Shown: piece by piece, positions 1 through 64,000 of the stretch
Layout of the letters: each line of letters opens with the position of its first letter
Numbering within the stretch: the first letter of the stretch is position 1
NCBI RefSeq assembly: GCF_003703975.1
Contig: NZ_QTJY01000016.1
Location: 78,868 to 142,867, forward strand
Length of the DNA: 64,000 nucleotides
Direction of reading: 5' to 3'
DNA from: Larkinella soli
GTDB lineage: Bacteria > Bacteroidota > Bacteroidia > Cytophagales > Spirosomataceae
Notes under the pieces: model-generated
What the model was told of the DNA's origin: nothing
The model's database searches: none
Seen by the model: the letters and a program-made list of their open reading frames with translations, nothing else
Translations under genes and position numbers: made by a program

Positions 1-518
1 ACCTCGTCGCGAACGAACAGGATGATGGGCTCCAGGAACGACTGAAGGCCCTTCGGTGCCTTGCCTTTGTTCTTCTCGTATCCGTTCCGAACCGAGAAAA
101 ATACCAGAAGCAGGATGACGGCGCTCAGGAGCAGGGAAGCTACGTTTTTGGTGATCGAGAAGTCGTACACCTTCACGCTCTTGTCCGGTTCTCCCCCGGC
201 ACCGGCCCGGTAAATATGGTTGTGTTCCTTTACGTACCCGTTGTAGGTGGATTCGTGGGCAAAACGGGAAGACGAGAACACCTCCAGACCGCGGTCCTGC
301 GTGTACAGGATGACCGGCAGCGGCAGGGTCAGCCCGTGGGCAAATTCCCAGCCGTGATCGTCTTTGATGTGGTGCATGATCATTTCACCCACATTGAACT
401 CTTTCTTCGCTTCGCCTTCGGCGTGTCCGTGTTCGTCGTGCTGGGCCGTAACCACAGCGAACGTACTCAGAAACAGCGCAATACTCAGGAAAATTTTATG
501 AAACAGCGAACGTATCAT
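1..518 (-). CDS. atpB: ATP synthase F0 subunit a, N-terminal part (cut by window edge)
   Basis: Subunit a forms the proton half-channels against the c-ring in the inner membrane. Only about the first 172 codons are present; the rest lies left of base 1. The visible translation begins MIRSLFHKIF, has a hydrophobic signal-like start, then the long His/Glu-rich extramembrane N-terminus typical of Bacteroidota AtpB. The first real membrane helix (SLLLSAVILLLVFF) follows and the fragment ends near FVRDE. The start is the ATG at 516-518, 19 bp after the upstream gene. It is the third gene of the atp cluster. Identity rests on the N-terminal pattern and gene order, since the catalytic Arg helix is outside the window. 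Confidence 0.85.
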   Translation of the reverse strand, partial: MIRSLFHKIFLSIALFLSTFAVVTAQHDEHGHAEGEAKKEFNVGEMIMHHIKDDHGWEFAHGLTLPLPVILYTQDRGLEVFSSSRFAHESTYNGYVKEHNHIYRAGAGGEPDKSVKVYDFSITKNVASLLLSAVILLLVFFSVRNGYEKNKGKAPKGLQSFLEPIILFVRDE

Positions 519-537
519 ATGACGTAAAGTGGCGGTC

Positions 538-900
538 TTACAAATCGCGACGCAATTTACGACTCAAACCGTAGATTTCAAAGATTGTATAACATATATA
601 TAGTACAAGAAAATTAAGTATAAAGACTTTGCGGTCGGTGACGCCCCGAAACAGAAAGAAGCCGACAAAGGCCAGCCCCAGAATAAGCCGGGCCACGATG
701 GAGGCCATATAAAACGGCACGAACTTTTCCCGATTGTTCTGAAAACCAGCTTCCATCAGCCGGTGGAGCAGGAAGGATACGCTCAGAAAAAAAACGAGCA
801 TACTCTTCCAGGAGGGATGCAGCCAGGGGGTCGGACCACTGCGTTCGGCTACAAAAAATCCAATTGCCAATAAGATGGTAAATACGACGCTTCGGATCAT
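538..900 (-). CDS. Small four-helix membrane protein of the ATP synthase operon
   Basis: A protein of about 120 residues with roughly four hydrophobic segments (near residues 1-18, 30-45, 65-85, 92-110) and a basic tail ending KLRRDL. It lies between atpZ and atpB, the place where many bacteria carry an AtpI-like assembly or ion-handling protein, so a role in F0 assembly is an inference from position. No motif names a family firmly. The ATG at 898-900 is preferred over the TTG two codons upstream. Spacing to atpZ is about 32 bp and to atpB about 19 bp, consistent with one transcript. Confidence 0.7.
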   Translation of the reverse strand: MIRSVVFTILLAIGFFVAERSGPTPWLHPSWKSMLVFFLSVSFLLHRLMEAGFQNNREKFVPFYMASIVARLILGLAFVGFFLFRGVTDRKVFILNFLVLYICYTIFEIYGLSRKLRRDL

Positions 901-932
901 GGGCAAAAGCCGGTCGGATTCCGGCGCTTCGT

Positions 933-1187
933 TTATGGCTTGGGCAGACCCCGGATAAACAGATACAGGGAAGCGCCGATAGCCACCAGCGACAGGACAA
1001 TGGTCCAGAGGGGCTTTTCATTCCCCTGCCATTCATCCAGTTTAACACCGCCCCACACGCCCAGGCCGATGGTGCCAAGCATCTGAAAACCAAGAGATGA
1101 GTATTGCGCGAAGGCGTTTGTCTTCCGGACCCCCTCGTCCAGTTTATTCCGGAATTCGGGGTCGTCTTTCGGGTTTTTATCTTCCAT
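933..1187 (-). CDS. atpZ: AtpZ/AtpI family F1F0-ATPase-associated protein
   Basis: A short protein of 84 residues with a charged N-terminus and two membrane helices (about 28-46 and 60-78) separated by a GGVKLDEW loop. The glycine-rich first helix followed by G.KLDEW is characteristic of the AtpZ/AtpI family, which lies at the head of ATP synthase operons and has been linked to Mg2+/Ca2+ transport or c-ring assembly. It is first in the minus-strand atp cluster. A candidate promoter lies about 90 bp upstream. The start is the ATG at 1185-1187. Confidence 0.8.
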   Translation of the reverse strand: MEDKNPKDDPEFRNKLDEGVRKTNAFAQYSSLGFQMLGTIGLGVWGGVKLDEWQGNEKPLWTIVLSLVAIGASLYLFIRGLPKP

Positions 1188-1204
1188 GGGTCAACCTATT
1201 TTCG

Positions 1205-1212
1205 TATTTTTG
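1205..1212 (+). promoter_or_regulatory. Candidate -7 box upstream of sprE/porW
   Basis: TATTTTTG preceded by CG fits the Bacteroidota -7 consensus TAnnTTTG. The same CGTATTTTTG string recurs upstream of nusB and the dipeptidyl peptidase gene. There is no clear -33 TTG and the leader would be about 105 nt, so support is moderate. Confidence 0.35.
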
Positions 1213-1275
1213 TTGATGTGGCACGCATTTCGATACGGATTTAATAACGGCTGCGTTAGTACTGTGTTGGTTCTG

Positions 1276-1306
1276 CGAAGGTAGAAAGCCTCCGGCCGGT
1301 TACCAA
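1276..1306 (-). promoter_or_regulatory. Candidate promoter of the atp operon
   Basis: Read on the minus strand there is TTG (1304-1306), a 20-bp spacer, then TACCTTCG (1276-1283). This resembles the Bacteroidota -33 TTG / -7 TAnnTTTG promoter with one mismatch in the -7 box. It would give a 5' leader of about 80-90 nt before atpZ. Confidence 0.45.
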
Positions 1307-1323
1307 GTTTCTCTTTTTCGATA

Positions 1324-3528
1324 ATGCAACGAAGGTTGTTCAACCGTTTTAGCCTCCCCCACCCTGCGGTTTCCTCCGGATTCGGCCGAATCGTGGCTTG
1401 TCTGGTCATGGCGGCTCTCACCGGCGGATGTTCTCAATATAGCACCAAAAAGCTCCCCGTTGCCTTCCATAACCTGACGGCCCGCTACAACGCCTACCTC
1501 ATCGCCCGCGACCGCATTCGCGAACTGGAACGCTATCAGTTCAAAAAACGGCAGGAAAATTATAACCAGCCGCTGCCGATTCTGTTGCCTTTCGACTCTA
1601 CGCAGATCGAACCGCTGCGAGCCCAGCTGGACGACGCCATCAAGAAGGCATCCATTGTTGCGGAACGGCACCAGAACAGTAAGTGGCTCGATAACAGCTA
1701 CCTGCTTTTAGGAAAGGCCCGGCTTTTTCAGGAAGACTATGCCAATGCCATGGAGGTGTTCAAGTATGTGAATACCAAGGGGACCGGCGAGGATGAAAAA
1801 CACGAAGCCCTGATCGGCCTGATGCGGACCTATATCGAGGTCGGCGATTACGCCAACGGCCTCAACGTGGCGGAATACCTGCGTGCCCAGCCGCTCAACA
1901 AAGACAACACCCGCGACTACTATCTGACCAAAGCCTATCTGCACCAGAAAAAGGGGGAATATGCCGTGGCGGCCGGCCTGCTCGATGCCACCTTCCCTTT
2001 CCTGAAAAAAGGGGAGCCGACGGCCCGCCTGCACCTGATCGCGGGGCAGCTGTATGACCTGATCAAAAAACCGGAAGCCGCCGTGGCCCACTATAAGTCG
2101 GTTTTACGGACCCGTCCTTCCTACGAACAGTCGTTCTTCGCGACCATCTACTCCATCCAGGGCGGCCGGGCCGGCAGTGAGCGGTTCAGCCAGATGCTGA
2201 ACGACCGGAAGAACAACGACCTGAAAGACAAGATTTACTATACGATGGGGATCCTCGAAGCCCGGAACGGGCGGTATCCCAAAGCCATCGAATACTGGCG
2301 CAAATCCGTCAGGGAAACGACCACCAATACCAGCCAGATTCCTTACACCTACCAGGATATGGCGAAGGTCTACTTCGAAAACCTGCATGACTATCCCCGC
2401 GCCAAAGCTTACTACGACAGCGCCCTGGCCCTGCTGCCCCAGCAGTCGGCCGATTACAACAGCCTGCTGGGCCGGAAACGGACCCTGGACGAATTTGTGC
2501 AGTACCAGACGACCATCCGGACCGAAGACAGCCTCCAGAAGCTGGCGCAGCTGAATCCGGCCGCGCTGGATCGCCTGCTCGACGAGACCATCGACCGGCA
2601 GGTGAAAAAGGAGCAGGAAGAAGCCGCCCGGATGCAGGCCCTGGCCGCTCAGTCCGTGAAGATGCCGGCCACCAGCTCCGACATTCCGGCCGATCAGAAG
2701 TGGTATCTCTACAACCCTGTCAACATCACCCAGGGACGGGCCGAATTTGCCCAGCGCTGGGGTAACCGGACGCTGGAAGACAACTGGCGACGCAGCCAGA
2801 AGGAAACCTCCACCCAGACGGCGGTGGCCGATGCGCCCGCCCAGTCGGCGGCTACGCTGAATGCATCCGGCACCGACCAGGCCCGGCCGACGGCCCTCTC
2901 GAATGATGAACGGAAGGGCCGGAAAGAAGCTCTGTATGCGACCGTTCCGCTGACTCCCGATGCCCAGCGGCTATCGGAACAGCGGCTGGAGGAGGCTTAT
3001 TACCACCTCGGCAAAATTTATAAATTCCAGTTCAATCAGCCGGAAGAGGCCATTTCCACCTTTGAAACGCTGCTGACCCGCTTCCCGACCACCCAGACCA
3101 AACCGGAGGTCTATTACCTCCTGTGGGTGTCCGGCGAACAACTGGGCCGGTCGACGGCCTGGAAAGATAAGCTGCTCGCCGAATTCCCGAATTCCTCCTA
3201 CGCCCGGCAGATCGGCAAATCGTCGGAAACCAATACCAATGAGGCTCAGTCGCAGCGGACCTACGCAGAGATTTATGCGCTGTATAAAGCCGAAAACCTG
3301 ACCGAAGCCCTCAGCCGGGCCGAAGCCGCCATGCCCGCCGTGACGGGCAGCCTGATCGAAGACAAGATGGCGCTCCTGCGGGTCATCCTGATCGGCAAGG
3401 TCAAAGGGGTGGAACCGTACCGCCAGGCGCTCAATGAATTCATTCGCGACTACCCCGCCAGCCAGCTGATTCCCCGGGTGCGGGATTTACAGGCTGCCGT
3501 TGAACAACCATCCGCCAAACGGAGATAG
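1324..3528 (+). CDS. sprE: T9SS periplasmic TPR lipoprotein SprE/PorW
   Basis: A protein of 734 residues with a lipoprotein signal (lipobox LTGGC, Cys36) and tetratricopeptide-like helical repeats from about residue 110 to 400 and again from about 560 to 720. The opening after the lipobox (FHNLTARYNAYLIARDR) is the hallmark of PorW/SprE proteins. In Flavobacterium and Porphyromonas these are needed for type IX secretion and gliding, and PorW is thought to link the PorKN rings to the outer-membrane translocon. A variable region rich in Ala, Gln and Thr lies around 425-540. It starts at the ATG at 1324 and is followed 74 bp later by a penicillin-binding protein gene. The gldKLMN core is about 6 kb away on the other strand. 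Confidence 0.88.
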   Translation: MQRRLFNRFSLPHPAVSSGFGRIVACLVMAALTGGCSQYSTKKLPVAFHNLTARYNAYLIARDRIRELERYQFKKRQENYNQPLPILLPFDSTQIEPLRAQLDDAIKKASIVAERHQNSKWLDNSYLLLGKARLFQEDYANAMEVFKYVNTKGTGEDEKHEALIGLMRTYIEVGDYANGLNVAEYLRAQPLNKDNTRDYYLTKAYLHQKKGEYAVAAGLLDATFPFLKKGEPTARLHLIAGQLYDLIKKPEAAVAHYKSVLRTRPSYEQSFFATIYSIQGGRAGSERFSQMLNDRKNNDLKDKIYYTMGILEARNGRYPKAIEYWRKSVRETTTNTSQIPYTYQDMAKVYFENLHDYPRAKAYYDSALALLPQQSADYNSLLGRKRTLDEFVQYQTTIRTEDSLQKLAQLNPAALDRLLDETIDRQVKKEQEEAARMQALAAQSVKMPATSSDIPADQKWYLYNPVNITQGRAEFAQRWGNRTLEDNWRRSQKETSTQTAVADAPAQSAATLNASGTDQARPTALSNDERKGRKEALYATVPLTPDAQRLSEQRLEEAYYHLGKIYKFQFNQPEEAISTFETLLTRFPTTQTKPEVYYLLWVSGEQLGRSTAWKDKLLAEFPNSSYARQIGKSSETNTNEAQSQRTYAEIYALYKAENLTEALSRAEAAMPAVTGSLIEDKMALLRVILIGKVKGVEPYRQALNEFIRDYPASQLIPRVRDLQAAVEQPSAKRR

Positions 3529-3547
3529 TGTTTTTGGGTAAAAAGTG

Positions 3548-3555
3548 TACATTTG
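3548..3555 (+). promoter_or_regulatory. Possible -7 box before the penicillin-binding protein gene
   Basis: TACATTTG matches TAnnTTTG and lies 47 bp before the ATG. The only nearby TTG is 11 bp upstream, too close for the usual 17-23 bp spacer, so this is a weak call. Confidence 0.25.
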
Positions 3556-3602
3556 GTAACAACGGGATCTTGTCTTATATATCGTAAATCTGTTAACCCC
3601 TT

Positions 3603-5954
3603 ATGTTTGAGTTACAACCGGGTACGTACCGACGCCTGATTGCGAGACTCTGGAAACTTACCCTGGCAGGCCTACTCCTCCTGGTACTCTATATTCTGGC
3701 GGTTAGTTTTAATTTTCTCTGGCTTTTCGGCGGAATGCCCAGCCTGAAAGCCCTGGAGAATCCGCAGAGCCAGCTGGCCTCGGAAATTTATACGGAAGAC
3801 GGCGTTCTGCTGGGTAAGTACTACCTCGAAAACCGGACGCCTATCGAAATATCGCAGGTTTCTCCCAATGTTATCTCGGCCCTTCTGGCGACGGAAGATG
3901 CCCGTTTCGTCAAGCACTCCGGCATCGACGCCCGCAGCATTTTCCGGGCCGTCAACGGGATTCTGACGGGCAGCTCCAGCTCCGGCGGGGGCAGTACGCT
4001 CACGCAGCAGGTGGCGAAGAACCTGTTCGAAACCCGGACCGAAAAGTTCAGGGGCCTGCTTGGCGGTATTCCCTATATCCGGGTTCTGATCGATAAGACG
4101 AAAGAATGGATTCTGGCCGTCCGGCTCGAACGGAACTATACCAAGCAGGAGATCATGATGATGTACCTGAACACGGTTTCGTTCGGGAATAACACGTATG
4201 GGATCAAAACGGCGGCCAAAACCTACTTCAACAAGGAACCCTGGCAGCTGAACGTCGAGGAAGGCGCCCTGCTGGTCGGGATGCTCCAGAACCCGTCCCG
4301 GTTCAATCCGCGCTCCTATGAGGAACGGACGCTCCAGCGCCGGAACGTGGTGCTTTCCCAGATGCGGAAATACGGGTTTCTGACCGATCAGCAGTTTGCC
4401 CTGTACAAGCAGAAACCCATCCGGCTGGACTTCAATATCGAGAATCAGAATACCGGCCCGGCGGCTTATTTCCGCTCCGTCATCCGCGATGAAATCCAGA
4501 AGTGGCTGGATGATTATAACGACTCCAATCCGGAAAACGAACTGGACCTGAATACCAGCGGATTGAAGATCTATACGACCATCGACTCCCGGATGCAGAA
4601 AGCCGCCGAAGAAGCGGTCTATGAGCACATGCGGGAGCAGCAGCGCAAGTTTTACGAACACTGGCGGGGCCGCAACCCCTGGACTCAGAAGGTGGGCGGG
4701 GCCTATCGCGAAATTCCGGGGTTTATCGAGCGGGTCGCCAAACGGACTCCCCGCTACATCGCCCTGAAGAAAGAGTACGGCGACGACGAAAAAGCCATCT
4801 GGCAGGAAATGCGGAAACCGGTCAAAATGAAGGTATTCGTATATGGGGGCCGTCGGAATGAGAAGGATACGATCATGAGCCCGCTCGATTCCATCAAATA
4901 CTACAAGCGCTTCCTGAACGTCGGGTTCATGTCGATGGACCCGCGCAACGGTCACGTTAAGGCCTGGGTGGGCGGGGTCAACTTCAAATACCTGAAATTC
5001 GACCACGTCCGTCAGGCTAAACGGCAGCCGGGATCGACCTTCAAGCCGTTCGTGTACCTGACGGCCATCGACAAAAACTTCCTGACGCCCTGCGACCGGG
5101 TGACGGACCAGCCGGTCACCTTCGCGCCCTATGAAGATCATGGAGGGCCGAGGTCCTGGACACCCCAGAACTCGACGGGCCGCTACAGTTACCAGCAGCT
5201 GTCGCTCCGGCAGGCGCTGGGCCGCTCCGTCAATTCGGTGAGCGCCTACCTCATCAAACAGTCGAAAGCGGCTTCCGTGATCGAATACGCCCAGAAGCTG
5301 GGGGTGGAAAGTAAACTGACCGAAAACCCGACCCTCTGCCTCGGTACGAGCGACGTCTCGGTGTATGAGATGGTGGCGGCCTACTGCACCTTCGCCAACG
5401 GCGGCTACCGGGTCAAACCGCTCACCATCCTGAAGATTACGGACAAGAACGGCAACCTGCTGAAGGACTTCTTTGCCGAAAACAAGCTGGTGATCAACGC
5501 CAACACCGCCTATCAGATGCTGTATCTGATGCGGGGGGCCGTAGAGGACCCGGACGGCACTTCCCAGCGGCTTCGGACCCAGTACAAACTGCTGGAAGGC
5601 GGAAACGAGATTGCCGCCAAGACCGGTACGACTTCCAGCTACTCCGACGGCTGGTTCATGGGTATGACCCAGAACCTCGTTTCGGGACTTTGGGTAGGGG
5701 GCGACGACCGAAGCATCCACTTCCGGGATATGTCGCTGGGACAGGGCGCACGGGTTGCCATGCCGGCCTGGGCCATGTATATGCAGAAAGTCTACGCCGA
5801 CCCGACCCTGAAGCGGTCGCACCCCCGCGAGCCGTTCCGGAAGCCGGACGGTTTCAACCTGTCACTCGACTGCGGCCGGTATTACATCGACTCGTCGCAA
5901 CGGTATATTCCACCAAAAGTCGTGGAATCTGAAGAGGAGGAGATCCTGAACTGA
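3603..5954 (+). CDS. Class A penicillin-binding protein (PBP1A), transglycosylase/transpeptidase
   Basis: A bifunctional peptidoglycan synthase anchored in the inner membrane. A single N-terminal helix (about 18-40) is followed by a GT51 glycosyltransferase domain with the catalytic EDARF motif (Glu98) and the QQVAKNLF motif near 135-142. The transpeptidase domain carries STFK (nucleophile Ser478), the SVN motif (about 540) and KTGT (673-676). At 783 residues it has normal length for the family, with an insert between the domains (about 330-420) that is common in Bacteroidota. It precedes glycerate kinase by 2 bp, so the two are almost certainly co-transcribed. Confidence 0.95.
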   Translation: MFELQPGTYRRLIARLWKLTLAGLLLLVLYILAVSFNFLWLFGGMPSLKALENPQSQLASEIYTEDGVLLGKYYLENRTPIEISQVSPNVISALLATEDARFVKHSGIDARSIFRAVNGILTGSSSSGGGSTLTQQVAKNLFETRTEKFRGLLGGIPYIRVLIDKTKEWILAVRLERNYTKQEIMMMYLNTVSFGNNTYGIKTAAKTYFNKEPWQLNVEEGALLVGMLQNPSRFNPRSYEERTLQRRNVVLSQMRKYGFLTDQQFALYKQKPIRLDFNIENQNTGPAAYFRSVIRDEIQKWLDDYNDSNPENELDLNTSGLKIYTTIDSRMQKAAEEAVYEHMREQQRKFYEHWRGRNPWTQKVGGAYREIPGFIERVAKRTPRYIALKKEYGDDEKAIWQEMRKPVKMKVFVYGGRRNEKDTIMSPLDSIKYYKRFLNVGFMSMDPRNGHVKAWVGGVNFKYLKFDHVRQAKRQPGSTFKPFVYLTAIDKNFLTPCDRVTDQPVTFAPYEDHGGPRSWTPQNSTGRYSYQQLSLRQALGRSVNSVSAYLIKQSKAASVIEYAQKLGVESKLTENPTLCLGTSDVSVYEMVAAYCTFANGGYRVKPLTILKITDKNGNLLKDFFAENKLVINANTAYQMLYLMRGAVEDPDGTSQRLRTQYKLLEGGNEIAAKTGTTSSYSDGWFMGMTQNLVSGLWVGGDDRSIHFRDMSLGQGARVAMPAWAMYMQKVYADPTLKRSHPREPFRKPDGFNLSLDCGRYYIDSSQRYIPPKVVESEEEEILN

Positions 5955-5956
5955 CC

Positions 5957-7063
5957 ATGAAGGTTCTTCTGGCTCCGGATAAGTTCAAAGGCTCTCTGAC
6001 CGCCCGGCAGGTCTGCGATGCCATGAGCGAAGGCATCCGGCTGGCCATTCCGGACGCGGAGATCATCGCCCTGCCGATGGCCGACGGGGGTGAGGGAACG
6101 GCCGAGGTGCTGACCCAGGCCACCGGCGGGCAGTGGATCAGGGTTCAGGTTCAGGACCCGCTCGGCAGGCCGGTAGAAGCCGACTACGGACTTTCCAACC
6201 GCACAGCCTTCATCGAAATGTCTCAGGCTTCCGGCCTGCGGCTCCTGCAAAGGGCCGAACTCGATCCGCTGAACACCCATACGTTCGGAACGGGCCAGTT
6301 GATCCGGGATGCCATGCTACGGGGTGCGAACCATATCGTCCTGGGAATCGGCGGAAGTGCTACCAACGATGCCGGAACCGGTATGGCCGCGGCCCTCGGC
6401 TGGCGGTTCCTGAACTCCGGGGGCGAAGAAATCGCCCCGAATGGCGGCAATCTTCATCAGATCCGGACCATCCTCCCCCCGGCCGAACCGCTGGCCGCAA
6501 CCGTCGAGGTGGCCTGCGACGTCACTAATCCCCTGTACGGACCGGACGGAGCGGCCTTCATTTACGGCCCGCAGAAAGGGGCCGGGCCGAAAGAAGTCGA
6601 ACACCTCGACCGGGGCCTCCGCCATTTCGCCGACATCATCCTTCGGCAGTTCGGCGTCGATCTGGCTCACCGGCCGGGAGCCGGTGCCGCGGGGGGGCTG
6701 GGTGCCGGTGCCCTGTTTTTCCTGCATGCTACCCTAAAGGAAGGCGTCCGGCTGGTCATGGAACAGACCGGCTTTTCAGCCCGTCTGACGGGGGTCGATC
6801 TGGTCCTGACGGGCGAAGGCAAAATCGACCGGCAGACGCTTCAGGGAAAGCTCATCAAGGGCGTCGCCCTGAACGCCAGCGAGGCAGGCATACCGGCCGT
6901 AGCCCTTTGCGGGACGCTGGAGGCCGAACCCGATGAAATAACCGCCCTGGGGCTTCGGGCGGCCTTCTCCGTTCTGAACCGCCCCCAGACGCTCGACGAA
7001 GCCCTTTCTTCGGCTTACGAGGCTGTGCGCCGGACAACTTTTAACGTCATCCGGTTGTTATAG
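5957..7063 (+). CDS. Glycerate kinase (GarK/GlxK type)
   Basis: It phosphorylates D-glycerate to 2- or 3-phosphoglycerate with ATP in the cytoplasm, feeding glycerate into lower glycolysis. The N-terminus APDKFKGSLTA, the DGGEGT motif (about 43-48), GIGGSATNDAG (about 130-140) and the late LTGEGKID motif are diagnostic of the glycerate kinase type 1 family. 368 residues is the usual length. The ATG is 2 bp after the PBP1A stop and the gene is followed 42 bp later by uvrC, so expression is probably coupled to the cell-wall gene. Confidence 0.93.
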   Translation: MKVLLAPDKFKGSLTARQVCDAMSEGIRLAIPDAEIIALPMADGGEGTAEVLTQATGGQWIRVQVQDPLGRPVEADYGLSNRTAFIEMSQASGLRLLQRAELDPLNTHTFGTGQLIRDAMLRGANHIVLGIGGSATNDAGTGMAAALGWRFLNSGGEEIAPNGGNLHQIRTILPPAEPLAATVEVACDVTNPLYGPDGAAFIYGPQKGAGPKEVEHLDRGLRHFADIILRQFGVDLAHRPGAGAAGGLGAGALFFLHATLKEGVRLVMEQTGFSARLTGVDLVLTGEGKIDRQTLQGKLIKGVALNASEAGIPAVALCGTLEAEPDEITALGLRAAFSVLNRPQTLDEALSSAYEAVRRTTFNVIRLL

Positions 7064-7105
7064 AAACACCGGTTTTCCGGACAATGTATTCCTTCCCAAT
7101 GTTTT

Positions 7106-8914
7106 ATGGCCGAGTTTGACTATAAAAGTGAGTTAGCCAAAATACCGCACGAACCGGGCGTTTACCGGTATTTCGATGCCGGCGGAGAAGTGATCTACGT
7201 GGGTAAGGCCAAAGACCTGAAAAACCGTGTCAGCAGCTATTTCGTCAAGTCGAACCAGCACGACCGCAAAACCCAGCGGCTGGTCAGCCAGATCCGGAAA
7301 ATCGAGTTCACCATCGTCAATACCGAATTCGATGCGCTGCTCCTCGAAAACCAGTTGATTAAGCGTTTTCAGCCGCGTTACAATATTCTTCTGCGCGACG
7401 ACAAAACCTATCCGTTCATCTGCGTTACGAACGAGCATTTTCCGAGGGTGATCACTACCCGGCGGATCGACCGCAAGCTGGGCACCTTTTATGGCCCCTA
7501 TGCCACGCTCAGGCCTATGTATACCCTGCTGGATCTGTTCAGCCAGCTGTTCACGATTCGGACCTGCAACCTGAATCTGGCTCCTGAAAACATTGGTGCC
7601 AAAAAATACAAGGTCTGCCTGGAATATCACATCGGCAACTGCAAAGGCCCCTGCGAAGGGCTGATCGACGAACCCGCCTATCTAAAGGACATTGATCAGG
7701 TGCATTCGATCCTGAAAGGGAATCTGGCGCCGGCGCAGGCTTATTTTAAGGAAAGAATGCTGGAATCGGCCAATACACTCGCCTTTGAGCAGGCGCAGTA
7801 CTACAAGGAGAAACTGGACGTTCTGCAAAACTTTCAGAGCAAATCGACGGTCGTCAACCCGAAAATCGCCGATGCCGACGTGTTCACCATTGCTTCGGAC
7901 GAGTCCTGTGCCTACATCAATTTCATGAAGGTCGTCAACGGCACCATCACCCAGACGAATACCATCGAAATCAAGAAGAAACTGGATGAGACGGATGCCG
8001 ATCTGCTGGCGATGATCATTGTCGAGTTCCGGAACCAGTACGGCAGTGAAGCGAAAGAAATTATTACCAATATCCCGCTGGATGTAGACCTGAAGGCGGA
8101 AATTACGGTACCGCAGATCGGCGACAAGAAGAAACTGCTCGACATGTCGATGAAGAACGTCCTGTACTTCCGCCGGGAACGGGCCGAACGTCAGGCCGCC
8201 GAGTCGACGGCCAGCGCCAGCAAGAAAGACCGGGTGCTGATCCGGCTCAAGCAGGACCTCCAGCTGAAAGCGCTGCCTCGCCGGATCGAGTGTTTCGATA
8301 ACTCCAATATCCAGGGCACCAACCCGGTTTCGGCGATGGTGTGCTTCATCGACGGCAAATCGTCTCCGAAGGATTACCGTCATTTCTCCATTAAAACCGT
8401 CGTCGGTCCGAACGACTTCGCGTCCATGCATGAGGTGGTGACGCGCCGGTATTCCCGGGTTCTCGACGAGCAGACCGGCCTTCCGGACCTGATTGTCATC
8501 GACGGGGGGAAAGGGCAACTGAGCGCGGCCTGCGACGCGCTGAAGGCGCTCGATCTGTATGGGAAGGTGCCGATCATCGGTATCGCCAAACGGCTGGAGG
8601 AGATCTACTTCCCGGAAGACAGTCTGCCGCTGTATATCGATAAAAAATCAGAATCCCTGAAGCTGATCCAGCGCATTCGTGATGAAGCGCACCGGTTTGC
8701 CATTACCTACCACCGCGACAAGCGGAGCCGGAACAGCCTGATTAGTGAGCTGGAGAACATCGAAGGCATCGGCAAAAAGACGGCGGCCAAGCTGCTGAAG
8801 TATTTCAAGGGCGTCAAAAAGATCAAGGAAGCGCCCATCGAGGATGTAGCTACCGTCGTCGGCAGTGATAAGGCGCAGAAAATCAAACAGTACTTCGAAA
8901 CGATCGAGCAATAG
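7106..8914 (+). CDS. uvrC: Excinuclease ABC subunit C
   Basis: It makes the dual incisions in nucleotide excision repair. A GIY-YIG nuclease domain is at the N-terminus (PGVYRYF, then VIYVGKAKDLKNRV, residues about 11-40). A UVR motif region lies around 200-235, an RNase H-like endonuclease domain at about 375-500 contains CFDNSNIQG and VIDGGKGQL, and tandem helix-hairpin-helix motifs (ENIEGIGKKTAAKLL) lie near 550-590. 602 residues is typical. It is the last gene of the rightward sprE-PBP1A-glycerate kinase-uvrC run and ends at a strong terminator. Confidence 0.97.
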   Translation: MAEFDYKSELAKIPHEPGVYRYFDAGGEVIYVGKAKDLKNRVSSYFVKSNQHDRKTQRLVSQIRKIEFTIVNTEFDALLLENQLIKRFQPRYNILLRDDKTYPFICVTNEHFPRVITTRRIDRKLGTFYGPYATLRPMYTLLDLFSQLFTIRTCNLNLAPENIGAKKYKVCLEYHIGNCKGPCEGLIDEPAYLKDIDQVHSILKGNLAPAQAYFKERMLESANTLAFEQAQYYKEKLDVLQNFQSKSTVVNPKIADADVFTIASDESCAYINFMKVVNGTITQTNTIEIKKKLDETDADLLAMIIVEFRNQYGSEAKEIITNIPLDVDLKAEITVPQIGDKKKLLDMSMKNVLYFRRERAERQAAESTASASKKDRVLIRLKQDLQLKALPRRIECFDNSNIQGTNPVSAMVCFIDGKSSPKDYRHFSIKTVVGPNDFASMHEVVTRRYSRVLDEQTGLPDLIVIDGGKGQLSAACDALKALDLYGKVPIIGIAKRLEEIYFPEDSLPLYIDKKSESLKLIQRIRDEAHRFAITYHRDKRSRNSLISELENIEGIGKKTAAKLLKYFKGVKKIKEAPIEDVATVVGSDKAQKIKQYFETIEQ

Positions 8915-8940
8915 GGCCCGGCAATACTAAAAAAGCAAAA

Positions 8941-8968
8941 CCCGCTGAAAGACCTTCAGCGGGTTTTT
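8941..8968. terminator. Bidirectional terminator between uvrC and gldN
   Basis: The stem CCCGCTGAA / TTCAGCGGG (9 bp, 5-nt loop) is followed by TTTTT on the plus strand and preceded by an A-rich tract that gives a T-rich tail on the minus strand. It therefore serves both convergent transcripts. Confidence 0.85.
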
Positions 8969-8986
8969 ATGTTTATCATCCCTGGA

Positions 8987-10054
8987 TTAATATTCCCAGA
9001 GACCGTGTTCGGCTTCCATCAGTTCCTGCTCCGTCTGATACGATTTCATCAGACCTTCGCGCTCGCTGCCGTACAGACCGATCAGATCGCGGTCTTTCGG
9101 GTTGGAGACTTTATAGATTCTTCCGTAGAACAACCGCAGGTCGAAGGCGTCGGCCAGGTTTTTATGCTGCGCCTGGTTCTGGGCGTTGTACCAGATAAAT
9201 TTCTTCGGGTCGCTGCGGAACAGCTTATCCAGATCTTTATACTTAAAGTAAGCCACCGGAACTTCCAGACCGGACGGGTTCTTGTCGGCCGGGATCACGA
9301 TGCCTACGGTCTGAATGTCGTAGTACAGCCGTGAACGTTTGCGGTCGAACACCCAGTCTTCCTTGATGTCGAGTACGCTGAATTCGTCGGCAAGACGCTC
9401 GTTCCCATTGAAAGGCGAGGTCGTGGCTGCCACCGCCGTCGTATCTACCTTAGGCGGTTCGGGAGCCGGGGTCGTTTTGGCCCCTTTCTTACCTTTCGCA
9501 TTTTTGGCGGTTGCGGTTTTCTTCTTCGGAGCCGGGGTTCCCCAGCCGTCGTCGGCCGGTTGTGCCTTGGCGGCATTTTTCGGTGCCGGAGCGCCCCAGC
9601 CGTCGTCGGCCGGTTTCTTGGCAGCCGCTTTTTTGTCTTTCGGCGCATCGCCCCAGCCGTCGGTAGCCGTCTTGGTTTCGTCACCGAAACCGGCCGCTTT
9701 TTCTTCGGCCGTCAGGGTAGTTCCCTGCTCGGGCGGAGCCAGCTTTTCGGCAAATTTTTCGATGGCCATCGGCGTGTTTACCGAATCATTCGGATAGGCG
9801 GTCAGAACGCCGGCTTTCACCGCATCAAGCAGATATTTGGTAATCTGATTGTTTTTCGAAAACATGGCCTGGTTCTGCTTCTCGTTCAGATCGACCCGAC
9901 GCCACAATGTTTTCTTCATCATGATGTCGTTCTCATTGATCTCGCGAACCGACAGCGGATTGGCCTTGCTGTTCTCCTTTTCCTGCGCCTGAGCCGCCCC
10001 ACCTGCCATTGCTGCCAGTATAGCAGCCAAAGCTACGCTTCCCACCTGTTTCAT
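8987..10054 (-). CDS. gldN: T9SS core ring protein GldN/PorN
   Basis: A periplasmic protein that, with lipoprotein GldK, forms the ring of the type IX secretion/gliding machine. The signal peptide ends AAQAQ. The start is set at the ATG 10052-10054, giving 355 residues; an upstream GTG would add 10 basic residues. The conserved N-terminal domain (NPLSVREINENDIMMKKTLWRRVDL) and C-terminal domain (DWVFDRKRSRLYYDIQTVGI onward) are present. Between them is a Lys/Ala/Pro-rich insert with three DGWG repeats. It is the last gene of gldKLMN and ends at the terminator shared with uvrC. Confidence 0.93.
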   Translation of the reverse strand: MKQVGSVALAAILAAMAGGAAQAQEKENSKANPLSVREINENDIMMKKTLWRRVDLNEKQNQAMFSKNNQITKYLLDAVKAGVLTAYPNDSVNTPMAIEKFAEKLAPPEQGTTLTAEEKAAGFGDETKTATDGWGDAPKDKKAAAKKPADDGWGAPAPKNAAKAQPADDGWGTPAPKKKTATAKNAKGKKGAKTTPAPEPPKVDTTAVAATTSPFNGNERLADEFSVLDIKEDWVFDRKRSRLYYDIQTVGIVIPADKNPSGLEVPVAYFKYKDLDKLFRSDPKKFIWYNAQNQAQHKNLADAFDLRLFYGRIYKVSNPKDRDLIGLYGSEREGLMKSYQTEQELMEAEHGLWEY

Positions 10055-10115
10055 GACCTTGTGCTTTTGCGTTTTTCTCTTCACAATAACGAATTGCGAT
10101 TACCTATTGATACGA

Positions 10116-11711
10116 TTAATACAACGGTATCGTAAAATATTTTTGGGTCACGGGCACATCGCTCACTTCACCCCGGAAGTTCTGACGCTGAACGCCGTCT
10201 ACTTCGATGACATACCGCATACCCGGCTGCGCTTCGGAAACCAGCGAACCGATGTTTCCACCGTTCGGTCCCAGCGTAACCGGACCGGCAATCCGGCGGC
10301 TACCCTGTGCCAGCGATACCGTAAATCCGGAAACCCGGAACTTGGCGTCCTCCGGCATGAAGTTCTTGAAGCTTTCATCCGGAATGGCCCGAACCTGAAC
10401 ATTCCGAACACTGGAGATCGGCATACCGCGACGTTCGTCGATTTCGGCTCCACCGGCAAAAACCTTCAGGGTCGGACGCGGCACCCGGTTAACCCGGAAG
10501 TTCTCCGTACCCAGAACACTGCCTGCGTTGCTTACGTTCAGGCTGACGCTGGCCGAACTGGGGACGATGGTGATTTTACCGCGCTCACCGCTGGTAAGGA
10601 CAGCGGCCCCGTTCGCCGAGAACGAAGGATTCCAGAGGGCACCCAGCTGCGGGCTCTGAATGCTCAGCTTGTTCGCACAGCCGAGGTACAGGGGCGGCAG
10701 GGTAGCCGTTTCAATTTCGTAAGACGGTTTAGCCACAAAATACTCTTGGCTGAAACGAACCGTCGTGTCGCGGCCGCTGGGCGTTTTGAAGCTGATGGCG
10801 CCGGTCAGCGCCCGTTTGGCCAGACCGTTCTTGTCATAAGCTCCACCCTGCGCCGTAAACTCGATGACCCCGCGACCACCGTCGACCCGCACCGGAGCGC
10901 CGTTCAGGCTCATCCGGGGCGTGATTCCGCTGGAGGAAGCGGCCAGGAACATTTCACCTTTAAATTTCGTACCGGCAACCACCACTTTCGACTCCATGCT
11001 GAGCATCGCCAGAATCTTGTCGAACTTGATGTCCTGCGCACCGACCTTACTGGCCAGATTATCGAGCACTTCTCCTTCCATCCGTCGAATCTCCGACTGC
11101 TTCTGGCTTAGAACCGCCAGAGCGGCCGGCACCGGGGTTTGCTCGAAGTTCAGTTCGGCGAAGTCCTTGTTCTGCTGTTCCTTCGAACGGCTGGCAATCG
11201 GATCGTCTTTCGCGTCGACGGCCAGCGGGGTATATTTGGCGGTGGAATACCTGGAAAGCTGCTCGACATACCGGTTCATTTTCTGCTGCAGATCGTAGGC
11301 TTTTCCGTTTTTCTTGCCTCCGATCATCAGAATGCCGACTTTGTCTTCTTCACTGGGATTTTTGATATTTCCCTGCTCATCCACGCCACCGCCGGCTTCA
11401 TTGATCAGCTGCTGCTTTACGGCATCGAGTTCCGTGATAATGGAAGACGTCAGGGTACGAACTTCTTCCGCCTGCTTTACGACGGCGAGGTCGGCGGCCC
11501 GGTTTCCTGATTTTTCAACGGTAGTCTTAATGGATTCGAAGGTTGCCTGGTTAATGCGGTTCGCCGAACCAGTAGAGGTTTCAAGGCTACTGTTCAGCAG
11601 GATAAATTTCTCCAGCAAGGCCGAGCTGACTTGTAAAGCCAGCATTGCGGTCAATACCAGATACATCATCCCGATCATTTTCTGACGGGGTGTCTCTTTT
11701 GCGCCTGCCAT
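10116..11711 (-). CDS. gldM: T9SS motor/shaft protein GldM/PorM
   Basis: An inner-membrane protein that with GldL forms the proton-driven motor powering type IX secretion and gliding; its large periplasmic part reaches the GldK/GldN ring. The N-terminus AGAKETPRQKMIGMMYLVLTAM with one membrane helix (about 15-35) is a signature of the family. The remaining ~490 residues carry the helical and Ig-like periplasmic domains. 531 residues is normal. The ATG is at 11709-11711. It lies 120 bp after gldL, a gap holding a perfect inverted repeat, and about 60 bp before gldN. Confidence 0.95.
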   Translation of the reverse strand: MAGAKETPRQKMIGMMYLVLTAMLALQVSSALLEKFILLNSSLETSTGSANRINQATFESIKTTVEKSGNRAADLAVVKQAEEVRTLTSSIITELDAVKQQLINEAGGGVDEQGNIKNPSEEDKVGILMIGGKKNGKAYDLQQKMNRYVEQLSRYSTAKYTPLAVDAKDDPIASRSKEQQNKDFAELNFEQTPVPAALAVLSQKQSEIRRMEGEVLDNLASKVGAQDIKFDKILAMLSMESKVVVAGTKFKGEMFLAASSSGITPRMSLNGAPVRVDGGRGVIEFTAQGGAYDKNGLAKRALTGAISFKTPSGRDTTVRFSQEYFVAKPSYEIETATLPPLYLGCANKLSIQSPQLGALWNPSFSANGAAVLTSGERGKITIVPSSASVSLNVSNAGSVLGTENFRVNRVPRPTLKVFAGGAEIDERRGMPISSVRNVQVRAIPDESFKNFMPEDAKFRVSGFTVSLAQGSRRIAGPVTLGPNGGNIGSLVSEAQPGMRYVIEVDGVQRQNFRGEVSDVPVTQKYFTIPLY

Positions 11712-11764
11712 TATTGTATGGTAATGTAACTTGGAATGGTACTATGTTAGGTCTGGTGTTTAAC

Positions 11765-11815
11765 GTTTAAGGTTAACGCTCCGGATCGAACGTTGACCCC
11801 GGGTTAACCTTAAAC
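11765..11815 (-). other. Long hairpin in the gldL-gldM intergenic region
   Basis: A perfect 13-bp inverted repeat, GTTTAAGGTTAAC (11765-11777) and its complement (11803-11815), encloses a 25-nt loop that contains a further 4-bp pairing. No T-run follows on the minus strand, so it is not a standard terminator. It is more likely an RNA-processing, stability or partial attenuation element inside the gldKLMN mRNA. Confidence 0.6.
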
Positions 11816-11831
11816 CGAAACGAATATCGTC

Positions 11832-12662
11832 TTATTTACCGTTACCGTTGCCCCGCATGGCGGTCAGCATGCTGCCATAGATATTGTTCAGCGAAGCGAG
11901 GTTGGTGGTCAGCTTGGACATCTCGTTTTTGAACTGCTGGGTATCCCGGCTGGCTTCCGTCATGTTTTCCATGGCGCTGGTCAGGTTGGCATAGAAAGCG
12001 TTCATGGCTTTCAGGTGCTTATTGGTATCCTGCAGCTCGAGTTCATAAACGGCGTTCAGGGCCCCCATGCTCTGGGTAATCTTCTGAAACTGGGTGCGAT
12101 ATTCCTTCGCATCCTGCGTGGCGTCGGCCATTGCGTTCATGGAAGTGACGGCCACCCCGTAGGATTTGTTCATCTCATTGATGGCACCGGCCGCCTGGCG
12201 GACGTTCTGCGTATATTCGTTGGTTGCGATGGTAGCGTCTGAAACGTCGCGCATTTTCCCGACCGTATCGGTGAAGCTGCGCAGGCCGGTTCCGAGCCGC
12301 TCAAAAATATCGGGCGTTACTTTAGCATCGGCCAGCATCTTGTCCATGTTGGCCGTCAGACCGTTGCTCTGCAATGCCGGACGGCGCTGCGGCAGTTCGC
12401 CTTCATAGTCGTCGGCCAGTTCGGGATACACCCGGCTCCAGTCCGGTTCGCGCTGGGCGGGCTGGGCAAACGTCTGCAATGCGTACAGGGCGAAGATGAC
12501 GGCTTCTACGGTCAGACCGATGGTCAGCATCTGTCCTCCTCCTTCCCAGTGTTGAATCTTAAAAAGTGCACCCAAAACGACGACCGCTGCTCCTGCACTA
12601 TAGGCAGTCGGAAGAACCTTATCAAAGAAAAAGTTTGAACCGTTACCGTTCTTTTTTGCCAT
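11832..12662 (-). CDS. gldL: T9SS motor protein GldL/PorL
   Basis: A cytoplasmic-membrane motor protein of the type IX secretion system that forms a pentamer around two GldM helices. Two membrane helices lie near residues 14-34 and 40-62, with the family motif FKIQHWEGGG between them; a long cytoplasmic coiled-coil region follows (about 100-270) with repeating MNAxY/NAVY heptads. The start is the ATG at 12660-12662 (276 residues); a TTG two codons upstream is less likely. It lies about 50 bp after gldK. Confidence 0.94.
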   Translation of the reverse strand: MAKKNGNGSNFFFDKVLPTAYSAGAAVVVLGALFKIQHWEGGGQMLTIGLTVEAVIFALYALQTFAQPAQREPDWSRVYPELADDYEGELPQRRPALQSNGLTANMDKMLADAKVTPDIFERLGTGLRSFTDTVGKMRDVSDATIATNEYTQNVRQAAGAINEMNKSYGVAVTSMNAMADATQDAKEYRTQFQKITQSMGALNAVYELELQDTNKHLKAMNAFYANLTSAMENMTEASRDTQQFKNEMSKLTTNLASLNNIYGSMLTAMRGNGNGK

Positions 12663-12711
12663 GATCAATTCAAATAATTAATAAAAAGGTAGTATGTATT
12701 AAGTGTAGGAA

Positions 12712-13803
12712 TTACCGGCCGGCAGTCACACGAGCGCCTTTGGAAGCCGTCCGACCCATCAGGTTGTCCATCACACAGCGGAAACCGATATACGAACGTT
12801 TTTCATTTTCGAGTTCATAATACCGGGTACCGGTTTCAAGGTAGTACGAGATATCTTTCCACGAACCGCCACGAACGACTTTCCGGGGTTCGTCGGCATT
12901 CTGGTTGTCGGGGTTCATATCCCAGACGATGGCGGATGCGTTTTCGGCATAGGCGTCGCGGGTCCATTCGGCTGCGTTACCGGCCATGTTGTAGAGACCG
13001 TATTCGTTGGGATTGTAGGCGTTGGCCGGAGCCGTATACGGGTAGCCGTCGGCATCATAGTTCCCGCGCTGCGGCTTGAAGTTCGCCAGGTAGCAGCCCT
13101 TGCCGTTGGCAACGTACGGGCCACCCCAGGGATACTTGGCCGAGTTGCGGCCACCGCGGGCGGCCCATTCCCATTCCGCTTCGGACGGCAACCGGAAACG
13201 GGGCGATACGAACTGCCCTTCCTTGGTCCGATAGTCGTTGTAGAGGTTGGTTCTCCAGTTACAGAAGTACTGCGCAGCCACCCAGCTTACGCCCACGACC
13301 GGGTATGTATCGAAGGCAGGGTGCGAATAGTAATACTCCAGCATCGGGTCGCCGTTATGGTAGGTGAAATCCCGCTTCCAGACCGTCGTATCAGGGTAGT
13401 ATTTGGTCATGATTTCCTCTTCGCCCAGCACCGAGACCGAGTCGGTCAGGAGGGCATTGACGAACTGACGGTACTCATGATTGGTGATTTCGGTATCGTC
13501 CATGTAGAAGGAACTGATCGTCACCCGGCGGTTCATATTCACCTGGGTGGCCGCCAGATCCTCGTCGGCCTGCCCCATCATGAACGAGCCCGACGGAACC
13601 AGCACCATGCCGAACGGTGTGGTTTGTTTCCACCCCTTCCGGCCGGCAGCGGTGACTTCCCCGTTGGTTACGCCCACGTCCTGGCCCTTATCCTTTCCTC
13701 CGCCAAACTTCGATTTGATAAACCCGCAACCCTGCATCAGCAGAATCGTTGCCACTACCATCACCCCTCGGGCTGCGTTGCCGGTAAACCACTTGTTACT
13801 CAT
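12712..13803 (-). CDS. gldK: T9SS ring lipoprotein GldK/PorK
   Basis: An outer-membrane lipoprotein that forms the periplasmic ring with GldN. After a lipoprotein signal (MQGC, Cys26) most of the protein is a formylglycine-generating-enzyme/sulfatase-modifying-factor fold (VPSGSFMMGQ, DDTEITNHEYRQF, RLPSEAEWEWAARGG, GNAAEWTRDA, VVRGGSW), used here structurally. 363 residues with the ATG at 13801-13803. The frame stays open 51 codons upstream, but that stretch lacks signal character and is AT-rich intergenic DNA. It is the first gene of gldKLMN. Confidence 0.94.
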   Translation of the reverse strand: MSNKWFTGNAARGVMVVATILLMQGCGFIKSKFGGGKDKGQDVGVTNGEVTAAGRKGWKQTTPFGMVLVPSGSFMMGQADEDLAATQVNMNRRVTISSFYMDDTEITNHEYRQFVNALLTDSVSVLGEEEIMTKYYPDTTVWKRDFTYHNGDPMLEYYYSHPAFDTYPVVGVSWVAAQYFCNWRTNLYNDYRTKEGQFVSPRFRLPSEAEWEWAARGGRNSAKYPWGGPYVANGKGCYLANFKPQRGNYDADGYPYTAPANAYNPNEYGLYNMAGNAAEWTRDAYAENASAIVWDMNPDNQNADEPRKVVRGGSWKDISYYLETGTRYYELENEKRSYIGFRCVMDNLMGRTASKGARVTAGR

Positions 13804-13966
13804 AGTTGTAGGGTACGTTAAAATCTGTTTCTCGTGCAAACCAGTCTTAGAACGAAAATTAAGCCTATTATTGTATACGTGTAAACGAATTGCCAAAACA
13901 TGCCCGGTTTTACAAAAAGTACAAACTGATAGCCAATCAGTTATAACACAAAGCACGACAGACTTT

Positions 13967-14001
13967 CAAAATTATCATTTTGCCTCCAAACAGCCTAACA
14001 A
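13967..14001 (-). promoter_or_regulatory. Candidate promoter of gldKLMN
   Basis: In the 262-bp AT-rich gap between porP and gldK, the minus strand reads TTG (13999-14001), about 24 bp, then TAATTTTG (13967-13974), a match to the Bacteroidota -7 box. The spacer is one base over the usual range. The leader would be about 155 nt. The rest of the gap holds no ORF or clear structure. Confidence 0.45.
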
Positions 14002-14065
14002 TAATTACGCCAATTTGTTGGTTTTGAGCCGCCGGCAGAAAGTCTTACCTCCGGCGGTTACATCA

Positions 14066-15043
14066 TCAGTACCGGAAACGGGGAGACCGGACGATCGGCT
14101 TGCGACCGGAGCGCGGCTCGGGCAGCGAATACGAGAGCAAAACCTCGTGAGAGGTAGGGCTTTTCGCCGTTCGGTTGCTTACGACCAGATCGATCGAATA
14201 CCCGAAACGAAGCGCATTGTTTCGCAGCAGACTGATCCCCAGCGTTGCGTTTACGGCGTCCCGCTGCCGGAAGCCGATGCCGGCCCAGTACCGCTTGTCG
14301 TACATGGCCAGCACATTCACTTCAAACGACGAACCGTCGAGGTTGAAATTCGTCGGATTGAATTTATACAGTACCGAGGGCATGAAGTCCAGGGCGTAAT
14401 TCCATTCGTAACGGTAACCGGCCGTCAGGTAAGCGGTTCGGTAGAGCGGGTTGAGCGCCTGCTCGGAACCCAGCTTGAAACCCGGCTGGGTGAGGTGCTT
14501 CATACTGGCTCCGACGTAGTAACTGGCGGCATTGTAATACACCCCCGCGCTGAAATCCGGCTGGGCCTGATTGAACCGGCCGGCCTGAATCAAAGGATCT
14601 TCCGGGTCGTTGGGCCGAAACCGGTCGTAATTGATGGACCGGTTGTGGAGGCCTCCCTCCGCACCGATCGACAGGGTTCCTTTTTTCAGCTGCAACCGAA
14701 AGGCGTAGGCCACCTGGACTGCCTGAAACGACTGCGGTCCGAAGGTTTCGTTGAGGGCATACAGCCCCACCCCGCTCCGGATGCTGTTCAGGGGCATATT
14801 GAAGGAAAAAAGCTGAGTGCTGGGGGCACCGCCGTCGTCGAACGTTCCCTGATAACCCATGTACTGCGTCCGGTGAACCAGCTGAAACCGCGACACGCCT
14901 TCGGAACCGGCGGCTGCGGGGTTGTAATACACCGGATTAAACATGTACATACTGAACTGGGGATCAATGTCCTGTGCCTGAACATTCCGATCCGCCAGAA
15001 TACCGGCTACAACCAGCAAAGCAACGTAAAACTTACGATTCAT
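14066..15043 (-). CDS. porP: PorP/SprF family T9SS outer-membrane protein
   Basis: A 325-residue beta-barrel protein with a signal peptide cut after NVQAQ, then the family signature DPQFSMYMFNPVYYNPAAAGS. The rest is alternating beta-strands with a final aromatic residue (RFRY). Members of this family occur beside gldKLMN or beside very large T9SS substrates and are needed for secretion or anchoring of certain cargo. It lies upstream of gldK in the same orientation, separated by 262 bp with its own likely promoter. The exact cargo cannot be told from this sequence. Confidence 0.9.
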   Translation of the reverse strand: MNRKFYVALLVVAGILADRNVQAQDIDPQFSMYMFNPVYYNPAAAGSEGVSRFQLVHRTQYMGYQGTFDDGGAPSTQLFSFNMPLNSIRSGVGLYALNETFGPQSFQAVQVAYAFRLQLKKGTLSIGAEGGLHNRSINYDRFRPNDPEDPLIQAGRFNQAQPDFSAGVYYNAASYYVGASMKHLTQPGFKLGSEQALNPLYRTAYLTAGYRYEWNYALDFMPSVLYKFNPTNFNLDGSSFEVNVLAMYDKRYWAGIGFRQRDAVNATLGISLLRNNALRFGYSIDLVVSNRTAKSPTSHEVLLSYSLPEPRSGRKPIVRSPRFRY

Positions 15044-15181
15044 AAAAAGTCAGGGCATTCTTTCTTCAGGTTAATTCAGCGGGTCCTTTCCGGGCCGACC
15101 GGCCGGGCAGGCTTCTGATTCAAATGTGGCTTCGCCGGTGCCTAAGCGTTGTGGCATATTACCTATTAAACGGAGATTTCG

Positions 15182-15189
15182 CAAAATTA
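15182..15189 (-). promoter_or_regulatory. Candidate -7 box for porP/sprF
   Basis: On the minus strand it reads TAATTTTG, a TAnnTTTG match, just downstream of the hemD terminator. The leader to porP would be about 130 nt. No good -33 TTG is seen because that position falls in the terminator hairpin. Confidence 0.35.
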
Positions 15190-15194
15190 TTGGT

Positions 15195-15230
15195 ATAAAA
15201 AAGAGGCTGAACGGTGGGTTCAGCCTCTTT
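15195..15230 (-). terminator. Terminator after hemD
   Basis: A 12-bp stem (15201-15212 with 15218-15229, core GAGGCTGAAC) with a 5-nt loop is followed on the minus strand by a T-tract. It separates the sucD-DUF4271-hemD transcript from porP. Confidence 0.88.
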
Positions 15231-15244
15231 GTAACTTCGGTTTC

Positions 15245-16030
15245 TTAAAGATTGTTGGCTTTTTTGATATACAGTTCCAGCGCCCCGGCCATCGAGGGCG
15301 CATTGGGCAGGGGAGCCTCGATATCGAGAATAAACCCGGCTTCGGTCACGGCCCGGGCGGTCGTCGGTCCGAAAGCGGCCATCCGGATGCCGTTCTGCTT
15401 GAAATCCGGGAAGTTATGCAGCAGGGAGTTGACGCCCGACGGGCTGAAAAAGGCGATGATGTCGAAAGAGGTAACGTCCAGGCCGGAGAGGTCGGAAGGA
15501 ACCGTTTCATACATGACTGCTTCGGACAGGTGCAGGCCGCTGGTGTCCATGAAATCCGGAATGTCGTTGCCGCGGATATTGGAACAGGGGAAGAGAAATT
15601 TCTCGCTCTTGTGTTTGCGGATCAGGTCGAACAGGTCGGCTGCGGTTTTGTTGCCCGTAAAGATTTTCCGCTTCCGGATCACGATGTATTTCTGGAGGTA
15701 ATTGGCCGTCTGTTCGGTAACGCAGAAATACTTCATGTCGGCCGGCATTTCCAGCTTGGCTTCCTGACAGATCCGGAAGAAGTGATCGACGGCATTCCGG
15801 CTGGTGAAGATGATGGCCGTGTGATCGAGAATATTGATCTTTTGTTTCCGGAAGTCTTTATATGAAACGCCCTGAATCTCAATGAAGGGCCGGAACTCGA
15901 TTTTCAGGCTGTACTTACCCGCAAAATCAAAATACGGCGAGTTGTTGTCGGCAGGTCGGGCTTGAGTCACTAAGATGCTTGCAACTTTCGTCAGCCGTTC
16001 CTGGTCATACTTAGCGGTAATCTCACTCAT
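15245..16030 (-). CDS. hemD: Uroporphyrinogen-III synthase
   Basis: It cyclises hydroxymethylbilane to uroporphyrinogen III in heme/siroheme biosynthesis (cytoplasm). The HemD fold shows as two similar Rossmann-like halves: ILVTQARPADNNSPYFDFAG at the start, FTSRNAVDHFF (about 75-85), YETVPSDLSGL (about 177), FFSPSGVNSLLHNF (about 195) and AFGPTTARAV (about 216). The start is the ATG at 16028-16030 (261 residues); an upstream ATG adds 18 residues that overlap the preceding gene. The DUF4271-hemD pair is common in Bacteroidota, and both lie in front of T9SS genes here. Confidence 0.85.
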   Translation of the reverse strand: MSEITAKYDQERLTKVASILVTQARPADNNSPYFDFAGKYSLKIEFRPFIEIQGVSYKDFRKQKINILDHTAIIFTSRNAVDHFFRICQEAKLEMPADMKYFCVTEQTANYLQKYIVIRKRKIFTGNKTAADLFDLIRKHKSEKFLFPCSNIRGNDIPDFMDTSGLHLSEAVMYETVPSDLSGLDVTSFDIIAFFSPSGVNSLLHNFPDFKQNGIRMAAFGPTTARAVTEAGFILDIEAPLPNAPSMAGALELYIKKANNL

Positions 16031-16073
16031 CGAATGTACCTCACGTTTGGTGTTTAAAACAATGTGCCGCAGG

Positions 16074-17285
16074 CTACAGAGCAAACCGTATCCCGATGAT
16101 CAGCGGTATGAGTTCAACGATACAAAGGTAGGAAAATAAATACAGATTTTTGATAGCGGCCCGGTTTGCAATCACCGCGTAAAGCAGCGCCAGACGCCCT
16201 ACGTAGAAACCCACCAGCGGGATCAGCAGCCAGGTGCTTTGCCAGGCACCCGTAATGGCCGCATTGGCCGCAATCGTCGCCACCCCGACGGCCCCGGCCG
16301 AAAAGAAGAGCAGCGACGACTGAATGACCTTGAAGAAGTGCAGGTTTACGATCTCCTCCAGTTTGTACAGCCCTCCGATGGCAAGCAGAAACACGTACTT
16401 CGACAGCAACATCAGAAAGGCCAGACCGCTGAGTTCAAAAAAGGTGGTGATCAGGTCGCCGAAGCCCTGCCCCTTCAGAAAAAGGGCCCGGGACGAAAAA
16501 ATGTCGATGTTCTTACTTTGGATGAACAGGTACAGGTAGGCGATGATAAAGCTCAGGTTCAGCACGAAGAGCAGGTTCACCCGGCTGACCGGACGATTGA
16601 TCATAAACAGCTCGTCGCGGGTGTTGACCGACAGTAGATCGGTGAGGCTGAAAAACCGCAGAAAGGCCCGGTGATGGAAATTGAACAGGAAAGCGTTTAC
16701 GGCCACAATGAACAGCAGCACCAGCGTGAAGAAATCCGGATAAACCGACAGCCGGCGAGGGAGAATCGTCAACGGGGAGCTGGTGGTGACCACGGCCTTC
16801 TGGGCCGCCGTTTTCCGGTGGCCGACGTACACCATCTTATCCTCCACCCCCGGACTCCCATAGAGCGTGATGAAGAGTTCCGGCTTGCGGTAGACACGGT
16901 AGAGGCTGTCGAGGTTAATGACCTGCCAGGTGTCGGCGGGCAGCTTCCGGCGCAGAGCCGCGTCGATGAACAGATACCCGTCCTGCCGCGTCGAGATCAG
17001 CAGGCTGTAGCGCCGGTTGCTCTCGACGTCCAGAAAGAAGCTGACCGAAGTAACCGACTCGTGCAGTTCGTCGATGTAGGGAATGTAGGTTTTATAGGCC
17101 GCATCATAGACCATCCAGTCGTTGCGGAAGTCGTGGACCGGGAAGAATTGCTGGTCGGGACCGATGCCCTGGGCGGAACTTCGGACCGCCGGCAGGGTCA
17201 GGGCCAGAAGCAGGCTGAAAAGGGCGGGGACGCGCAAAACGGCTGAAAGGCTGAAGGGCTGCGTGTTCGATGGAAACAATTTCAT
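16074..17285 (-). CDS. DUF4271 membrane protein
   Basis: A Bacteroidota-specific protein with a signal peptide (cleavage near RSSAQ), an exported N-terminal part of about 170 residues, then seven or so membrane helices between about 185 and 400. Its function is not established. The family is usually encoded immediately upstream of hemD, as here (43 bp), which has led to suggestions of a link to envelope or heme-related processes; that remains inference. The start is the ATG at 17283-17285, giving MKLFPSNTQP and a clean signal peptide. An ATG 15 codons upstream would bring it to within 6 bp of sucD. Confidence 0.75.
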   Translation of the reverse strand: MKLFPSNTQPFSLSAVLRVPALFSLLLALTLPAVRSSAQGIGPDQQFFPVHDFRNDWMVYDAAYKTYIPYIDELHESVTSVSFFLDVESNRRYSLLISTRQDGYLFIDAALRRKLPADTWQVINLDSLYRVYRKPELFITLYGSPGVEDKMVYVGHRKTAAQKAVVTTSSPLTILPRRLSVYPDFFTLVLLFIVAVNAFLFNFHHRAFLRFFSLTDLLSVNTRDELFMINRPVSRVNLLFVLNLSFIIAYLYLFIQSKNIDIFSSRALFLKGQGFGDLITTFFELSGLAFLMLLSKYVFLLAIGGLYKLEEIVNLHFFKVIQSSLLFFSAGAVGVATIAANAAITGAWQSTWLLIPLVGFYVGRLALLYAVIANRAAIKNLYLFSYLCIVELIPLIIGIRFAL

Positions 17286-17335
17286 GGTCACGACAGCCTT
17301 CCGGCCTTTCAGCCTTATCATTCTAATCAATTCGT

Positions 17336-18214
17336 TCAGTTTCTACCCAATGCCTTCAGCATCGTCTCACCGATCAGTGCCGGCGACTCGACCACGTGAA
17401 TCCCGCATTCGGCCATGATCCGCATCTTGGCGGCCGCCGTGTCGTCGGCGCCCCCGATGATGGCGCCCGCATGGCCCATCCGGCGGCCTTTCGGGGCCGT
17501 CTGGCCGGCAATGAAACCGACGACGGGCTTGCGGTTACCGTCGGCCTTCACCCAGCGGGCGGCCTCGGCTTCCATGCCCCCGCCGATCTCACCGATCATG
17601 ACGATGGCTTCGGTTTCGGGGTCGTTCATCAGCAGTTCGACGGCCTCTTTGGTGGTCGTCCCGATGATCGGGTCCCCGCCGATACCGATGGCGGTAGTCT
17701 GTCCAAGGCCCACTTTAGACAGCTGATCGACGGCTTCGTAGGTCAGCGTACCGGACTTGGAAACGATGCCGATGGTTCCCTTTTTGAAGATGAAACCGGG
17801 CATGATCCCGACCTTGCATTCTTCGGCGGTCATGACCCCTGGGCAGTTGGGACCGATCAGCCGGACGTCCTTTCCGGAAATATATTCTTTCGCAACCATC
17901 ATGTCCTTGGTCGGGATGCCTTCGGTGATGCAGATAATCACTTTGATCCCGGCGTCGGCAGCTTCCATAATCGCATCAGAGGCAAAAGCGGGCGGCACGA
18001 AAATGATCGAAACGTCGGCACCGGCCTGTTCGACAGCCTCTTTCACCGTATTGAATACCGGCCGGTCGAGGTGGGACTGACCGCCTTTTCCCGGGGTAAC
18101 ACCGCCCACGACATTCGTGCCGTACTCAATCATTTGCTGGGCGTGGAAGGTACCCTCCGACCCCGTGAAGCCCTGTACGATGACTTTGGAATTCTTGTTT
18201 ACTAATACGCTCAT
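17336..18214 (-). CDS. sucD: Succinyl-CoA synthetase (ADP-forming) subunit alpha
   Basis: It converts succinyl-CoA to succinate with nucleotide triphosphate formation in the TCA cycle, as a complex with SucB (not in this window). The N-terminal CoA-binding Rossmann motif ([16 protein letters not shown], about 14-29), [10 protein letters not shown] (about 119-128) and the active-site phosphohistidine loop ([12 protein letters not shown], about 244-255) are intact. 292 residues is normal. It is first in a minus-strand run with DUF4271 and hemD and has a well-formed Bacteroidota promoter. Confidence 0.97.
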
Positions 18215-18270
18215 GATGATTGTAAAGCTGTGCTGCTATGCGTTTGAAAGAATATTCGTTTGGACCGGCG

Positions 18271-18300
18271 CAAAAGTAGAGCGAAATGGCTAAAGAACAA
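18271..18300 (-). promoter_or_regulatory. Promoter of sucD
   Basis: On the minus strand it reads TTG (18298-18300), a 19-bp spacer, then TACTTTTG (18271-18278). Both boxes and the spacing fit the Bacteroidota sigma consensus TTG-N17-23-TAnnTTTG. The leader is about 50 nt. Confidence 0.62.
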
Positions 18301-18398
18301 AATAGGCCCATTCCTGACGCTCCGGCCGAGGGGTCGGCCGGGTGGTTTGAAACCGGCGTTTATCTTGCCTTTTCCTCCGAAAAATTGTTATTTCCAGT

Positions 18399-18992
18399 AT
18401 GAATGTATCAAATATGGTGTCGGATGCCGTGCTTGCCTTCACGGGTGTCTGGGTGTTTTGGCGGTATTTTCAGGGCCTGAGTTGGTATAATCGCTTGCTG
18501 TGGGGGTTTTTCCTTCTGACAATCTCGGTGACGGCGCTGGTGGGGGTGCTGAAGTTTGCGGGTATCGAAGCCGTCCGGCCCCTGCACCGTTCCCTCGAAA
18601 TCCTGGCCGGTACGCTGGGGGTGGTCTGTGTGGTGGTGGGCGTCTGGGGCCTGGTCATGCGCCAGAAGATTTCACGTACCGGTTTCATGGTCACGGTCGC
18701 TCTGGGGCTGGCCCTGTTCGTGATCCTGCTCAATCCCCGGATCACGGCCTTCGATACGGTAGTATCTTCGCTGGCGATGGTCGTCATTCTCCTGATCGCT
18801 TTCCTCGGCGTTCTGCGCCGGGACCCCCGTTCCTCCTGGATCGTCTTTGCCGTCATGATTCTTGCGCTGGCCACCCGGCTGGTCAAACTGGAGAACCTGC
18901 CCATCCATCCCATTGATTTCTACCATTATACCCTTTCCCTATCGCTTCTCTGCTTCGGCAAGGCGGCCGAAAGCGTGGGGCAGCGGGCGTAG
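18399..18992 (+). CDS. Integral membrane protein of unknown function
   Basis: A 197-residue protein with about six or seven hydrophobic helices covering nearly its whole length (near 5-25, 30-53, 68-88, 96-112, 118-138, 145-162, 176-190) and an HPIDFYHYTL motif before the last helix. That late helix with conserved-looking His and Tyr could be functional, but I do not recognise the family. It stands alone between sucD (divergent) and dnaX (54 bp downstream, same strand), so it may be co-transcribed with dnaX. Confidence 0.7.
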   Translation: MNVSNMVSDAVLAFTGVWVFWRYFQGLSWYNRLLWGFFLLTISVTALVGVLKFAGIEAVRPLHRSLEILAGTLGVVCVVVGVWGLVMRQKISRTGFMVTVALGLALFVILLNPRITAFDTVVSSLAMVVILLIAFLGVLRRDPRSSWIVFAVMILALATRLVKLENLPIHPIDFYHYTLSLSLLCFGKAAESVGQRA

Positions 18993-19045
18993 GCGAATGC
19001 GTTTTTCCGCACCGGCGTTCCAACTTTTTTGGCTAACTTGCAGAC

Positions 19046-20911
19046 ATGGAGAACTTCGTCGTCTCGGCCCGGAAATACCGTCCGGCAACCTTTGATACGG
19101 TCGTCGGGCAAGCCCATATCACCACCACCCTCAAGAACGCCATTCGGACTAATCATCTGGCGCAGGCCTTCCTTTTCTGCGGTCCCCGCGGAGTCGGAAA
19201 GACAACCTGTGCCCGGATTCTGGCCAAGACCATCAACTGCCGGAACCTGAGCCCGGAGGTAGAGCCGTGCAACGAGTGCGAATCCTGCGTCAGCTTCAAT
19301 CAGAACTCCTCCTTCAATATCCACGAGCTGGATGCGGCCTCCAACAACTCCGTCGAAGACATTCGGAATCTGATCGATCAGGTGCGGTATCCGCCCCAGT
19401 CGGGAAAATACAAGATCTATATCATCGACGAGGTTCACATGCTGTCCCAGGCGGCTTTCAACGCCTTCCTGAAGACGCTGGAAGAGCCTCCCTCCTACGC
19501 CATCTTTATTCTGGCGACCACCGAAAAACATAAGATCCTGCCGACGATCCTGTCGCGCTGCCAGATTTTCGACTTCAACCGGATACAGCCGCGCGACATC
19601 GCCGACCACCTCGCCGGCATCGCCCGCAAAGAGAACATCCGGAGCGAATACGAAGCCCTCGAACTGATTGCCCAGAAGGCCGACGGCGGTCTGCGCGATG
19701 CCCTCTCGATGTTCGACCTGAACGTGACGTTCTCGACCGACCGCGCCGTTCGGTACCGGGAAGTTCTTGAAAATCTACATATTCTCGACTACGACTACTA
19801 TTTCCGCCTGACCGACCTGCTGCTGGAAGGCAACCTGCCCCAGAGTCTGCTGCTGTTCGATGAAGTCCTCCGGAAGGGATTCGACGGGCATCAGTTCATC
19901 GTCGGGCTGTGCGAACATTTCCGGAACCTGATGGTCTGCAAGGATGCGGCCACGGTGCAGCTTCTTCAGGTGACCGAAACCGTCCAGCAAAAATACCTTC
20001 AGCAGGCCGCCGGAGCGCCCCTGAGCTTTCTGCTTTCGGCCCTGAGCGTCGGCAGCCAGTGCGACCTCAATTACAAGGCCGCCAAGAGCCAGCGGCTCCA
20101 TGTCGAGGTCTGCCTGATGAAGCTCGCCCACCTGGCGAACGTCCTGGACCTTTCCGCCCTCCCCGTACCCCTGAACGGCCGGACGCAGAGCGAACCGGTC
20201 GAAAAAAAAAACGGCAGCTTAGTTCATAGCGACCCCGCCGGAGAACCGCGCCCGCCGTCCGCCCCGGCTCCTCAGCCGCCGGTGGAAAACCGACCCCCGC
20301 TGACTGCCGAGCCGGATCCCGTGTACGAGCCGGCCCAGCCCGAGCCGGTCGGTTCCAACGGAAGCGGGGCCGCCGTGGCGGTAAAAACCGCTCCGCCGGT
20401 CCGGACGATTCCGGAAATTCCCAAGCCGGTGAGTACCAAACTGCGTACCACGGCCAATCTGACCGATCTGGCCAAACCGGTTCCGGTCCGGAAAGCGAAC
20501 GCCGAGGTGGATGTGGCGGAAGCGCCGGTAAACATCAAAGAAGACAAGGCTTTCATTTTCGAGCAGTTGCAGGCTTCGTGGCAGACCTTCACCCGGCTTC
20601 GTGAACAGCAGGGCGGCTCCAGCACCGAACAGATCATGCTTAACCGGGAGATCCATCTCGACGGAACCACCATTCATATTACCCTCGATAACTCCCTCCA
20701 GGTTGACCTCCTGAACGACCTGCGGCAGGACCTGCTCACCTACCTCCGCCGGCAGCTTCAGAACAGCCAGATTCAGTTGCAGCACAAAGTAGCGGCTCAG
20801 GAAAATCGCCGGATGATCTATACCCCCCAGGACAAATTCAACTATCTGGCCGAGAAAAACCCGGCCCTGCTCGAACTCCGGAAAACGCTGGGGCTGGACG
20901 TCGATTATTAG
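19046..20911 (+). CDS. dnaX: DNA polymerase III subunits gamma/tau
   Basis: The clamp-loader ATPase of the replisome. The N-terminal AAA+ domain has Walker A (GPRGVGKTTCAR, about 44-55), the zinc-binding cysteines (CRNLSPEVEPCNECESC), Walker B DEVHML and the sensor ATTEKHK. Domain III runs to about residue 360. A Pro/Glu-rich linker (386-480) and a tau-like C-terminal domain follow, 621 residues in all. A run of ten A (20202-20211, codons 386-389) sits exactly at the domain III/linker junction; either alternative frame stops within six codons, so a shorter gamma-like product of about 391-394 residues is possible. The TAG stop overlaps the opposing gene's stop. Confidence 0.96.
   Translation: MENFVVSARKYRPATFDTVVGQAHITTTLKNAIRTNHLAQAFLFCGPRGVGKTTCARILAKTINCRNLSPEVEPCNECESCVSFNQNSSFNIHELDAASNNSVEDIRNLIDQVRYPPQSGKYKIYIIDEVHMLSQAAFNAFLKTLEEPPSYAIFILATTEKHKILPTILSRCQIFDFNRIQPRDIADHLAGIARKENIRSEYEALELIAQKADGGLRDALSMFDLNVTFSTDRAVRYREVLENLHILDYDYYFRLTDLLLEGNLPQSLLLFDEVLRKGFDGHQFIVGLCEHFRNLMVCKDAATVQLLQVTETVQQKYLQQAAGAPLSFLLSALSVGSQCDLNYKAAKSQRLHVEVCLMKLAHLANVLDLSALPVPLNGRTQSEPVEKKNGSLVHSDPAGEPRPPSAPAPQPPVENRPPLTAEPDPVYEPAQPEPVGSNGSGAAVAVKTAPPVRTIPEIPKPVSTKLRTTANLTDLAKPVPVRKANAEVDVAEAPVNIKEDKAFIFEQLQASWQTFTRLREQQGGSSTEQIMLNREIHLDGTTIHITLDNSLQVDLLNDLRQDLLTYLRRQLQNSQIQLQHKVAAQENRRMIYTPQDKFNYLAEKNPALLELRKTLGLDVDY
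20202..20211 (+). promoter_or_regulatory. Candidate slippage site in dnaX (A10)
   Basis: Ten consecutive A residues inside codons 386-389. Loss of one A leads to TAG at 20220-20222; gain of one leads to TAG at 20227-20229. Thermus dnaX uses an A-run for transcriptional slippage and E. coli dnaX uses an A-rich ribosomal frameshift at the equivalent place. A role here is inferred. Confidence 0.55.
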
Positions 20912-21897
20912 GAAAGAGCGAGAACCGTGGCGGGATTGGTTTCGAGGATCTGTTTCCAGTCGGCTTTGGTAAACCCACGCCCGTTAAGTTCGGGCATCAG
21001 CTTTTTGAACAATACCGTATAATCCCGGCCGACCGGCCCCCCGTCTGGTTGAGCAGGGTCATACCAGCCGGCATCATGGGAGAGCAGGGTCCGGTGCAGC
21101 AGCCGGTTTTCCTTCATCAGCAGCAGCGTCTCCGCATACTGAGCCACGTTCTTTTCGTCCAACCCGTCCAGACTGACCCAGGCTCCCTCCCGCACCGCCC
21201 GGGCGTAATGCACCATGTTCTGCCCCTGCGCGTGTACCCAGACGAAAGCATCCGGTTTCACCCCCTCCCGCTTCAGGACCTCGATCTGCTCGAAAGCCGG
21301 CACGTAGGGGCCGGTATGGGAGTAGATCGTCAGGCCGGTTTGCTTGTGCGCCCGGGCGGCCGCCGTGACGATTTTCCGGTGCAGGTCCGACAGGGGGCCG
21401 GGATTCACGCTGATCTTCATGAAACCGGGGCGGATGCCCGTACCGTCGATGCCCCCTTCAGCCTCGGCCACCCACCGGTTGGCCAGCTGATCGGCGGTTT
21501 CGGTAAAGGCGTGGCGGGGGAGGTATTTGTTGTCCGAAGCTCCGTAATAACCCGTATTGGTCAGAATCCGAATTCCGGACTGTTCCGACAAGTCCTTCAG
21601 TAACAGCGGGTCGCGGCCCAGATAAGCCGGCGTGCATTCGACCAGCGTCCGGACGCCCGACCGGTGCAGTGTTTCCAGATAGGGCAGCATTCTGGTTATT
21701 ACCTTCGCCCGGTCCCACCGGTCGCGGGTGATCCGGTCGGCGCCGATGAAGTCCACCAGAAGGTGTTCGTGAATGAGGGTCAGACCCAGGTCCGACGGAC
21801 GTACCGGCCCGGTGACGGTCTGTACGGTTTTCCGGGGCTTCAGAGAGGGTAACATTCCGGCGGCCAGGGCCGACCGGAGAAACGTACGACGCTGCAT
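20908..21897 (-). CDS. Phosphotriesterase-family metal hydrolase with Tat signal
   Basis: A TIM-barrel hydrolase of the amidohydrolase superfamily (PTE/PHP family). The N-terminus MQRRTFLRSALAAG fits a twin-arginine signal, so export to the periplasm after folding and metal loading is likely. Metal ligands are visible: HEHL (about 43-46), a candidate bridging Lys in MKISVNPG (about 155), SHTG (about 193), WVHAQGQN (about 220) and SHDAGW (about 273). The natural substrate cannot be read from sequence; family members act on lactones, phosphotriesters or related esters. 329 residues is usual. The gene converges on dnaX with overlapping stop codons. Confidence 0.85.
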   Translation of the reverse strand: MQRRTFLRSALAAGMLPSLKPRKTVQTVTGPVRPSDLGLTLIHEHLLVDFIGADRITRDRWDRAKVITRMLPYLETLHRSGVRTLVECTPAYLGRDPLLLKDLSEQSGIRILTNTGYYGASDNKYLPRHAFTETADQLANRWVAEAEGGIDGTGIRPGFMKISVNPGPLSDLHRKIVTAAARAHKQTGLTIYSHTGPYVPAFEQIEVLKREGVKPDAFVWVHAQGQNMVHYARAVREGAWVSLDGLDEKNVAQYAETLLLMKENRLLHRTLLSHDAGWYDPAQPDGGPVGRDYTVLFKKLMPELNGRGFTKADWKQILETNPATVLALS

Positions 21898-21910
21898 GGC
21901 AGAGCGGGTT

Positions 21911-23014
21911 TCAGGATTTCAGAAAATTCCGGGCCTCCCGGATCGTCGATTTATATTCCGCCAGATCGAGTACTTTTTTGTAATAAGTCTTCGCCTGGTT
22001 GCGGTTGCCGGAGCGGGCGGCCTGCCGGGCCAGACCGGCGTAGGCATGGGCTGAAAATTCTTTGGTAAATACGTCGTTGACCGGCAGTCGGATGGCCGCC
22101 TGATAATTCTCGGCGGCCTCCCTGAGGTCCCCGGCCTTTTCCTGGATCATGGCCTCCAGCACTTTCACCGGCAGCGCCAGAAATTTCTGGGGCATTTCTT
22201 TCAGCCGCGCAATATAAGGCAGGGCCTCCGATCCCCGGCCCGCCAGCACCAGCCCCTCGGCGCAATGCATGTTGAAGACCGGGTTCTGCGGGTATTTGTC
22301 GGCCAGCTGTCGGAACAGGGCGGCCCCTCTTGCAAACTGACTTTCGTGTTTCAGGTAAATCTGGCCGAGATACAGGCCGGTTTCCGTCCTCGTAAAAATA
22401 CCGCGTTTTGCGCCGATTTCCATCTGTTTCAGGCCCAGCGGCATATCGCCGTCCTGAAAAAAGATCATGACCGGCTTGACGATGGGGTGATCCATCGGAT
22501 ACCGCTCGACGTAGTAATTATACAAACCCGTCGTAAAATAGAACTCCGGGTTCTTCTCCATCAGTTTAAAGCCGGCTTTCAGGTAGGAATACGCCTTCCG
22601 GGCCTCATTGACGGCTTTCATGTTCTCGTTGTCGTAGTGGTATTTCATGGCCAGATACCCGTGCGAGGCCATCGAGAAGAACACGCCTTCCGGGTCGTTT
22701 TCGTTCTTCTCCAGAATTTTATCCGAAAGCGCCACGCCCTGGTTGAGGTAGTTCATATACTGATTCATGGCGGTCCGGTTTTCCTTGATGGGCAGATACT
22801 GCCAGTACAGCTGGAGCGACTTCAGAACCGGAAGGACGGGATGATTGGGGTATTTGGCCCTCACCTGACGGACGATCGGGTCGATCTCGTCGAATTCGTA
22901 ATTATAAATTTTGTCGGTAGCTTTCAGAATCAGTTGCTGGGTGGCGGTGTCGTCGATCAGCTGCGCCGATGCCGCCGGCGGCAGCAACCAAAGCAGCAGG
23001 AAGAATTTTTTCAT
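21911..23014 (-). CDS. Exported tetratricopeptide-repeat protein
   Basis: A 367-residue protein with a signal peptide (cleavage near ASAQL) and helical TPR-like repeats along its length (clearest near 225-275, 280-310 and 325-360). TPR proteins of this kind act as protein-interaction scaffolds in the periplasm; no enzymatic motif is seen and no partner can be named. It lies 13 bp upstream of the phosphotriesterase-like gene on the same strand, so the two are likely co-transcribed, and it is divergent from the M16 protease gene. Confidence 0.75.
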   Translation of the reverse strand: MKKFFLLLWLLPPAASAQLIDDTATQQLILKATDKIYNYEFDEIDPIVRQVRAKYPNHPVLPVLKSLQLYWQYLPIKENRTAMNQYMNYLNQGVALSDKILEKNENDPEGVFFSMASHGYLAMKYHYDNENMKAVNEARKAYSYLKAGFKLMEKNPEFYFTTGLYNYYVERYPMDHPIVKPVMIFFQDGDMPLGLKQMEIGAKRGIFTRTETGLYLGQIYLKHESQFARGAALFRQLADKYPQNPVFNMHCAEGLVLAGRGSEALPYIARLKEMPQKFLALPVKVLEAMIQEKAGDLREAAENYQAAIRLPVNDVFTKEFSAHAYAGLARQAARSGNRNQAKTYYKKVLDLAEYKSTIREARNFLKS

Positions 23015-23051
23015 GCGTGGATATGTTGGCCCTTCAGAGGAATGTTCTTTT

Positions 23052-23081
23052 TTGAAGAATACGGTCAGACCGCTACTTTTG
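23052..23081 (+). promoter_or_regulatory. Promoter of the M16 protease/ispF run
   Basis: TTG (23052-23054), a 19-bp spacer, then TACTTTTG (23074-23081), a full match to the Bacteroidota promoter consensus, 45 bp before the ATG at 23127. Confidence 0.62.
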
Positions 23082-23126
23082 TTATTCTCCGGACGCTTAA
23101 CGGTCCTCTCTCCGAAAAAGTTTACT

Positions 23127-24362
23127 ATGATTCGTTACGAGCATTTTGTGTTAAATAACGGCCTGAAGGTGTATGTCCACGAAGACCCGACAACCCCGAT
23201 GGCCGCCGTCAATATTTTGTACAATGTCGGGTCGCGGGATGAGGATGCAAATAAAACCGGTTTTGCCCACCTGTTCGAGCATTTGATGTTCGGCGGTTCA
23301 AAACACATTCCGAGTTACGACGAACCCTTACAGAAGGTGGGTGGAGAGAACAACGCCTTCACTTCTCCCGACATTACCAATTATTACATCACGCTGCCCT
23401 CGGCCAACCTCGAAACCGCCTTCTGGCTCGAATCCGACCGGATGCTGGGCCTTTCCTTCGACCCGACGGTGCTGGACGTGCAGCAGAAGGTGGTCATCGA
23501 GGAGTTCAAACAGCGGTATCTCAACCAGCCCTACGGCGACGTCTGGCTGAAACTCCGGCCGCTGGCCTTCAAGGTTCACCCCTACCGCTGGGCCACGATC
23601 GGCAAGGACATCAGCCACATCGAAAACGCCACCATGGACGATGTGAAGGGCTTTTTCTATAAATATTATCTGCCCAACAACGCCATCCTGGTCGTGGCCG
23701 GGAACGTGACCGTCGAGCAGGTGAAACAGCTTTGCCGGAAATGGTTCGAGCCGATCCCGGCCGGAGCGCCCTACGTCCGAAATCTGCCGCAGGAGCCGGA
23801 GCAGACGGAAGCCCGGTTTCTGGAAACCGAAGCCGAGGTGCCGCTCAATGCCATTTATAAAGCCTTTCATATGCCGGGGCGGTTTACGGACGCCTATTAC
23901 CGGGCCGACCTGCTGAGCGACGTGCTGGGCCGGGGCAAATCGTCCCGACTGTACCGGCGGCTACTGAAGGAGCAGCATCTGTTCACCAGCATTTCGGCCC
24001 ACGTGCTTTCGTCGCTCGACCCCGGTTTGCTGATCGTCAGCGGTTCTCTGAATCAGGGCATTAGGCCGGAGGAAGCCGATGCCGCCATTGAGGAGGTGCT
24101 GAAGGAAGCGGTCGAGCAGTCCATCCCGGAGGAGGAAGTGTCCAAGGTAAAGAACCAGACCGAAGCCACGCTGGTCTTCTCGGAAGTCGAACTGCTGAAC
24201 CGGGCCATGAATCTGGCGTTTGCCGCCAATGCCGGCGACGTCGGGAACGTCAACCGCGAAGCCGACCGCATCCAGGCCATCACCCCCGACGACCTCCAGG
24301 CCATCGCCCGGCAGGTGTTACGAAAAGAAAACAGCTCGACCCTGTACTACCGGGCCGCCTAA
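23127..24362 (+). CDS. M16 family zinc protease
   Basis: A pitrilysin-type metalloprotease. The inverted zinc motif HLFEH (His48, Glu51, His52) and the downstream glutamate in a GGENNAFTSPDITNYY context are intact, and a second, catalytically inert M16 half follows (about 210-405). There is no signal peptide, so it is probably cytoplasmic or peripheral. The start is set at the ATG 23127, just after a promoter; the frame is open for 72 more codons upstream but that stretch overlaps the divergent TPR gene. 411 residues. It is followed by ispF after 9 bp. Confidence 0.92.
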   Translation: MIRYEHFVLNNGLKVYVHEDPTTPMAAVNILYNVGSRDEDANKTGFAHLFEHLMFGGSKHIPSYDEPLQKVGGENNAFTSPDITNYYITLPSANLETAFWLESDRMLGLSFDPTVLDVQQKVVIEEFKQRYLNQPYGDVWLKLRPLAFKVHPYRWATIGKDISHIENATMDDVKGFFYKYYLPNNAILVVAGNVTVEQVKQLCRKWFEPIPAGAPYVRNLPQEPEQTEARFLETEAEVPLNAIYKAFHMPGRFTDAYYRADLLSDVLGRGKSSRLYRRLLKEQHLFTSISAHVLSSLDPGLLIVSGSLNQGIRPEEADAAIEEVLKEAVEQSIPEEEVSKVKNQTEATLVFSEVELLNRAMNLAFAANAGDVGNVNREADRIQAITPDDLQAIARQVLRKENSSTLYYRAA

Positions 24363-24371
24363 CCGACAACC

Positions 24372-24860
24372 ATGATGAAAATACGCGTTGGGCAGGGGTA
24401 TGACGTACATCAGCTGGCGGAAGGACGGGACTTCTGGCTGGGCGGCATCAAAATACCGCATTCGCACGGGGCGCTGGGACACTCGGATGCCGATGTGGTC
24501 TGCCACGTCATCTGCGACGCGCTGCTGGGAGCCGCCGGCCTGCGAAACATCGGCTACCACTTTTCCGACCGGGATCCGCGCTGGAAAGGCATCGACAGCA
24601 AAATTCTGCTGACTGAGGTGATGCGGATGATCCGGGAAGCGAACTACGAAGTCTCCAATGTGGACGTGACCGTCGTGCTGCAGGAACCGAAACTAAACCC
24701 GCACATCCCGGCCATGAAAACCTGCCTGTCCGGGGTCATGAGCATCCCTGAAGAAGATATTTCCATCAAGGCCACCACCTCCGAACACATGGGTTTCGTG
24801 GGCCGGAAAGAAGGCATTGCCGCCCACTGTGTGGCCCTGATTTATTCTGAACCAAAATAA
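24372..24860 (+). CDS. ispF: 2-C-methyl-D-erythritol 2,4-cyclodiphosphate synthase
   Basis: The fifth step of the MEP isoprenoid pathway, forming the cyclodiphosphate with release of CMP. Metal ligands and motifs are present: GYDVHQL (near 8-14), the HSHGALGHSDADV motif (about 34-46) and the late ATTSEHMGFVGRKEGI (about 136-151). 162 residues is the standard length and the enzyme is a cytoplasmic trimer. It lies between the M16 protease and an amidohydrolase with gaps of 9 and 19 bp, so it is part of a polycistronic unit. Confidence 0.97.
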   Translation: MMKIRVGQGYDVHQLAEGRDFWLGGIKIPHSHGALGHSDADVVCHVICDALLGAAGLRNIGYHFSDRDPRWKGIDSKILLTEVMRMIREANYEVSNVDVTVVLQEPKLNPHIPAMKTCLSGVMSIPEEDISIKATTSEHMGFVGRKEGIAAHCVALIYSEPK

Positions 24861-24879
24861 TATTCCGACTCTTTTAACC

Positions 24880-26046
24880 ATGACGCTTCCTTTCCCGCGA
24901 TTCGACCTGACGACCCGGAAACCCATCGGCCTGCTGGTCGGGCTGGCCCTGCTGGCCGCTCCGGCCCTGGCCCAACCGAAAGTATCGACGCCCAGCGGCC
25001 CCATCGACTTCGAAGAATATGAGCCGGTATCGACCCTGAAGGTGCCGGAACACAAAGTAACCCGGTCGAAATATCCCTTTATCGACGTGCATAACCACCA
25101 GTTCGAGATGAACCGGGGCGACCTGCGCAAGCTCATCAGCCAGATGGACAGCCTGAACATGGGTCTCATGGTCAACCTGAGCGGCCGGGGCTTTACGTCC
25201 AATGCCGGCGAAAGCACGAAGTTTCTCGACGATGCCCTGAGCAACATCCGGCAGACCGACCCCAAACGGCTGGCGATCTTCACCAACATCAATTTCGAGA
25301 ACGTGGGCGAACCGGGCTGGACGGAACAGGCCGTGAAGATGCTGGAAAGCGACGTGAAGAAAGGCGCCCGGGGACTTAAGATTTATAAAAGCCTCGGCTT
25401 CAACGTAAAAGACGTCAAGGGGCAGCGCGTACGGGTCGACGACCCCCGGCTGGACCCGATCTGGGCCAAGTGCGGAGAACTGGGCGTGCCGGTGCTGATC
25501 CACACCGCCGACCCCAAATCCTTCTGGGACCCGATGGACCGCTTCAACGAACGCTGGCTGGAACTCAAACTGCATCCGGGCCGCAAGCGCGCCGAAAACA
25601 ACCCGGTTCCCTGGGAGCAGCTCATCGCCGAGCAGCACAACGTGTTCCGGAAACACCCGAAAACCACCTTTATCAACGCCCATATGGGCTGGTATCCGAA
25701 CGATCTGGTGAAGCTCGACAGCCTGATGCAGGCCTTCCCGAACATGCTCGTAGAGATCGGGGCCGTGATCGCGGAACTGGGCCGGCAGCCGCGGGCTTCC
25801 CGGAAGTTTTTCGAGAAGTATCAGGACCGGATTCTGTTTGGCAAAGACAGTTGGGTACCCTCCGAATATTCGACCTATTTCCGGGTGCTCGAAACCGACG
25901 ACGAATATTTTCCCTACCACAAAAAATACCACGCCTTCTGGCGGATGTACGGCATGGCGCTGCCCGACGAAGTGCTGAAGAAGGTGTATTACAAGAATGC
26001 GCTGCGGATCATCCCCGGCCTGGACAAGTCGCAGTTTCCGAATTAA
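24880..26046 (+). CDS. Exported amidohydrolase (amidohydrolase-2 type TIM barrel)
   Basis: A metal-dependent hydrolase/decarboxylase-like protein of 388 residues with an N-terminal hydrophobic segment ending ALAQP that looks like a signal peptide. Candidate metal and catalytic residues: DVHNHQFE (about 68-75), HTADPKSFWDP (about 208-218), NAHMGW (about 268-273) and FGKDSW (about 324). The family covers hydrolases and decarboxylases of small organic acids, and the substrate is unknown. It precedes the enolase-superfamily gene by 6 bp; both could process a common exported or imported compound. Confidence 0.82.
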   Translation: MTLPFPRFDLTTRKPIGLLVGLALLAAPALAQPKVSTPSGPIDFEEYEPVSTLKVPEHKVTRSKYPFIDVHNHQFEMNRGDLRKLISQMDSLNMGLMVNLSGRGFTSNAGESTKFLDDALSNIRQTDPKRLAIFTNINFENVGEPGWTEQAVKMLESDVKKGARGLKIYKSLGFNVKDVKGQRVRVDDPRLDPIWAKCGELGVPVLIHTADPKSFWDPMDRFNERWLELKLHPGRKRAENNPVPWEQLIAEQHNVFRKHPKTTFINAHMGWYPNDLVKLDSLMQAFPNMLVEIGAVIAELGRQPRASRKFFEKYQDRILFGKDSWVPSEYSTYFRVLETDDEYFPYHKKYHAFWRMYGMALPDEVLKKVYYKNALRIIPGLDKSQFPN

Positions 26047-26052
26047 GCCGGT

Positions 26053-27156
26053 ATGCTCACAATCTCCCGCATCGAGGTATTCAAATACGACATCCCGCTG
26101 AAGGCCCCCATCGCCATTTCGCTGGGGGTGATCGAACACGCCCGAAACCTGCTCGTCCGGATGCATACGACCGACGGGCTGACCGGCTGGGGCGAAGGCT
26201 CACCCTTCTGGATGATCGTTGGAGAAACGCAGGAGACCGGCTTCGCGGCCGCCCGCGACCTGGCCCGGCTGCTCGTCGGACGGGATGCGCTCGACATCGA
26301 AGGGAACCTGCAGAAGCTGGACGCTTACCTGCCCGGCAATCCGACCGTCAAAAGCGCCTTCGACATGGCCCTGTATGACCTGGCCGCTCAGGCCGCCGGC
26401 CTGCCGCTGTATGCCTTTCTGGGCGGAGCGAAGCACCGGCTGGTGACGGACGAAACCATTTACCTGAACCCCCCCGAGCGCATGGTCGAGGATGCCCTCC
26501 GCATCCGGGAACAGGGCGGTATTGCCATTAAGGTCAAGCTGGGCACCCACGCGAAGGACGATATCCGGCGGGTCGAAGCCATCCGCGAAGCCGTAGGGGA
26601 AGCCATCCCGATCCGGACCGACGCCAACCAGGGCTGGGATTACGTCACGGCCGTTCAGGTGCTGAAAACCATTCAGGACTGGAACGTGCAGTACTGCGAA
26701 CAACCCGTGAAGCATTGGGCGCTGCCGGACCTGAAGCGCATCCGCCGGCGGACGACGGTGCCGCTCATGGCCGACGAGTCCCTGTTCAGACCGCGCGACG
26801 GCCTCCGGCTGGTGCAGGAAGAAGCCGTCGATTATTTCAACATCAAGCTTTCCAAAAGCGGAGGCATTTATAACGCCCTCAAGATCAATGCGATTGCCGA
26901 GTCTGCCGGGATTCCCTGTATGATCGGCTGCATGTCGGAATCGCGGCTGGCGATTACGGCCAACGCCCACTTTGCCTCGGCCCGCCGGAACGTGATCTTC
27001 TACGACCTGGATGCGCCTTTCGAACACGCCGAAGACCCGGTTACCGGGGGAGTCACCTACCACGGTTACGAAATCGAACTGCCCGACACGCCCGGCATCG
27101 GGGCCGGATGCGATGAAACGTATCTGAAAGGGGCCGAAAAACTGGAAATCCGTTAA
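26053..27156 (+). CDS. Enolase-superfamily enzyme, probable dipeptide epimerase
   Basis: It belongs to the muconate lactonizing/mandelate racemase group. The acid/base pair and Mg2+ ligands are visible: KVKLG (KxK, about 167-171), TDANQGW (about 195), EQPV (about 221), ADESL (about 245) and NIKLSKSGG (about 269-277). The N-terminal pattern and NIKLSK resemble L-Ala-D/L-Glu (dipeptide) epimerases, which recycle murein peptides, but muconate or succinylbenzoate activities cannot be excluded. 367 residues, no signal peptide, cytoplasmic. It is flanked within 7 bp on both sides by the amidohydrolase and a GNAT gene. Confidence 0.83.
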   Translation: MLTISRIEVFKYDIPLKAPIAISLGVIEHARNLLVRMHTTDGLTGWGEGSPFWMIVGETQETGFAAARDLARLLVGRDALDIEGNLQKLDAYLPGNPTVKSAFDMALYDLAAQAAGLPLYAFLGGAKHRLVTDETIYLNPPERMVEDALRIREQGGIAIKVKLGTHAKDDIRRVEAIREAVGEAIPIRTDANQGWDYVTAVQVLKTIQDWNVQYCEQPVKHWALPDLKRIRRRTTVPLMADESLFRPRDGLRLVQEEAVDYFNIKLSKSGGIYNALKINAIAESAGIPCMIGCMSESRLAITANAHFASARRNVIFYDLDAPFEHAEDPVTGGVTYHGYEIELPDTPGIGAGCDETYLKGAEKLEIR

Positions 27157-27159
27157 AAA

Positions 27160-27732
27160 ATGGTCACCGTAACGACCGCCCGCTCCGAACAGGACCTGAC
27201 GGGCATCCGGGAGCTTCAGCGCAGAAACCTGCGAACCGTCCTGACCGCCGACGCCATGGAAAGCCAGGGCTTCCTGACCATCGAGCATGACCTGTCGCTC
27301 CTGCAGCGCATGAACGCGGCTGAACCTGCCGTCATCGCGCGGGACGGGCAAACGGTGGCCGGCTATTGCCTGGCCATGCTTCCCTCCTTTCGGTACGAGA
27401 TTCCGGGGCTGGTTCTGATGTTCGATATGCTGGACGGTCTGTCTTTCGATTCCCGGCCGCTCAGAGAACGGAATTACGTCGTCGTGGGGCAGGTCTGTGT
27501 GAGCGAAGAATACCGGGGCATGGGGCTTTTCGACCGGATGTACGCGCATTTCCGAGATACCTTACAACCTCGTTACGAACTGTCCGTCACGGAAATAGCC
27601 GTCCGGAACCGGCGGTCCCGGCGGGCACACGAGCGGGTGGGATTTCAGAAAATTCACACTTATTTCGACCCGGCCAACGGCGAAGACTGGGATGTAGTCG
27701 TCTGGGATTGGGGTCAGACCTCTTCGGTCTGA
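27160..27732 (+). CDS. GNAT family N-acetyltransferase
   Basis: A 190-residue acetyl-CoA-dependent acyltransferase. The acetyl-CoA loop is seen as VCVSEEYRGMGLFDRMY (about 110-126), followed by AVRNRRSRRAHERVGFQKI, the usual motif B with the asparagine and late aromatic strand. The substrate is unknown. It is the last gene of the M16-ispF-amidohydrolase-epimerase-GNAT run; its start is 3 bp after the epimerase stop. Its 3' end overlaps the convergent ABC transporter gene by 19 bp. Confidence 0.85.
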   Translation: MVTVTTARSEQDLTGIRELQRRNLRTVLTADAMESQGFLTIEHDLSLLQRMNAAEPAVIARDGQTVAGYCLAMLPSFRYEIPGLVLMFDMLDGLSFDSRPLRERNYVVVGQVCVSEEYRGMGLFDRMYAHFRDTLQPRYELSVTEIAVRNRRSRRAHERVGFQKIHTYFDPANGEDWDVVVWDWGQTSSV

Positions 27733-29495
27733 AGCTGTTTTTCGTACAGTTCGCGGTAGACGCCGTTGGCGGCCAGCAGTTCCTGATGCGTGCCTTCCTC
27801 CACGACGGCGCCCTCGTCCAGCACGATGATTTTATCGGCCAGCTTGACGGAAGAAACCCGGTGAGAGATTACCACCGAGGTCCGGTTTTCCATGATCCGG
27901 TGGAGGTTGTTCAGGATGATGTTTTCCGTGTTGGTATCGACCGCCGACAGACAGTCGTCCAGAATCAGGATTCTGGGGTCACGGGCAATGGCCCGGGCGA
28001 TGGAAAGCCGCTGTTTCTGTCCACCGGACAGCGTAACGCCCCGTTCCCCGATGCGGGTATCGAAGCCCTCCGGGAATTCGGAGATGTTCTGATACAGGTC
28101 GGCGTCCTTCACGGCCTGCACCACCTTCTCCTGCGCCATTTCGGGCATCCCGAATTTAACGTTGTTGGTGATGGTTTCCGAGAACAGGAACACCTCCTGT
28201 GGCACGTACCCCATCTGCCGGCGGATGGAAGCCAGTTTGTAATCCCGGAGCGGTACGCCGTCGATCCGGATTTCGCCGGAAGTGGGGTCGTACATCCGCG
28301 TCAGCAGGTTGGCGAGCGTACTTTTCCCGGAGCCGGTCGTGCCGAGGATGGCGACGGTTTCTCCCGCTTTCACCTTCATGCTGAAATCCTTCAGCGCCAC
28401 GATGCCCGAATCCGGATAAATGAAGCGTACGTTTCGGAATTCCAGGTCGCCCTGGATTTCGGTATCCAGATTTTTCTCGGAAACGATCTCGGTCCGGACG
28501 GACAGAAATTCGTTGATCCGCTGCTGCGAGGCCGCGGCCCGCTGGGTCTGGCTCGTGGTCCAGCCGAGGGCCATGACCGGCCAGGTCAGCATGTTGACAT
28601 ACAGAATGAACTCCGTGATATTGCCGGGAGTGAGCCGCCCGGCCAGGATTTCCTGCCCGCCCACATAGACGACCAGCACGTTGCTCAACCCGATGAGAAG
28701 CATGATCAGCGGGAAAAACAGGGCATCGACGCGGGTCAGATGGAGCGACTTCGCCTTATAAACATCGCTTTCGGCGGTGAAATTGGCGGCCGAGTCTCCC
28801 TCCCGCACGAAGGCTTTCAGCACCCGGATGCCCGAGAAGGCTTCCTGAACGTAAGTGGAAAGCCGCGACAGGCTCTGCTGAATTTCTTCCGACCGGCGGA
28901 TGATGATGTTATTGACGATATAAATCGCGATGGAAAGCACCGGCAGCGGCAGCAGCACATACAGACTCAGCCGGGCGTTGATCGAAACCATGTAGGAAAT
29001 GACCAGGATGAACAGGGTGATGAGGTTCAGGCCGTACATGATGGAAGGGCCAACATACATCCGCACCTTACTGACATCCTCCGAGATGCGGGCCATCAGG
29101 TCACCGGTATTGTTCTTGCGGTAGAAGCTGAGGGGCAGGGTCTGGTAGTGTTCGTAGATTTCGTTCTTCAGATCGTATTCGATGTGCCGCGACATGACGA
29201 TGAGCGTCTGCCGGACCAGAAACAGAAAGAAGCCTTTCAGCAGGGCCATCACCAGGATCAGCACCCCGTACAGCAGAATACTGAAGGCGAAAACATCGTA
29301 CAGATTACTCTGCAGCCCACTTCCGTTGTACAGAAAATAAACGTCGAGGGTTTCCTTGACGAGGTCGAGGGCATACCGCACCAGCTGGGCCGGAATGATT
29401 CCGAACAGGTTGGAAATTGCCGTAAAAACGGCACCCCAGATGAGGTACCATTTATATTTTACCAGGTATTTGTTCAGGTGAGCGAGAGCTTTCAC
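27714..29495 (-). CDS. ABC exporter, fused permease and ATPase
   Basis: A half-size type IV ABC exporter (MsbA/BmrA-like), expected to dimerise in the inner membrane and export lipids, drugs or peptides; the cargo cannot be told from sequence. Six membrane helices lie in residues about 17-310. The nucleotide-binding domain shows Walker A GTTGSGKST (about 380-388), signature LSGGQKQR (about 485), Walker B ILILDD and the switch histidine VVISHR. 593 residues is standard. The start is a GTG at 29493-29495; an in-frame stop lies two codons upstream, so no ATG alternative exists upstream. Confidence 0.95.
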   Translation of the reverse strand: MKALAHLNKYLVKYKWYLIWGAVFTAISNLFGIIPAQLVRYALDLVKETLDVYFLYNGSGLQSNLYDVFAFSILLYGVLILVMALLKGFFLFLVRQTLIVMSRHIEYDLKNEIYEHYQTLPLSFYRKNNTGDLMARISEDVSKVRMYVGPSIMYGLNLITLFILVISYMVSINARLSLYVLLPLPVLSIAIYIVNNIIIRRSEEIQQSLSRLSTYVQEAFSGIRVLKAFVREGDSAANFTAESDVYKAKSLHLTRVDALFFPLIMLLIGLSNVLVVYVGGQEILAGRLTPGNITEFILYVNMLTWPVMALGWTTSQTQRAAASQQRINEFLSVRTEIVSEKNLDTEIQGDLEFRNVRFIYPDSGIVALKDFSMKVKAGETVAILGTTGSGKSTLANLLTRMYDPTSGEIRIDGVPLRDYKLASIRRQMGYVPQEVFLFSETITNNVKFGMPEMAQEKVVQAVKDADLYQNISEFPEGFDTRIGERGVTLSGGQKQRLSIARAIARDPRILILDDCLSAVDTNTENIILNNLHRIMENRTSVVISHRVSSVKLADKIIVLDEGAVVEEGTHQELLAANGVYRELYEKQLQTEEV

Positions 29496-29662
29496 AAATC
29501 AGAAGACGTCTTTCGATGGAACCAAAGCGGTAGCTACTGGCAGGGTAACAGAAAACGTTTCGGAATAGTTTGACGGCTTCCGGCCGTTCGTACAATTTCC
29601 CGCAGGGAAAGAAACCCGGACGGCGAACCCGCACCGGTAATCATAGTTCGGGACATTTTCCG

Positions 29663-29670
29663 TATTTTTG
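29663..29670 (+). promoter_or_regulatory. Candidate -7 box for the nusB operon
   Basis: TATTTTTG preceded by CCG, identical to the box before the dipeptidyl peptidase gene. It lies 75 bp before the nusB ATG. No clear TTG is seen at the -33 position. Confidence 0.42.
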
Positions 29671-29744
29671 CCCCTGAATATACCATTTGAAATTGCCAAA
29701 CTAAAGTTCTTTGTTTCTTGCCGAATCATCGGACACCGATCAGA

Positions 29745-30914
29745 ATGCTAAACAGACGTTTGTTGCGGATCAAAGTGATGCAGGCATTGTATGCACTGCG
29801 ACAGGCTGAGCTTTCGGCTCAGCAGCTGGCCGTCGATGCCATTGCCGAAACGTTTCAGCCGGACCTTAACTCCATGGAACCGCAGAACCTGCAGCAACTG
29901 GAGGGGTATCGCCGGCTGGCGACCGTGTTGTTTGAAGAGGGGTTGAAGGAAGGTCAGCCGAAAGACGAGGAAGATACTCCGCGCAAAGTCTGGAAAGCCG
30001 CCAACGACGCGCTGGCATTCTACCGGAATGCCCTGACCAAAGACCGCCAGCGGGCGCTTCAGATGATGCTGGAAGCCGTCCGGACTCTGGACGATTCCTA
30101 CATCCGGCTGCTGACGCTGCTCATCGAGCTGGCGCATGTGGCCCGAATCGACCGGGAACGGCCCTACGAAAACCTGTCGAGCCGGGCCATCGCCCGGGAA
30201 TCGGGCCTCGACCAGAATCGAATCGTTCGGGCGCTGGAAGAATACGAGCCGCTGCGCCGGGAAGCCCTCCGCCGGAAAATCAACTGGGAAGAAGAGGTGC
30301 CGCTGGTCCGGAAGATCTACAACGACGTTCTGAAGCAGGACGACACCTACCGGACTTATTGCGAAACCGCCCGTCATTCGGCCGACGAAGACCAGGAACT
30401 GGTGCAATACGTGCTGCGTACGCTGCTGCTCAAGCACGACCCGGCCAAAACCTGGTTTGAAGAAAATGACATTGCCTGGTCGGAGAACGCCGAACTCGTT
30501 CGCGGCATGACCATCAAAACGCTCAAGGCCGTGCAGTCCATGGAAGGCCTGAAACTGATGGACCTGAGCGACGACTGGGAGGAAGACCAGAACTTTCTGG
30601 AGACCTTATATAAAAAGTCGCTGGAAAACGACGAGGAATACGAAAAACTGCTGGCCGATCAACTCAAAAACTGGGACGTCGAGCGGGTAGCGCTGCTGGA
30701 CCGGATCATTCTGAAGCTGGCCGTCTGCGAGCTTCTGAACTTCCCGAACATTCCGGTGAAAGTGACCATTAATGAATATATTGAGCTTGCCAAACTGTAC
30801 AGTACGCCCAAAAGCGGTAAGTTTGTCAACGGAATTCTCGACAGTCTGTCCGAGAAACTGAAAGCATCCGGCCAGATGCGGAAAAGCGGCCGGGGCCTGC
30901 TGGATAACAAGTAG
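29745..30914 (+). CDS. nusB: Transcription antitermination factor NusB (long Bacteroidota form)
   Basis: NusB, with NusE, binds boxA RNA in rRNA antitermination. The N-terminus MLNRRLLRIKVMQALYA and the C-terminal helical NusB domain (about 265-375, with the VERVALLDRIILKLAVCELL and VTINEYIELAKLYS motifs) are diagnostic. At 389 residues it is more than twice the E. coli length, because of the helical middle region usual in Bacteroidota. The start is set at the ATG 29745; nine extra codons upstream are open but unlike the family. It heads a run with YtxH, DUF1573, yajC, YbbR and coaE. Confidence 0.93.
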   Translation: MLNRRLLRIKVMQALYALRQAELSAQQLAVDAIAETFQPDLNSMEPQNLQQLEGYRRLATVLFEEGLKEGQPKDEEDTPRKVWKAANDALAFYRNALTKDRQRALQMMLEAVRTLDDSYIRLLTLLIELAHVARIDRERPYENLSSRAIARESGLDQNRIVRALEEYEPLRREALRRKINWEEEVPLVRKIYNDVLKQDDTYRTYCETARHSADEDQELVQYVLRTLLLKHDPAKTWFEENDIAWSENAELVRGMTIKTLKAVQSMEGLKLMDLSDDWEEDQNFLETLYKKSLENDEEYEKLLADQLKNWDVERVALLDRIILKLAVCELLNFPNIPVKVTINEYIELAKLYSTPKSGKFVNGILDSLSEKLKASGQMRKSGRGLLDNK

Positions 30915-30962
30915 ACCGGTTCGGCGCGGACGGGCCGGCACAAACCGAAAATTAAAAACAGT

Positions 30963-31265
30963 ATGAGCAGAACCACCACAACCCTGATTGCTTTCCTGAC
31001 CGGCTGCGCTACCGGCGCTACCCTGGGATTGCTCTATGCCCCTGAAAAAGGTGCCGTCACCCGCGACCGGCTGATGTACCGCCTGTCGAAATACCGGGAA
31101 CAGCTCCGTCAGCTGATCGACGACATCCTGGATTCGGCCGACCTGCCCGACAGCTTCGCCAAGGCCGAAGGCCAGCGGGTCGTGAACGACGCCCGCGAAA
31201 AAGCCGAGCGGCTGCTCGAAGACGTCGACCGGCTGATGGCACAGATCAAACAGCAGGGCTCCTGA
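30963..31265 (+). CDS. YtxH-like small membrane-associated protein
   Basis: A 100-residue protein with one N-terminal hydrophobic helix (about 7-25) containing the motif GATLGLLYAPEKG, followed by a basic, helical region likely to form coiled coil (about 35-98). This is the YtxH/gas-vesicle-like family, of unclear function and often stress-associated. It lies 48 bp after nusB and 74 bp before the DUF1573 gene, an order seen in many Bacteroidota. Confidence 0.82.
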   Translation: MSRTTTTLIAFLTGCATGATLGLLYAPEKGAVTRDRLMYRLSKYREQLRQLIDDILDSADLPDSFAKAEGQRVVNDAREKAERLLEDVDRLMAQIKQQGS

Positions 31266-31339
31266 CAGGTGGAGAGAACCGGGAGGCAGGCGTTTTCCGG
31301 CGCCTGACCCCCTTCATCGACTCTGGTTTATAACGACTT

Positions 31340-31783
31340 ATGAAAAAAATAGGAATCGGTCTGTGGCTGCTTTTCGCCGTCACTGCCTGTAATCAGAACC
31401 GTCAGGACTCCACGAAGGAACTGGCGGGCAAAATGCCGAAAATCGTCTTTGCCGATAAAGGCGTGTACGATTTCGGGGACGTCACCGAAGGCGATACCGT
31501 CGAACGGAACTTTGCCTTCAAGAACGAGGGCGAGTTTCCGCTGATTATCAATAACATTCAGACCTCCTGCGGCTGCACGACCCCCGAATGGCCCAGGAAA
31601 CCTATCGGTCCGGGTGAGAAATCGTCCATCCGGGTCCGGTTCAACAGCCAGGGCAAGCGGGGCGAGCAGAATAAGACCGTCACGGTGTATGCCAACACCG
31701 ACCCGGCCTATACGGAACTTACCTTTCGGGTCATGGTCAATCCGCGGGCGGATTCGGCCCGTACGACCGCAGCAGCCCAGTAG
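31340..31783 (+). CDS. DUF1573 lipoprotein
   Basis: A 147-residue protein with a lipoprotein signal (VTACN, Cys17) and one immunoglobulin-like DUF1573 domain (about 36-136) carrying the family signature YDFGDVTEGDTVERNFAFKN and the TSCGCTTPEW cysteine motif. Probably an inner- or outer-membrane-anchored periplasmic protein. The function is unknown; the two-cysteine motif could bind metal or form a disulfide. It sits 15 bp before yajC in the nusB run. Confidence 0.88.
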   Translation: MKKIGIGLWLLFAVTACNQNRQDSTKELAGKMPKIVFADKGVYDFGDVTEGDTVERNFAFKNEGEFPLIINNIQTSCGCTTPEWPRKPIGPGEKSSIRVRFNSQGKRGEQNKTVTVYANTDPAYTELTFRVMVNPRADSARTTAAAQ

Positions 31784-31798
31784 TCCGACAATTTAACC

Positions 31799-32125
31799 AT
31801 GCAAATCATGTCCTTTCTCTCTATTTTAGTGCAGGCCCCCGCCGGGCAATCGGGTCAGATGATCTGGAATATCGTCCTGTGGGTGGGCATTTTTATCGTG
31901 TTCTACTTCTTCATGATCCGTCCGCAGCAAAAGAAGCAGAAGGATCAGAAGAGTTTCGTCGATAACCTCAAGAAAGGGGACAGCGTCGTGACCATCGGCG
32001 GGCTGCACGGCAAGATTTATGCCGTCGAGGGCAATACCGTCACCCTCGAAGTAGACAAAGGATTGAAACTGACGTTCGAAAAGACGGCGATTTCCCGCGA
32101 AGCCACCGTTAAAGTGCAGTCCTAA
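31799..32125 (+). CDS. yajC: Sec translocase accessory subunit YajC
   Basis: A small membrane subunit of the SecDF-YajC complex that assists protein export. One hydrophobic helix (about 20-42) is followed by the family motif MIRPQQKKQKDQ and a short cytoplasmic beta domain with KKGDSVVTIGGLHGKI. 108 residues is typical. A second ATG three codons in (31808) is an alternative start. It is downstream of DUF1573 and upstream of the YbbR gene. Confidence 0.94.
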   Translation: MQIMSFLSILVQAPAGQSGQMIWNIVLWVGIFIVFYFFMIRPQQKKQKDQKSFVDNLKKGDSVVTIGGLHGKIYAVEGNTVTLEVDKGLKLTFEKTAISREATVKVQS

Positions 32126-32146
32126 CGCCCTTCGGCCGCTACGATT

Positions 32147-32896
32147 TTGTCGCTGACCACTGCCCAATCCCGTCCGTTTCATGCGCCTACGCTGGTCTGG
32201 TGCCTGCTGGTCGCGGCCGTCATCTGGGTGCTGAAGTCACTGAACAAGGATAATTATACGGTCACGGTGCAGTATCCGATCCAGTTCTTTTACGACCGGA
32301 CGGCCTACGTCCCGACCTCTCCCCTGCCGAAAACCGTTACCGTGAGCGTGACGGGCAACGGCTGGAACCTGCTCCGCAAAACCTGGCTGCCCTTCCGGTC
32401 GAAACCGATCATCTACCGCGTGGAGAGCCCCCTCCGGACGAAAGCCATCAATACGGCTTCACTGGCGGCTTCTCTCACCGATCATGCCAAGGACGTTCGG
32501 ATCAACTTCATTTCCGGCGATACGCTGGCTCTGAATTTCGACCGGCTTTCGGTGCTGGAAGTTCCCGTCGTCATCGACAGTGCGGGCATCGACCTGGCCG
32601 ACCGGATGGTCGTCGCCAGCCTGATCAACGTTTCGCCCCGAATCATCCGGTTCGAGGGACCGGCCCGCCTGCTGCGCGGGATGCCCGATACGCTGAAGGT
32701 AGCGATTCCCGCCCGGCGGCTTTCCGGCAATTTCGACGAGGAACTTCTCCTGAACATCCCCCGCCACCCGCTCATTCAGGCCAGCGCCGACCGCGTTATG
32801 GTCAGCTTCGAGGTCGCCGAACTGCTGCAGCCGCTGCCTGATCCGAAAGCCGCTACGAAACCTCTCCCGACCGTGAAAGCCGCTTCAAAAAAATGA
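32147..32896 (+). CDS. YbbR-like domain protein with TTG start
   Basis: A 249-residue protein with an N-terminal membrane anchor (about 15-32) and repeated beta-rich modules resembling YbbR domains (about 36-120 and 130-225). YbbR proteins occur with c-di-AMP cyclases or at this yajC-coaE location; the role here is not known. The start is a TTG at 32147-32149. The in-frame yajC stop lies seven codons upstream and no ATG or GTG lies between, so TTG is the best choice. The 3' end overlaps coaE by 4 bp (ATGA), so translation is probably coupled. Confidence 0.8.
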   Translation: MSLTTAQSRPFHAPTLVWCLLVAAVIWVLKSLNKDNYTVTVQYPIQFFYDRTAYVPTSPLPKTVTVSVTGNGWNLLRKTWLPFRSKPIIYRVESPLRTKAINTASLAASLTDHAKDVRINFISGDTLALNFDRLSVLEVPVVIDSAGIDLADRMVVASLINVSPRIIRFEGPARLLRGMPDTLKVAIPARRLSGNFDEELLLNIPRHPLIQASADRVMVSFEVAELLQPLPDPKAATKPLPTVKAASKK

Positions 32897-33525
32897 AAAC
32901 CGGCCCGAATCGCCCCCTTCTCATCGGCGTCACCGGCGGCATCGGCTCCGGAAAATCGACCGTCTGCCGGATCTTCGAAAGCCTGGGGGTTCCCGTTTAC
33001 CTCGCCGACGAGCGGGCCAAATGGCTGACCGGCCACGACGCCATCCTCAAAGCCGACATTATCCGGCTGCTCGGCTCCGACGCCTACACCCCGACCGGAC
33101 AGTATAACCGAAGCTGGGTGGCTGCCCAGGTATTCGGGCAGCCCGAACTGCTCGGGCAACTCAACGCCCTCATTCATCCCCGGGTGTATGCCGACACCGA
33201 AACCTGGGTGCGGAGCCATGCGGAGTTCGCCTATCTTATCAAGGAAGCCGCTCTGCTGCGGGCCGCCGGCGACGGTAACTCCCTCAACAAACTGGTGGTC
33301 ATTCATGCACCGCCGGAACTGCGGGTCCAGCGCATCCGCAAACGAGACCCGCACCGGTCGGAGGAAGAAATCCGCAACATCATCAGCCGGCAGGTCAGTG
33401 ACGAGGAACGGCTCGCGATGGCCAATTACGTCATCGAAAACGACGAAACCCGGATGCTGATTCCGCAGGTGCTGCGACTTCACGAAGAATTTGTCGGAAT
33501 GAGCGGCCTGGATTTGACGGATTGA
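32893..33525 (+). CDS. coaE: Dephospho-CoA kinase
   Basis: The last step of coenzyme A synthesis, phosphorylating the ribose 3'-OH of dephospho-CoA. P-loop GGIGSGKSTVCRIFESLG (about 15-32), the YLADERAK motif with the catalytic Asp (about 36-43), HPRVYADTE (about 96), KEAALL (about 117) and the late QRIRKRDPHRSEEEI lid (about 140-155) are all present. 210 residues is standard. It is translationally coupled to the YbbR gene by an ATGA overlap. Confidence 0.95.
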   Translation: MKTGPNRPLLIGVTGGIGSGKSTVCRIFESLGVPVYLADERAKWLTGHDAILKADIIRLLGSDAYTPTGQYNRSWVAAQVFGQPELLGQLNALIHPRVYADTETWVRSHAEFAYLIKEAALLRAAGDGNSLNKLVVIHAPPELRVQRIRKRDPHRSEEEIRNIISRQVSDEERLAMANYVIENDETRMLIPQVLRLHEEFVGMSGLDLTD

Positions 33526-33597
33526 GCAGGTTTGCACGGAATTTTCCCTTAAATTGAAAACCGTGTCCATCCGAATTTTCGAGTTGCTGCCCTTTCC

Positions 33598-35250
33598 ATG
33601 AAAAAACTTTTTCTCCCTGCCGCCTGCCTGCTCAGCTTTCTGGCGGGCGCCTTCATCACCGACGACGATATCCGTAAACCCCTGACCGGCGACCTGGCCG
33701 AAGCGGCCGCCCGGGTCATGGGGCTGGAGTTCAACCCGGCCGAGCGCGACTCGATGCTGGAAAACCTCAACCGCTTCCGGGAAGACTACGAGGCCATTCG
33801 GAAAATCGACCTGCCCAACGATCTGGCTCCGGCCTTGATTTTCAATCCTTTGCCTACCGGCTTCAAACTGCCGACCGGCCCCAGTTCGTTCAAGGCCGGT
33901 CCGGTGGGCACGGTGAAAGTCCCGGCCGACCGTAGTGAACTGGCCTTTTATACCGTCGCACAGCTGGGCCGGCTGATCCGGACCCGCCAGATCACCTCCG
34001 AAGAACTCACCCGGTTTTTTCTGGAACGGCTGAAGGCTTATAGTCCGAAACTGCTCTGCGTCGTCACGCTAACGGAAGACCTCGCCCTCCAGCAGGCCAG
34101 ACGGGCGGACTCCGAAATTAAAGCGGGCAAATATCGGGGTCCGCTCCACGGCATCCCCTACGGCGCCAAAGACCTTTTTGCAAAAAAAGGCTATAAAACC
34201 ACCTGGGGTTCAGTACCCTTCAAAAATCAGACGCTTGATTACGACGCCACCGTCATCCGCAGACTGGAGGAAGCCGGGGCCGTCCTCTGCGCCAAGCTGA
34301 CCCTGGGCGAGTTGGCGATGGGCGACGTCTGGTTCGGCGGAATGACCCGCAACCCCTGGGACCCGACCACCGGTTCGAGCGGGTCGTCGGCGGGTTCGGG
34401 TTCCAGCGTGTCGGCGGGGCTGCTTCCCTTCGCCATCGGCACCGAAACCCGCGGCTCCATCGTTTCTCCTTCGACGGTCAACGGAGTCACGGGCCTGCGG
34501 CCGACGTTCGGTCGGGTCAGTCGCCACGGGGCCATGGCGCTGAGCTGGTCGATGGACAAGATCGGGCCGATGTGCCGGAGCGTCGAAGACTGCGCGCTCG
34601 TGTTCAACGCCATCTACGGCCCGGACGGAAACGACCCGACGGTGATCGCGGCCCCCTTTCGATATGCTCCGCTGACCTCCCTGAAAGGACTGAAAATCGG
34701 TTATCTGAGAAAGGCCTTCGACGCTGACTATGCCAGCAAAGCCAACGACGGGCAGACCCTGGAAACCCTCCGGAAGCTGGGCGCGGAACTGGTCCCGTTC
34801 GACCTGCCGGACCTGCCCGTCGGCCGGATCGGCTTTATCCTGACCGCCGAAGCCGCAGCGGCTTTCGACGAGCTGACCCGTTCGGGAAAGGACGACCAGA
34901 TGGTGCAGCAGTCAAAATACGCCTGGCCGAACACCTTCCGTTCGTCGCGGTTCATCCCGGCCGTCGAGTACATCCAGGCCAACCGCATCCGGGCCCGGCT
35001 GATCGACGAGATGGAGCAGAAAATGAAGGCCGTCGATCTCTACATCACGCCCACTTTCGGCAACGCCAATCTGGCCCTGACCAACCTGACGGGCCATCCC
35101 TGCGTGGTGCTGCCGAACGGCTTCACGCCCAAAGGCCGCCCGACCAGCATCACCTTCATGGGCCGGCTTTTCGACGAAGGCCGGCTGCTGGCTGTCGCCA
35201 AGGCCTACCAGGACGCTACGGCCTGGCATACGAAACACCCGGCGCTTTGA
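33598..35250 (+). CDS. Exported amidase-signature enzyme
   Basis: A 550-residue amidase-signature hydrolase related to GatA but with an N-terminal signal peptide (LLSFLAGAFIT), so it acts in the periplasm or outside. The Ser-cisSer-Lys triad is visible: Lys in YGAKDLF (about 183), the Gly/Ser-rich GSSGSSAGSGSS with the cis-Ser (about 259-270) and the nucleophile in ETRGSIVSP (about 281-289). The substrate (amide, peptide or aryl amide) is unknown. It lies 72 bp after coaE. The DUF559 repeat element begins directly after its stop codon. Confidence 0.9.
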   Translation: MKKLFLPAACLLSFLAGAFITDDDIRKPLTGDLAEAAARVMGLEFNPAERDSMLENLNRFREDYEAIRKIDLPNDLAPALIFNPLPTGFKLPTGPSSFKAGPVGTVKVPADRSELAFYTVAQLGRLIRTRQITSEELTRFFLERLKAYSPKLLCVVTLTEDLALQQARRADSEIKAGKYRGPLHGIPYGAKDLFAKKGYKTTWGSVPFKNQTLDYDATVIRRLEEAGAVLCAKLTLGELAMGDVWFGGMTRNPWDPTTGSSGSSAGSGSSVSAGLLPFAIGTETRGSIVSPSTVNGVTGLRPTFGRVSRHGAMALSWSMDKIGPMCRSVEDCALVFNAIYGPDGNDPTVIAAPFRYAPLTSLKGLKIGYLRKAFDADYASKANDGQTLETLRKLGAELVPFDLPDLPVGRIGFILTAEAAAAFDELTRSGKDDQMVQQSKYAWPNTFRSSRFIPAVEYIQANRIRARLIDEMEQKMKAVDLYITPTFGNANLALTNLTGHPCVVLPNGFTPKGRPTSITFMGRLFDEGRLLAVAKAYQDATAWHTKHPAL

Positions 35251-35356
35251 GACCCCCCCCCGGCCCCCTCCTTGGTAAGGAGGGGGTGGCTCCGCAGGAT
35301 TAAATAGTAGCAGCGCACTCCCCCTCCTTACCAAGGAGGGGCCTGGGGGGGTGGTT
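35251..35356 (+). repeat. Left inverted repeat of the DUF559 element
   Basis: A C-rich outer arm, a palindrome CTCCTT-GGT-AAGGAG, a 33-bp core at 35287-35319, then a second palindrome with loop ACC and a G-rich outer arm. The two palindromes are reverse complements, so the whole unit can also fold as one long hairpin. Confidence 0.9.
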
Positions 35357-35712
35357 CATTTTCTGAAACAATTCCGAATCCTCTCCAGCACCTCGAAAAC
35401 GTTTTCTGCAATTTCCTCATTCCGGACACGCAGCACCGTTATGTCAAGGGTGGCTAAAGCCCGGTCCCGTTCCTGGTCGTTTGCCTGGTTTTCCGGCGCG
35501 TCATGTATAAAACCATCCACCTCAATGGCAAGGCGTTCGGCCGGACAATAAAAATCAAGGATAAAATAGCCGATGCTGTGCTGCCGCCTGAATTTACGCC
35601 CATCCAGTTGACTCCTGCGTAACCGGAACCACAGCGCTTCTTCCGCAAAGGTTGATTCGTTCCGCAACTGCTGCCGGATCGGCTTCAATACATTAAGGTT
35701 ATTCAGTTTCAT
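35356..35712 (-). CDS. DUF559 (Vsr-fold) endonuclease-domain protein
   Basis: A 118-residue protein of the DUF559/VSR-like PD-(D/E)xK nuclease group. The opening LRNESTFAEEALWFRLR, then GRKFRRQHSIGYFILDFYC (Asp53) and LAIEVDGFIH (Glu64, Asp66), is the classic DUF559 pattern with an intact catalytic D...ExD core. The target is unknown; related proteins resemble the mismatch endonuclease Vsr. It is a single gene on the minus strand. Its stop touches the left repeat and its start is about 50 bp inside the right repeat, so transcription must begin in or near that repeat. It is unrelated to its neighbours and probably came with the element. Confidence 0.87.
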   Translation of the reverse strand: MKLNNLNVLKPIRQQLRNESTFAEEALWFRLRRSQLDGRKFRRQHSIGYFILDFYCPAERLAIEVDGFIHDAPENQANDQERDRALATLDITVLRVRNEEIAENVFEVLERIRNCFRK

Positions 35713-35760
35713 TTTTAAGGTTTATCCCTTAAGACGGTATTCCGGTCCAAAAGCCACGCA

Positions 35761-35866
35761 AACCACCCCCCAGCCCCCTCCTTGGTAAGGAGGGGGAGTG
35801 CGCTGCTACTATTTAATCCTGCGGAGCCACCCCCTCCTTGGTAAGGAGGGGGCTGGGGGGTGGTAG
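35761..35866 (-). repeat. Right inverted repeat of the DUF559 element
   Basis: An inverted copy of the left repeat. The 33-bp core (35797-35829) is the exact reverse complement of 35287-35319. Both palindromes here read CTCCTT-GGT-AAGGAG on the plus strand, so one of the four palindrome loops is flipped relative to the left copy. Confidence 0.9.
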
Positions 35867-35885
35867 ACCCTGTCCGATTTTTCCG

Positions 35886-35893
35886 TATTTTTG
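35886..35893 (+). promoter_or_regulatory. Candidate -7 box of the dipeptidyl peptidase gene
   Basis: TATTTTTG preceded by CCG, 34 bp before the ATG at 35920 and just outside the right repeat. The -33 region lies at the edge of the repeat element and has no TTG. Confidence 0.42.
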
Positions 35894-35919
35894 ATGATAC
35901 TTCATCATATTGTGCATCT

Positions 35920-38136
35920 ATGATTCGCAAGTCCATTTCCAGCGGGGTGCTGTTCCTGCTGCTGATTGCCGGTACCGCCTTTTCGCAGGAGAAGCAACGG
36001 TTTCGCGACCTCGGTCAGGCCCTCGGGGCCACCGGCCAGCTGACCGGTTCACAGGGACCGGCCAGCGTCAACTGGATTGACGGGGGCAACCGCTTCTCCT
36101 TCATCGCGCAGGGCAACGTGATCAAATCCTTCTCCCCGGCCGACCAGCGGGAGGAGGTGATTTTCGACGGGAGCCGGCTCCAGTTTCCCGGCACCGACCG
36201 ACCGTTCGCGTACGAGTCGTTCCAGTGGTCGAAAGATTCAAGGAATCTGCTGTTCAAGACCAACTTCCGGCCCGTCTGGCGCCGGTCGGGGGTGTCGGAT
36301 TATTACGTCTACTCCCTGGCCGGTAAAAACCTGAAGCTGGTGGCAAAGGATGCGCAGACCGCCGAACTGTCGCCCGACGGGTCGAAGATCGGGTATGAGC
36401 GGGGCGGCAACCTGTTCGTGTTCGACTTTGCTACCCAGAAAGAAACCCAGCTGACGCGCGATGCGGCTCCCTTCTTCTACAACGGCCGTTTCGGCTGGGC
36501 CTACGAGGAGGAGTTCGGGCTGGCGCAGGCCTGGGAATGGTCGCCCGACAGTAAGTTTATCGCCTTCTGGCAATCCGACGAGCGCGACGTGCCGCTCTAT
36601 GCCATGACGGATTACAAGGGCTTCGACGAAAATTTCGAGAAACTCCCCTACCCCCGCGTCGGCGATAAGAACCCGACGGTTCGGATCGGGGTGATCGACC
36701 TGGCCGGGGGCGGCACCCACTGGATGAAGGTCGATGCCGGTGACGGCTATATCCCCCGCATCTACTGGACGGCTCAGGAAGGCCAGCTGGCGCTGGTGCA
36801 GCTGAACCGGAAGCAGAACCACCTGAGGCTGTTCTTCGCGGACGGCCGCACCGGCGAGGCCCGGCAGGTTATGGAAGAAAAATCCGAGGCCTGGATCGAC
36901 GTCTTCGACTTCTTCGCCGGTATTCTGCATTACTTCTATTTCCCGACCCAGACCAAAGAGTTTTTCTGGGTGTCGGAGCGCGACGGTTTTGCCCACATCT
37001 ATCGCTTTGACTATACCGGAAAACCGATCAATCAGGTGACGAAGGGCAACTGGGAGGTGGTGTACGTCCACAACGTCGATGCCGCCAACCGGAAAATCTA
37101 TTATACCTCCACCGAACTGTCGCCCCTGGAACGGCAGCTGTACGTGGTGGACTTTGACGGGAAGAACAAACGTCGGATCACACAGGCCCCCGGCCGCCAC
37201 AAGGTCGATTTCTCGCCCAACAGCCGGTATTTCATCGACCGGTATTCGAGCGTCACTACCCCGACCCGGGTCGAACTGTGGGACACGAAGGGCAAAGCGC
37301 TGAAAACGCTGGAAGACAACGCGCGCGTGACGCAGTTCCTGAACGGCTACGCCTACGCCCCGAAGGAACTGAGCAGCTTCACGACTTCCGACGGCCAGAA
37401 AATCGACATCTCGCTCATCAAACCGCTGAATTTCGATCCGGGCAGGAAATACCCGGTCATGCTCGACGTCTACGGCGGCCCGGGGGCGCAGTCGGTCTAC
37501 AACGAGTTCAGCACTTCCGGCTGGCACCAGTACCTGGCCCAGCAGGGATACATCGTCGTCAGCGTGAACAACCGGGGCAGCGGAGGCTACGGCCGGGTTT
37601 TCGAGAAGGTGGTGTATGAAAAACTGGGGCTGTACGAAGCCAAAGACTTTGTCGAAACGGCCCGCTACCTGGCGAAACAGCCCTGGGTCGACGCCGACCG
37701 CATGGCCATCCGGGGCCACAGCTACGGCGGCTACACCAGCAGCTATACCATGCTGACCCACCCGGGCGTATTCAGGGTGGCGCTGGTAGGAGCCCCGGTT
37801 ACGGACTGGCGGCTGTATGACAGCATTTATACCGAACGCTATATGGGTTTAGTGCCCGAGAACGATACCAAATACCAGAAAAGCGCCGTGTCGCCCTACG
37901 CCAAAAACCTCCAGGGCCGGATGTTCATCGTTCATTCGACGATGGACGAAAACGTCCACGTGCGCAACACGATGCAGCTCGTGAACGCCCTGGTCGATGC
38001 CGGTAAGGACGCGGACCTTCGCATCTACCCGCCCGGCGCCCACGGGGTGGCCTACAATACCGCCAGCTACGTGCTGCTGCACCAGCAGTACACCGACTAC
38101 CTGGAAAAATACCTGAAGAACGGGACGGTCAACTGA
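35920..38136 (+). CDS. Dipeptidyl peptidase IV family (S9) peptidase
   Basis: A secreted or periplasmic serine peptidase that removes X-Pro dipeptides from peptide N-termini. The signal peptide ends near TAFSQ. The N-terminal eight-bladed beta-propeller (about 25-490) contains the dipeptide-recognition motif WAYEEEFG. The C-terminal alpha/beta hydrolase has GHSYGGY (Ser601), the Asp in TMDENVHV and the His in GAHGVAY. The start is set at the ATG 35920 (738 residues), which gives a proper signal peptide; 20 more open codons upstream run into the repeat. It ends at a strong terminator. Confidence 0.95.
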   Translation: MIRKSISSGVLFLLLIAGTAFSQEKQRFRDLGQALGATGQLTGSQGPASVNWIDGGNRFSFIAQGNVIKSFSPADQREEVIFDGSRLQFPGTDRPFAYESFQWSKDSRNLLFKTNFRPVWRRSGVSDYYVYSLAGKNLKLVAKDAQTAELSPDGSKIGYERGGNLFVFDFATQKETQLTRDAAPFFYNGRFGWAYEEEFGLAQAWEWSPDSKFIAFWQSDERDVPLYAMTDYKGFDENFEKLPYPRVGDKNPTVRIGVIDLAGGGTHWMKVDAGDGYIPRIYWTAQEGQLALVQLNRKQNHLRLFFADGRTGEARQVMEEKSEAWIDVFDFFAGILHYFYFPTQTKEFFWVSERDGFAHIYRFDYTGKPINQVTKGNWEVVYVHNVDAANRKIYYTSTELSPLERQLYVVDFDGKNKRRITQAPGRHKVDFSPNSRYFIDRYSSVTTPTRVELWDTKGKALKTLEDNARVTQFLNGYAYAPKELSSFTTSDGQKIDISLIKPLNFDPGRKYPVMLDVYGGPGAQSVYNEFSTSGWHQYLAQQGYIVVSVNNRGSGGYGRVFEKVVYEKLGLYEAKDFVETARYLAKQPWVDADRMAIRGHSYGGYTSSYTMLTHPGVFRVALVGAPVTDWRLYDSIYTERYMGLVPENDTKYQKSAVSPYAKNLQGRMFIVHSTMDENVHVRNTMQLVNALVDAGKDADLRIYPPGAHGVAYNTASYVLLHQQYTDYLEKYLKNGTVN

Positions 38137-38151
38137 CCTTTCGTTTTATTG

Positions 38152-38188
38152 AAAAAGCCGCCGGGAAGCAGTTCCCGGCGGCTTTTTT
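38152..38188. terminator. Bidirectional terminator between dipeptidyl peptidase and response regulator
   Basis: A 16-bp stem (38152-38167 with 38172-38187, core GCCGCCGGGAA) and a 4-nt loop, flanked by an A-run and a T-run. It serves both convergent genes. Confidence 0.92.
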
Positions 38189-38200
38189 ATGGGCAGGCAC

Positions 38201-38944
38201 TCAGATTTCCATTTTCAGCACCCGGCCGACATCCTTCTGATACAGCCGCCCGATGGGAAGTTCCTGCCCGCCCACATCGATATGGCTCGGCGTCCAGGCC
38301 GAAATCTTGTCGATGGCTACGATGAAAGACCGGTGAATGCGAACGAAATCGCGCGAAGGCAGCATGGCTTCCACCGAACTGATGGCCTGCTTGACCACCA
38401 GCGGCCGGGCGTTGGCCGAAACGATTTTGATGTAATCCTTCAGGCTCTCGACGTACAGGATTTCCTTCGTGAACACCTTCACCATCTTGCGGTCGGCCCG
38501 GAAGTAGAGAAAAGCATCACGCTCGGAAGGAGCCAGTTCCTTTTCCGCCGGGAGCGTCGGCAGGCGGTCGCTTACGGTCAGGGCCGGCGCATCGGACTGC
38601 ATCACCTTCGAGACTGCCCGCAGAAACCGCTCAAACGAGATCGGCTTGAGCAGATAATCGGCCACGTCCAGCTCGAACCCCTCGAAGGCATAATCGCGGT
38701 AGGCGGTGGTGAAAATCACTTTCGGCGGGTTGCGCAGGCTGCGCAGAAAATCCGTGCCGAGCAGCTTCGGCATCTTGATGTCCAGAAACATCAGATCGAC
38801 CGGCGTAGTCTGGAGCATCGTAAAAGCCTGAATGGCATTGTGGCATTTTCCGGCCACTTCCAGCCCGTCGATCATGTCGATGTAAGACTCGATCACCTCC
38901 AGGGCCGGAGGCTCGTCGTCGATCAGCAGACAGCGTAAGTTCAT
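38201..38944 (-). CDS. LytTR-family response regulator
   Basis: A two-component regulator of 247 residues. The receiver domain (1-120) has the acidic pocket Asp9/Asp10, the phosphoacceptor Asp55 in MFLDIKMP and Lys100 in YLLKP. A LytTR DNA-binding domain (about 145-245) carries the family motif FVRIHRSFIVAIDKI. It binds DNA as a dimer; the target genes are not known. It is preceded on the same strand, 18 bp away, by a LytS-type histidine kinase that is almost certainly its partner. Confidence 0.95.
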   Translation of the reverse strand: MNLRCLLIDDEPPALEVIESYIDMIDGLEVAGKCHNAIQAFTMLQTTPVDLMFLDIKMPKLLGTDFLRSLRNPPKVIFTTAYRDYAFEGFELDVADYLLKPISFERFLRAVSKVMQSDAPALTVSDRLPTLPAEKELAPSERDAFLYFRADRKMVKVFTKEILYVESLKDYIKIVSANARPLVVKQAISSVEAMLPSRDFVRIHRSFIVAIDKISAWTPSHIDVGGQELPIGRLYQKDVGRVLKMEI

Positions 38945-38962
38945 GTTCAGTGGTATTGTTGT

Positions 38963-40132
38963 TTACATGGCAATTTCGGCAACGGACTGATTTTTAGCCG
39001 GTCCCGGCAACGGGGAATCCGGCAGCAGAATTTTCAGGTCGACCAGAAAGGTTTCCTCCTCGGGGTGAATCTGAAGTTCATACCGGCCCGGATAAAGCAG
39101 TTCCAGGCGCTTCTGCACGTTCTGAAGGCCGATCCCACCCGGATGCGCGCCCACCTGGGGTTCGCCCTCGCGGCTGTTGACCAGTTTGAAAGTCAGGGTA
39201 TTGTCCTCGACGGCCAGGTCCATGAAGATCCAGGCCTGTTCGAGCTGTTCGCTCGTGCCGTGCTTGAAGGCGTTCTCCAGAAAAGGCACCAGCAGCAGCG
39301 GGGCGATCTGGCGGCTCTGGAGGTCGCCGTGGAAATTGATCGAAATATCGAGCCGGTCGCCGTACCGCAGCTGTTCCAGACCGATGTAATTTTTCATGAA
39401 ACCGATCTCCTTTTCGAGCGGCACTTCCGGGGCATTGCAGTCGTAGAGCATATAACTCAGCAGTTCCGACAGCTTCAGCACCACTGCCGGCGACTGTTCC
39501 GACTTCTTTAGCGTCAGAGCATAGAGGTTGTTCAGCGTATTGAACAGAAAATGCGGATGCACCTGAGATTTCAGAAGCTGCAGCTCGGCATGCAGCTTCT
39601 CCCGCTCGATCTGCTGGTAATCCCGCTGTTTGAGATACCAGATTTTCACCAGCTTGATCGCGGCCACGAATCCCGCCACCGTCGTTGTTCCGCGCAGCCC
39701 GGCCATCAGGGTAAGGCCGATGCTGCTCATGGTCCGGTTTCCGACCTGCCCGAACCATCCATGAACCGGCGTCACGATATTGTAGGAAATGACCGTCGAC
39801 AGCGCTGCGCCCAGAAAAGCGAAAACCAGCACTCCGCCGAAGATCTTCAGGTATTGCCCTTTCGGCAGATACCGTGGGAACAAAACATAGATGATGCCGT
39901 AGGCCAGCGTCATGTGAGCCGGCATGAACGCGATGGCATCGAAGCCCGAAAGGCAGTAGCCGATGGCCACCGCCTGCCCCAGTCTATAGCCTTCCCGCAG
40001 TAGAAAATTGATGGGAAATACCCCATACAATCCCGCAAAATAAAGCCAGACGACGAACCAGAACAGCCCGTGCCGCGCCAGCCGGGTTCGGGGCTGATCG
40101 GAAAAGATGAAATCGTGATTGAAAAGCTGCAT
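38963..40132 (-). CDS. LytS-type sensor histidine kinase
   Basis: A membrane histidine kinase of the His_kinase/HATPase_c (LytS/YehU) group. Four or more membrane helices lie in residues about 22-160, without a large extracytoplasmic sensor. The phosphoacceptor motif is QVHPHFLFNTLNNLY (His194), and the ATPase domain has a conserved-looking N box (LLLVPFLENAFKHG, about 280-293) and G box (GGIGLQNVQKRL, about 344-355). 389 residues. The signal is unknown. It forms a pair with the downstream LytTR regulator. Confidence 0.94.
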   Translation of the reverse strand: MQLFNHDFIFSDQPRTRLARHGLFWFVVWLYFAGLYGVFPINFLLREGYRLGQAVAIGYCLSGFDAIAFMPAHMTLAYGIIYVLFPRYLPKGQYLKIFGGVLVFAFLGAALSTVISYNIVTPVHGWFGQVGNRTMSSIGLTLMAGLRGTTTVAGFVAAIKLVKIWYLKQRDYQQIEREKLHAELQLLKSQVHPHFLFNTLNNLYALTLKKSEQSPAVVLKLSELLSYMLYDCNAPEVPLEKEIGFMKNYIGLEQLRYGDRLDISINFHGDLQSRQIAPLLLVPFLENAFKHGTSEQLEQAWIFMDLAVEDNTLTFKLVNSREGEPQVGAHPGGIGLQNVQKRLELLYPGRYELQIHPEEETFLVDLKILLPDSPLPGPAKNQSVAEIAM

Positions 40133-40396
40133 GGCCGACTCCGATTACGAACCGAAGATAGACAAACGACCCCAGAACCGCCATGAATCCTCCAATTTGT
40201 AGACGAACGGCATCCGATCGTCGCTGAACGGCAGAAATGTCCCCCTTTAATACGCTCGTCTACAAGGGCTTGTCATGTCGGCCCTAAAGGACGCCTTTGG
40301 GCGAATAGCCGGGCGCAGCCGGCCTGAAAACCCTACTTTCGATCCTGAATAGTAAACGACAAATACACCTAAAGAACCCGCTCAGGCGGTACGACT
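40133..40396. other. Divergent intergenic region
   Basis: 264 bp between the histidine kinase and a small secreted protein gene. It holds TACTTTCG (40334-40341, plus) and TATCTTCG (40153-40160, minus), both one base off the TAnnTTTG box and without proper -33 partners. A weak hairpin lies near 40287-40305 (AAAGG/CCTTT). No ORF or RNA gene is seen. Confidence 0.5.
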
Positions 40397-40738
40397 ATGA
40401 AACAACCACACCTCCGTCCCTTCGTTTCCGCCCTGTTGGGGGCGATGCTTTTCACCGTTACGGCTTTTGGTCAAGGGCCGGGCCGCAGCCTTTCCGCTCC
40501 ACGCGAAGGCTTCTGGGTCGTCGAGTCGCGGCCAAAGCAGAACTGCGTAGTTTACTTCTACAACAACGAGAGTCAACTGGTCTACCAGGAGGCCCTGAAC
40601 CGGAAGCGGTTGAATATCAGACGGGTCGACGTTCACGAACGGTTGAATGCGGTTCTGGGTCAGGCGCTGACGCAGTGGTCGGCCACCCGCCGGGTCCAGG
40701 CCGACCGGAACTGGCTGGCCGCCGAGTTCAGCCATTGA
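40397..40738 (+). CDS. Small secreted protein of unknown function
   Basis: A 113-residue protein with a signal peptide (AMLFTVTAFGQ) and a mature part of about 85 residues. It has a VVYFYNNESQLVYQEALN beta-hairpin-like stretch and a basic helical region (KRLNIRRVDVHERLNAVLGQAL). I recall similar small proteins as multi-copy hypothetical families in Spirosoma-like genomes but cannot name a domain. It is a single gene with a strong terminator after it. Confidence 0.68.
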   Translation: MKQPHLRPFVSALLGAMLFTVTAFGQGPGRSLSAPREGFWVVESRPKQNCVVYFYNNESQLVYQEALNRKRLNIRRVDVHERLNAVLGQALTQWSATRRVQADRNWLAAEFSH

Positions 40739-40795
40739 AACCGCCGAACGACTTATTGATTGGTTAACGGATTTTCCGTTGAAATTGGATCGGGT

Positions 40796-40832
40796 CCCTC
40801 CGACCGGCTTTGTCCGGTCGGAGGGCTTTTTT
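40796..40832 (+). terminator. Terminator after the small secreted protein gene
   Basis: A perfect 12-bp stem CCCTCCGACCGG (40796-40807) with 40814-40825, a 6-nt loop, then a T-run (40827-40832). Confidence 0.9.
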
Positions 40833-40897
40833 ATGCCCGGATCATGCTCCTGTCGAACAGGAATCGTATTTTGGAGGGTCGATTCCCGATCCCGCCC

Positions 40898-42229
40898 ATG
40901 CAGCCGACCATCGCTTCAACGAACTCCACCGGTTTCTCAACCCGTACCGAGGTCCTTGCCGGTATTTCCACCTTTCTGGCGACGATGTACATCATCGTAG
41001 TCAACCCGGCCATTCTGAGTCAGGCGGGTCTGCCCTTCGGCGGGGTGCTGACGGCCACGGTACTGCTTTCCTTCCTTTGCAGCCTGATGATGGGTCTGTA
41101 CGCCCGTAACCCGATGGTGGTGGCGCCCGGCATGGGACTGAACGCCTTTTTCACCTTCACGGCCATCAAGGGCATGGGCATCCGGCCGGAAGTGGCCCTG
41201 GGAGCGGTGTTCTGGGCCGGAATCCTGTTTCTGCTCCTGTCGGTCTTCAACGTGCGCTCGGCTATCGTCCGGATCATTCCCCGGCCCCTGCGCTTTGCGG
41301 TCTCGGCCGGCATCGGGCTGTTCATCACGCTGATCGGTCTGGAGAACGCCCGCTTCATCGTCGCCAATCCGGCTACGCTGGTCGGGATCGCTCCCCTGAA
41401 AGACCCGATTGTTCTGACGTTCATTTTCGGTCTCCTGCTGACGGCGGTGCTGGTGATCCGAAATGTGCCGGGAGCCATCATCATCGGCATCGTCCTGACC
41501 ACGCTGGCCGCCGTGCCCATCGGCCGCTGGTGGGGAGACGCTTCGGCGGTGAACTTCGGGCAAAAAACACTGGTCAATTTTCAGGGCGTTTTCGCCACCC
41601 CGGACTTCAGCCTGATCGGCAAACTGGACCTGATCCATTCCCTGCAATGGTCGCTCTGGCCGGTGATCTTTGCCTTTGTCTTCACCGACCTGTTCGACAG
41701 CCTCTCGACCTTCGTGGGGGTGGCCGAAGCCGCCGGCCTGCATGATGCCGACGGCAACCCCCGTAACCTCAACCGCTCGCTCACCACCGACGCCGTCGCC
41801 ACGACGCTGGCGGGAATCCTCGGCACCAGCCCCGGTACGGCCTACATCGAGTCGGCGGTGGGCATCGCCCAGGGCGGTCGGACGGGCCTGACGGCCGTGG
41901 TGGCCGGGGCGCTGTTTCTGCCCTTTCTGTTTCTGTCGCCCCTGCTTTCCGTGATTCCCTCCATCGCCACGGCTCCGGCGCTGGTGCTGGTGGGCGCGTT
42001 CATGATGCAGCCGGTCACGAAAATCAACTGGACGGCCCTCGACGACGCCCTGCCCGCCTTCCTGGCCCTGGTGCTGATTCCCTTTACCTATTCGATCACC
42101 CAGGGTATCATCTGGGGCTTTCTGAGCTGGACGGTCGTCAAGGCTGCCCTCGGCAAAACCGACGAACTGCCTGCCGGCCTCCTGCTGGTCGACGCCTTCT
42201 GCGTCCTGTCGCTGGCGGCCGGGCATTGA
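40898..42229 (+). CDS. NCS2 family purine permease (AdeP/PbuG type)
   Basis: A proton-coupled importer of adenine, guanine or hypoxanthine in the inner membrane. About 12-14 helices; the signature regions NPAILSQAGLPFGG, VAPGMGLNAFFTF, and the later DLFDSLSTFVGVAEAAG and GTSPGTAYIESAVGIAQGGR are characteristic of the AzgA/PbuG subgroup. 443 residues from the ATG at 40898. The frame is open 46 codons further upstream, but that stretch contains the previous gene's terminator. It lies 42 bp before a nucleosidase gene, suggesting a purine-salvage unit. Confidence 0.93.
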   Translation: MQPTIASTNSTGFSTRTEVLAGISTFLATMYIIVVNPAILSQAGLPFGGVLTATVLLSFLCSLMMGLYARNPMVVAPGMGLNAFFTFTAIKGMGIRPEVALGAVFWAGILFLLLSVFNVRSAIVRIIPRPLRFAVSAGIGLFITLIGLENARFIVANPATLVGIAPLKDPIVLTFIFGLLLTAVLVIRNVPGAIIIGIVLTTLAAVPIGRWWGDASAVNFGQKTLVNFQGVFATPDFSLIGKLDLIHSLQWSLWPVIFAFVFTDLFDSLSTFVGVAEAAGLHDADGNPRNLNRSLTTDAVATTLAGILGTSPGTAYIESAVGIAQGGRTGLTAVVAGALFLPFLFLSPLLSVIPSIATAPALVLVGAFMMQPVTKINWTALDDALPAFLALVLIPFTYSITQGIIWGFLSWTVVKAALGKTDELPAGLLLVDAFCVLSLAAGH

Positions 42230-42271
42230 ACCCCGACCCTGCATTTCCATCCTGTTTCATACCTCTTATTC

Positions 42272-43129
42272 ATGCATCAACAACCTCCTGACGTGCGACG
42301 TTACTTTCCCGACCGACTTCTGATTTTCTTTGCCCTGTGCTTTCTTCTCCCGGTCCTTTCCTCCCGGGCCCAGTTGTATAAACCCCGGCCGGTTACCGCC
42401 CTGCTGGGGGCATTCGATGAAGAGGTGAAACTGGTCCAGCAGAACATCCGAAAGCCGAAAGTCGTGACGCTGAACGGCATCCGGTTCGTAACGGGCCGCA
42501 TCAGGGGCCGACGGGTCGTGGTGGCCGAAACCGGCATAGGGAAAGTGAACGCAGCCATGACGACGGCCACCGTCCTGACCCACTTTAAACCGGAGCAGGT
42601 GCTGTTCACCGGAATTGCGGGGGGTGTCAACCCCGACCTTCAGCCCGGCGACCTCGTCATTGCCCGGCAAACCGCCCACCACGACTATGGCTACATCACC
42701 TTCCAGCAGCAGAAGACCAATCAGACCCGGAATGCCATCACCAAGGAGCTGAACCCGACTTACTTCCCGGCCGACTCGATGCTGGTAGTCAAAGCCCGGC
42801 AGGCCGCCCGCTCCACGACCTTCGAGCCGATTCCGTCCACCTCCCGCCCGCCCTCGGTCGTGGAGGGCATCGTGGTGACGGGCGACGTGTTCGTTTCTTC
42901 CGAGGAGAAGGTAAAAAGCCTTCGCTCGGAGTTCAAAGCCGACGCCACCGAAATGGAAGGGGCCGCCGTCGCGCAGGTGTGTTACCAGCAGAAAGTCCCC
43001 TGCCTGATTATCCGCAGCCTGAGCGACAAGGCCAATTCCAACGCCCGGCAGGACATGCTGACCTTCGTCAAAATCGCGGCCCGCAACTCGGCCAACCTGG
43101 TCATGAACATCGTCGGACAATTGAAATAG
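42272..43129 (+). CDS. Exported nucleoside phosphorylase/MTA-SAH nucleosidase-like enzyme
   Basis: A 285-residue protein of the purine/uridine phosphorylase superfamily, closest in pattern to MTA/SAH nucleosidase: ALLGAFDEEV near the mature start, ETGIGKVNAA (about 88-97), FTGIAGGVNPDL (about 112-123), ATEMEGAAVAQV (about 226-237) and the catalytic Asp in RSLSDKAN (about 247-254). Unlike the cytosolic enzymes it has a hydrophobic signal-like N-terminus ending SSRAQ, so it probably acts in the periplasm. Between the purine permease (42 bp) and a ceramidase-like gene (6 bp). Confidence 0.85.
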   Translation: MHQQPPDVRRYFPDRLLIFFALCFLLPVLSSRAQLYKPRPVTALLGAFDEEVKLVQQNIRKPKVVTLNGIRFVTGRIRGRRVVVAETGIGKVNAAMTTATVLTHFKPEQVLFTGIAGGVNPDLQPGDLVIARQTAHHDYGYITFQQQKTNQTRNAITKELNPTYFPADSMLVVKARQAARSTTFEPIPSTSRPPSVVEGIVVTGDVFVSSEEKVKSLRSEFKADATEMEGAAVAQVCYQQKVPCLIIRSLSDKANSNARQDMLTFVKIAARNSANLVMNIVGQLK

Positions 43130-43135
43130 ACGCCC

Positions 43136-44689
43136 ATGCGGAGGTTTTTTATCGGATTGGCCGGGGTGCTGGCGGGACTGCTCCTGCTCCTGGCCGGCAT
43201 CGGCTACCATAACAGCCGGGACCGGCATCCCGGGTATTCCCTCGATCTGGATTTGCGGCCTCCTCCGCAGGCCGGGATGCTGAAGGCCGGGTTTGCCGCC
43301 GTGAAAATCACCCCCTTCCTGCCGGACCGCTGGAGAGACCAAAACCATAATTCCGCCTACGACCCCGACGAGGGCGACCGCTATACCGACGGCAACGGCA
43401 ATGGCCGGTTCGATGCGTTCTGGATGGCGGGTTTCGGGCAGAAGCGGGCCGCTTCCGGCGTGCACGACGACCTCTGGGCTCGCGCGATGGTGCTCGACGA
43501 CGGCCGCACGCGGCTGGCTTTCGTCGCTGTCGATCTGCTGGGGTTCATGCATAAAAACGTGCTGAATGTCCGGAAGGCGCTGCCGGCGGCTGCGGGCATC
43601 GATTACGCCGTTATTTCCAGCACCCACACCCACGAAGCGCCCGATTTCATCGGGATGTGGGGCGGCAGCTTCCTGAAAAGCGGAGTCGATCCGGCCTATG
43701 AGCAATTTGTGGAGCAGCAGGTGGTTCGGGCCATTCTGGAAGCCGCCGGGAAGTGCCGCCCGGCCCGGCTCCGGTTCGCGCAGGACCTGACCGGAGCCGA
43801 CACGCTGGTGGCGGATACGCGCAAACCCATCGTGAAAGACCCGGGGCTGTATGTCATGCAGGCGCTGGATGCGGAGAGAGACAGTACGCTCGGGATGCTG
43901 GTCGTCTGGGGCAACCACCCGGAAACCCTCTGGAGCAAAAACACGCTGCTGACTTCGGATTTTCCGCATTATGTGCGTCACTACCTTGAAAACGGCATTC
44001 AACAGGCCGACACGGCCCTTCTGAAAGGCTTAGGCGGAACGGTGGTCTACGCCACCGGGGCCATCGGCGGATTGATGACGACCTCTCCCAAAGTAACGGT
44101 CCACGACCCGGTTTCCGGGGAATGCTATACCGAACCGACATTCGAAAAGGCCGACGCGCAGGGGAAGCAACTTGCCCTGCTGATCGGACGGGCGCTGGAA
44201 CGGGATACCGCCCTCGCCCCACAAACCGGAATCCGGCTCCGCGCCCGAACCGTCGAACTGCCCCTGACCAATCCCCTGTTCCGGCTGGGCGTGGCGGCCG
44301 GGGTGCTGGATGCCGGGTACAGCCGCTGGGGGTATTTTCGGACCGAAGTGGCCGCCATCCGGATCGCGGACGCCACCTTTCTTTGCGTGCCGGGCGAAAT
44401 CTATCCCGAGATCGTGAACGGGGGCATCCGGAACCCGGCGGACGCCGACTTCCGGATGCGGCCGTATGAAACCCCGCCCCTCCGCAGCCTGATGCGGGGC
44501 CGTTACAAGTTCGTGATCGGTCTGGCGAACGACGAACTGGGGTACATCATACCGAAAAGCGAATGGGATACCGAAAAGCCCTACGGGTATGGAGCCGACA
44601 GCCGGCCTTACGGCGAAATCAACTCGGTCGGGCCGGACACCGCCCCGGTCCTGTACCGGGCCATGACCGACCTGCTGCACGACTTCTGA
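43136..44689 (+). CDS. Neutral/alkaline ceramidase-like N-terminal domain protein
   Basis: A 517-residue protein with an N-terminal membrane or signal segment (about 5-22) and the neutral/alkaline non-lysosomal ceramidase N-terminal fold: AGFAAVKITPF (about 46-56), LAFVAVDLLGF (about 123-133), ISSTHTHEAPDFIGMWG (about 161-177) with probable metal-binding histidines, and WGNHPETL (about 261). The C-terminal immunoglobulin-like domain of full ceramidases is absent, so the substrate could be a ceramide-like amide or something else. It follows the nucleosidase gene by 6 bp, though a functional link is not evident. Confidence 0.83.
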   Translation: MRRFFIGLAGVLAGLLLLLAGIGYHNSRDRHPGYSLDLDLRPPPQAGMLKAGFAAVKITPFLPDRWRDQNHNSAYDPDEGDRYTDGNGNGRFDAFWMAGFGQKRAASGVHDDLWARAMVLDDGRTRLAFVAVDLLGFMHKNVLNVRKALPAAAGIDYAVISSTHTHEAPDFIGMWGGSFLKSGVDPAYEQFVEQQVVRAILEAAGKCRPARLRFAQDLTGADTLVADTRKPIVKDPGLYVMQALDAERDSTLGMLVVWGNHPETLWSKNTLLTSDFPHYVRHYLENGIQQADTALLKGLGGTVVYATGAIGGLMTTSPKVTVHDPVSGECYTEPTFEKADAQGKQLALLIGRALERDTALAPQTGIRLRARTVELPLTNPLFRLGVAAGVLDAGYSRWGYFRTEVAAIRIADATFLCVPGEIYPEIVNGGIRNPADADFRMRPYETPPLRSLMRGRYKFVIGLANDELGYIIPKSEWDTEKPYGYGADSRPYGEINSVGPDTAPVLYRAMTDLLHDF

Positions 44690-44704
44690 TCGGCAAAGCC
44701 GCTT

Positions 44705-45352
44705 CTATTTTCCGGCAAAAGGCCAGCAGCCGACCGAAACGGAAAAGCCGGTCGAGGTGGGTTTGGTATCGTAAACTTTAAAGTTGGGATAGGCGCTCAG
44801 CCCGTAATGATACCGGACATCCACGAAGGCGGGAATGCCGGCCACCGGAAATTCAAGGCCCCCGCCCGCCCAGAGGCCCGTGTCGATCCGTCGTTCGAAA
44901 ATCAGCTTATCGTTCACATCCGGAGCATTTTTACTGATGACTTTCAGGCGCCCTCCCACCACATAGCCGACGCTGGGTCCTAACAGGCCAAAAACCGCCA
45001 GCCGGCTGCTCAATTCCTTCCGATACGTCACCAGAACCGGAAGTTCAATTACTTCATGCCGCTGAACCAGGTGCCCGGTCTCGCTGGACACGCCATTGGC
45101 ATTGACAATTTTTATCCGGGTTTTCCATCCCTTCTGCACAAAGGTCGGTTCGGCCCGAAGCCCCCAGCGATCCGATAACGGTAACTGGAACGGAATGGCC
45201 ACCAGCCCGCCCGGTGCCAGTTGACGGCCCGTATACAGCTTCTCATTCAGAACCGTCGACCAGTGAACGCCGACACGGATGCCGACCCGGACCTGGGAAA
45301 ATGCGGAAAGAGAAAAAAGAATAAAAAGGATCAGGAAGCAGAGATTTTTCAT
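44705..45352 (-). CDS. PorT-like outer-membrane beta-barrel protein
   Basis: A 215-residue protein with a signal peptide ending AFSQV and then alternating beta-strands typical of the small outer-membrane barrel family (RVGIRVGVHWSTV, RAEPTFVQKGWKT, LPVLVTYRK, GLWAGGGLEF, VDVRYHYGL, STGFSVSVG). An 8- to 10-strand barrel of the OmpX/PorT_2 sort is likely. The function is unknown. It converges with the ceramidase-like gene, 15 bp apart, and is divergent from topoisomerase IB. Confidence 0.82.
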   Translation of the reverse strand: MKNLCFLILFILFSLSAFSQVRVGIRVGVHWSTVLNEKLYTGRQLAPGGLVAIPFQLPLSDRWGLRAEPTFVQKGWKTRIKIVNANGVSSETGHLVQRHEVIELPVLVTYRKELSSRLAVFGLLGPSVGYVVGGRLKVISKNAPDVNDKLIFERRIDTGLWAGGGLEFPVAGIPAFVDVRYHYGLSAYPNFKVYDTKPTSTGFSVSVGCWPFAGK

Positions 45353-45506
45353 ACGTCGAAGTTATCATGTTGTCCGGTTAACGCCTGTAGGCCTTCGGTT
45401 GATACATTCGAAAAAAAGTATTTATCGTAGGCGGCCGGGCCGGTATCGAATGGATTTAAACCGGCACCCGGTTTGCCGGGTTATATCGGTATACGGTCTT
45501 CCCTTT

Positions 45507-46577
45507 ATGGAACTTGATTTATTGGAATTAGCCCAGGACCCGGTCAAAGCCGCCAAAGCGGTCAAACTGGTTTACGTGAATGACTCCATGCCCGGTATTT
45601 CGCGCCGGCTTGAAGCGGATCATTTTGTTTATTTGGATGCCAAAGGGAATCCGGTCGACGACGAAGAAACGCTCGACCGCATCCGGAAAATGGCTCTGCC
45701 TCCGGCCTGGGAGCGGGTCTGGATCTGCGCCAAAGCCAACGGCCACCTCCAGGCGACCGGCGTCGATACGAAAGGCCGGAAACAATACCGCTATCATACC
45801 CGCTGGAACGAAATTCGCAGCGAAACCAAGTTTTTCCGCGTGATCTCGTTCGGTGAGCAGCTTCCCAAACTCCGCGCCCGCATCGAGCAGGATCTGAAAC
45901 TCCGCGAACTGAGCCGGGAGAAGGTGATTGCCATCGCCCTCAGCGTCATGGAACAGACCCTGATCCGCATCGGGAATGCCGCCTACGAGAAAGAATACGG
46001 TCACTACGGTCTGACGACGCTGAAAGACCGGCACGTTGCCGTCGACACCACCGGTCTGCGGTTCCGGTTCAAAGGTAAGAAAGGCGTGTATCACGACATC
46101 GACCTCCGCGACCGCCGACTGGCCCGGCTGGTGAAAGCCTGCCGCGACATTCCGGGCAAGGAGCTGTTTCAGTATTACGACGTCAACGGCGAACACCGCG
46201 GCATCGATTCCGGCATGGTCAACGACTACCTCCGCGAAGCCACCGGCGAAGAGTTTTCGGCCAAGGACTTCCGGACCTGGGCCGGCACCGTCAACGCGCT
46301 GCGGATGCTGGCCGAACTGGAACCCTGTACGACGGAAAAGGAAGCCAAAAAGAACATCAACACGGTGCTGGAGCAGGTGGCCCACAAGCTGGGCAATACC
46401 CGCACCGTCAGCCGCAAATATTACGTCCACCCCCAGGTGCTGGAAGCCTATGAATGCCAGGACCTGAACCCGTACTTCAAACGTCGCAACCAGTTCCGGC
46501 AAACGTCCCGCTACGGCCTCGACCCTACGGAGAAGCTGCTGCTCCGTTTTCTTAAGGATCAGGTCAAAAGTCTGTAG
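45507..46577 (+). CDS. DNA topoisomerase IB (poxvirus-like)
   Basis: A type IB topoisomerase that relaxes supercoils through a 3'-phosphotyrosine intermediate. 356 residues. The N-terminal domain motif VNDSMPGISRR..DHFVYLDAKG, then the ALPPAWERVWIC segment, and the catalytic domain with GNTRTVSRKYYVHP (probable nucleophile Tyr306) match bacterial homologues of the vaccinia enzyme. The start is set at the ATG 45507; an in-frame ATG at 45450 would add residues encoded across a 7-bp hairpin (45458-45474) and is less like the family. It is convergent with the DUF421 gene, 5 bp apart. Confidence 0.92.
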   Translation: MELDLLELAQDPVKAAKAVKLVYVNDSMPGISRRLEADHFVYLDAKGNPVDDEETLDRIRKMALPPAWERVWICAKANGHLQATGVDTKGRKQYRYHTRWNEIRSETKFFRVISFGEQLPKLRARIEQDLKLRELSREKVIAIALSVMEQTLIRIGNAAYEKEYGHYGLTTLKDRHVAVDTTGLRFRFKGKKGVYHDIDLRDRRLARLVKACRDIPGKELFQYYDVNGEHRGIDSGMVNDYLREATGEEFSAKDFRTWAGTVNALRMLAELEPCTTEKEAKKNINTVLEQVAHKLGNTRTVSRKYYVHPQVLEAYECQDLNPYFKRRNQFRQTSRYGLDPTEKLLLRFLKDQVKSL

Positions 46578-46582
46578 CGGGA

Positions 46583-47281
46583 CTACCCGTCGGCCGCTTT
46601 CACCCAGAGGTGATGATCGCACTCCCGGCAGGGGGTTGCCCTGTCGGCTTCGAGATCCGTAACCTTGCCGCATTTAGCGCAGGCATACCGGCCCGGTTCG
46701 GTGACGGTTTCGGTGGCCGCATCCAGTTGCCGGGGAAAAATGGGCAGGCCCGGACGGACTCCGTTTGGCTCATACCGGAAGACGCTCACCTCCCCGCTGG
46801 GTTCCAGGATTGCGGTTTTGACCTGCCCGAGCTGGGAAATGCCGGCCAGCCGGAGTTCGGAGAACAGCTCGTCCAGCCCCAGGTCCTCGTCGTCGAAGTT
46901 CTGGACCAGAATACACCCGTCTTCGATCACGTACACCGGCTTTCCTGCCAGAGCCTCCCGGACGGCTTTGTTCTTGTCGCTCAGCCGGGTAGCGATCTTG
47001 TAGCAGGTCATGACCACGACGAAAACCACCAGGGCCGAGGTAAGCGGCACGTCGTGGTAAAACATGGGGTCACCGGCCGCCGAGCCGAGGCCGATCACCA
47101 GCACCAGCTCAAAAACCGACAACTGCTTGACCTCCCGCTTGGCCGAGATTTTCAGGGCGAATAAAATGATCAGAAACATGACCACCGTCCGCAGAGCCAC
47201 CTCGCCCAGGTAAATCCACGGGAAGTCATGAATGAGAATGCGCTGCCAGTCAAAAGCCCTGACCGGCTCCTGTTCGTTCAT
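46583..47281 (-). CDS. DUF421 membrane protein with C-terminal zinc-ribbon-like tail
   Basis: A 232-residue protein of the YetF/DUF421 family: three membrane helices (about 24-45, 57-72, 80-97) and the conserved cytoplasmic domain with KPVYVIEDGCILVQN and ELFSELRLAGISQLGQVKTAILEPSG (fragment about 114-170). The family's role is unclear. Unusually, the C-terminus adds a CxxC-N13-CxxC tail (Cys201, 204, 218, 221) that could bind zinc. It lies about 42 bp after the TolC stop on the same strand. Confidence 0.88.
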   Translation of the reverse strand: MNEQEPVRAFDWQRILIHDFPWIYLGEVALRTVVMFLIILFALKISAKREVKQLSVFELVLVIGLGSAAGDPMFYHDVPLTSALVVFVVVMTCYKIATRLSDKNKAVREALAGKPVYVIEDGCILVQNFDDEDLGLDELFSELRLAGISQLGQVKTAILEPSGEVSVFRYEPNGVRPGLPIFPRQLDAATETVTEPGRYACAKCGKVTDLEADRATPCRECDHHLWVKAADG

Positions 47282-47323
47282 TTTGAATGAATGGGTTTCA
47301 ACTGGAATTCAACCGCCAAACTC

Positions 47324-48697
47324 CTATTTTGTTTCCTGGAGGATCTGGCTGCTCAGTCGAAGGAGTTCGATTTCGGCGATTTTGGCGTTGAATTCAGCGT
47401 TGATCAGGCGGGTTTCGGCCGCCACCGCGTTGCGCTGGACGTCGCGGAATTCGACGGCCGTGGAGTTCCCGACCCGATACCGGTCAAAGGCGATTTCGAC
47501 GTTCTGGTTGGCGATCCGGAAGTTTTCCAGTTCCAGATTGACCAGCGTCAGGCTGTTCTGATACTGGGCAAAGGTCTGTTCCAGGGCCTGCTGGAGCTGA
47601 AGCCGCTGATCCGCTTCCTGATATTCCGTGATCAGGGCGGAGGTCTGGGCGTTGGCGATCAGCCGGCGCTGGTTGAAGCCCGTAAAGATGGGAATGGTGG
47701 CCTGAAACCCGTAGGTCAGAGCGTCGTTGCGGGCGGTCCTTACCCCGAACCCGCCCTGGTTGTTGATGGCCGTGAAGTTGTAACCGCCGGTCAGGTTGAT
47801 GGTCGGCAGGCGGCCCGCCCGCGCAATCCGCACGTTCAGGTTGGCGACCCGCCGGTTCAGGGCCGCCGTTGCCAGCAGGGGGTTATTGCCGGCCATCGCC
47901 TGCCGGAGCTGGTCGATGGACAGGTCGTTGCGGACGATGATGGTGTCACGGACGGCAAACTCGGTGGCCGGGTCGCGGGCCAGCAGCGTGTTCAGGAAGA
48001 TCTTGGCGGTCCGGACGTTCTGCTGCTGGGTGACCATCGCCGAACTGTCGGTGTTGTAGTCGACCTGAGCGCTCAGGAAATCGACGCGGGAGCGCGTCCC
48101 CACCTCGAAGTTGGCCCGGGCCAGGTCGAGCCGGTCGCGGGAAATGTCCAGCGCCTGCCGGAGCGAAACCAGCTGCTGAATCTGCCGGATGACGTCGTAG
48201 TACGCAGTGCTGACGTCGGCTACCGTGCCCTCGATGTTGGCGCGGGTGGTTACCTCCCCGATCCTCACCAGTTCGCTCAGCCGCTCGTAAGTGATCAGGT
48301 TGGCGAACCCGTTGAAAATCGTCCAGTTCAGGTTGACGCCGACCTGCGTGTTGCGGTTCAGAAGGCCGTACTGATTCTGCGGGGGCCGCAGGTTGTCGAT
48401 AAAGTCCTGACGGATATTCTGGAGGGAATTGTTATTATTCAGGTTCCCGGTCAGGAACGGGAAGAAACCGGCCACGGCGGTACCGTAATCATTTCGGGCG
48501 ATCTCCTGCTGCGAACGGGCAATGCGGATCTGATAGCTGCTTTCCAGCGCCGTCGAAACGGCCTGCTGAAGGGTCAGCGGCTCCCCCTGCTGAACGACCA
48601 CCGAACTGCGCCGAATGCGCTGGATAGGTTGAGGGGCAGGCTGGGCGAAGGCGAAGGATATTGAAAAGAAAAGGGCCAGACTTAGTAATAAGCGCAT
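47324..48697 (-). CDS. TolC family outer-membrane channel
   Basis: The outer-membrane component of tripartite efflux or type I secretion. The signal peptide ends SFAQP. Two TolC repeats of long helices and strands follow (LTLQQAVSTALESSYQIRIA near the start; NPLLATAALNRRVANLNVRIARAG, fragment near 260-285). 457 residues is typical. No matching membrane fusion protein or pump is adjacent, so the partner must be elsewhere. The promoter box is about 29 bp upstream of the ATG. DUF421 follows on the same strand. Confidence 0.92.
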   Translation of the reverse strand: MRLLLSLALFFSISFAFAQPAPQPIQRIRRSSVVVQQGEPLTLQQAVSTALESSYQIRIARSQQEIARNDYGTAVAGFFPFLTGNLNNNNSLQNIRQDFIDNLRPPQNQYGLLNRNTQVGVNLNWTIFNGFANLITYERLSELVRIGEVTTRANIEGTVADVSTAYYDVIRQIQQLVSLRQALDISRDRLDLARANFEVGTRSRVDFLSAQVDYNTDSSAMVTQQQNVRTAKIFLNTLLARDPATEFAVRDTIIVRNDLSIDQLRQAMAGNNPLLATAALNRRVANLNVRIARAGRLPTINLTGGYNFTAINNQGGFGVRTARNDALTYGFQATIPIFTGFNQRRLIANAQTSALITEYQEADQRLQLQQALEQTFAQYQNSLTLVNLELENFRIANQNVEIAFDRYRVGNSTAVEFRDVQRNAVAAETRLINAEFNAKIAEIELLRLSSQILQETK

Positions 48698-48726
48698 TCT
48701 GCTGTTATTTTTAAGGTACTAACTTT

Positions 48727-48734
48727 CAAAATTA
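48727..48734 (-). promoter_or_regulatory. Candidate -7 box for tolC-like gene
   Basis: On the minus strand it reads TAATTTTG, 29 bp before the start codon. The same box occurs upstream of gldK, porP and susC. No TTG at the -33 position. Confidence 0.42.
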
Positions 48735-48791
48735 GAAGATATTCCTGCATTCTACGTATCCTTTCAGGATATTGGCGACCGAATTCGAAAC

Positions 48792-50423
48792 ATGATAAAC
48801 CGCTACATCTTCCCCTGCCTGATCGCTCTGGCGACGGCGGGCTGCACGACGAAAAAGAAAGCAGATCTGATTGTGCACAATGCCCTCGTCTATACGGCGG
48901 ACTCCGTATTTTCAACGAAACAGGCTTTTGCGGTTAGAGATGGCAGATTCGTGGCCGTCGGCTCGTCGGAAGAGATTCTGGATCGGTTTACGGCCGACTC
49001 GGTGGCCGACCTGGCCGGGAAGCCGGTTTATCCGGGCTTTTACGACCCTCACGCCCATTTTCTTGGTCTCGGTCAGGTGCTGTATCAGGCGGATCTGGTC
49101 GGGACCGACTCGTTCGAAGACGTCTTAAATCGGCTGAAAAGCTACAAAAAAAATCATCGGGAAGCAATGTGGCTTATCGGCCGGGGCTGGGACCAGAACG
49201 ACTGGCCCGACCAACGCTTCCCGACCAGGGAAAGACTCGACGCCGAATTTCCTACTATTCCGGTAGCCCTGACGCGCGTCGACGGCCATGCCATGCTGGT
49301 CAATTCGAAAGTGCTTCAGCTCGCCGGCATTACGGCCCAAACCCGCGTTCCGGGCGGAGAAGTGATGCTGGAGAACGGCCGGCCGACGGGCGTCCTCATC
49401 GACAACGCCATGGGCCTGGTCCGCCGACTGATCCCGCAGCCTGATGCGAAGGAAAAGGAAATGATGCTGCTGGCCGCCCAGAAAGCCTGCGTGGCGCTCG
49501 GCCTCACCACCGTCTCCGACGCCGGCCTGGACCGGGCCGACATCGAACTGGTCGACCGGCTCCAGAAGGAAGGAAAGCTGAAGATCCGGAATTACGCCAT
49601 GATCCGGCTCGGCGAACCCAATCTGGACTATTACCTGAAACGCGGCCCCTACCAGACGGACCGCCTGACGGTTCGTTCCTTCAAGATTTACGCCGACGGG
49701 GCGCTGGGTTCACGGGGAGCGGCTTTGAGGCAGCCGTACTCCGACCGGCCCGGCGCCTACGGGCTGATGCAGCTCGAACCCCGTGAACTGGAACGGGTGC
49801 TGACTCTGATTGCCGATAGTGATTTTCAGGCCAACACCCACTGCATCGGCGACTCGGCCAACCACCTGATCCTGGAATTATATGGAAAGCTATTAAAAGG
49901 GAAGAACGACCGGCGCTGGCGGATTGAACACGCCCAGGTGGTGTCGCCGGAGGATTTTGAGCAATTCCGCCGGTTTTCGGTCCTTCCGTCCGTACAGCCG
50001 ACCCACGCGACATCCGACATGTACTGGGCCGCCGATCGGCTCGGGCCGAGCCGGGTGAAGGGCGCCTACGCTTTCCGGCAGCTGATGGAGCAGAACGGCC
50101 GGATTGCCTTCGGCAGCGATTTTCCGGTGGAAGCCGTCAACCCGCTCTTCGGTTTTCACGCGGCCGTGGCCCGGGTCGATGCCCGGAACCGGCCGGCCGG
50201 CGGCTACCAGACGGAAAATGCCCTCGACCGCCCCTCCGCGCTCAGGGCCATGACCTGCTGGGCCGCCTTCGCCAACTTCGAAGACCGGCTGCGGGGAAGT
50301 ATTTCCTCCGGAAGGCAGGCCGATTTCGTCGTTCTGGAACAGGACATCATGAAAATACCGGCGGAGCAGTTGCGAAACGTGAAGGTGCGGCAGACCTGGA
50401 TTGGAGGAGAAAAAGTATTTTGA
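48792..50423 (+). CDS. YtcJ-like amidohydrolase lipoprotein
   Basis: A 543-residue metal-dependent hydrolase of the amidohydrolase-3 (YtcJ / N-substituted formamide deformylase) group. A lipoprotein signal is present (LATAGCT, Cys17), so it is membrane-anchored in the envelope. Metal-site motifs: GFYDPHAHF (about 77-85), VDGHAMLVN (about 161), FKIYADGALGSRG (carbamylated-Lys region, about 297-309), NTHCIGDSA (about 350) and the late FGSDFPVEAVNP (about 438). The substrate is unknown. Divergent from the TolC gene. Confidence 0.9.
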   Translation: MINRYIFPCLIALATAGCTTKKKADLIVHNALVYTADSVFSTKQAFAVRDGRFVAVGSSEEILDRFTADSVADLAGKPVYPGFYDPHAHFLGLGQVLYQADLVGTDSFEDVLNRLKSYKKNHREAMWLIGRGWDQNDWPDQRFPTRERLDAEFPTIPVALTRVDGHAMLVNSKVLQLAGITAQTRVPGGEVMLENGRPTGVLIDNAMGLVRRLIPQPDAKEKEMMLLAAQKACVALGLTTVSDAGLDRADIELVDRLQKEGKLKIRNYAMIRLGEPNLDYYLKRGPYQTDRLTVRSFKIYADGALGSRGAALRQPYSDRPGAYGLMQLEPRELERVLTLIADSDFQANTHCIGDSANHLILELYGKLLKGKNDRRWRIEHAQVVSPEDFEQFRRFSVLPSVQPTHATSDMYWAADRLGPSRVKGAYAFRQLMEQNGRIAFGSDFPVEAVNPLFGFHAAVARVDARNRPAGGYQTENALDRPSALRAMTCWAAFANFEDRLRGSISSGRQADFVVLEQDIMKIPAEQLRNVKVRQTWIGGEKVF

Positions 50424-50444
50424 CATTCGCTCCCCAAACCCCGA

Positions 50445-50537
50445 TATTCAATCGCATCGGCGAACCGTCGCATCGGCGAACCGTCGCATCGGCGAACCGT
50501 CATTCAACAATTCAATCATTCAACAATTCAACAATTC
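50445..50537 (+). repeat. Intergenic repeat: 16-bp tandem plus ATTCAA-rich tract
   Basis: Three perfect 16-bp copies of CGCATCGGCGAACCGT (50453-50468, 50469-50484, 50485-50500), then an ATTCAA-rich tract of CATTCAACAATTCAA-type units to 50537, only 5 bp before the K+ channel start codon. A related copy is at 63179-63239. Confidence 0.85.
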
Positions 50538-50541
50538 CCCA

Positions 50542-51369
50542 ATGACCCCGACCCTCCGTACTCCTTCCCAGTTCAACCAACTCCGGCGAAATGTGTATCG
50601 GGTACTGGAAACCGCTTCCGGCAGCCGAAGGGGAATCAGTCTGATTTTCAACGTCTTGCTGAGCACGATCATCGCGTTGAATGCGCTCGCCATCATCCTG
50701 CACACCGTCCCGTCGCTGAACGCCCGGTTTCCGCGTCTGTTTATCGAATTTGAATTATTCTCGGTGCTTTTCTTCACCATCGAGTATCTGCTTCGGGTCT
50801 GGGTCTGCGTCGAAAACGAAAAATACGGCCATCCGGTCTGGGGACGGCTTCGCTATATGGTTTCGACCGGCGCCCTGATTCACCTGCTGTCCATTCTGCC
50901 GTTCTATTTTACCTTGTTCCATACCGATCTGGCCCTGATCCGGATTCTGCGGCTGTTCCGGATCTTCCGGTTGTTCCGGATTACCCGGTATTCGCACGCC
51001 TTCCGGGTCATGCAGGAGGTGGTGGCAGACAAGAAGGAGGAACTGCTGCTGAGTCTGGCCTTTCTGGTATTCATGCTCATCATCATCTCCAGCGTCATGT
51101 ATTACCTGGAGCATCCGACCCAGCCCGACAAATTTTCGAGCATTCCGGCGACGCTTTGGTGGGGCATCAACGCCATGGCGACGGTCGGCTACGGAGACAT
51201 TCATCCGGTGACTCCCCTGGGCAAGATGCTGGCCGGCCTGACCGCCGTCCTCGGCATCGGCTCCTTCGCCCTGCCGACCGGTATTCTGGCATCCGGTTTT
51301 GCCGAACACATCCGCAGCCACAAAGCGCACAAAAAGAACCACTGCCCCTACTGCGGCCGCGACTTCTGA
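50542..51369 (+). CDS. Voltage-gated-type potassium channel
   Basis: A six-helix ion channel of 275 residues. A charged S4 segment is clear (LALIRILRLFRIFRLFRITR, Arg at every third position, about 130-150). The pore loop has the K+ selectivity filter TVGYGD (about 215-220), then S6, and a short tail ends HCPYCGRDF with one CxxC pair. It resembles bacterial KvAP-like channels and would conduct K+ in the inner membrane. The start is set at the ATG 50542, right after the repeat; the frame is open into the repeat upstream, but that sequence is repeat-encoded and not channel-like. Confidence 0.92.
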   Translation: MTPTLRTPSQFNQLRRNVYRVLETASGSRRGISLIFNVLLSTIIALNALAIILHTVPSLNARFPRLFIEFELFSVLFFTIEYLLRVWVCVENEKYGHPVWGRLRYMVSTGALIHLLSILPFYFTLFHTDLALIRILRLFRIFRLFRITRYSHAFRVMQEVVADKKEELLLSLAFLVFMLIIISSVMYYLEHPTQPDKFSSIPATLWWGINAMATVGYGDIHPVTPLGKMLAGLTAVLGIGSFALPTGILASGFAEHIRSHKAHKKNHCPYCGRDF

Positions 51370-51476
51370 CCGGATTCTCAAGCCATTCCGATAAATTGTC
51401 AACCGAAACCGACTACACGATCAAGCCTTCCGGATTCATCTTTACCCGGTCATTCTGAAACCTGACCTTCGATGCG

Positions 51477-51848
51477 ATGAACCCGGAAAATGAAATTCGG
51501 GAGGCCGAGCAGCGGCTGTACCGCGCCCAGCTGGCCGGCGACCCCGACGCGCTCGACCGCCTGATTGCCGACGACCTGCTTTTTGTGGGACCGGAGGGGA
51601 AGCTGTACGGCAAGGCGATGGACCTGGAGGGATACCGCTCCGGCTGGATGAAGATTCGGAGCCTGGAGGCTCAGGAACCCGAAATCCGGCCCCTGCCGCC
51701 TTATCAGGTCGTATCGGTGGTGGTCGATGTGCAGGGTGTTTACGCGGAACAGCCCTTCGGCGGGCGGGTCCGGTATCTGCGGGTCTGGGCCAGCCGCGAC
51801 GGCCGCTGGCAGATCGTCGCCGGCAGTTGTACGCCGGTGCAGGAATGA
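51477..51848 (+). CDS. NTF2-like (DUF4440 type) small protein
   Basis: A 123-residue protein with a cone-shaped NTF2-like fold: an N-terminal helix pair (EAEQRLYRAQLAGDPDALDRLIADDLLFVGPEG, seen near 6-38) and later beta-strands (VVSVVVDVQGVY, RYLRVWASRDGRWQIVAG). The family includes polyketide-cyclase-like and other small enzymes or binding proteins; no catalytic residues can be assigned. A single gene after the K+ channel, 107 bp downstream, convergent with the esterase gene. Confidence 0.8.
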   Translation: MNPENEIREAEQRLYRAQLAGDPDALDRLIADDLLFVGPEGKLYGKAMDLEGYRSGWMKIRSLEAQEPEIRPLPPYQVVSVVVDVQGVYAEQPFGGRVRYLRVWASRDGRWQIVAGSCTPVQE

Positions 51849-51851
51849 AAA

Positions 51852-51887
51852 CGGGGCCGACGCCGGTTTCCCTGACCCTCGGCCCCG
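51852..51887. other. Hairpin between convergent genes
   Basis: A 9-bp stem CGGGGCCGA (51852-51860) with 51879-51887 and an 18-nt loop, between the NTF2-like and esterase gene ends. No T-run, so a terminator role is only possible. Confidence 0.35.
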
Positions 51888-51908
51888 CCGTTCACTCCAT
51901 CCGTTTCG

Positions 51909-53207
51909 TTATTTGCTGACGGATTTCAGCTGCTGGACGAGCCAGTTCGTCATCAGTTCGGTTTGCTCGGGATAGGTCCAGTGGCCGGTATCCTCGTAGA
52001 GTTTCAGCATTTTAGGTCCGGGGATGACGTTGTAGGCCGCATACATGGAGGTCGGCGGGCAGGTTTCGTCGTTGAAGCCCCAGGAATAATACCCCGGCAC
52101 CTTCACCAAACGCGCAAAATTCACGACGTCGTAGTAGGAAACCGTCCGGATTTTTTCCGGTTTGTTGTTGAACGCCAGCGCCTTCCCTGCAAACAGATGC
52201 GGCCAGCCGCCGGCCCGGCCCTTCAGGTAACCGGTCATGTCGGAAAGCGCCGGATAGTAGGCTCCCAGCCATTTCACCCGGTTGTCCAGCCCGGCGGTAA
52301 TGATGGACAGCGCCCCGCCCTGGCTTCCGCCCGTAACGGCCAGATTTTGGCCGTCGTACTGGGGCAGGCTCACCAGAAAATCGTTGGCCCGGACGCAGCC
52401 CAGATACACCCGCTTGTAATAATACCGGTCGCGGTCGTCGAGGTTGATGTTGAAATAACTCGTCAGGGCCCCGCTCGCCAGGTGGTTGTACACGACCGGG
52501 TCCATATTGACCGGGATACCGTGAATCCCGATTTCCAGCGTGATAACTCCCTTTTCGGCATCGGCCAGATTTCCGGCATACGGCCGGATTCCGGCTCCGG
52601 GTACGCGCAGCAGCGCCGGGTATTTTCCCTCCTGCTTCGGCACGCACAGAATACCGTACAGGCGCGAATTAGCGTAGTTCTGAATATTGACGTGGTAGAC
52701 GTTCACCTTTTCGGTGCAGCGCTCGGGCAGCAGCGTCATGCGGGCGTCAAGCGGCACGCGGGCCAGTTCGGCCCGGGCGCTGTCCCAGAACATCTGGAAG
52801 TCGGCGGGATTATCGACGGTGGGTGTCAGCGCATCCGGGTTGAAACCGGCCGTGGCGAGGTTGCGATAGGTTTTGCCGTCGACTTCGGTCGTGGCGATGC
52901 ACCGCAGAAAACCGGGCGTGCGCAGGGTGCCTCCGTCGACGGTCGTGGTGCCGTTCGCCAGGGTCACGGTTTCTTTGCGGGTCGGTTCCATTTTCTCCGG
53001 CCCGACTTCATAACTGACCCGGGCCCCCTTGACCGGGTTTCCGTTCTGTAAGACCGAGATGGTGAACTTGACGGCTTCTCCCGGGCGATACAGCCAGTCG
53101 GCGTGGTTCGGAGCCACCACCACCCGGATGGGCCGTTCGGCGGGCTGGGCCGGCAGGGAAAGGGGCAGAATCAGCAGCAGATACCCCAGTTTAAAGGCTT
53201 TTTTCAT
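51909..53207 (-). CDS. Acetyl xylan esterase / cephalosporin-C deacetylase family enzyme
   Basis: A 432-residue secreted alpha/beta hydrolase of the AXE1 family. A signal peptide (LILPLSLPAQP) is followed by a beta-sandwich-like N-terminal part (about 25-125) and the catalytic domain with VTGGSQGGALSI (nucleophile Ser in GGSQGG, about 296-301), the late Asp in FNDETCPPTSMYAAY and His in YEDTGHWTYPEQ. It likely removes acetyl groups from plant polysaccharide or oligosaccharide, in keeping with the nearby SusCD pair, although a terminator separates the two. Confidence 0.9.
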   Translation of the reverse strand: MKKAFKLGYLLLILPLSLPAQPAERPIRVVVAPNHADWLYRPGEAVKFTISVLQNGNPVKGARVSYEVGPEKMEPTRKETVTLANGTTTVDGGTLRTPGFLRCIATTEVDGKTYRNLATAGFNPDALTPTVDNPADFQMFWDSARAELARVPLDARMTLLPERCTEKVNVYHVNIQNYANSRLYGILCVPKQEGKYPALLRVPGAGIRPYAGNLADAEKGVITLEIGIHGIPVNMDPVVYNHLASGALTSYFNINLDDRDRYYYKRVYLGCVRANDFLVSLPQYDGQNLAVTGGSQGGALSIITAGLDNRVKWLGAYYPALSDMTGYLKGRAGGWPHLFAGKALAFNNKPEKIRTVSYYDVVNFARLVKVPGYYSWGFNDETCPPTSMYAAYNVIPGPKMLKLYEDTGHWTYPEQTELMTNWLVQQLKSVSK

Positions 53208-53296
53208 AAGGATGTAAGGGTCAACCTATTTGGGATTGTAAGCAGGAAGCCCGGCATTTCTACCTATTTCCCAACGTCTTCTGCCCGCCACCAAAT

Positions 53297-53325
53297 GAAA
53301 AAGCCCGCTCTGGGCGGGCTTTTTC
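53297..53325 (-). terminator. Terminator of the SusC/SusD operon
   Basis: An 11-bp stem AAAAAGCCCGC (53298-53308) with 53314-53324 and a 5-nt loop, with a T-run on the minus strand, 18 bp after the small lipoprotein gene. Confidence 0.88.
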
Positions 53326-53341
53326 AAAACCGGTATCCGGA

Positions 53342-53848
53342 TCAGGCCAGAATGCGGACCCGAACCGGGGTAGCCACCACCTCCGAGCCATCGTCCAGGG
53401 TCACCAGGAAGATGAAGGCGATCTCCCGGAAGTTCGGCAGCGCCACCGGGGTGGTCGCCACGGTCGGCCGTTTGGTGGCAAACTCCTTCACCGTCGTCGT
53501 AAACTCGACCGTCGTACCGGAAGCGGCCAGGGGAGCCGTCAGGTAGTTCGGTCCGGTGTTCAGCGTCAGCACGTTGATGCTGGTGGCACCGGCAGCCACC
53601 TTGGTGATCTGCTTGATGGTGCGGCCGCTGGCGGCCGGGATCGACAGGGTGATCTTGATGTTGCCCCCGCCGGCTACCGACGTTTCGTAGTACGGATCGA
53701 AGCCGTAGGTCGTGGCGCCGGTAAAGGTGACCGGAACCGCCGGACGGTTATCCTGGACCAGTTCGCTGTATTTTAAATCATCCTCACAACCGGTGCCTGC
53801 AAAAGCCACCGCCGTCAGCAGAAGAATTTGAAATGCTATCTTTTTCAT
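53342..53848 (-). CDS. Small lipoprotein of the SusCD operon
   Basis: A 168-residue protein with a lipoprotein signal (AGTGCED, Cys21) and a beta-rich mature part (VTFTGATTYGFDPYY, IAFIFLVTLDDGSEVVAT) that looks like an immunoglobulin-like sandwich. It resembles accessory surface lipoproteins encoded after SusD in Bacteroidota, but I cannot name the family. It lies 28 bp after the SusD gene, with a terminator after it, so it is third in the operon. Possible role: surface glycan or peptide capture (inference from context). Confidence 0.72.
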   Translation of the reverse strand: MKKIAFQILLLTAVAFAGTGCEDDLKYSELVQDNRPAVPVTFTGATTYGFDPYYETSVAGGGNIKITLSIPAASGRTIKQITKVAAGATSINVLTLNTGPNYLTAPLAASGTTVEFTTTVKEFATKRPTVATTPVALPNFREIAFIFLVTLDDGSEVVATPVRVRILA

Positions 53849-53876
53849 GTTACAATACCGTTAACGAAGTGACCGA

Positions 53877-55358
53877 TTAATCAACATCCCACCAGACTCT
53901 CTGATTGTTCTGCGGGGCCGGGTTCGGGAACGCCGGGTTGCGCTCGATTTCCTGGGTGATGTATACGGCCCGAACCGGACGCGTACCATCCACACCGACC
54001 GCATTCTGAGAGGCAGTCAGACGGGGATAACCCGTTCTGCGCCAGTCGTTCCAGGACTCCAGACCGTTACCGGTCCAGGCGATCCACTTCTGGGTAATGA
54101 TCTGCTCCAGCTGCTGGTCTTTCGTACCGGTCAGCTTCGCCACCTGCGGGTTGGCTGTCAGGTAGGCCGTGATCTGGGCGTCGGGGACACCGGCCAGCTT
54201 CATGGAAGCCGTGATGCCTTCGGTATACAGGGCCTGCGGGTCGCCGGCGGTGCCGAGCGTCAGGGCCGATTCGGCCAGGATGAAGGCCCGCTGGAAGTTG
54301 GTCAGCAGACGAACCGGTCCTTCGCCCTGCGCGCCCGTAACATAGGCGTTGTACCGCGACCAGGTGGTCTGGGGCGTCGGCAGGGTGCCGCGGAAACCGT
54401 TGTCGATCGTCACGTAGTCGGCGGCCGGCTTCGTGAAGAACAGCGGCAGACGCGGGTCGGTCTTGGCCGGATTGGCCGGGTCGGGACGCAGCACGTTCAG
54501 GAAGCGCGTGCTCATGAGCATTTCGTTGTTGAACGACCCGAAGATGGCCAGGTTCCAGATGGCGCTCGTACTTCCGACGGAGCTACCGAACTTCACGTTC
54601 AGGTCCTGCTCATTGCTCGTGATGTAGTTGTTCTTCTGGAGCACTTCGTTGATCACCTGCGTCGCCAGCTGCGGCTCCTTGCGGCTGATGGTGTTGGCCA
54701 GTTTCAGCAGCAGGGTGTTGCCGGCGCGTTTCCAGTTGGCGATGTTACCGCCGTAGACGATATCGTCGGAGGTCGGAGCGGCCGTCGAAGCGGCATCCAG
54801 GTCGGCCAGCCCTTCGCGGGTCAGGTCGAACAGGCTCTGGATTCCGAGCGACTGGTTGCCCTTATAGATATCCTCCTGCTTGTCGATGCGCGGCTGGATG
54901 AACTCCTCCCCTTTCAGGGCCTGCGAATACGGCACGTCGCCCCAGACGTCGGTGACCATGGAGAAGGTATAGGCCTTCATGATCTTGGCGATACCGCTGT
55001 AGGCTTTCGCGTTGGTCTTGTCGGCCGCTTCGATGGTTTTCTGATAGCCGACCAGCGCCCCGCCATAGAGATCGAAACGCCACTGGTTCCCGAAGTCGGC
55101 CCCGTCGGTGTTAAAGATGTCGTAGTTGGCAGGGCTGCCGAGGGCACCGGCCAGGTAGTTCATCAGAACGGAGGTGAACCGGTTCAGTTCGCCGTTGTTG
55201 GCAAAGCCGGTTCCGGCCAGAGCGGCCGGCAGAAGCACCTTGGGAGGCACATCGGTCGGGTTGTTCGGCGTCACGTTGACGTCGAGGTACTTGCTGCAGG
55301 CGCCCATGGAAAGCAGCACCGGCACCATCAGTAACTTTTTATATTTTGAAAGCTTCAT
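53877..55358 (-). CDS. SusD/RagB-like nutrient-binding lipoprotein
   Basis: An outer-membrane surface lipoprotein that closes over the SusC barrel and delivers substrate. The lipobox is SMGACSKY (Cys21 from the ATG). Helical TPR-like core regions with YSGIAKIMKAYTFSMVTDVWGDVPYSQAL and a C-terminal ESWNDWRRTGYP motif are typical of the SusD-like_2 subgroup. 493 residues. The start is set at the ATG 55356-55358; a TTG two codons upstream is open. It follows the SusC gene by 24 bp. The substrate class is not evident, and no glycoside hydrolase is adjacent. Confidence 0.93.
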   Translation of the reverse strand: MKLSKYKKLLMVPVLLSMGACSKYLDVNVTPNNPTDVPPKVLLPAALAGTGFANNGELNRFTSVLMNYLAGALGSPANYDIFNTDGADFGNQWRFDLYGGALVGYQKTIEAADKTNAKAYSGIAKIMKAYTFSMVTDVWGDVPYSQALKGEEFIQPRIDKQEDIYKGNQSLGIQSLFDLTREGLADLDAASTAAPTSDDIVYGGNIANWKRAGNTLLLKLANTISRKEPQLATQVINEVLQKNNYITSNEQDLNVKFGSSVGSTSAIWNLAIFGSFNNEMLMSTRFLNVLRPDPANPAKTDPRLPLFFTKPAADYVTIDNGFRGTLPTPQTTWSRYNAYVTGAQGEGPVRLLTNFQRAFILAESALTLGTAGDPQALYTEGITASMKLAGVPDAQITAYLTANPQVAKLTGTKDQQLEQIITQKWIAWTGNGLESWNDWRRTGYPRLTASQNAVGVDGTRPVRAVYITQEIERNPAFPNPAPQNNQRVWWDVD

Positions 55359-55382
55359 TGTCAAAGAGAAGATGAAGGTTGA

Positions 55383-58300
55383 TTAAAAGGTAAACCGCAG
55401 GTTAACACCGTAGTTACGGGTGTTCGGAATCCCGTTCAGGTCAAGACCCTGAATGTTACCGGCACCCTGCGTATTCGTTTCCGGATCACCGTAGTAGTTC
55501 GGCGCGTAGAAGAACAGGTTCCGCCCGCTGACCCCGACCGTAACCGCACCGAAGGGCGATTTGGCGATCAGGTTCTTCGGCAGCGTATAGTTCAGCGCCA
55601 CTTCCCGCAGGCGGTATACCGTACCGTCGAACACGGCGGCCTGGGAAGCCAGACCACCCAGGTTCGCCCAGTAGGTCTGCGAGCTGACCTGAATGTTGTT
55701 CGGACGATAGGTCTTCGACCCGTCGGCATTAGTCACTTCGATCACACCCGGCAGAATGCGCGGCTGGTCGCGGTCGATGCCGGTGACGTACAGGTGGCCC
55801 TGACCGCGAAGGTCGACGGCGCCGAACGAGTATAGGTCACCCCCCTGGCGGGTATCGAACAGAACGGACAACGACAGCCCTTTGTAGCTGAAGCTGTTGG
55901 TCAGACCGGCGGTCCAGTCCGGGTTCGGATTGGCGATCACCTGACCGGCGACGCCCGGCACGAACAGACCGTTGTTCGGGTTGATCAGGAATTCACCCTG
56001 CGGGCTGCGGGCGTTGGCCGTACCGACGATCACGCCATACGGCTGACCGACCACGATCGACGGGTTGATCCCGATGAAGGCATTCCCGGTGATCGGCGAC
56101 TGCGTCACGCCCGGAGCGATTTCCTCCACCTTGTTGCGGATACGGGTGAAGTTCAGGACCAGATCCCACTTGAAGCCGTTGTTCAGACGAACCGGCGTAG
56201 TGTTCAGCACGAGTTCGATCCCGCGGTTGCGGAGGGCTCCGACGTTGGTCGTACGGGTATCGTAACCAGTTGAGTTAGATACCGATACGTTGAAAATCTG
56301 GTTCGTACTGCGGCTGTCGAAGTACGCCAGGTCGATGCTGGCCCGGTTACGGAAGAAGCCCAGGTTGATCCCGAATTCATACGAACGGACAAACTCCGGC
56401 GTCAGGTTGTTGTTCCCGATCCGGCTGCTCGGGCCGAAGCCCGGCAGGCTCGTTCCGCCGATCGTCACCGGGAAGGTGATGCTGGCCGAGTTGTTCCCGT
56501 ACGAACCCGGCACGAACACCGAGTTCAGCAGGTACGGATCGGCGTCACGACCGACGCGGGCGATGCTGGCGCGAATTTTCCCGTACGACAGCACGTTCGA
56601 GTTCACCTTGAAGGCGTCCGTCGGCACGAAGCTCACCGAAGCCGCCGGATAGAAGTAGGTGTTGTTGGCCTTCGGCAGCGTCGACGACTGGTCTACCCGA
56701 CCCGACAGTTCGGCGAACAGGTAATTATTATAGGACAGGGACAGCTGACCGTAGTAACCGACCAGACGGCGCTCATTGTAGGTTTCCTGGCTGGCGGTGA
56801 AGACCGAACCGTTGCTGACGTTGTCGAAGCCCGGGATGGTCAGTTCCTGCGCGGAAAGCGTCGAGTTCTGATCCCGGCGCTGGTTAATGTTGTTACCGAG
56901 CAGCAGGTTACCCGACAGGCCTTCCAGGAAGAGGTCGTCCTTGTGGGCATTGATCAGCAGGTCACCATTAAGTTCGGAGCGCCAGAATGTGTCTTCGATG
57001 AGCTGACCGGCCGGCTGGCGGGCCGAGCCGATGGCACTCTTGATCTTCCGGCGGTCCGTATACGTATCGGCCGTTACGCGGTACGACACGTTCAGCCATT
57101 TGGTGATGTCGTAACCGACCTGAACGTTCCCGAAGAAGCGGTCGACCTGGCTGCGCATCGTCTCATTATAGGCACTCCAGAGCGGGTGGTTCTGGGTGGT
57201 GCTGTAATAGATGCTTTTGCCGGTGGCATCCTGATAAGGACGTCCGATCAGGTCGTAGCTGCGCGGAATCCGGGTCAGCTGACCGAAGGCGCTCCCCCCG
57301 TTCCCGAGCGGAATCCCATTCTGGGCGGTTTTCACATAGGTAACCGTCCCGCTGATTTTCAAGCCGTTCTGCAGCCGGGATTCCCCACCGACCTGTACGT
57401 TGGTACGGTCGAATTTCGTATTGGGAACGACCCCTTTCTGCAGCGTATTACCGATGGCCAGGATAAAGTTCCGGCGCTCGTCGCCCGAAGCGATGTTGAC
57501 CGAGTTCTGCCAGATGCTTCCCTGGTTATAGAAGTCTTTTACGTTGTTCGGGTAAGCCTGATAGGGAACCTTGTCGCCCTGGAGCGTGGTCACCTCGGTC
57601 AGACTGCCGCCGAAGCGGGGACCCCACGAGTTGCCTGACGTGTTGATGAAGTTGTTCTGCGTACCCTGGCCATAGTCGTTCTGTAACTTCGGCAGGCCAA
57701 AAACATTCTGTACGTTGAAGGATGAATTAACCGTTACTTCCGTCTTGCCTTTCAGGTTGCGGCCGGTTTTGGTCGTGATCACAATGGCACCGGCAGATGC
57801 CCGTGAACCGTACAGAACCGAAGCGGCAGGACCTTTCAGAACGTTGATGGACTCGATACTTTCCGGGTTGATGTCGGCCAGACGGTTCGACGACTGGGCG
57901 CTGAACAGCGTGTTGTCGGTCGAGGGGTTCTGGTTGACGTCGTTGTTGAAAATGATGCCGTCGACGACGATCAGCGGCTGGTTGCTGCCGTTGAAGGACG
58001 TAATCCCGCGGATGTTGATGTTGGTGGAAGCACCCGGCGCCCCGCTGGACGGTGTGATGTTGACCCCGGCCAGTTTCCCCTGAAGGGCGTTGAGCACGTT
58101 CGGCTCCGAACGCTGGGCCAGGGCGTCTCCCCGAACATCCTGCGTCGAATAACCGAGTGACCGGCGGTCACGCTCGATCCCCTGGGCGGTCACGACCACT
58201 TCCGAGAGCTGGCTGGCATCCGACCGTAGCTGAACATCGATCCGGTCCCGGTTTCCGACCGCCACTTCCTGGCTGGCCATCCCGATGAAGCTTAACACCA

Positions 58301-58514
58301 GAGTACCGTTACCCGGCACATTGGCCATTGTAAAATTACCTTCCGAGTCGGTTGTAGTACCTCGGGTGGTACCTTTCAATTGAATGCTCACACCCGGCAG
58401 CGCCGAGCCGTCGTCTGATGAAGTGACTTTTCCGGTCACTGTCCTTTCCTGAGCTAATGCGGGCAGGGCAAACAGCACGCATAGTAGCCAGAAACCGGCT
58501 AAACGTTTTCTCAT
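55383..58514 (-). CDS. SusC/RagA-type TonB-dependent outer-membrane transporter
   Basis: A TonB-dependent importer of oligosaccharides or peptides, paired with SusD. A signal peptide ending LPALAQ is followed by a carboxypeptidase-regulatory-like domain (about 24-105, VTGKVTSSDDGSALPGVSIQ at its start), the plug domain (about 115-235, with GITSFNGSNQPLIVVDGI) and a 22-strand barrel to the C-terminal aromatic strand (NLRFTF). 1043 residues is standard. No anti-sigma-factor gene is nearby, so control is probably not of the ECF/FecR type. Confidence 0.96.
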   Translation of the reverse strand: MRKRLAGFWLLCVLFALPALAQERTVTGKVTSSDDGSALPGVSIQLKGTTRGTTTDSEGNFTMANVPGNGTLVLSFIGMASQEVAVGNRDRIDVQLRSDASQLSEVVVTAQGIERDRRSLGYSTQDVRGDALAQRSEPNVLNALQGKLAGVNITPSSGAPGASTNINIRGITSFNGSNQPLIVVDGIIFNNDVNQNPSTDNTLFSAQSSNRLADINPESIESINVLKGPAASVLYGSRASAGAIVITTKTGRNLKGKTEVTVNSSFNVQNVFGLPKLQNDYGQGTQNNFINTSGNSWGPRFGGSLTEVTTLQGDKVPYQAYPNNVKDFYNQGSIWQNSVNIASGDERRNFILAIGNTLQKGVVPNTKFDRTNVQVGGESRLQNGLKISGTVTYVKTAQNGIPLGNGGSAFGQLTRIPRSYDLIGRPYQDATGKSIYYSTTQNHPLWSAYNETMRSQVDRFFGNVQVGYDITKWLNVSYRVTADTYTDRRKIKSAIGSARQPAGQLIEDTFWRSELNGDLLINAHKDDLFLEGLSGNLLLGNNINQRRDQNSTLSAQELTIPGFDNVSNGSVFTASQETYNERRLVGYYGQLSLSYNNYLFAELSGRVDQSSTLPKANNTYFYPAASVSFVPTDAFKVNSNVLSYGKIRASIARVGRDADPYLLNSVFVPGSYGNNSASITFPVTIGGTSLPGFGPSSRIGNNNLTPEFVRSYEFGINLGFFRNRASIDLAYFDSRSTNQIFNVSVSNSTGYDTRTTNVGALRNRGIELVLNTTPVRLNNGFKWDLVLNFTRIRNKVEEIAPGVTQSPITGNAFIGINPSIVVGQPYGVIVGTANARSPQGEFLINPNNGLFVPGVAGQVIANPNPDWTAGLTNSFSYKGLSLSVLFDTRQGGDLYSFGAVDLRGQGHLYVTGIDRDQPRILPGVIEVTNADGSKTYRPNNIQVSSQTYWANLGGLASQAAVFDGTVYRLREVALNYTLPKNLIAKSPFGAVTVGVSGRNLFFYAPNYYGDPETNTQGAGNIQGLDLNGIPNTRNYGVNLRFTF

Positions 58515-58554
58515 AGATTAAGTGAATTGTTTGGATGAACGTAAAAAATAGACG

Positions 58555-58562
58555 CAAAATTA
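58555..58562 (-). promoter_or_regulatory. Candidate -7 box for susC
   Basis: On the minus strand it reads TAATTTTG, 40 bp before the susC ATG. It matches TAnnTTTG, but no TTG lies at the right distance upstream. Confidence 0.45.
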
Positions 58563-58796
58563 ACGGTATATTATCGAAAAAGGAAAACATTAATGGGTTT
58601 TGGTAACAAATATTTTCCTAGTTTACCCGGATGGCAATCTGTCTGCCAATAATGAATCGTTCCGGGTTTTGGCCTGACCACTTAGTAAGTTTGCTTCCGC
58701 CGACCGGGGAGTTATTCGGCAAAAGAAAATGTGTGGTATCCGGCAGTTTTTCCTGACAGGGGGACTAAAATCTATATGATGGCCGATTTGTAACCG

Positions 58797-58804
58797 TATA
58801 TTTG
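58797..58804 (+). promoter_or_regulatory. Candidate -7 box for the M20 peptidase gene
   Basis: TATATTTG preceded by CCG matches TAnnTTTG. The leader would be about 130 nt. No suitable -33 TTG. Confidence 0.35.
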
Positions 58805-58941
58805 TTAAGTAATCGATTCCAGCCCTTTCAAAACCAATTGCCGTTGGAAAGGTTTTTAAAATTTTATTTTGAGTTGACCAATTTTTCTCATTGATCGCCG
58901 TCCGGTCTGAATTAACCAACAACCGATTAAGAAAAAACCGT

Positions 58942-60282
58942 ATGAAAATCCGTCTCCATCCGGGATTAGCCATGGCCTTAGCCCTGTTGCCGGCCGCCCT
59001 TCAGGCGCAGTCTCCCGTAAAAACCCGAATGAACCAGCTGGCCGATGGGCTTGAAAAGAAAGTGGTTGCCTGGCGTCGGGAGATTCACCAGAACCCGGAA
59101 CTGGGCAACCGTGAGTTTCAGACGTCGGCCAAAGTGGCCGCCCATCTGCACGCCCTCGGGCTGGAAGTTAAAACCAACGTGGCCAAAACCGGGGTCGTCG
59201 CCATCCTGAAGGGCGGCAAACCGGGGCCGGTGGTCGCGCTCCGGGCCGATATGGACGGTCTGCCGGTGACGGAACGGGTGGACGTTCCGTTCAAGTCGGG
59301 GGTTACCACCGAATACAACGGCCAGAAAACCGGCGTTATGCACGCCTGCGGACATGATTCCCATGTGGCCATCCTGATGGGCGTCGCCGAAGTGCTGGCC
59401 GCAGTGAAGAATGACCTGAAGGGAACGGTGAAATTCATCTTCCAGCCCGCCGAGGAAGGCGCTCCGGCCGGGGAAGAAGGCGGTGCTAAATTGATGGTGA
59501 AGGAGGGCGTGCTGGATAATCCGAAGGTCGATGCCATTTTCGGTCTGCACATCAATTCCCAGACCGAGGTCGGCACCATTAAATACCGCCCCGGGGCCAC
59601 GATGGCGGCCGTCGACTGGTTCAGCATCAAGGTGAAAGGCAAGCAGACTCACGGCGCGGCCCCCTGGTCGGGCGTCGATCCGGTCGTCACGGCTTCGCAG
59701 ATCGTCATGGGGCTTCAGACCATCGTCAGCCGTAACCTGCCGATCACCGAGGGCGCGGCCGTCGTCACCGTCGGTGCCATCCATGGCGGCATCCGGCAGA
59801 ACATCATTCCGGAAGAAGTGAACATGATCGGCACCATCCGGGCGCTGAATTCGGAAATGCAGAAAACCATCCACCGCCGGATTCCCGAAGTGGCGACAAA
59901 CATTGCGGAAAGTGCCGGAGCCAAAGCCGACGTGAGCATCGAAACCATGTATCCGGTCACCTACAACGATCCATCCCTGACCGAACAGATGGTGCCGACA
60001 CTGGAAGCCCTGGCCGGAAAGGAGAAAGTGGTAATTACCCCGGCCCAGACGGGCGCGGAAGACTTCTCCTTCTTTCAGGAAAAAGTCCCCGGCTTTTTCT
60101 ACTTCCTCGGCGGCATGCCCAAAGGCAAAAAAGTGGAGGATGCGGCCCCGCACCATACGCCCGACTTCTACATCGATGAAGGCGGTTTCGTGCTCGGCAT
60201 CAAATCCCTCTGCCACCTGACCGTCGACTATATGGACCAGTGGAAAGGAACCGCGGCAGCGGTGAGCAGTAAGAAGAAGTGA
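58942..60282 (+). CDS. M20 family amidohydrolase/peptidase, exported
   Basis: A zinc hydrolase of 446 residues related to N-acyl amino-acid amidohydrolases and IAA-amino acid hydrolases. The signal peptide ends ALQAQ. Motifs: HQNPELGN (about 50-57), ALRADMDGLPV (about 98-108), HACGHDSHVAIL (about 134-145), FQPAEEGAPAGEEGGAK with the metal-bridging Glu (about 170-186) and the dimerisation-domain residue region GKQTHGAAPW. It probably cleaves N-acyl amino acids or dipeptides in the periplasm. The start is set at the ATG 58942, giving a clear signal peptide. It converges with the LD-carboxypeptidase gene, 2 bp apart. Confidence 0.92.
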   Translation: MKIRLHPGLAMALALLPAALQAQSPVKTRMNQLADGLEKKVVAWRREIHQNPELGNREFQTSAKVAAHLHALGLEVKTNVAKTGVVAILKGGKPGPVVALRADMDGLPVTERVDVPFKSGVTTEYNGQKTGVMHACGHDSHVAILMGVAEVLAAVKNDLKGTVKFIFQPAEEGAPAGEEGGAKLMVKEGVLDNPKVDAIFGLHINSQTEVGTIKYRPGATMAAVDWFSIKVKGKQTHGAAPWSGVDPVVTASQIVMGLQTIVSRNLPITEGAAVVTVGAIHGGIRQNIIPEEVNMIGTIRALNSEMQKTIHRRIPEVATNIAESAGAKADVSIETMYPVTYNDPSLTEQMVPTLEALAGKEKVVITPAQTGAEDFSFFQEKVPGFFYFLGGMPKGKKVEDAAPHHTPDFYIDEGGFVLGIKSLCHLTVDYMDQWKGTAAAVSSKKK

Positions 60283-60284
60283 AA

Positions 60285-61190
60285 TTAAAACAGAAGTTTT
60301 GCTCCATCCTCCGTCACTTCCAGCCGGGCATCGGCGCCGAGCGGCATGGCAAGGTTGCGGGGGACGTGGCCGACCGGGAAGTCGAAACAGATCGGAAAGC
60401 CGAAGCCGTCGACGTGTTCGGCAATGATCTCACCGACGGTTTTGCCGAAGGGGGCGGTTTCGTTGATGCGCAATTCCGTAAACTGGCCGACGATCAGGCC
60501 GGCCAGATCGGTCAGCCGCTCGGCCCTCCGCAGCTGAATCATCATCCGGTCGATGGAATACAGGGTTTCGCCGACGTCCTCGATAAAAAGGATTTTTCCG
60601 GCGGTCGGCAGGTCCGACGGGGTGCCGAGGACGTGCACCAGAAGCGTCAGGTTCCCGCCCACCAGCGGCCCGGCCGCCGACCCGGGCCGGTTGAGCGAAT
60701 GCGCCGGACTGGAATACGGCCCGACCGGCTCCCCGAACAGGCACTGCCGCAGGGTCTCGATGGAGTCCGTGACGCCTTCCTGGCCGAACAGGCGGGGCAT
60801 GATGGCGTGCAGGCTCCGAACCCGGAGGTGCTGAAGGTGGCAGTGCAATACCGTAATGTCGCTGAAGCCGACGATCCACTTCGGCTTCTGAAGAAATCGG
60901 GTGAAATCCAGCCTGTCGAGGATTCGGTAACTGCCGTATCCGCCCCGGACGGAAATGACGGCGTCGAGCCGGGGGTCGTCGAGCATGGTCTGGAGGTCAC
61001 GTCGGCGGAGGTTGTCGTCCCCACCGAACTGGTAGTAGGCGGCTTTCAGGCTCTCCCCTTCCACGACCTCCACCTTCCAGTCGTCCCGAAGAATCCGAAA
61101 AGCCGGCTCAAGCGCGTCATATTCAACCCGGCTGGCCATCGCCAGCAGGCCGACCCGGCTGCCGGGGCGTAAAAAGGGGGGAGAAATCAC
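60285..61190 (-). CDS. LD-carboxypeptidase (S66 family)
   Basis: A murein tetrapeptide carboxypeptidase that removes the terminal D-Ala from recycled muropeptides in the cytoplasm. The nucleophile Ser110 lies in VGFSDITVLH, and the Glu and His of the triad fall in the later parts (FIEDVGETLYSIDRM, about 204-218, and the late GHVPRN). The opening PGSRVGLLAMAS is also family-like. 301 residues. The start is a GTG at 61188-61190. It is 23 bp after the Kir channel gene on the same strand. Confidence 0.92.
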   Translation of the reverse strand: MISPPFLRPGSRVGLLAMASRVEYDALEPAFRILRDDWKVEVVEGESLKAAYYQFGGDDNLRRRDLQTMLDDPRLDAVISVRGGYGSYRILDRLDFTRFLQKPKWIVGFSDITVLHCHLQHLRVRSLHAIMPRLFGQEGVTDSIETLRQCLFGEPVGPYSSPAHSLNRPGSAAGPLVGGNLTLLVHVLGTPSDLPTAGKILFIEDVGETLYSIDRMMIQLRRAERLTDLAGLIVGQFTELRINETAPFGKTVGEIIAEHVDGFGFPICFDFPVGHVPRNLAMPLGADARLEVTEDGAKLLF

Positions 61191-61213
61191 AGGATATACT
61201 TTCTAAGGGGCGG

Positions 61214-62215
61214 TTAATTCAAGGGCACTTCTTCGGTTTCATCGAGCATTTTCAGGTCCACCGTAACGATGTCCTGGCCAACCTGGCTGAACATCGGCCG
61301 GAATTTATGTCCCCACAGGATTTCGTCGAACCGGTAGGAATACCGCAGGTGAACCATCTGCGAAAACGTATCATCGATGGCCCGGAGAATGATCAGAAAC
61401 TCGGTGTCCGATTCCTTCAGCGACTCGGGTGAACACTGAAACAGGGGGCTATCTTCCGTGATGGGATGAACCAGTGTCCAGTTGGTCGGAAAAAAAGCCA
61501 CTTTCCGGCGCTCCAGGCTCAGGCCGTAATATTTCCGGGCCGGTTGGCCGTCCTTCCCGGCTTCAAGCCGCGACATGCTGACGTCGATCTCGATGTCGAC
61601 CAGCTGGTTGCTTCGTTCGTTGATGATCCGAAACATCCAGGCATTGACGTCCAGATACGGGGCGAAAAGAGCATTTCTGCTGAACCGGATGCGGGGGGTC
61701 GGACGGGAAAAGCGGCCGTAAAGCAGGCCGGTGGCGAGGGCGAAGCTCAGCAGACCGATGAGCGATTCGAGGGCAGCCACTGAACTGCCCGGGATGCCGA
61801 CGGGGCTGATGCGGCCATAACCGACGGTGGTCAGCGTCTGGGCACTGAAGAAAAAGTCTTCCCAGAACCGGTCCAGGTCGTTCTCCGCCTGGATCCCCAC
61901 CAGACTGCCGGGTCCGAGCAGGTAGTAAACATTGGCGAACAGGATATTGACCACGAAAAAGGCAGCCGCGACCGTGAGGAAAAACTTCGGCCAGGACATC
62001 GTAATCAGACGGTGGTACAGGTTCAGGTGAGCCAGAAAGGAGCCGTTGATGCGCCGGACGTTAAAACTGCCGTCCTTGTTCACCATCCGGGAGTAGGAAC
62101 CGTTGAGCCGGGTGCCGAAACCCAGGTCCGGTCGTTTCTCCTCCTGCTCGACGAGCGTACTGCTGCGTTTAGTTCCCAGCCGACGCTCCGCAGGCCGGAC
62201 AAAGTGCTGTTTCAT
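61214..62215 (-). CDS. Inward-rectifier (Kir-type) potassium channel
   Basis: A 333-residue bacterial inward-rectifier channel. Two membrane helices (about 75-97 and 150-170) flank a pore loop with the filter TVGYGR (about 136-141), and a C-terminal immunoglobulin-like cytoplasmic domain (about 175-325) is typical of KirBac/IRK proteins. It would conduct K+ in the inner membrane under ligand or lipid control. The start is the ATG at 62213-62215. A small gap (about 108 bp) separates it from DUF721 upstream. This is the second K+ channel in the window. Confidence 0.93.
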   Translation of the reverse strand: MKQHFVRPAERRLGTKRSSTLVEQEEKRPDLGFGTRLNGSYSRMVNKDGSFNVRRINGSFLAHLNLYHRLITMSWPKFFLTVAAAFFVVNILFANVYYLLGPGSLVGIQAENDLDRFWEDFFFSAQTLTTVGYGRISPVGIPGSSVAALESLIGLLSFALATGLLYGRFSRPTPRIRFSRNALFAPYLDVNAWMFRIINERSNQLVDIEIDVSMSRLEAGKDGQPARKYYGLSLERRKVAFFPTNWTLVHPITEDSPLFQCSPESLKESDTEFLIILRAIDDTFSQMVHLRYSYRFDEILWGHKFRPMFSQVGQDIVTVDLKMLDETEEVPLN

Positions 62216-62323
62216 AGGCAGGAACAGGTAGTTTCGACTTCTCGGTGGGGCTTTTGGTATTTTCCCCGGGGAAAAAGAAGCGACCCGGGATCAGGGCCCT
62301 CCCGGAAAGGCATTCAGGAAATT

Positions 62324-62650
62324 TTATATAAAGATCACGTCGTCAACCACTTCAGTACCCATTTCCCGGTTGATCAGTTGAATCATTTTCTGCTTGGCGA
62401 TCACCAGTTCGCTGCGGAGCGGAGCCGAGTTGATTTCGATATGCAGTTTCCGGTCGCGGACATAAAGCCGATTCGTACGGGATGCGATCGCTTTGCCCAT
62501 CATTTTTTCCCAGAAGGCTTCCAGATAGGTTTCGTTGAATCGGGTCTGAAGCTGATAGGATTTCAACATCTGGCCGATGGCGTCTTTCAGAGGAACCGTA
62601 TCGGCACGACGGGACGCATTGTCCTTATCAAAGCGGTAATACTCGGCCAT
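62324..62650 (-). CDS. DUF721 (DciA-like) protein
   Basis: A 108-residue protein of the DUF721 family: a helical start (LKDAIGQMLKSYQLQTRFNE) then a KH-like part (EAFWEKMMGKAIASRTNRLYVRDRKLHIEINSAPLRSELVIAKQKMIQLINREMG, seen near 44-98). Related DciA proteins help load the replicative helicase DnaB; that role is possible here but not shown. The start is the ATG at 62648-62650 with a -7 box 18 bp upstream. Confidence 0.88.
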   Translation of the reverse strand: MAEYYRFDKDNASRRADTVPLKDAIGQMLKSYQLQTRFNETYLEAFWEKMMGKAIASRTNRLYVRDRKLHIEINSAPLRSELVIAKQKMIQLINREMGTEVVDDVIFI

Positions 62651-62668
62651 ACAAGTGGTGTCTTAACA

Positions 62669-62676
62669 CAAAGGTA
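62669..62676 (-). promoter_or_regulatory. Candidate -7 box for the DUF721 gene
   Basis: On the minus strand it reads TACCTTTG, a TAnnTTTG match 18 bp before the start codon. No clear -33 TTG. Confidence 0.42.
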
Positions 62677-62784
62677 ACGATCCGGGCGAACGAAAGTCAC
62701 CGGCCCCGGGAATATTTTTTGGCGGAACCCCGGCCCCGATCCGTTGAGCCGGGGCCGATGTTTTGGACCGGATACCTAAAAAAT

Positions 62785-62815
62785 TTGCAGTGTAAGACAG
62801 GGTTCGCTATACTTG
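62785..62815 (+). promoter_or_regulatory. Candidate promoter of the riboswitch-metY transcript
   Basis: TTG (62785-62787), a 20-bp spacer, then TATACTTG (62808-62815), one mismatch from TAnnTTTG. It would start the transcript about 60 nt before the SAM riboswitch. Confidence 0.45.
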
Positions 62816-62883
62816 TACCTCAAATCAAGCGATTACCCCGGGCCCGGAGCTTTCCGGCCTTCGCAACCGTCCCGTTGCGCTTG

Positions 62884-63000
62884 ATTTATAAAGAAGAGGG
62901 GAGAGACCGGGCTCGATGAACCTCTGGCAACCTGCCGCAAGGCAAGGTGCTAACTCCCGCCTTGGCAATCGCTCCGGCGATCAGAAAGGAAATATAAATC
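62884..63000 (+). ncRNA. SAM-I (S-box) riboswitch
   Basis: A 117-nt leader element with the SAM-I core: AAGAAGAGGGGAGAGACCGG, then CTCGATGAACC, GGCAACC, a P3 hairpin around TGCCGCAAGGCA, AAGGTGCTAACTCC, and a P4 hairpin (CGCTCCGGCG) followed by CAGAAAGG. The outer P1 helix pairs 62884-62890 with 62994-63000. SAM binding should lower expression of the downstream metY. No terminator with T-run follows, so control may act on translation or through the leader ORF. Confidence 0.9.
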
Positions 63001-63009
63001 GACATACTC

Positions 63010-63099
63010 ATGAATTACATCCGTTGCTGTATGCCCCCAGGGGCAGCCGAACTTCCTCGCACCAGAGCGAATGATCGAGTAAAGCGAATGATCGGGTAA
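63010..63099 (+). CDS. Candidate Cys-Cys leader peptide downstream of the SAM riboswitch
   Basis: A 29-codon ORF that starts 9 nt after the riboswitch and begins MNYIRCCMPPGAAELPR, with adjacent Cys codons at 6 and 7. A purine-rich AAAGGAAA stretch about 16-24 nt upstream overlaps the riboswitch P1 strand. Position between a sulfur-sensing riboswitch and a sulfur-assimilation gene suggests a cysteine-responsive leader peptide, by analogy with Cys-rich leaders in actinobacteria. This is an inference; the ORF is short and could be chance. Confidence 0.45.
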   Translation: MNYIRCCMPPGAAELPRTRANDRVKRMIG

Positions 63100-63111
63100 A
63101 TGAATGACTGA

Positions 63112-64000
<889 letters not shown>

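Follow-up and report, generated by a model that had tools for sequence, protein, structure and literature searches.

The window, by which we mean the whole 64-kb stretch of DNA that was analysed, contains an intact gene for a DUF559 (Vsr/homing-fold) nuclease of 118 amino acids, encoded on the minus strand at 35356..35712 and called from its open reading frame, Pfam match, alignment and structural model. An inverted-repeat search placed this gene between two arms: a left REPIN-like unit on the plus strand (35252..35350), made of two palindromes in inverted orientation that are separated by 33 nt, and a right REPIN-like unit on the minus strand (35766..35864), which is an inverted copy of the left and has the same build. 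The arms are 99 nt each, 94% complementary, and 415 nt apart. A pattern search of the window resolved two CCTCCTT-NNN-AAGGAGG palindromes per arm, four around the open reading frame, which lie at 35267..35283 (loop GGT) and 35323..35339 (loop ACC) in the left arm and at 35777..35793 and 35833..35849 (loop GGT in both) in the right arm, and to which no strand is assigned. With up to 2 mismatches allowed, CCTCCTTNNNAAGGAGG matched the 64-kb window at exactly these four palindromes, against a mean of 0.18 and a largest value of 2 in 100 shuffles of the window, none of which reached 4. The palindrome loop in the window is 3 nt, and a version of the pattern with a 4-nt loop gave no match.

The element is intergenic: the amidase open reading frame ends at 35250, the right arm ends at 35864, and the ATG of the dipeptidyl-peptidase gene is at 35920. 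An earlier, sequence-only reading had proposed just this arrangement, a single nuclease gene set in an intergenic slot between inverted repeats with two palindromes each, and the arms, the intact DUF559 frame and the neighbouring gene boundaries confirm it. The repeat unit of ~105 bp given in that reading is recovered by including the GA/TC bases at the flanks; the aligned arm itself is 99 nt.

The nuclease and the palindromes of the host genome

The 118-residue protein belongs to Pfam DUF559 (PF04480; 100.5 bits against a cut-off of 20.6), a family whose function the Pfam entry gives as not known, and a protein search with it returned 2469 relatives at E ≤0.001. Across 42 aligned relatives the residues T21, E24, W28, D53, F54, C56, L61, E64, D66, G67, H70 and R95 are invariant. 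The window protein has every one of them, including E24, D53, E64, D66 and H70, in agreement with the earlier claim of an intact nuclease core. An AlphaFold2 model of the protein has a mean pLDDT of 95. When this model was used in a fold search, the top solved match was a Neisseria DUF559 protein (3hrl, E 2e-7), the nearest solved fold outside DUF559 was the homing endonuclease I-Bth0305I (3r3p, E 7e-4), and E. coli Vsr (1vsr) was a weak match at E 0.11; a profile search concurs (3hrl 8e-34, 3r3p 5e-5). The window protein is predicted from the model to fold like I-Bth0305I, and the model and profile together indicate a homing-nuclease fold with a conserved catalytic core. The nuclease is not a RAYT.

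In the host genome (6.92 Mb in 82 contigs), a genome search found one DUF559 gene, and the CCTCCTTNNNAAGGAGG palindrome occurs at 184 sites, compared with 0 for the reversed control pattern. The 99-bp unit yielded 137 first-look candidates, and the 40 that were scored, both arms included, are 83-100% identical. Spacings of 55-59 bp are common among the 50 palindrome sites listed of the 184, and these spacings, together with the window arms, describe inverted doublets able to form one hairpin, as in REPINs. We note that several of the units L006, L009, L010, L013, L016, L022 and L025 of this genome (G000) lie within another dispersed repeat, one that has TTTGGGGAAGCGTT / AACGCTTCCCCAAA ends plus GTCATCC strings and is absent from the window when up to 2 mismatches are allowed.

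Palindromes beside DUF559 genes in other genomes

To follow the pairing of gene and palindrome beyond the host, we scanned genomes with 14 DUF559 query sequences, all taken from palindrome-flanked loci, a seeding that tilts the result toward the link, and kept the best 80 of 578 loci. A CTCC/GGAG palindrome with a perfect stem of at least 9 was present within 330 bp of the match at 64 of these best 80 of 578, and the other 16 had no palindrome by this test. Over the same loci there were 131 such palindromes in 51,199 bp of near sequence versus 8 in 296,988 bp beyond 900 bp, a near density ~95 times that farther out. This near/far hairpin density replaced a comparison of paired with mismatched flanks (22/76 vs 6/226 at score ≥20), which had little statistical force given that the palindrome core is common to different genomes.

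The loci of relatives gave a similar picture. The standalone set of 51 includes the window's own locus, and L101 was excluded because it duplicates L054. GC-rich palindromes lie within 330 bp at 32/51 standalone loci and at 15/19 loci where DUF559 sits in frame inside another gene, and are absent within that distance at 19/51 and 4/19, respectively. Palindromes number 63 in 32,847 bp near versus 2 in 79,791 bp far for standalone loci, and 34 in 12,540 bp near versus 2 in 29,949 bp far for in-frame loci. Among 39 plasmid records with a DUF559 match we examined 18; palindromes are near the gene in 15 of these, and the E. coli, Picosynechococcus and Novosphingobium copies (3/18) have none nearby. 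In the set of 162 loci used below for the nuclease tree, palindrome-bearing DUF559 loci fall in 14/15 named phyla, many of them in metagenome bins, and the sole Calditrichota locus is without a palindrome.

We also considered 37 genomes picked because their own DUF559 locus has the CCCCTCCTT type of palindrome. In 15/37 this type has one or two copies genome-wide, one of them at the DUF559 gene, and adjacency is therefore not a by-product of abundance; only 12/37 have at least 5 copies, the highest number being 78.

Several further observations concern the variety of these loci. A different, CCTTCCC-like palindrome, often preceded by a second hairpin, is found beside DUF559 at L148, L156, L162, L171, L174, L177 and L192, flavobacterial loci included. 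Two of 50,697 phage records (MT835749.1 and MT835756.1) encode a DUF559 relative. The DUF559 copies at L094, L095 and L096 (genomes G046 and G055) are broken by a stop codon, that of L096 still lying between inverted palindromic arms, and these are decaying elements.

Co-occurrence was assessed across 148 relatives, the host genome (G000) being left out, with three palindrome patterns. At least 1 palindrome was found in 51/63 genomes with DUF559 versus 19/85 without (Fisher p 7e-13, uncorrected for kinship), a contrast that is partly circular because the patterns were taken from palindromes beside DUF559 genes. At least 5 were found in 27/63 versus 7/85 (Fisher p 9e-7) and at least 20 in 10/63 versus 3/85 (Fisher p 0.016), both again uncorrected for kinship. 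The DUF559-free relatives with at least 5 palindromes (7/85) are G016, G030, G034, G061, G078, G081 and G147. The sequence-only reading had named repeats occurring independently of DUF559 genes in all relatives as the outcome that would speak against it, and the first of these contrasts is not that outcome.

For comparison of the palindromes with the nuclease tree we used 162 loci, from which rows with stops or with fewer than 80 amino acids had been dropped and in which at least 4 loci are counted twice (L117/L074, L125/L072, L155/L057 and L189/L083); 124 of them have a palindrome of one of four types. Mapped onto a FastTree protein tree, palindrome type required 26 changes, compared with a mean of 54 and a minimum of 48 in 200 shuffles. 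Judged by these sequences, palindrome type follows nuclease lineage. The loop is common to the element and some of the listed dispersed copies in G058, G070, G088 and G118; in G036 and G145 the listed other copies do not share the loop of the element. An ACC(N)NCCY tag occurs within 40 nt, on the C-rich side, of 92/147 palindromes (52/68 loci), versus 47/4000 random windows and 170/3000 C-matched windows, the side having been picked by C content for the count. A second tag subtype has an additional short hairpin between tag and stem. The site that the nuclease would recognise may include a C-rich, ACCACCCC-like tag next to the palindrome.

In-frame elements and the states of insertion sites

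At 19 loci of relatives DUF559 is found inside a long open frame, and the reading frame of the host gene continues across the insert. For 18 of these loci Pfam scans identified the host gene as a class I tRNA synthetase with DUF5915, which we read as IleRS (5); LeuRS (3); MetH (2); CoA transferase (2); a PDDEXK_1 frame (2); and, one each, methylmalonyl-CoA mutase, MnmE, UvrA and a CobB/CobQ-like amidotransferase protein. This last protein carries DUF559 at its C-terminus. No splicing domains were seen in these 18 scans. The flanking palindromes, of which a perfect one is missing at 4/19 loci, are translated in the host frame as repeat peptides such as PSPSPVGRGEGP and LPTGEGSGAG.

When the host gene was used as a label on a tree of 17 in-frame elements, it required 7 changes, the minimum for 8 labels, and 0/500 shuffles were as low. 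For 13/17 elements the nearest relative is at the same host gene, though the hosts differ in genus; the LeuRS and MnmE elements have a nearest relative that is not at the same host gene. Most in-frame elements thus belong to lineages that keep to the same site in different hosts, in the way of homing elements. Such host-gene-tied lineages could have come about by homing or by vertical descent with loss.

As one example of differing site states, we point to the linker of the mutase. G008 has a full element there, with an open reading frame of 880 amino acids, and its eight congeners, which lack the insert, have frames of 720-769 amino acids. Reading the linkers by eye, we found a solo palindromic sequence in G000, G003 and G007 (of another type, CCCCTAAAGGGG-like, in the latter two), none in G001, G002, G005 and G006, and a short C-rich stretch in G004. 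The CCCCTAAAGGGG-like palindromes of L217 (G007) and L219 (G003) are in frame in congeners free of DUF559, and some units therefore occur without a detectable nuclease gene. The exact ends and target duplications of the mutase site were not readable, the linkers being too diverged; no target duplication was read and no strain-level polymorphism was seen.

At the slot of the window element, the comparison was with eight congeners of the host. None of the 8 has an exact match to the window palindrome, DUF559 is missing in 7/8, and the sole copy, that of G008, is located elsewhere than this slot. The sequence-only reading had held that the same nuclease and repeats at the same locus in all relatives would count against it; the element is in the slot in 0/8 congeners. 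The empty amidase/dipeptidyl-peptidase site that it had suggested looking for did not turn up in clean form among the 8, because two congeners (G001 and G005, the latter read by eye) have another gene, without a palindrome, between amidase and peptidase, and in the other six these two genes are ~10.5 kb apart. The slot gene of G001 (L234, 3182-3748) encodes 188 amino acids and is pentapeptide-repeat-like by eye.

Interpretation and relation to known systems

We interpret the window element as belonging to a family of REPIN-like elements that likely spreads by means of its own nuclease, which is of the Vsr/homing type; to this reading we give a probability of roughly two in three. The nuclease would recognise and bind its own palindrome, perhaps as a hairpin, and would nick or cut there by hydrolysis like that of Vsr and I-Bth0305I, not by the covalent tyrosine chemistry of RAYTs. 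Host repair of the break could then insert a copy of either the complete element or a solo unit, in a homing-like manner. This homing-like route is favoured by the fold and by the lineages that keep to one site. To work by a RAYT route an enzyme needs covalent tyrosine chemistry; PD-(D/E)XK enzymes hydrolyse DNA. On the broader proposal our judgement is evenly balanced: that DUF559 nucleases are a new class of mobile element across phyla, in which a homing-fold nuclease, with no transposase, cuts DNA and leaves the copying to host repair, thereby spreading both C-tagged hairpins (REPINs) and its own gene, and can be tolerated in frame in essential proteins such as tRNA synthetases.

The palindromes could instead be miniature elements that depend on a different enzyme for their movement, with DUF559 as a passenger or late coloniser. 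The seven DUF559-free relatives with at least 5 palindromes would fit this, as would the presence of Y1 transposase genes in the host genome; but neither of the two Y1 genes, the only family looked at, has a CCTCCTT palindrome within 1.5 kb, and we rejected a RAYT as the mobiliser. Set against any outside enzyme are the palindrome at the DUF559 gene even where the genome has only one or two (15/37) and the agreement of palindrome type with the DUF559 tree, and we regard this explanation as unlikely. We think it rather improbable that DUF559 is a host or selfish nuclease for which the palindromes are control or protection sites (for example in hairpin removal or replication-fork repair), the repeats being spread mainly by ordinary recombination. 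The copies of E. coli, Picosynechococcus and Novosphingobium without nearby palindromes speak for such a role, and a DUF559/Vsr-like protein of Caulobacter is described, in excerpts of PMC12907096, as triggering the SOS response upon methylation loss. The in-frame insertions in other genes, and the linker that is variously full, solo or empty, point the other way and show the nuclease gene travelling together with the palindromes. That the palindromes serve the DUF559 gene merely as terminators or regulatory hairpins is scarcely credible: the hairpins do adjoin a gene, but they stand on both sides of it, they are translated as open reading frame inside fused proteins, and dispersed copies of the 99-bp unit across the genome contradict this role.

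If the nuclease-driven reading is correct, REPIN-like populations have more than one origin and differ in their chemistry, a second and unrelated enzyme family being tied to its own palindromes. It would also provide a role for DUF559 and account both for repeat-derived spurious peptides such as PPPYQGG and for nuclease inserts inside essential enzymes.

Palindromic repeats of the REP type are common across bacteria. The closest likeness is to the REPIN / REP-RAYT system (REPtron), which, as excerpts of PMC3116915 and PMC3733652 describe it, comprises hairpin-capable inverted palindrome doublets, many solo copies, and one resident enzyme gene between two copies. The sequence-only reading had suggested a layout of this kind with a nuclease replacing the transposase, a suggestion supported by the one DUF559 gene, the 184 palindromes and the recurrence of the pairing in many genomes. 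In REP-RAYT the enzyme between the repeats is a Y1 (HUH) tyrosine transposase and the tag is GTAG, whereas here the enzyme is DUF559 and the tag is ACC(N)NCCY / ACCACCCC-like; DUF559 elements, nuclease included, are also found in frame inside housekeeping proteins.

The Vsr-like homing endonuclease I-Bth0305I is the nearest solved fold outside DUF559, and the grouping of most in-frame elements by host gene adds to the likeness, but DUF559 elements are flanked by palindromes and have dispersed copies without the nuclease. Neither are they homing elements of a self-splicing intron or intein, given that the host frame runs through the insert and that the window copy is intergenic. Rickettsia palindromic elements are likewise in frame inside protein genes, but are not known to contain a nuclease gene.

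CGTC-tagged REPs (including dRS3) share tagged palindromes with the elements described here, and are said in excerpts of PMC3733652 to be without a dedicated transposase. We considered DUF559 as their missing mobiliser, that of Neisseria dRS3 included, and rejected it: among the hairpins beside 18 DUF559 loci examined (12 alphaproteobacterial, one Neisseria) no CGTC palindrome was found, nearby hairpins being CCCTCTCC/CCCTCCCC-like or absent. The Vsr repair endonuclease and VsrA belong to the same nuclease superfamily, though the fold match to 1vsr is weak (E 0.11). VsrA of Caulobacter has a DUF559 domain and is presented as a chromosomal nuclease, and the term palindrom is absent from that text (PMC12907096).

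Among the matches listed in the open-access literature, judged by titles and the starts of abstracts, no paper tied DUF559 to palindromic repeats or mobility. In the papers compared here the enzymes linked to REP-type repeats are RAYT-type tyrosine transposases, and one large REP group is said to be without a dedicated transposase (PMC3733652). The rating of novelty would fall if the nuclease were a passenger. We rate the system as categorically new because its enzyme, and hence its chemistry, is unlike the REP-linked enzymes in the excerpted literature with which we compared it.
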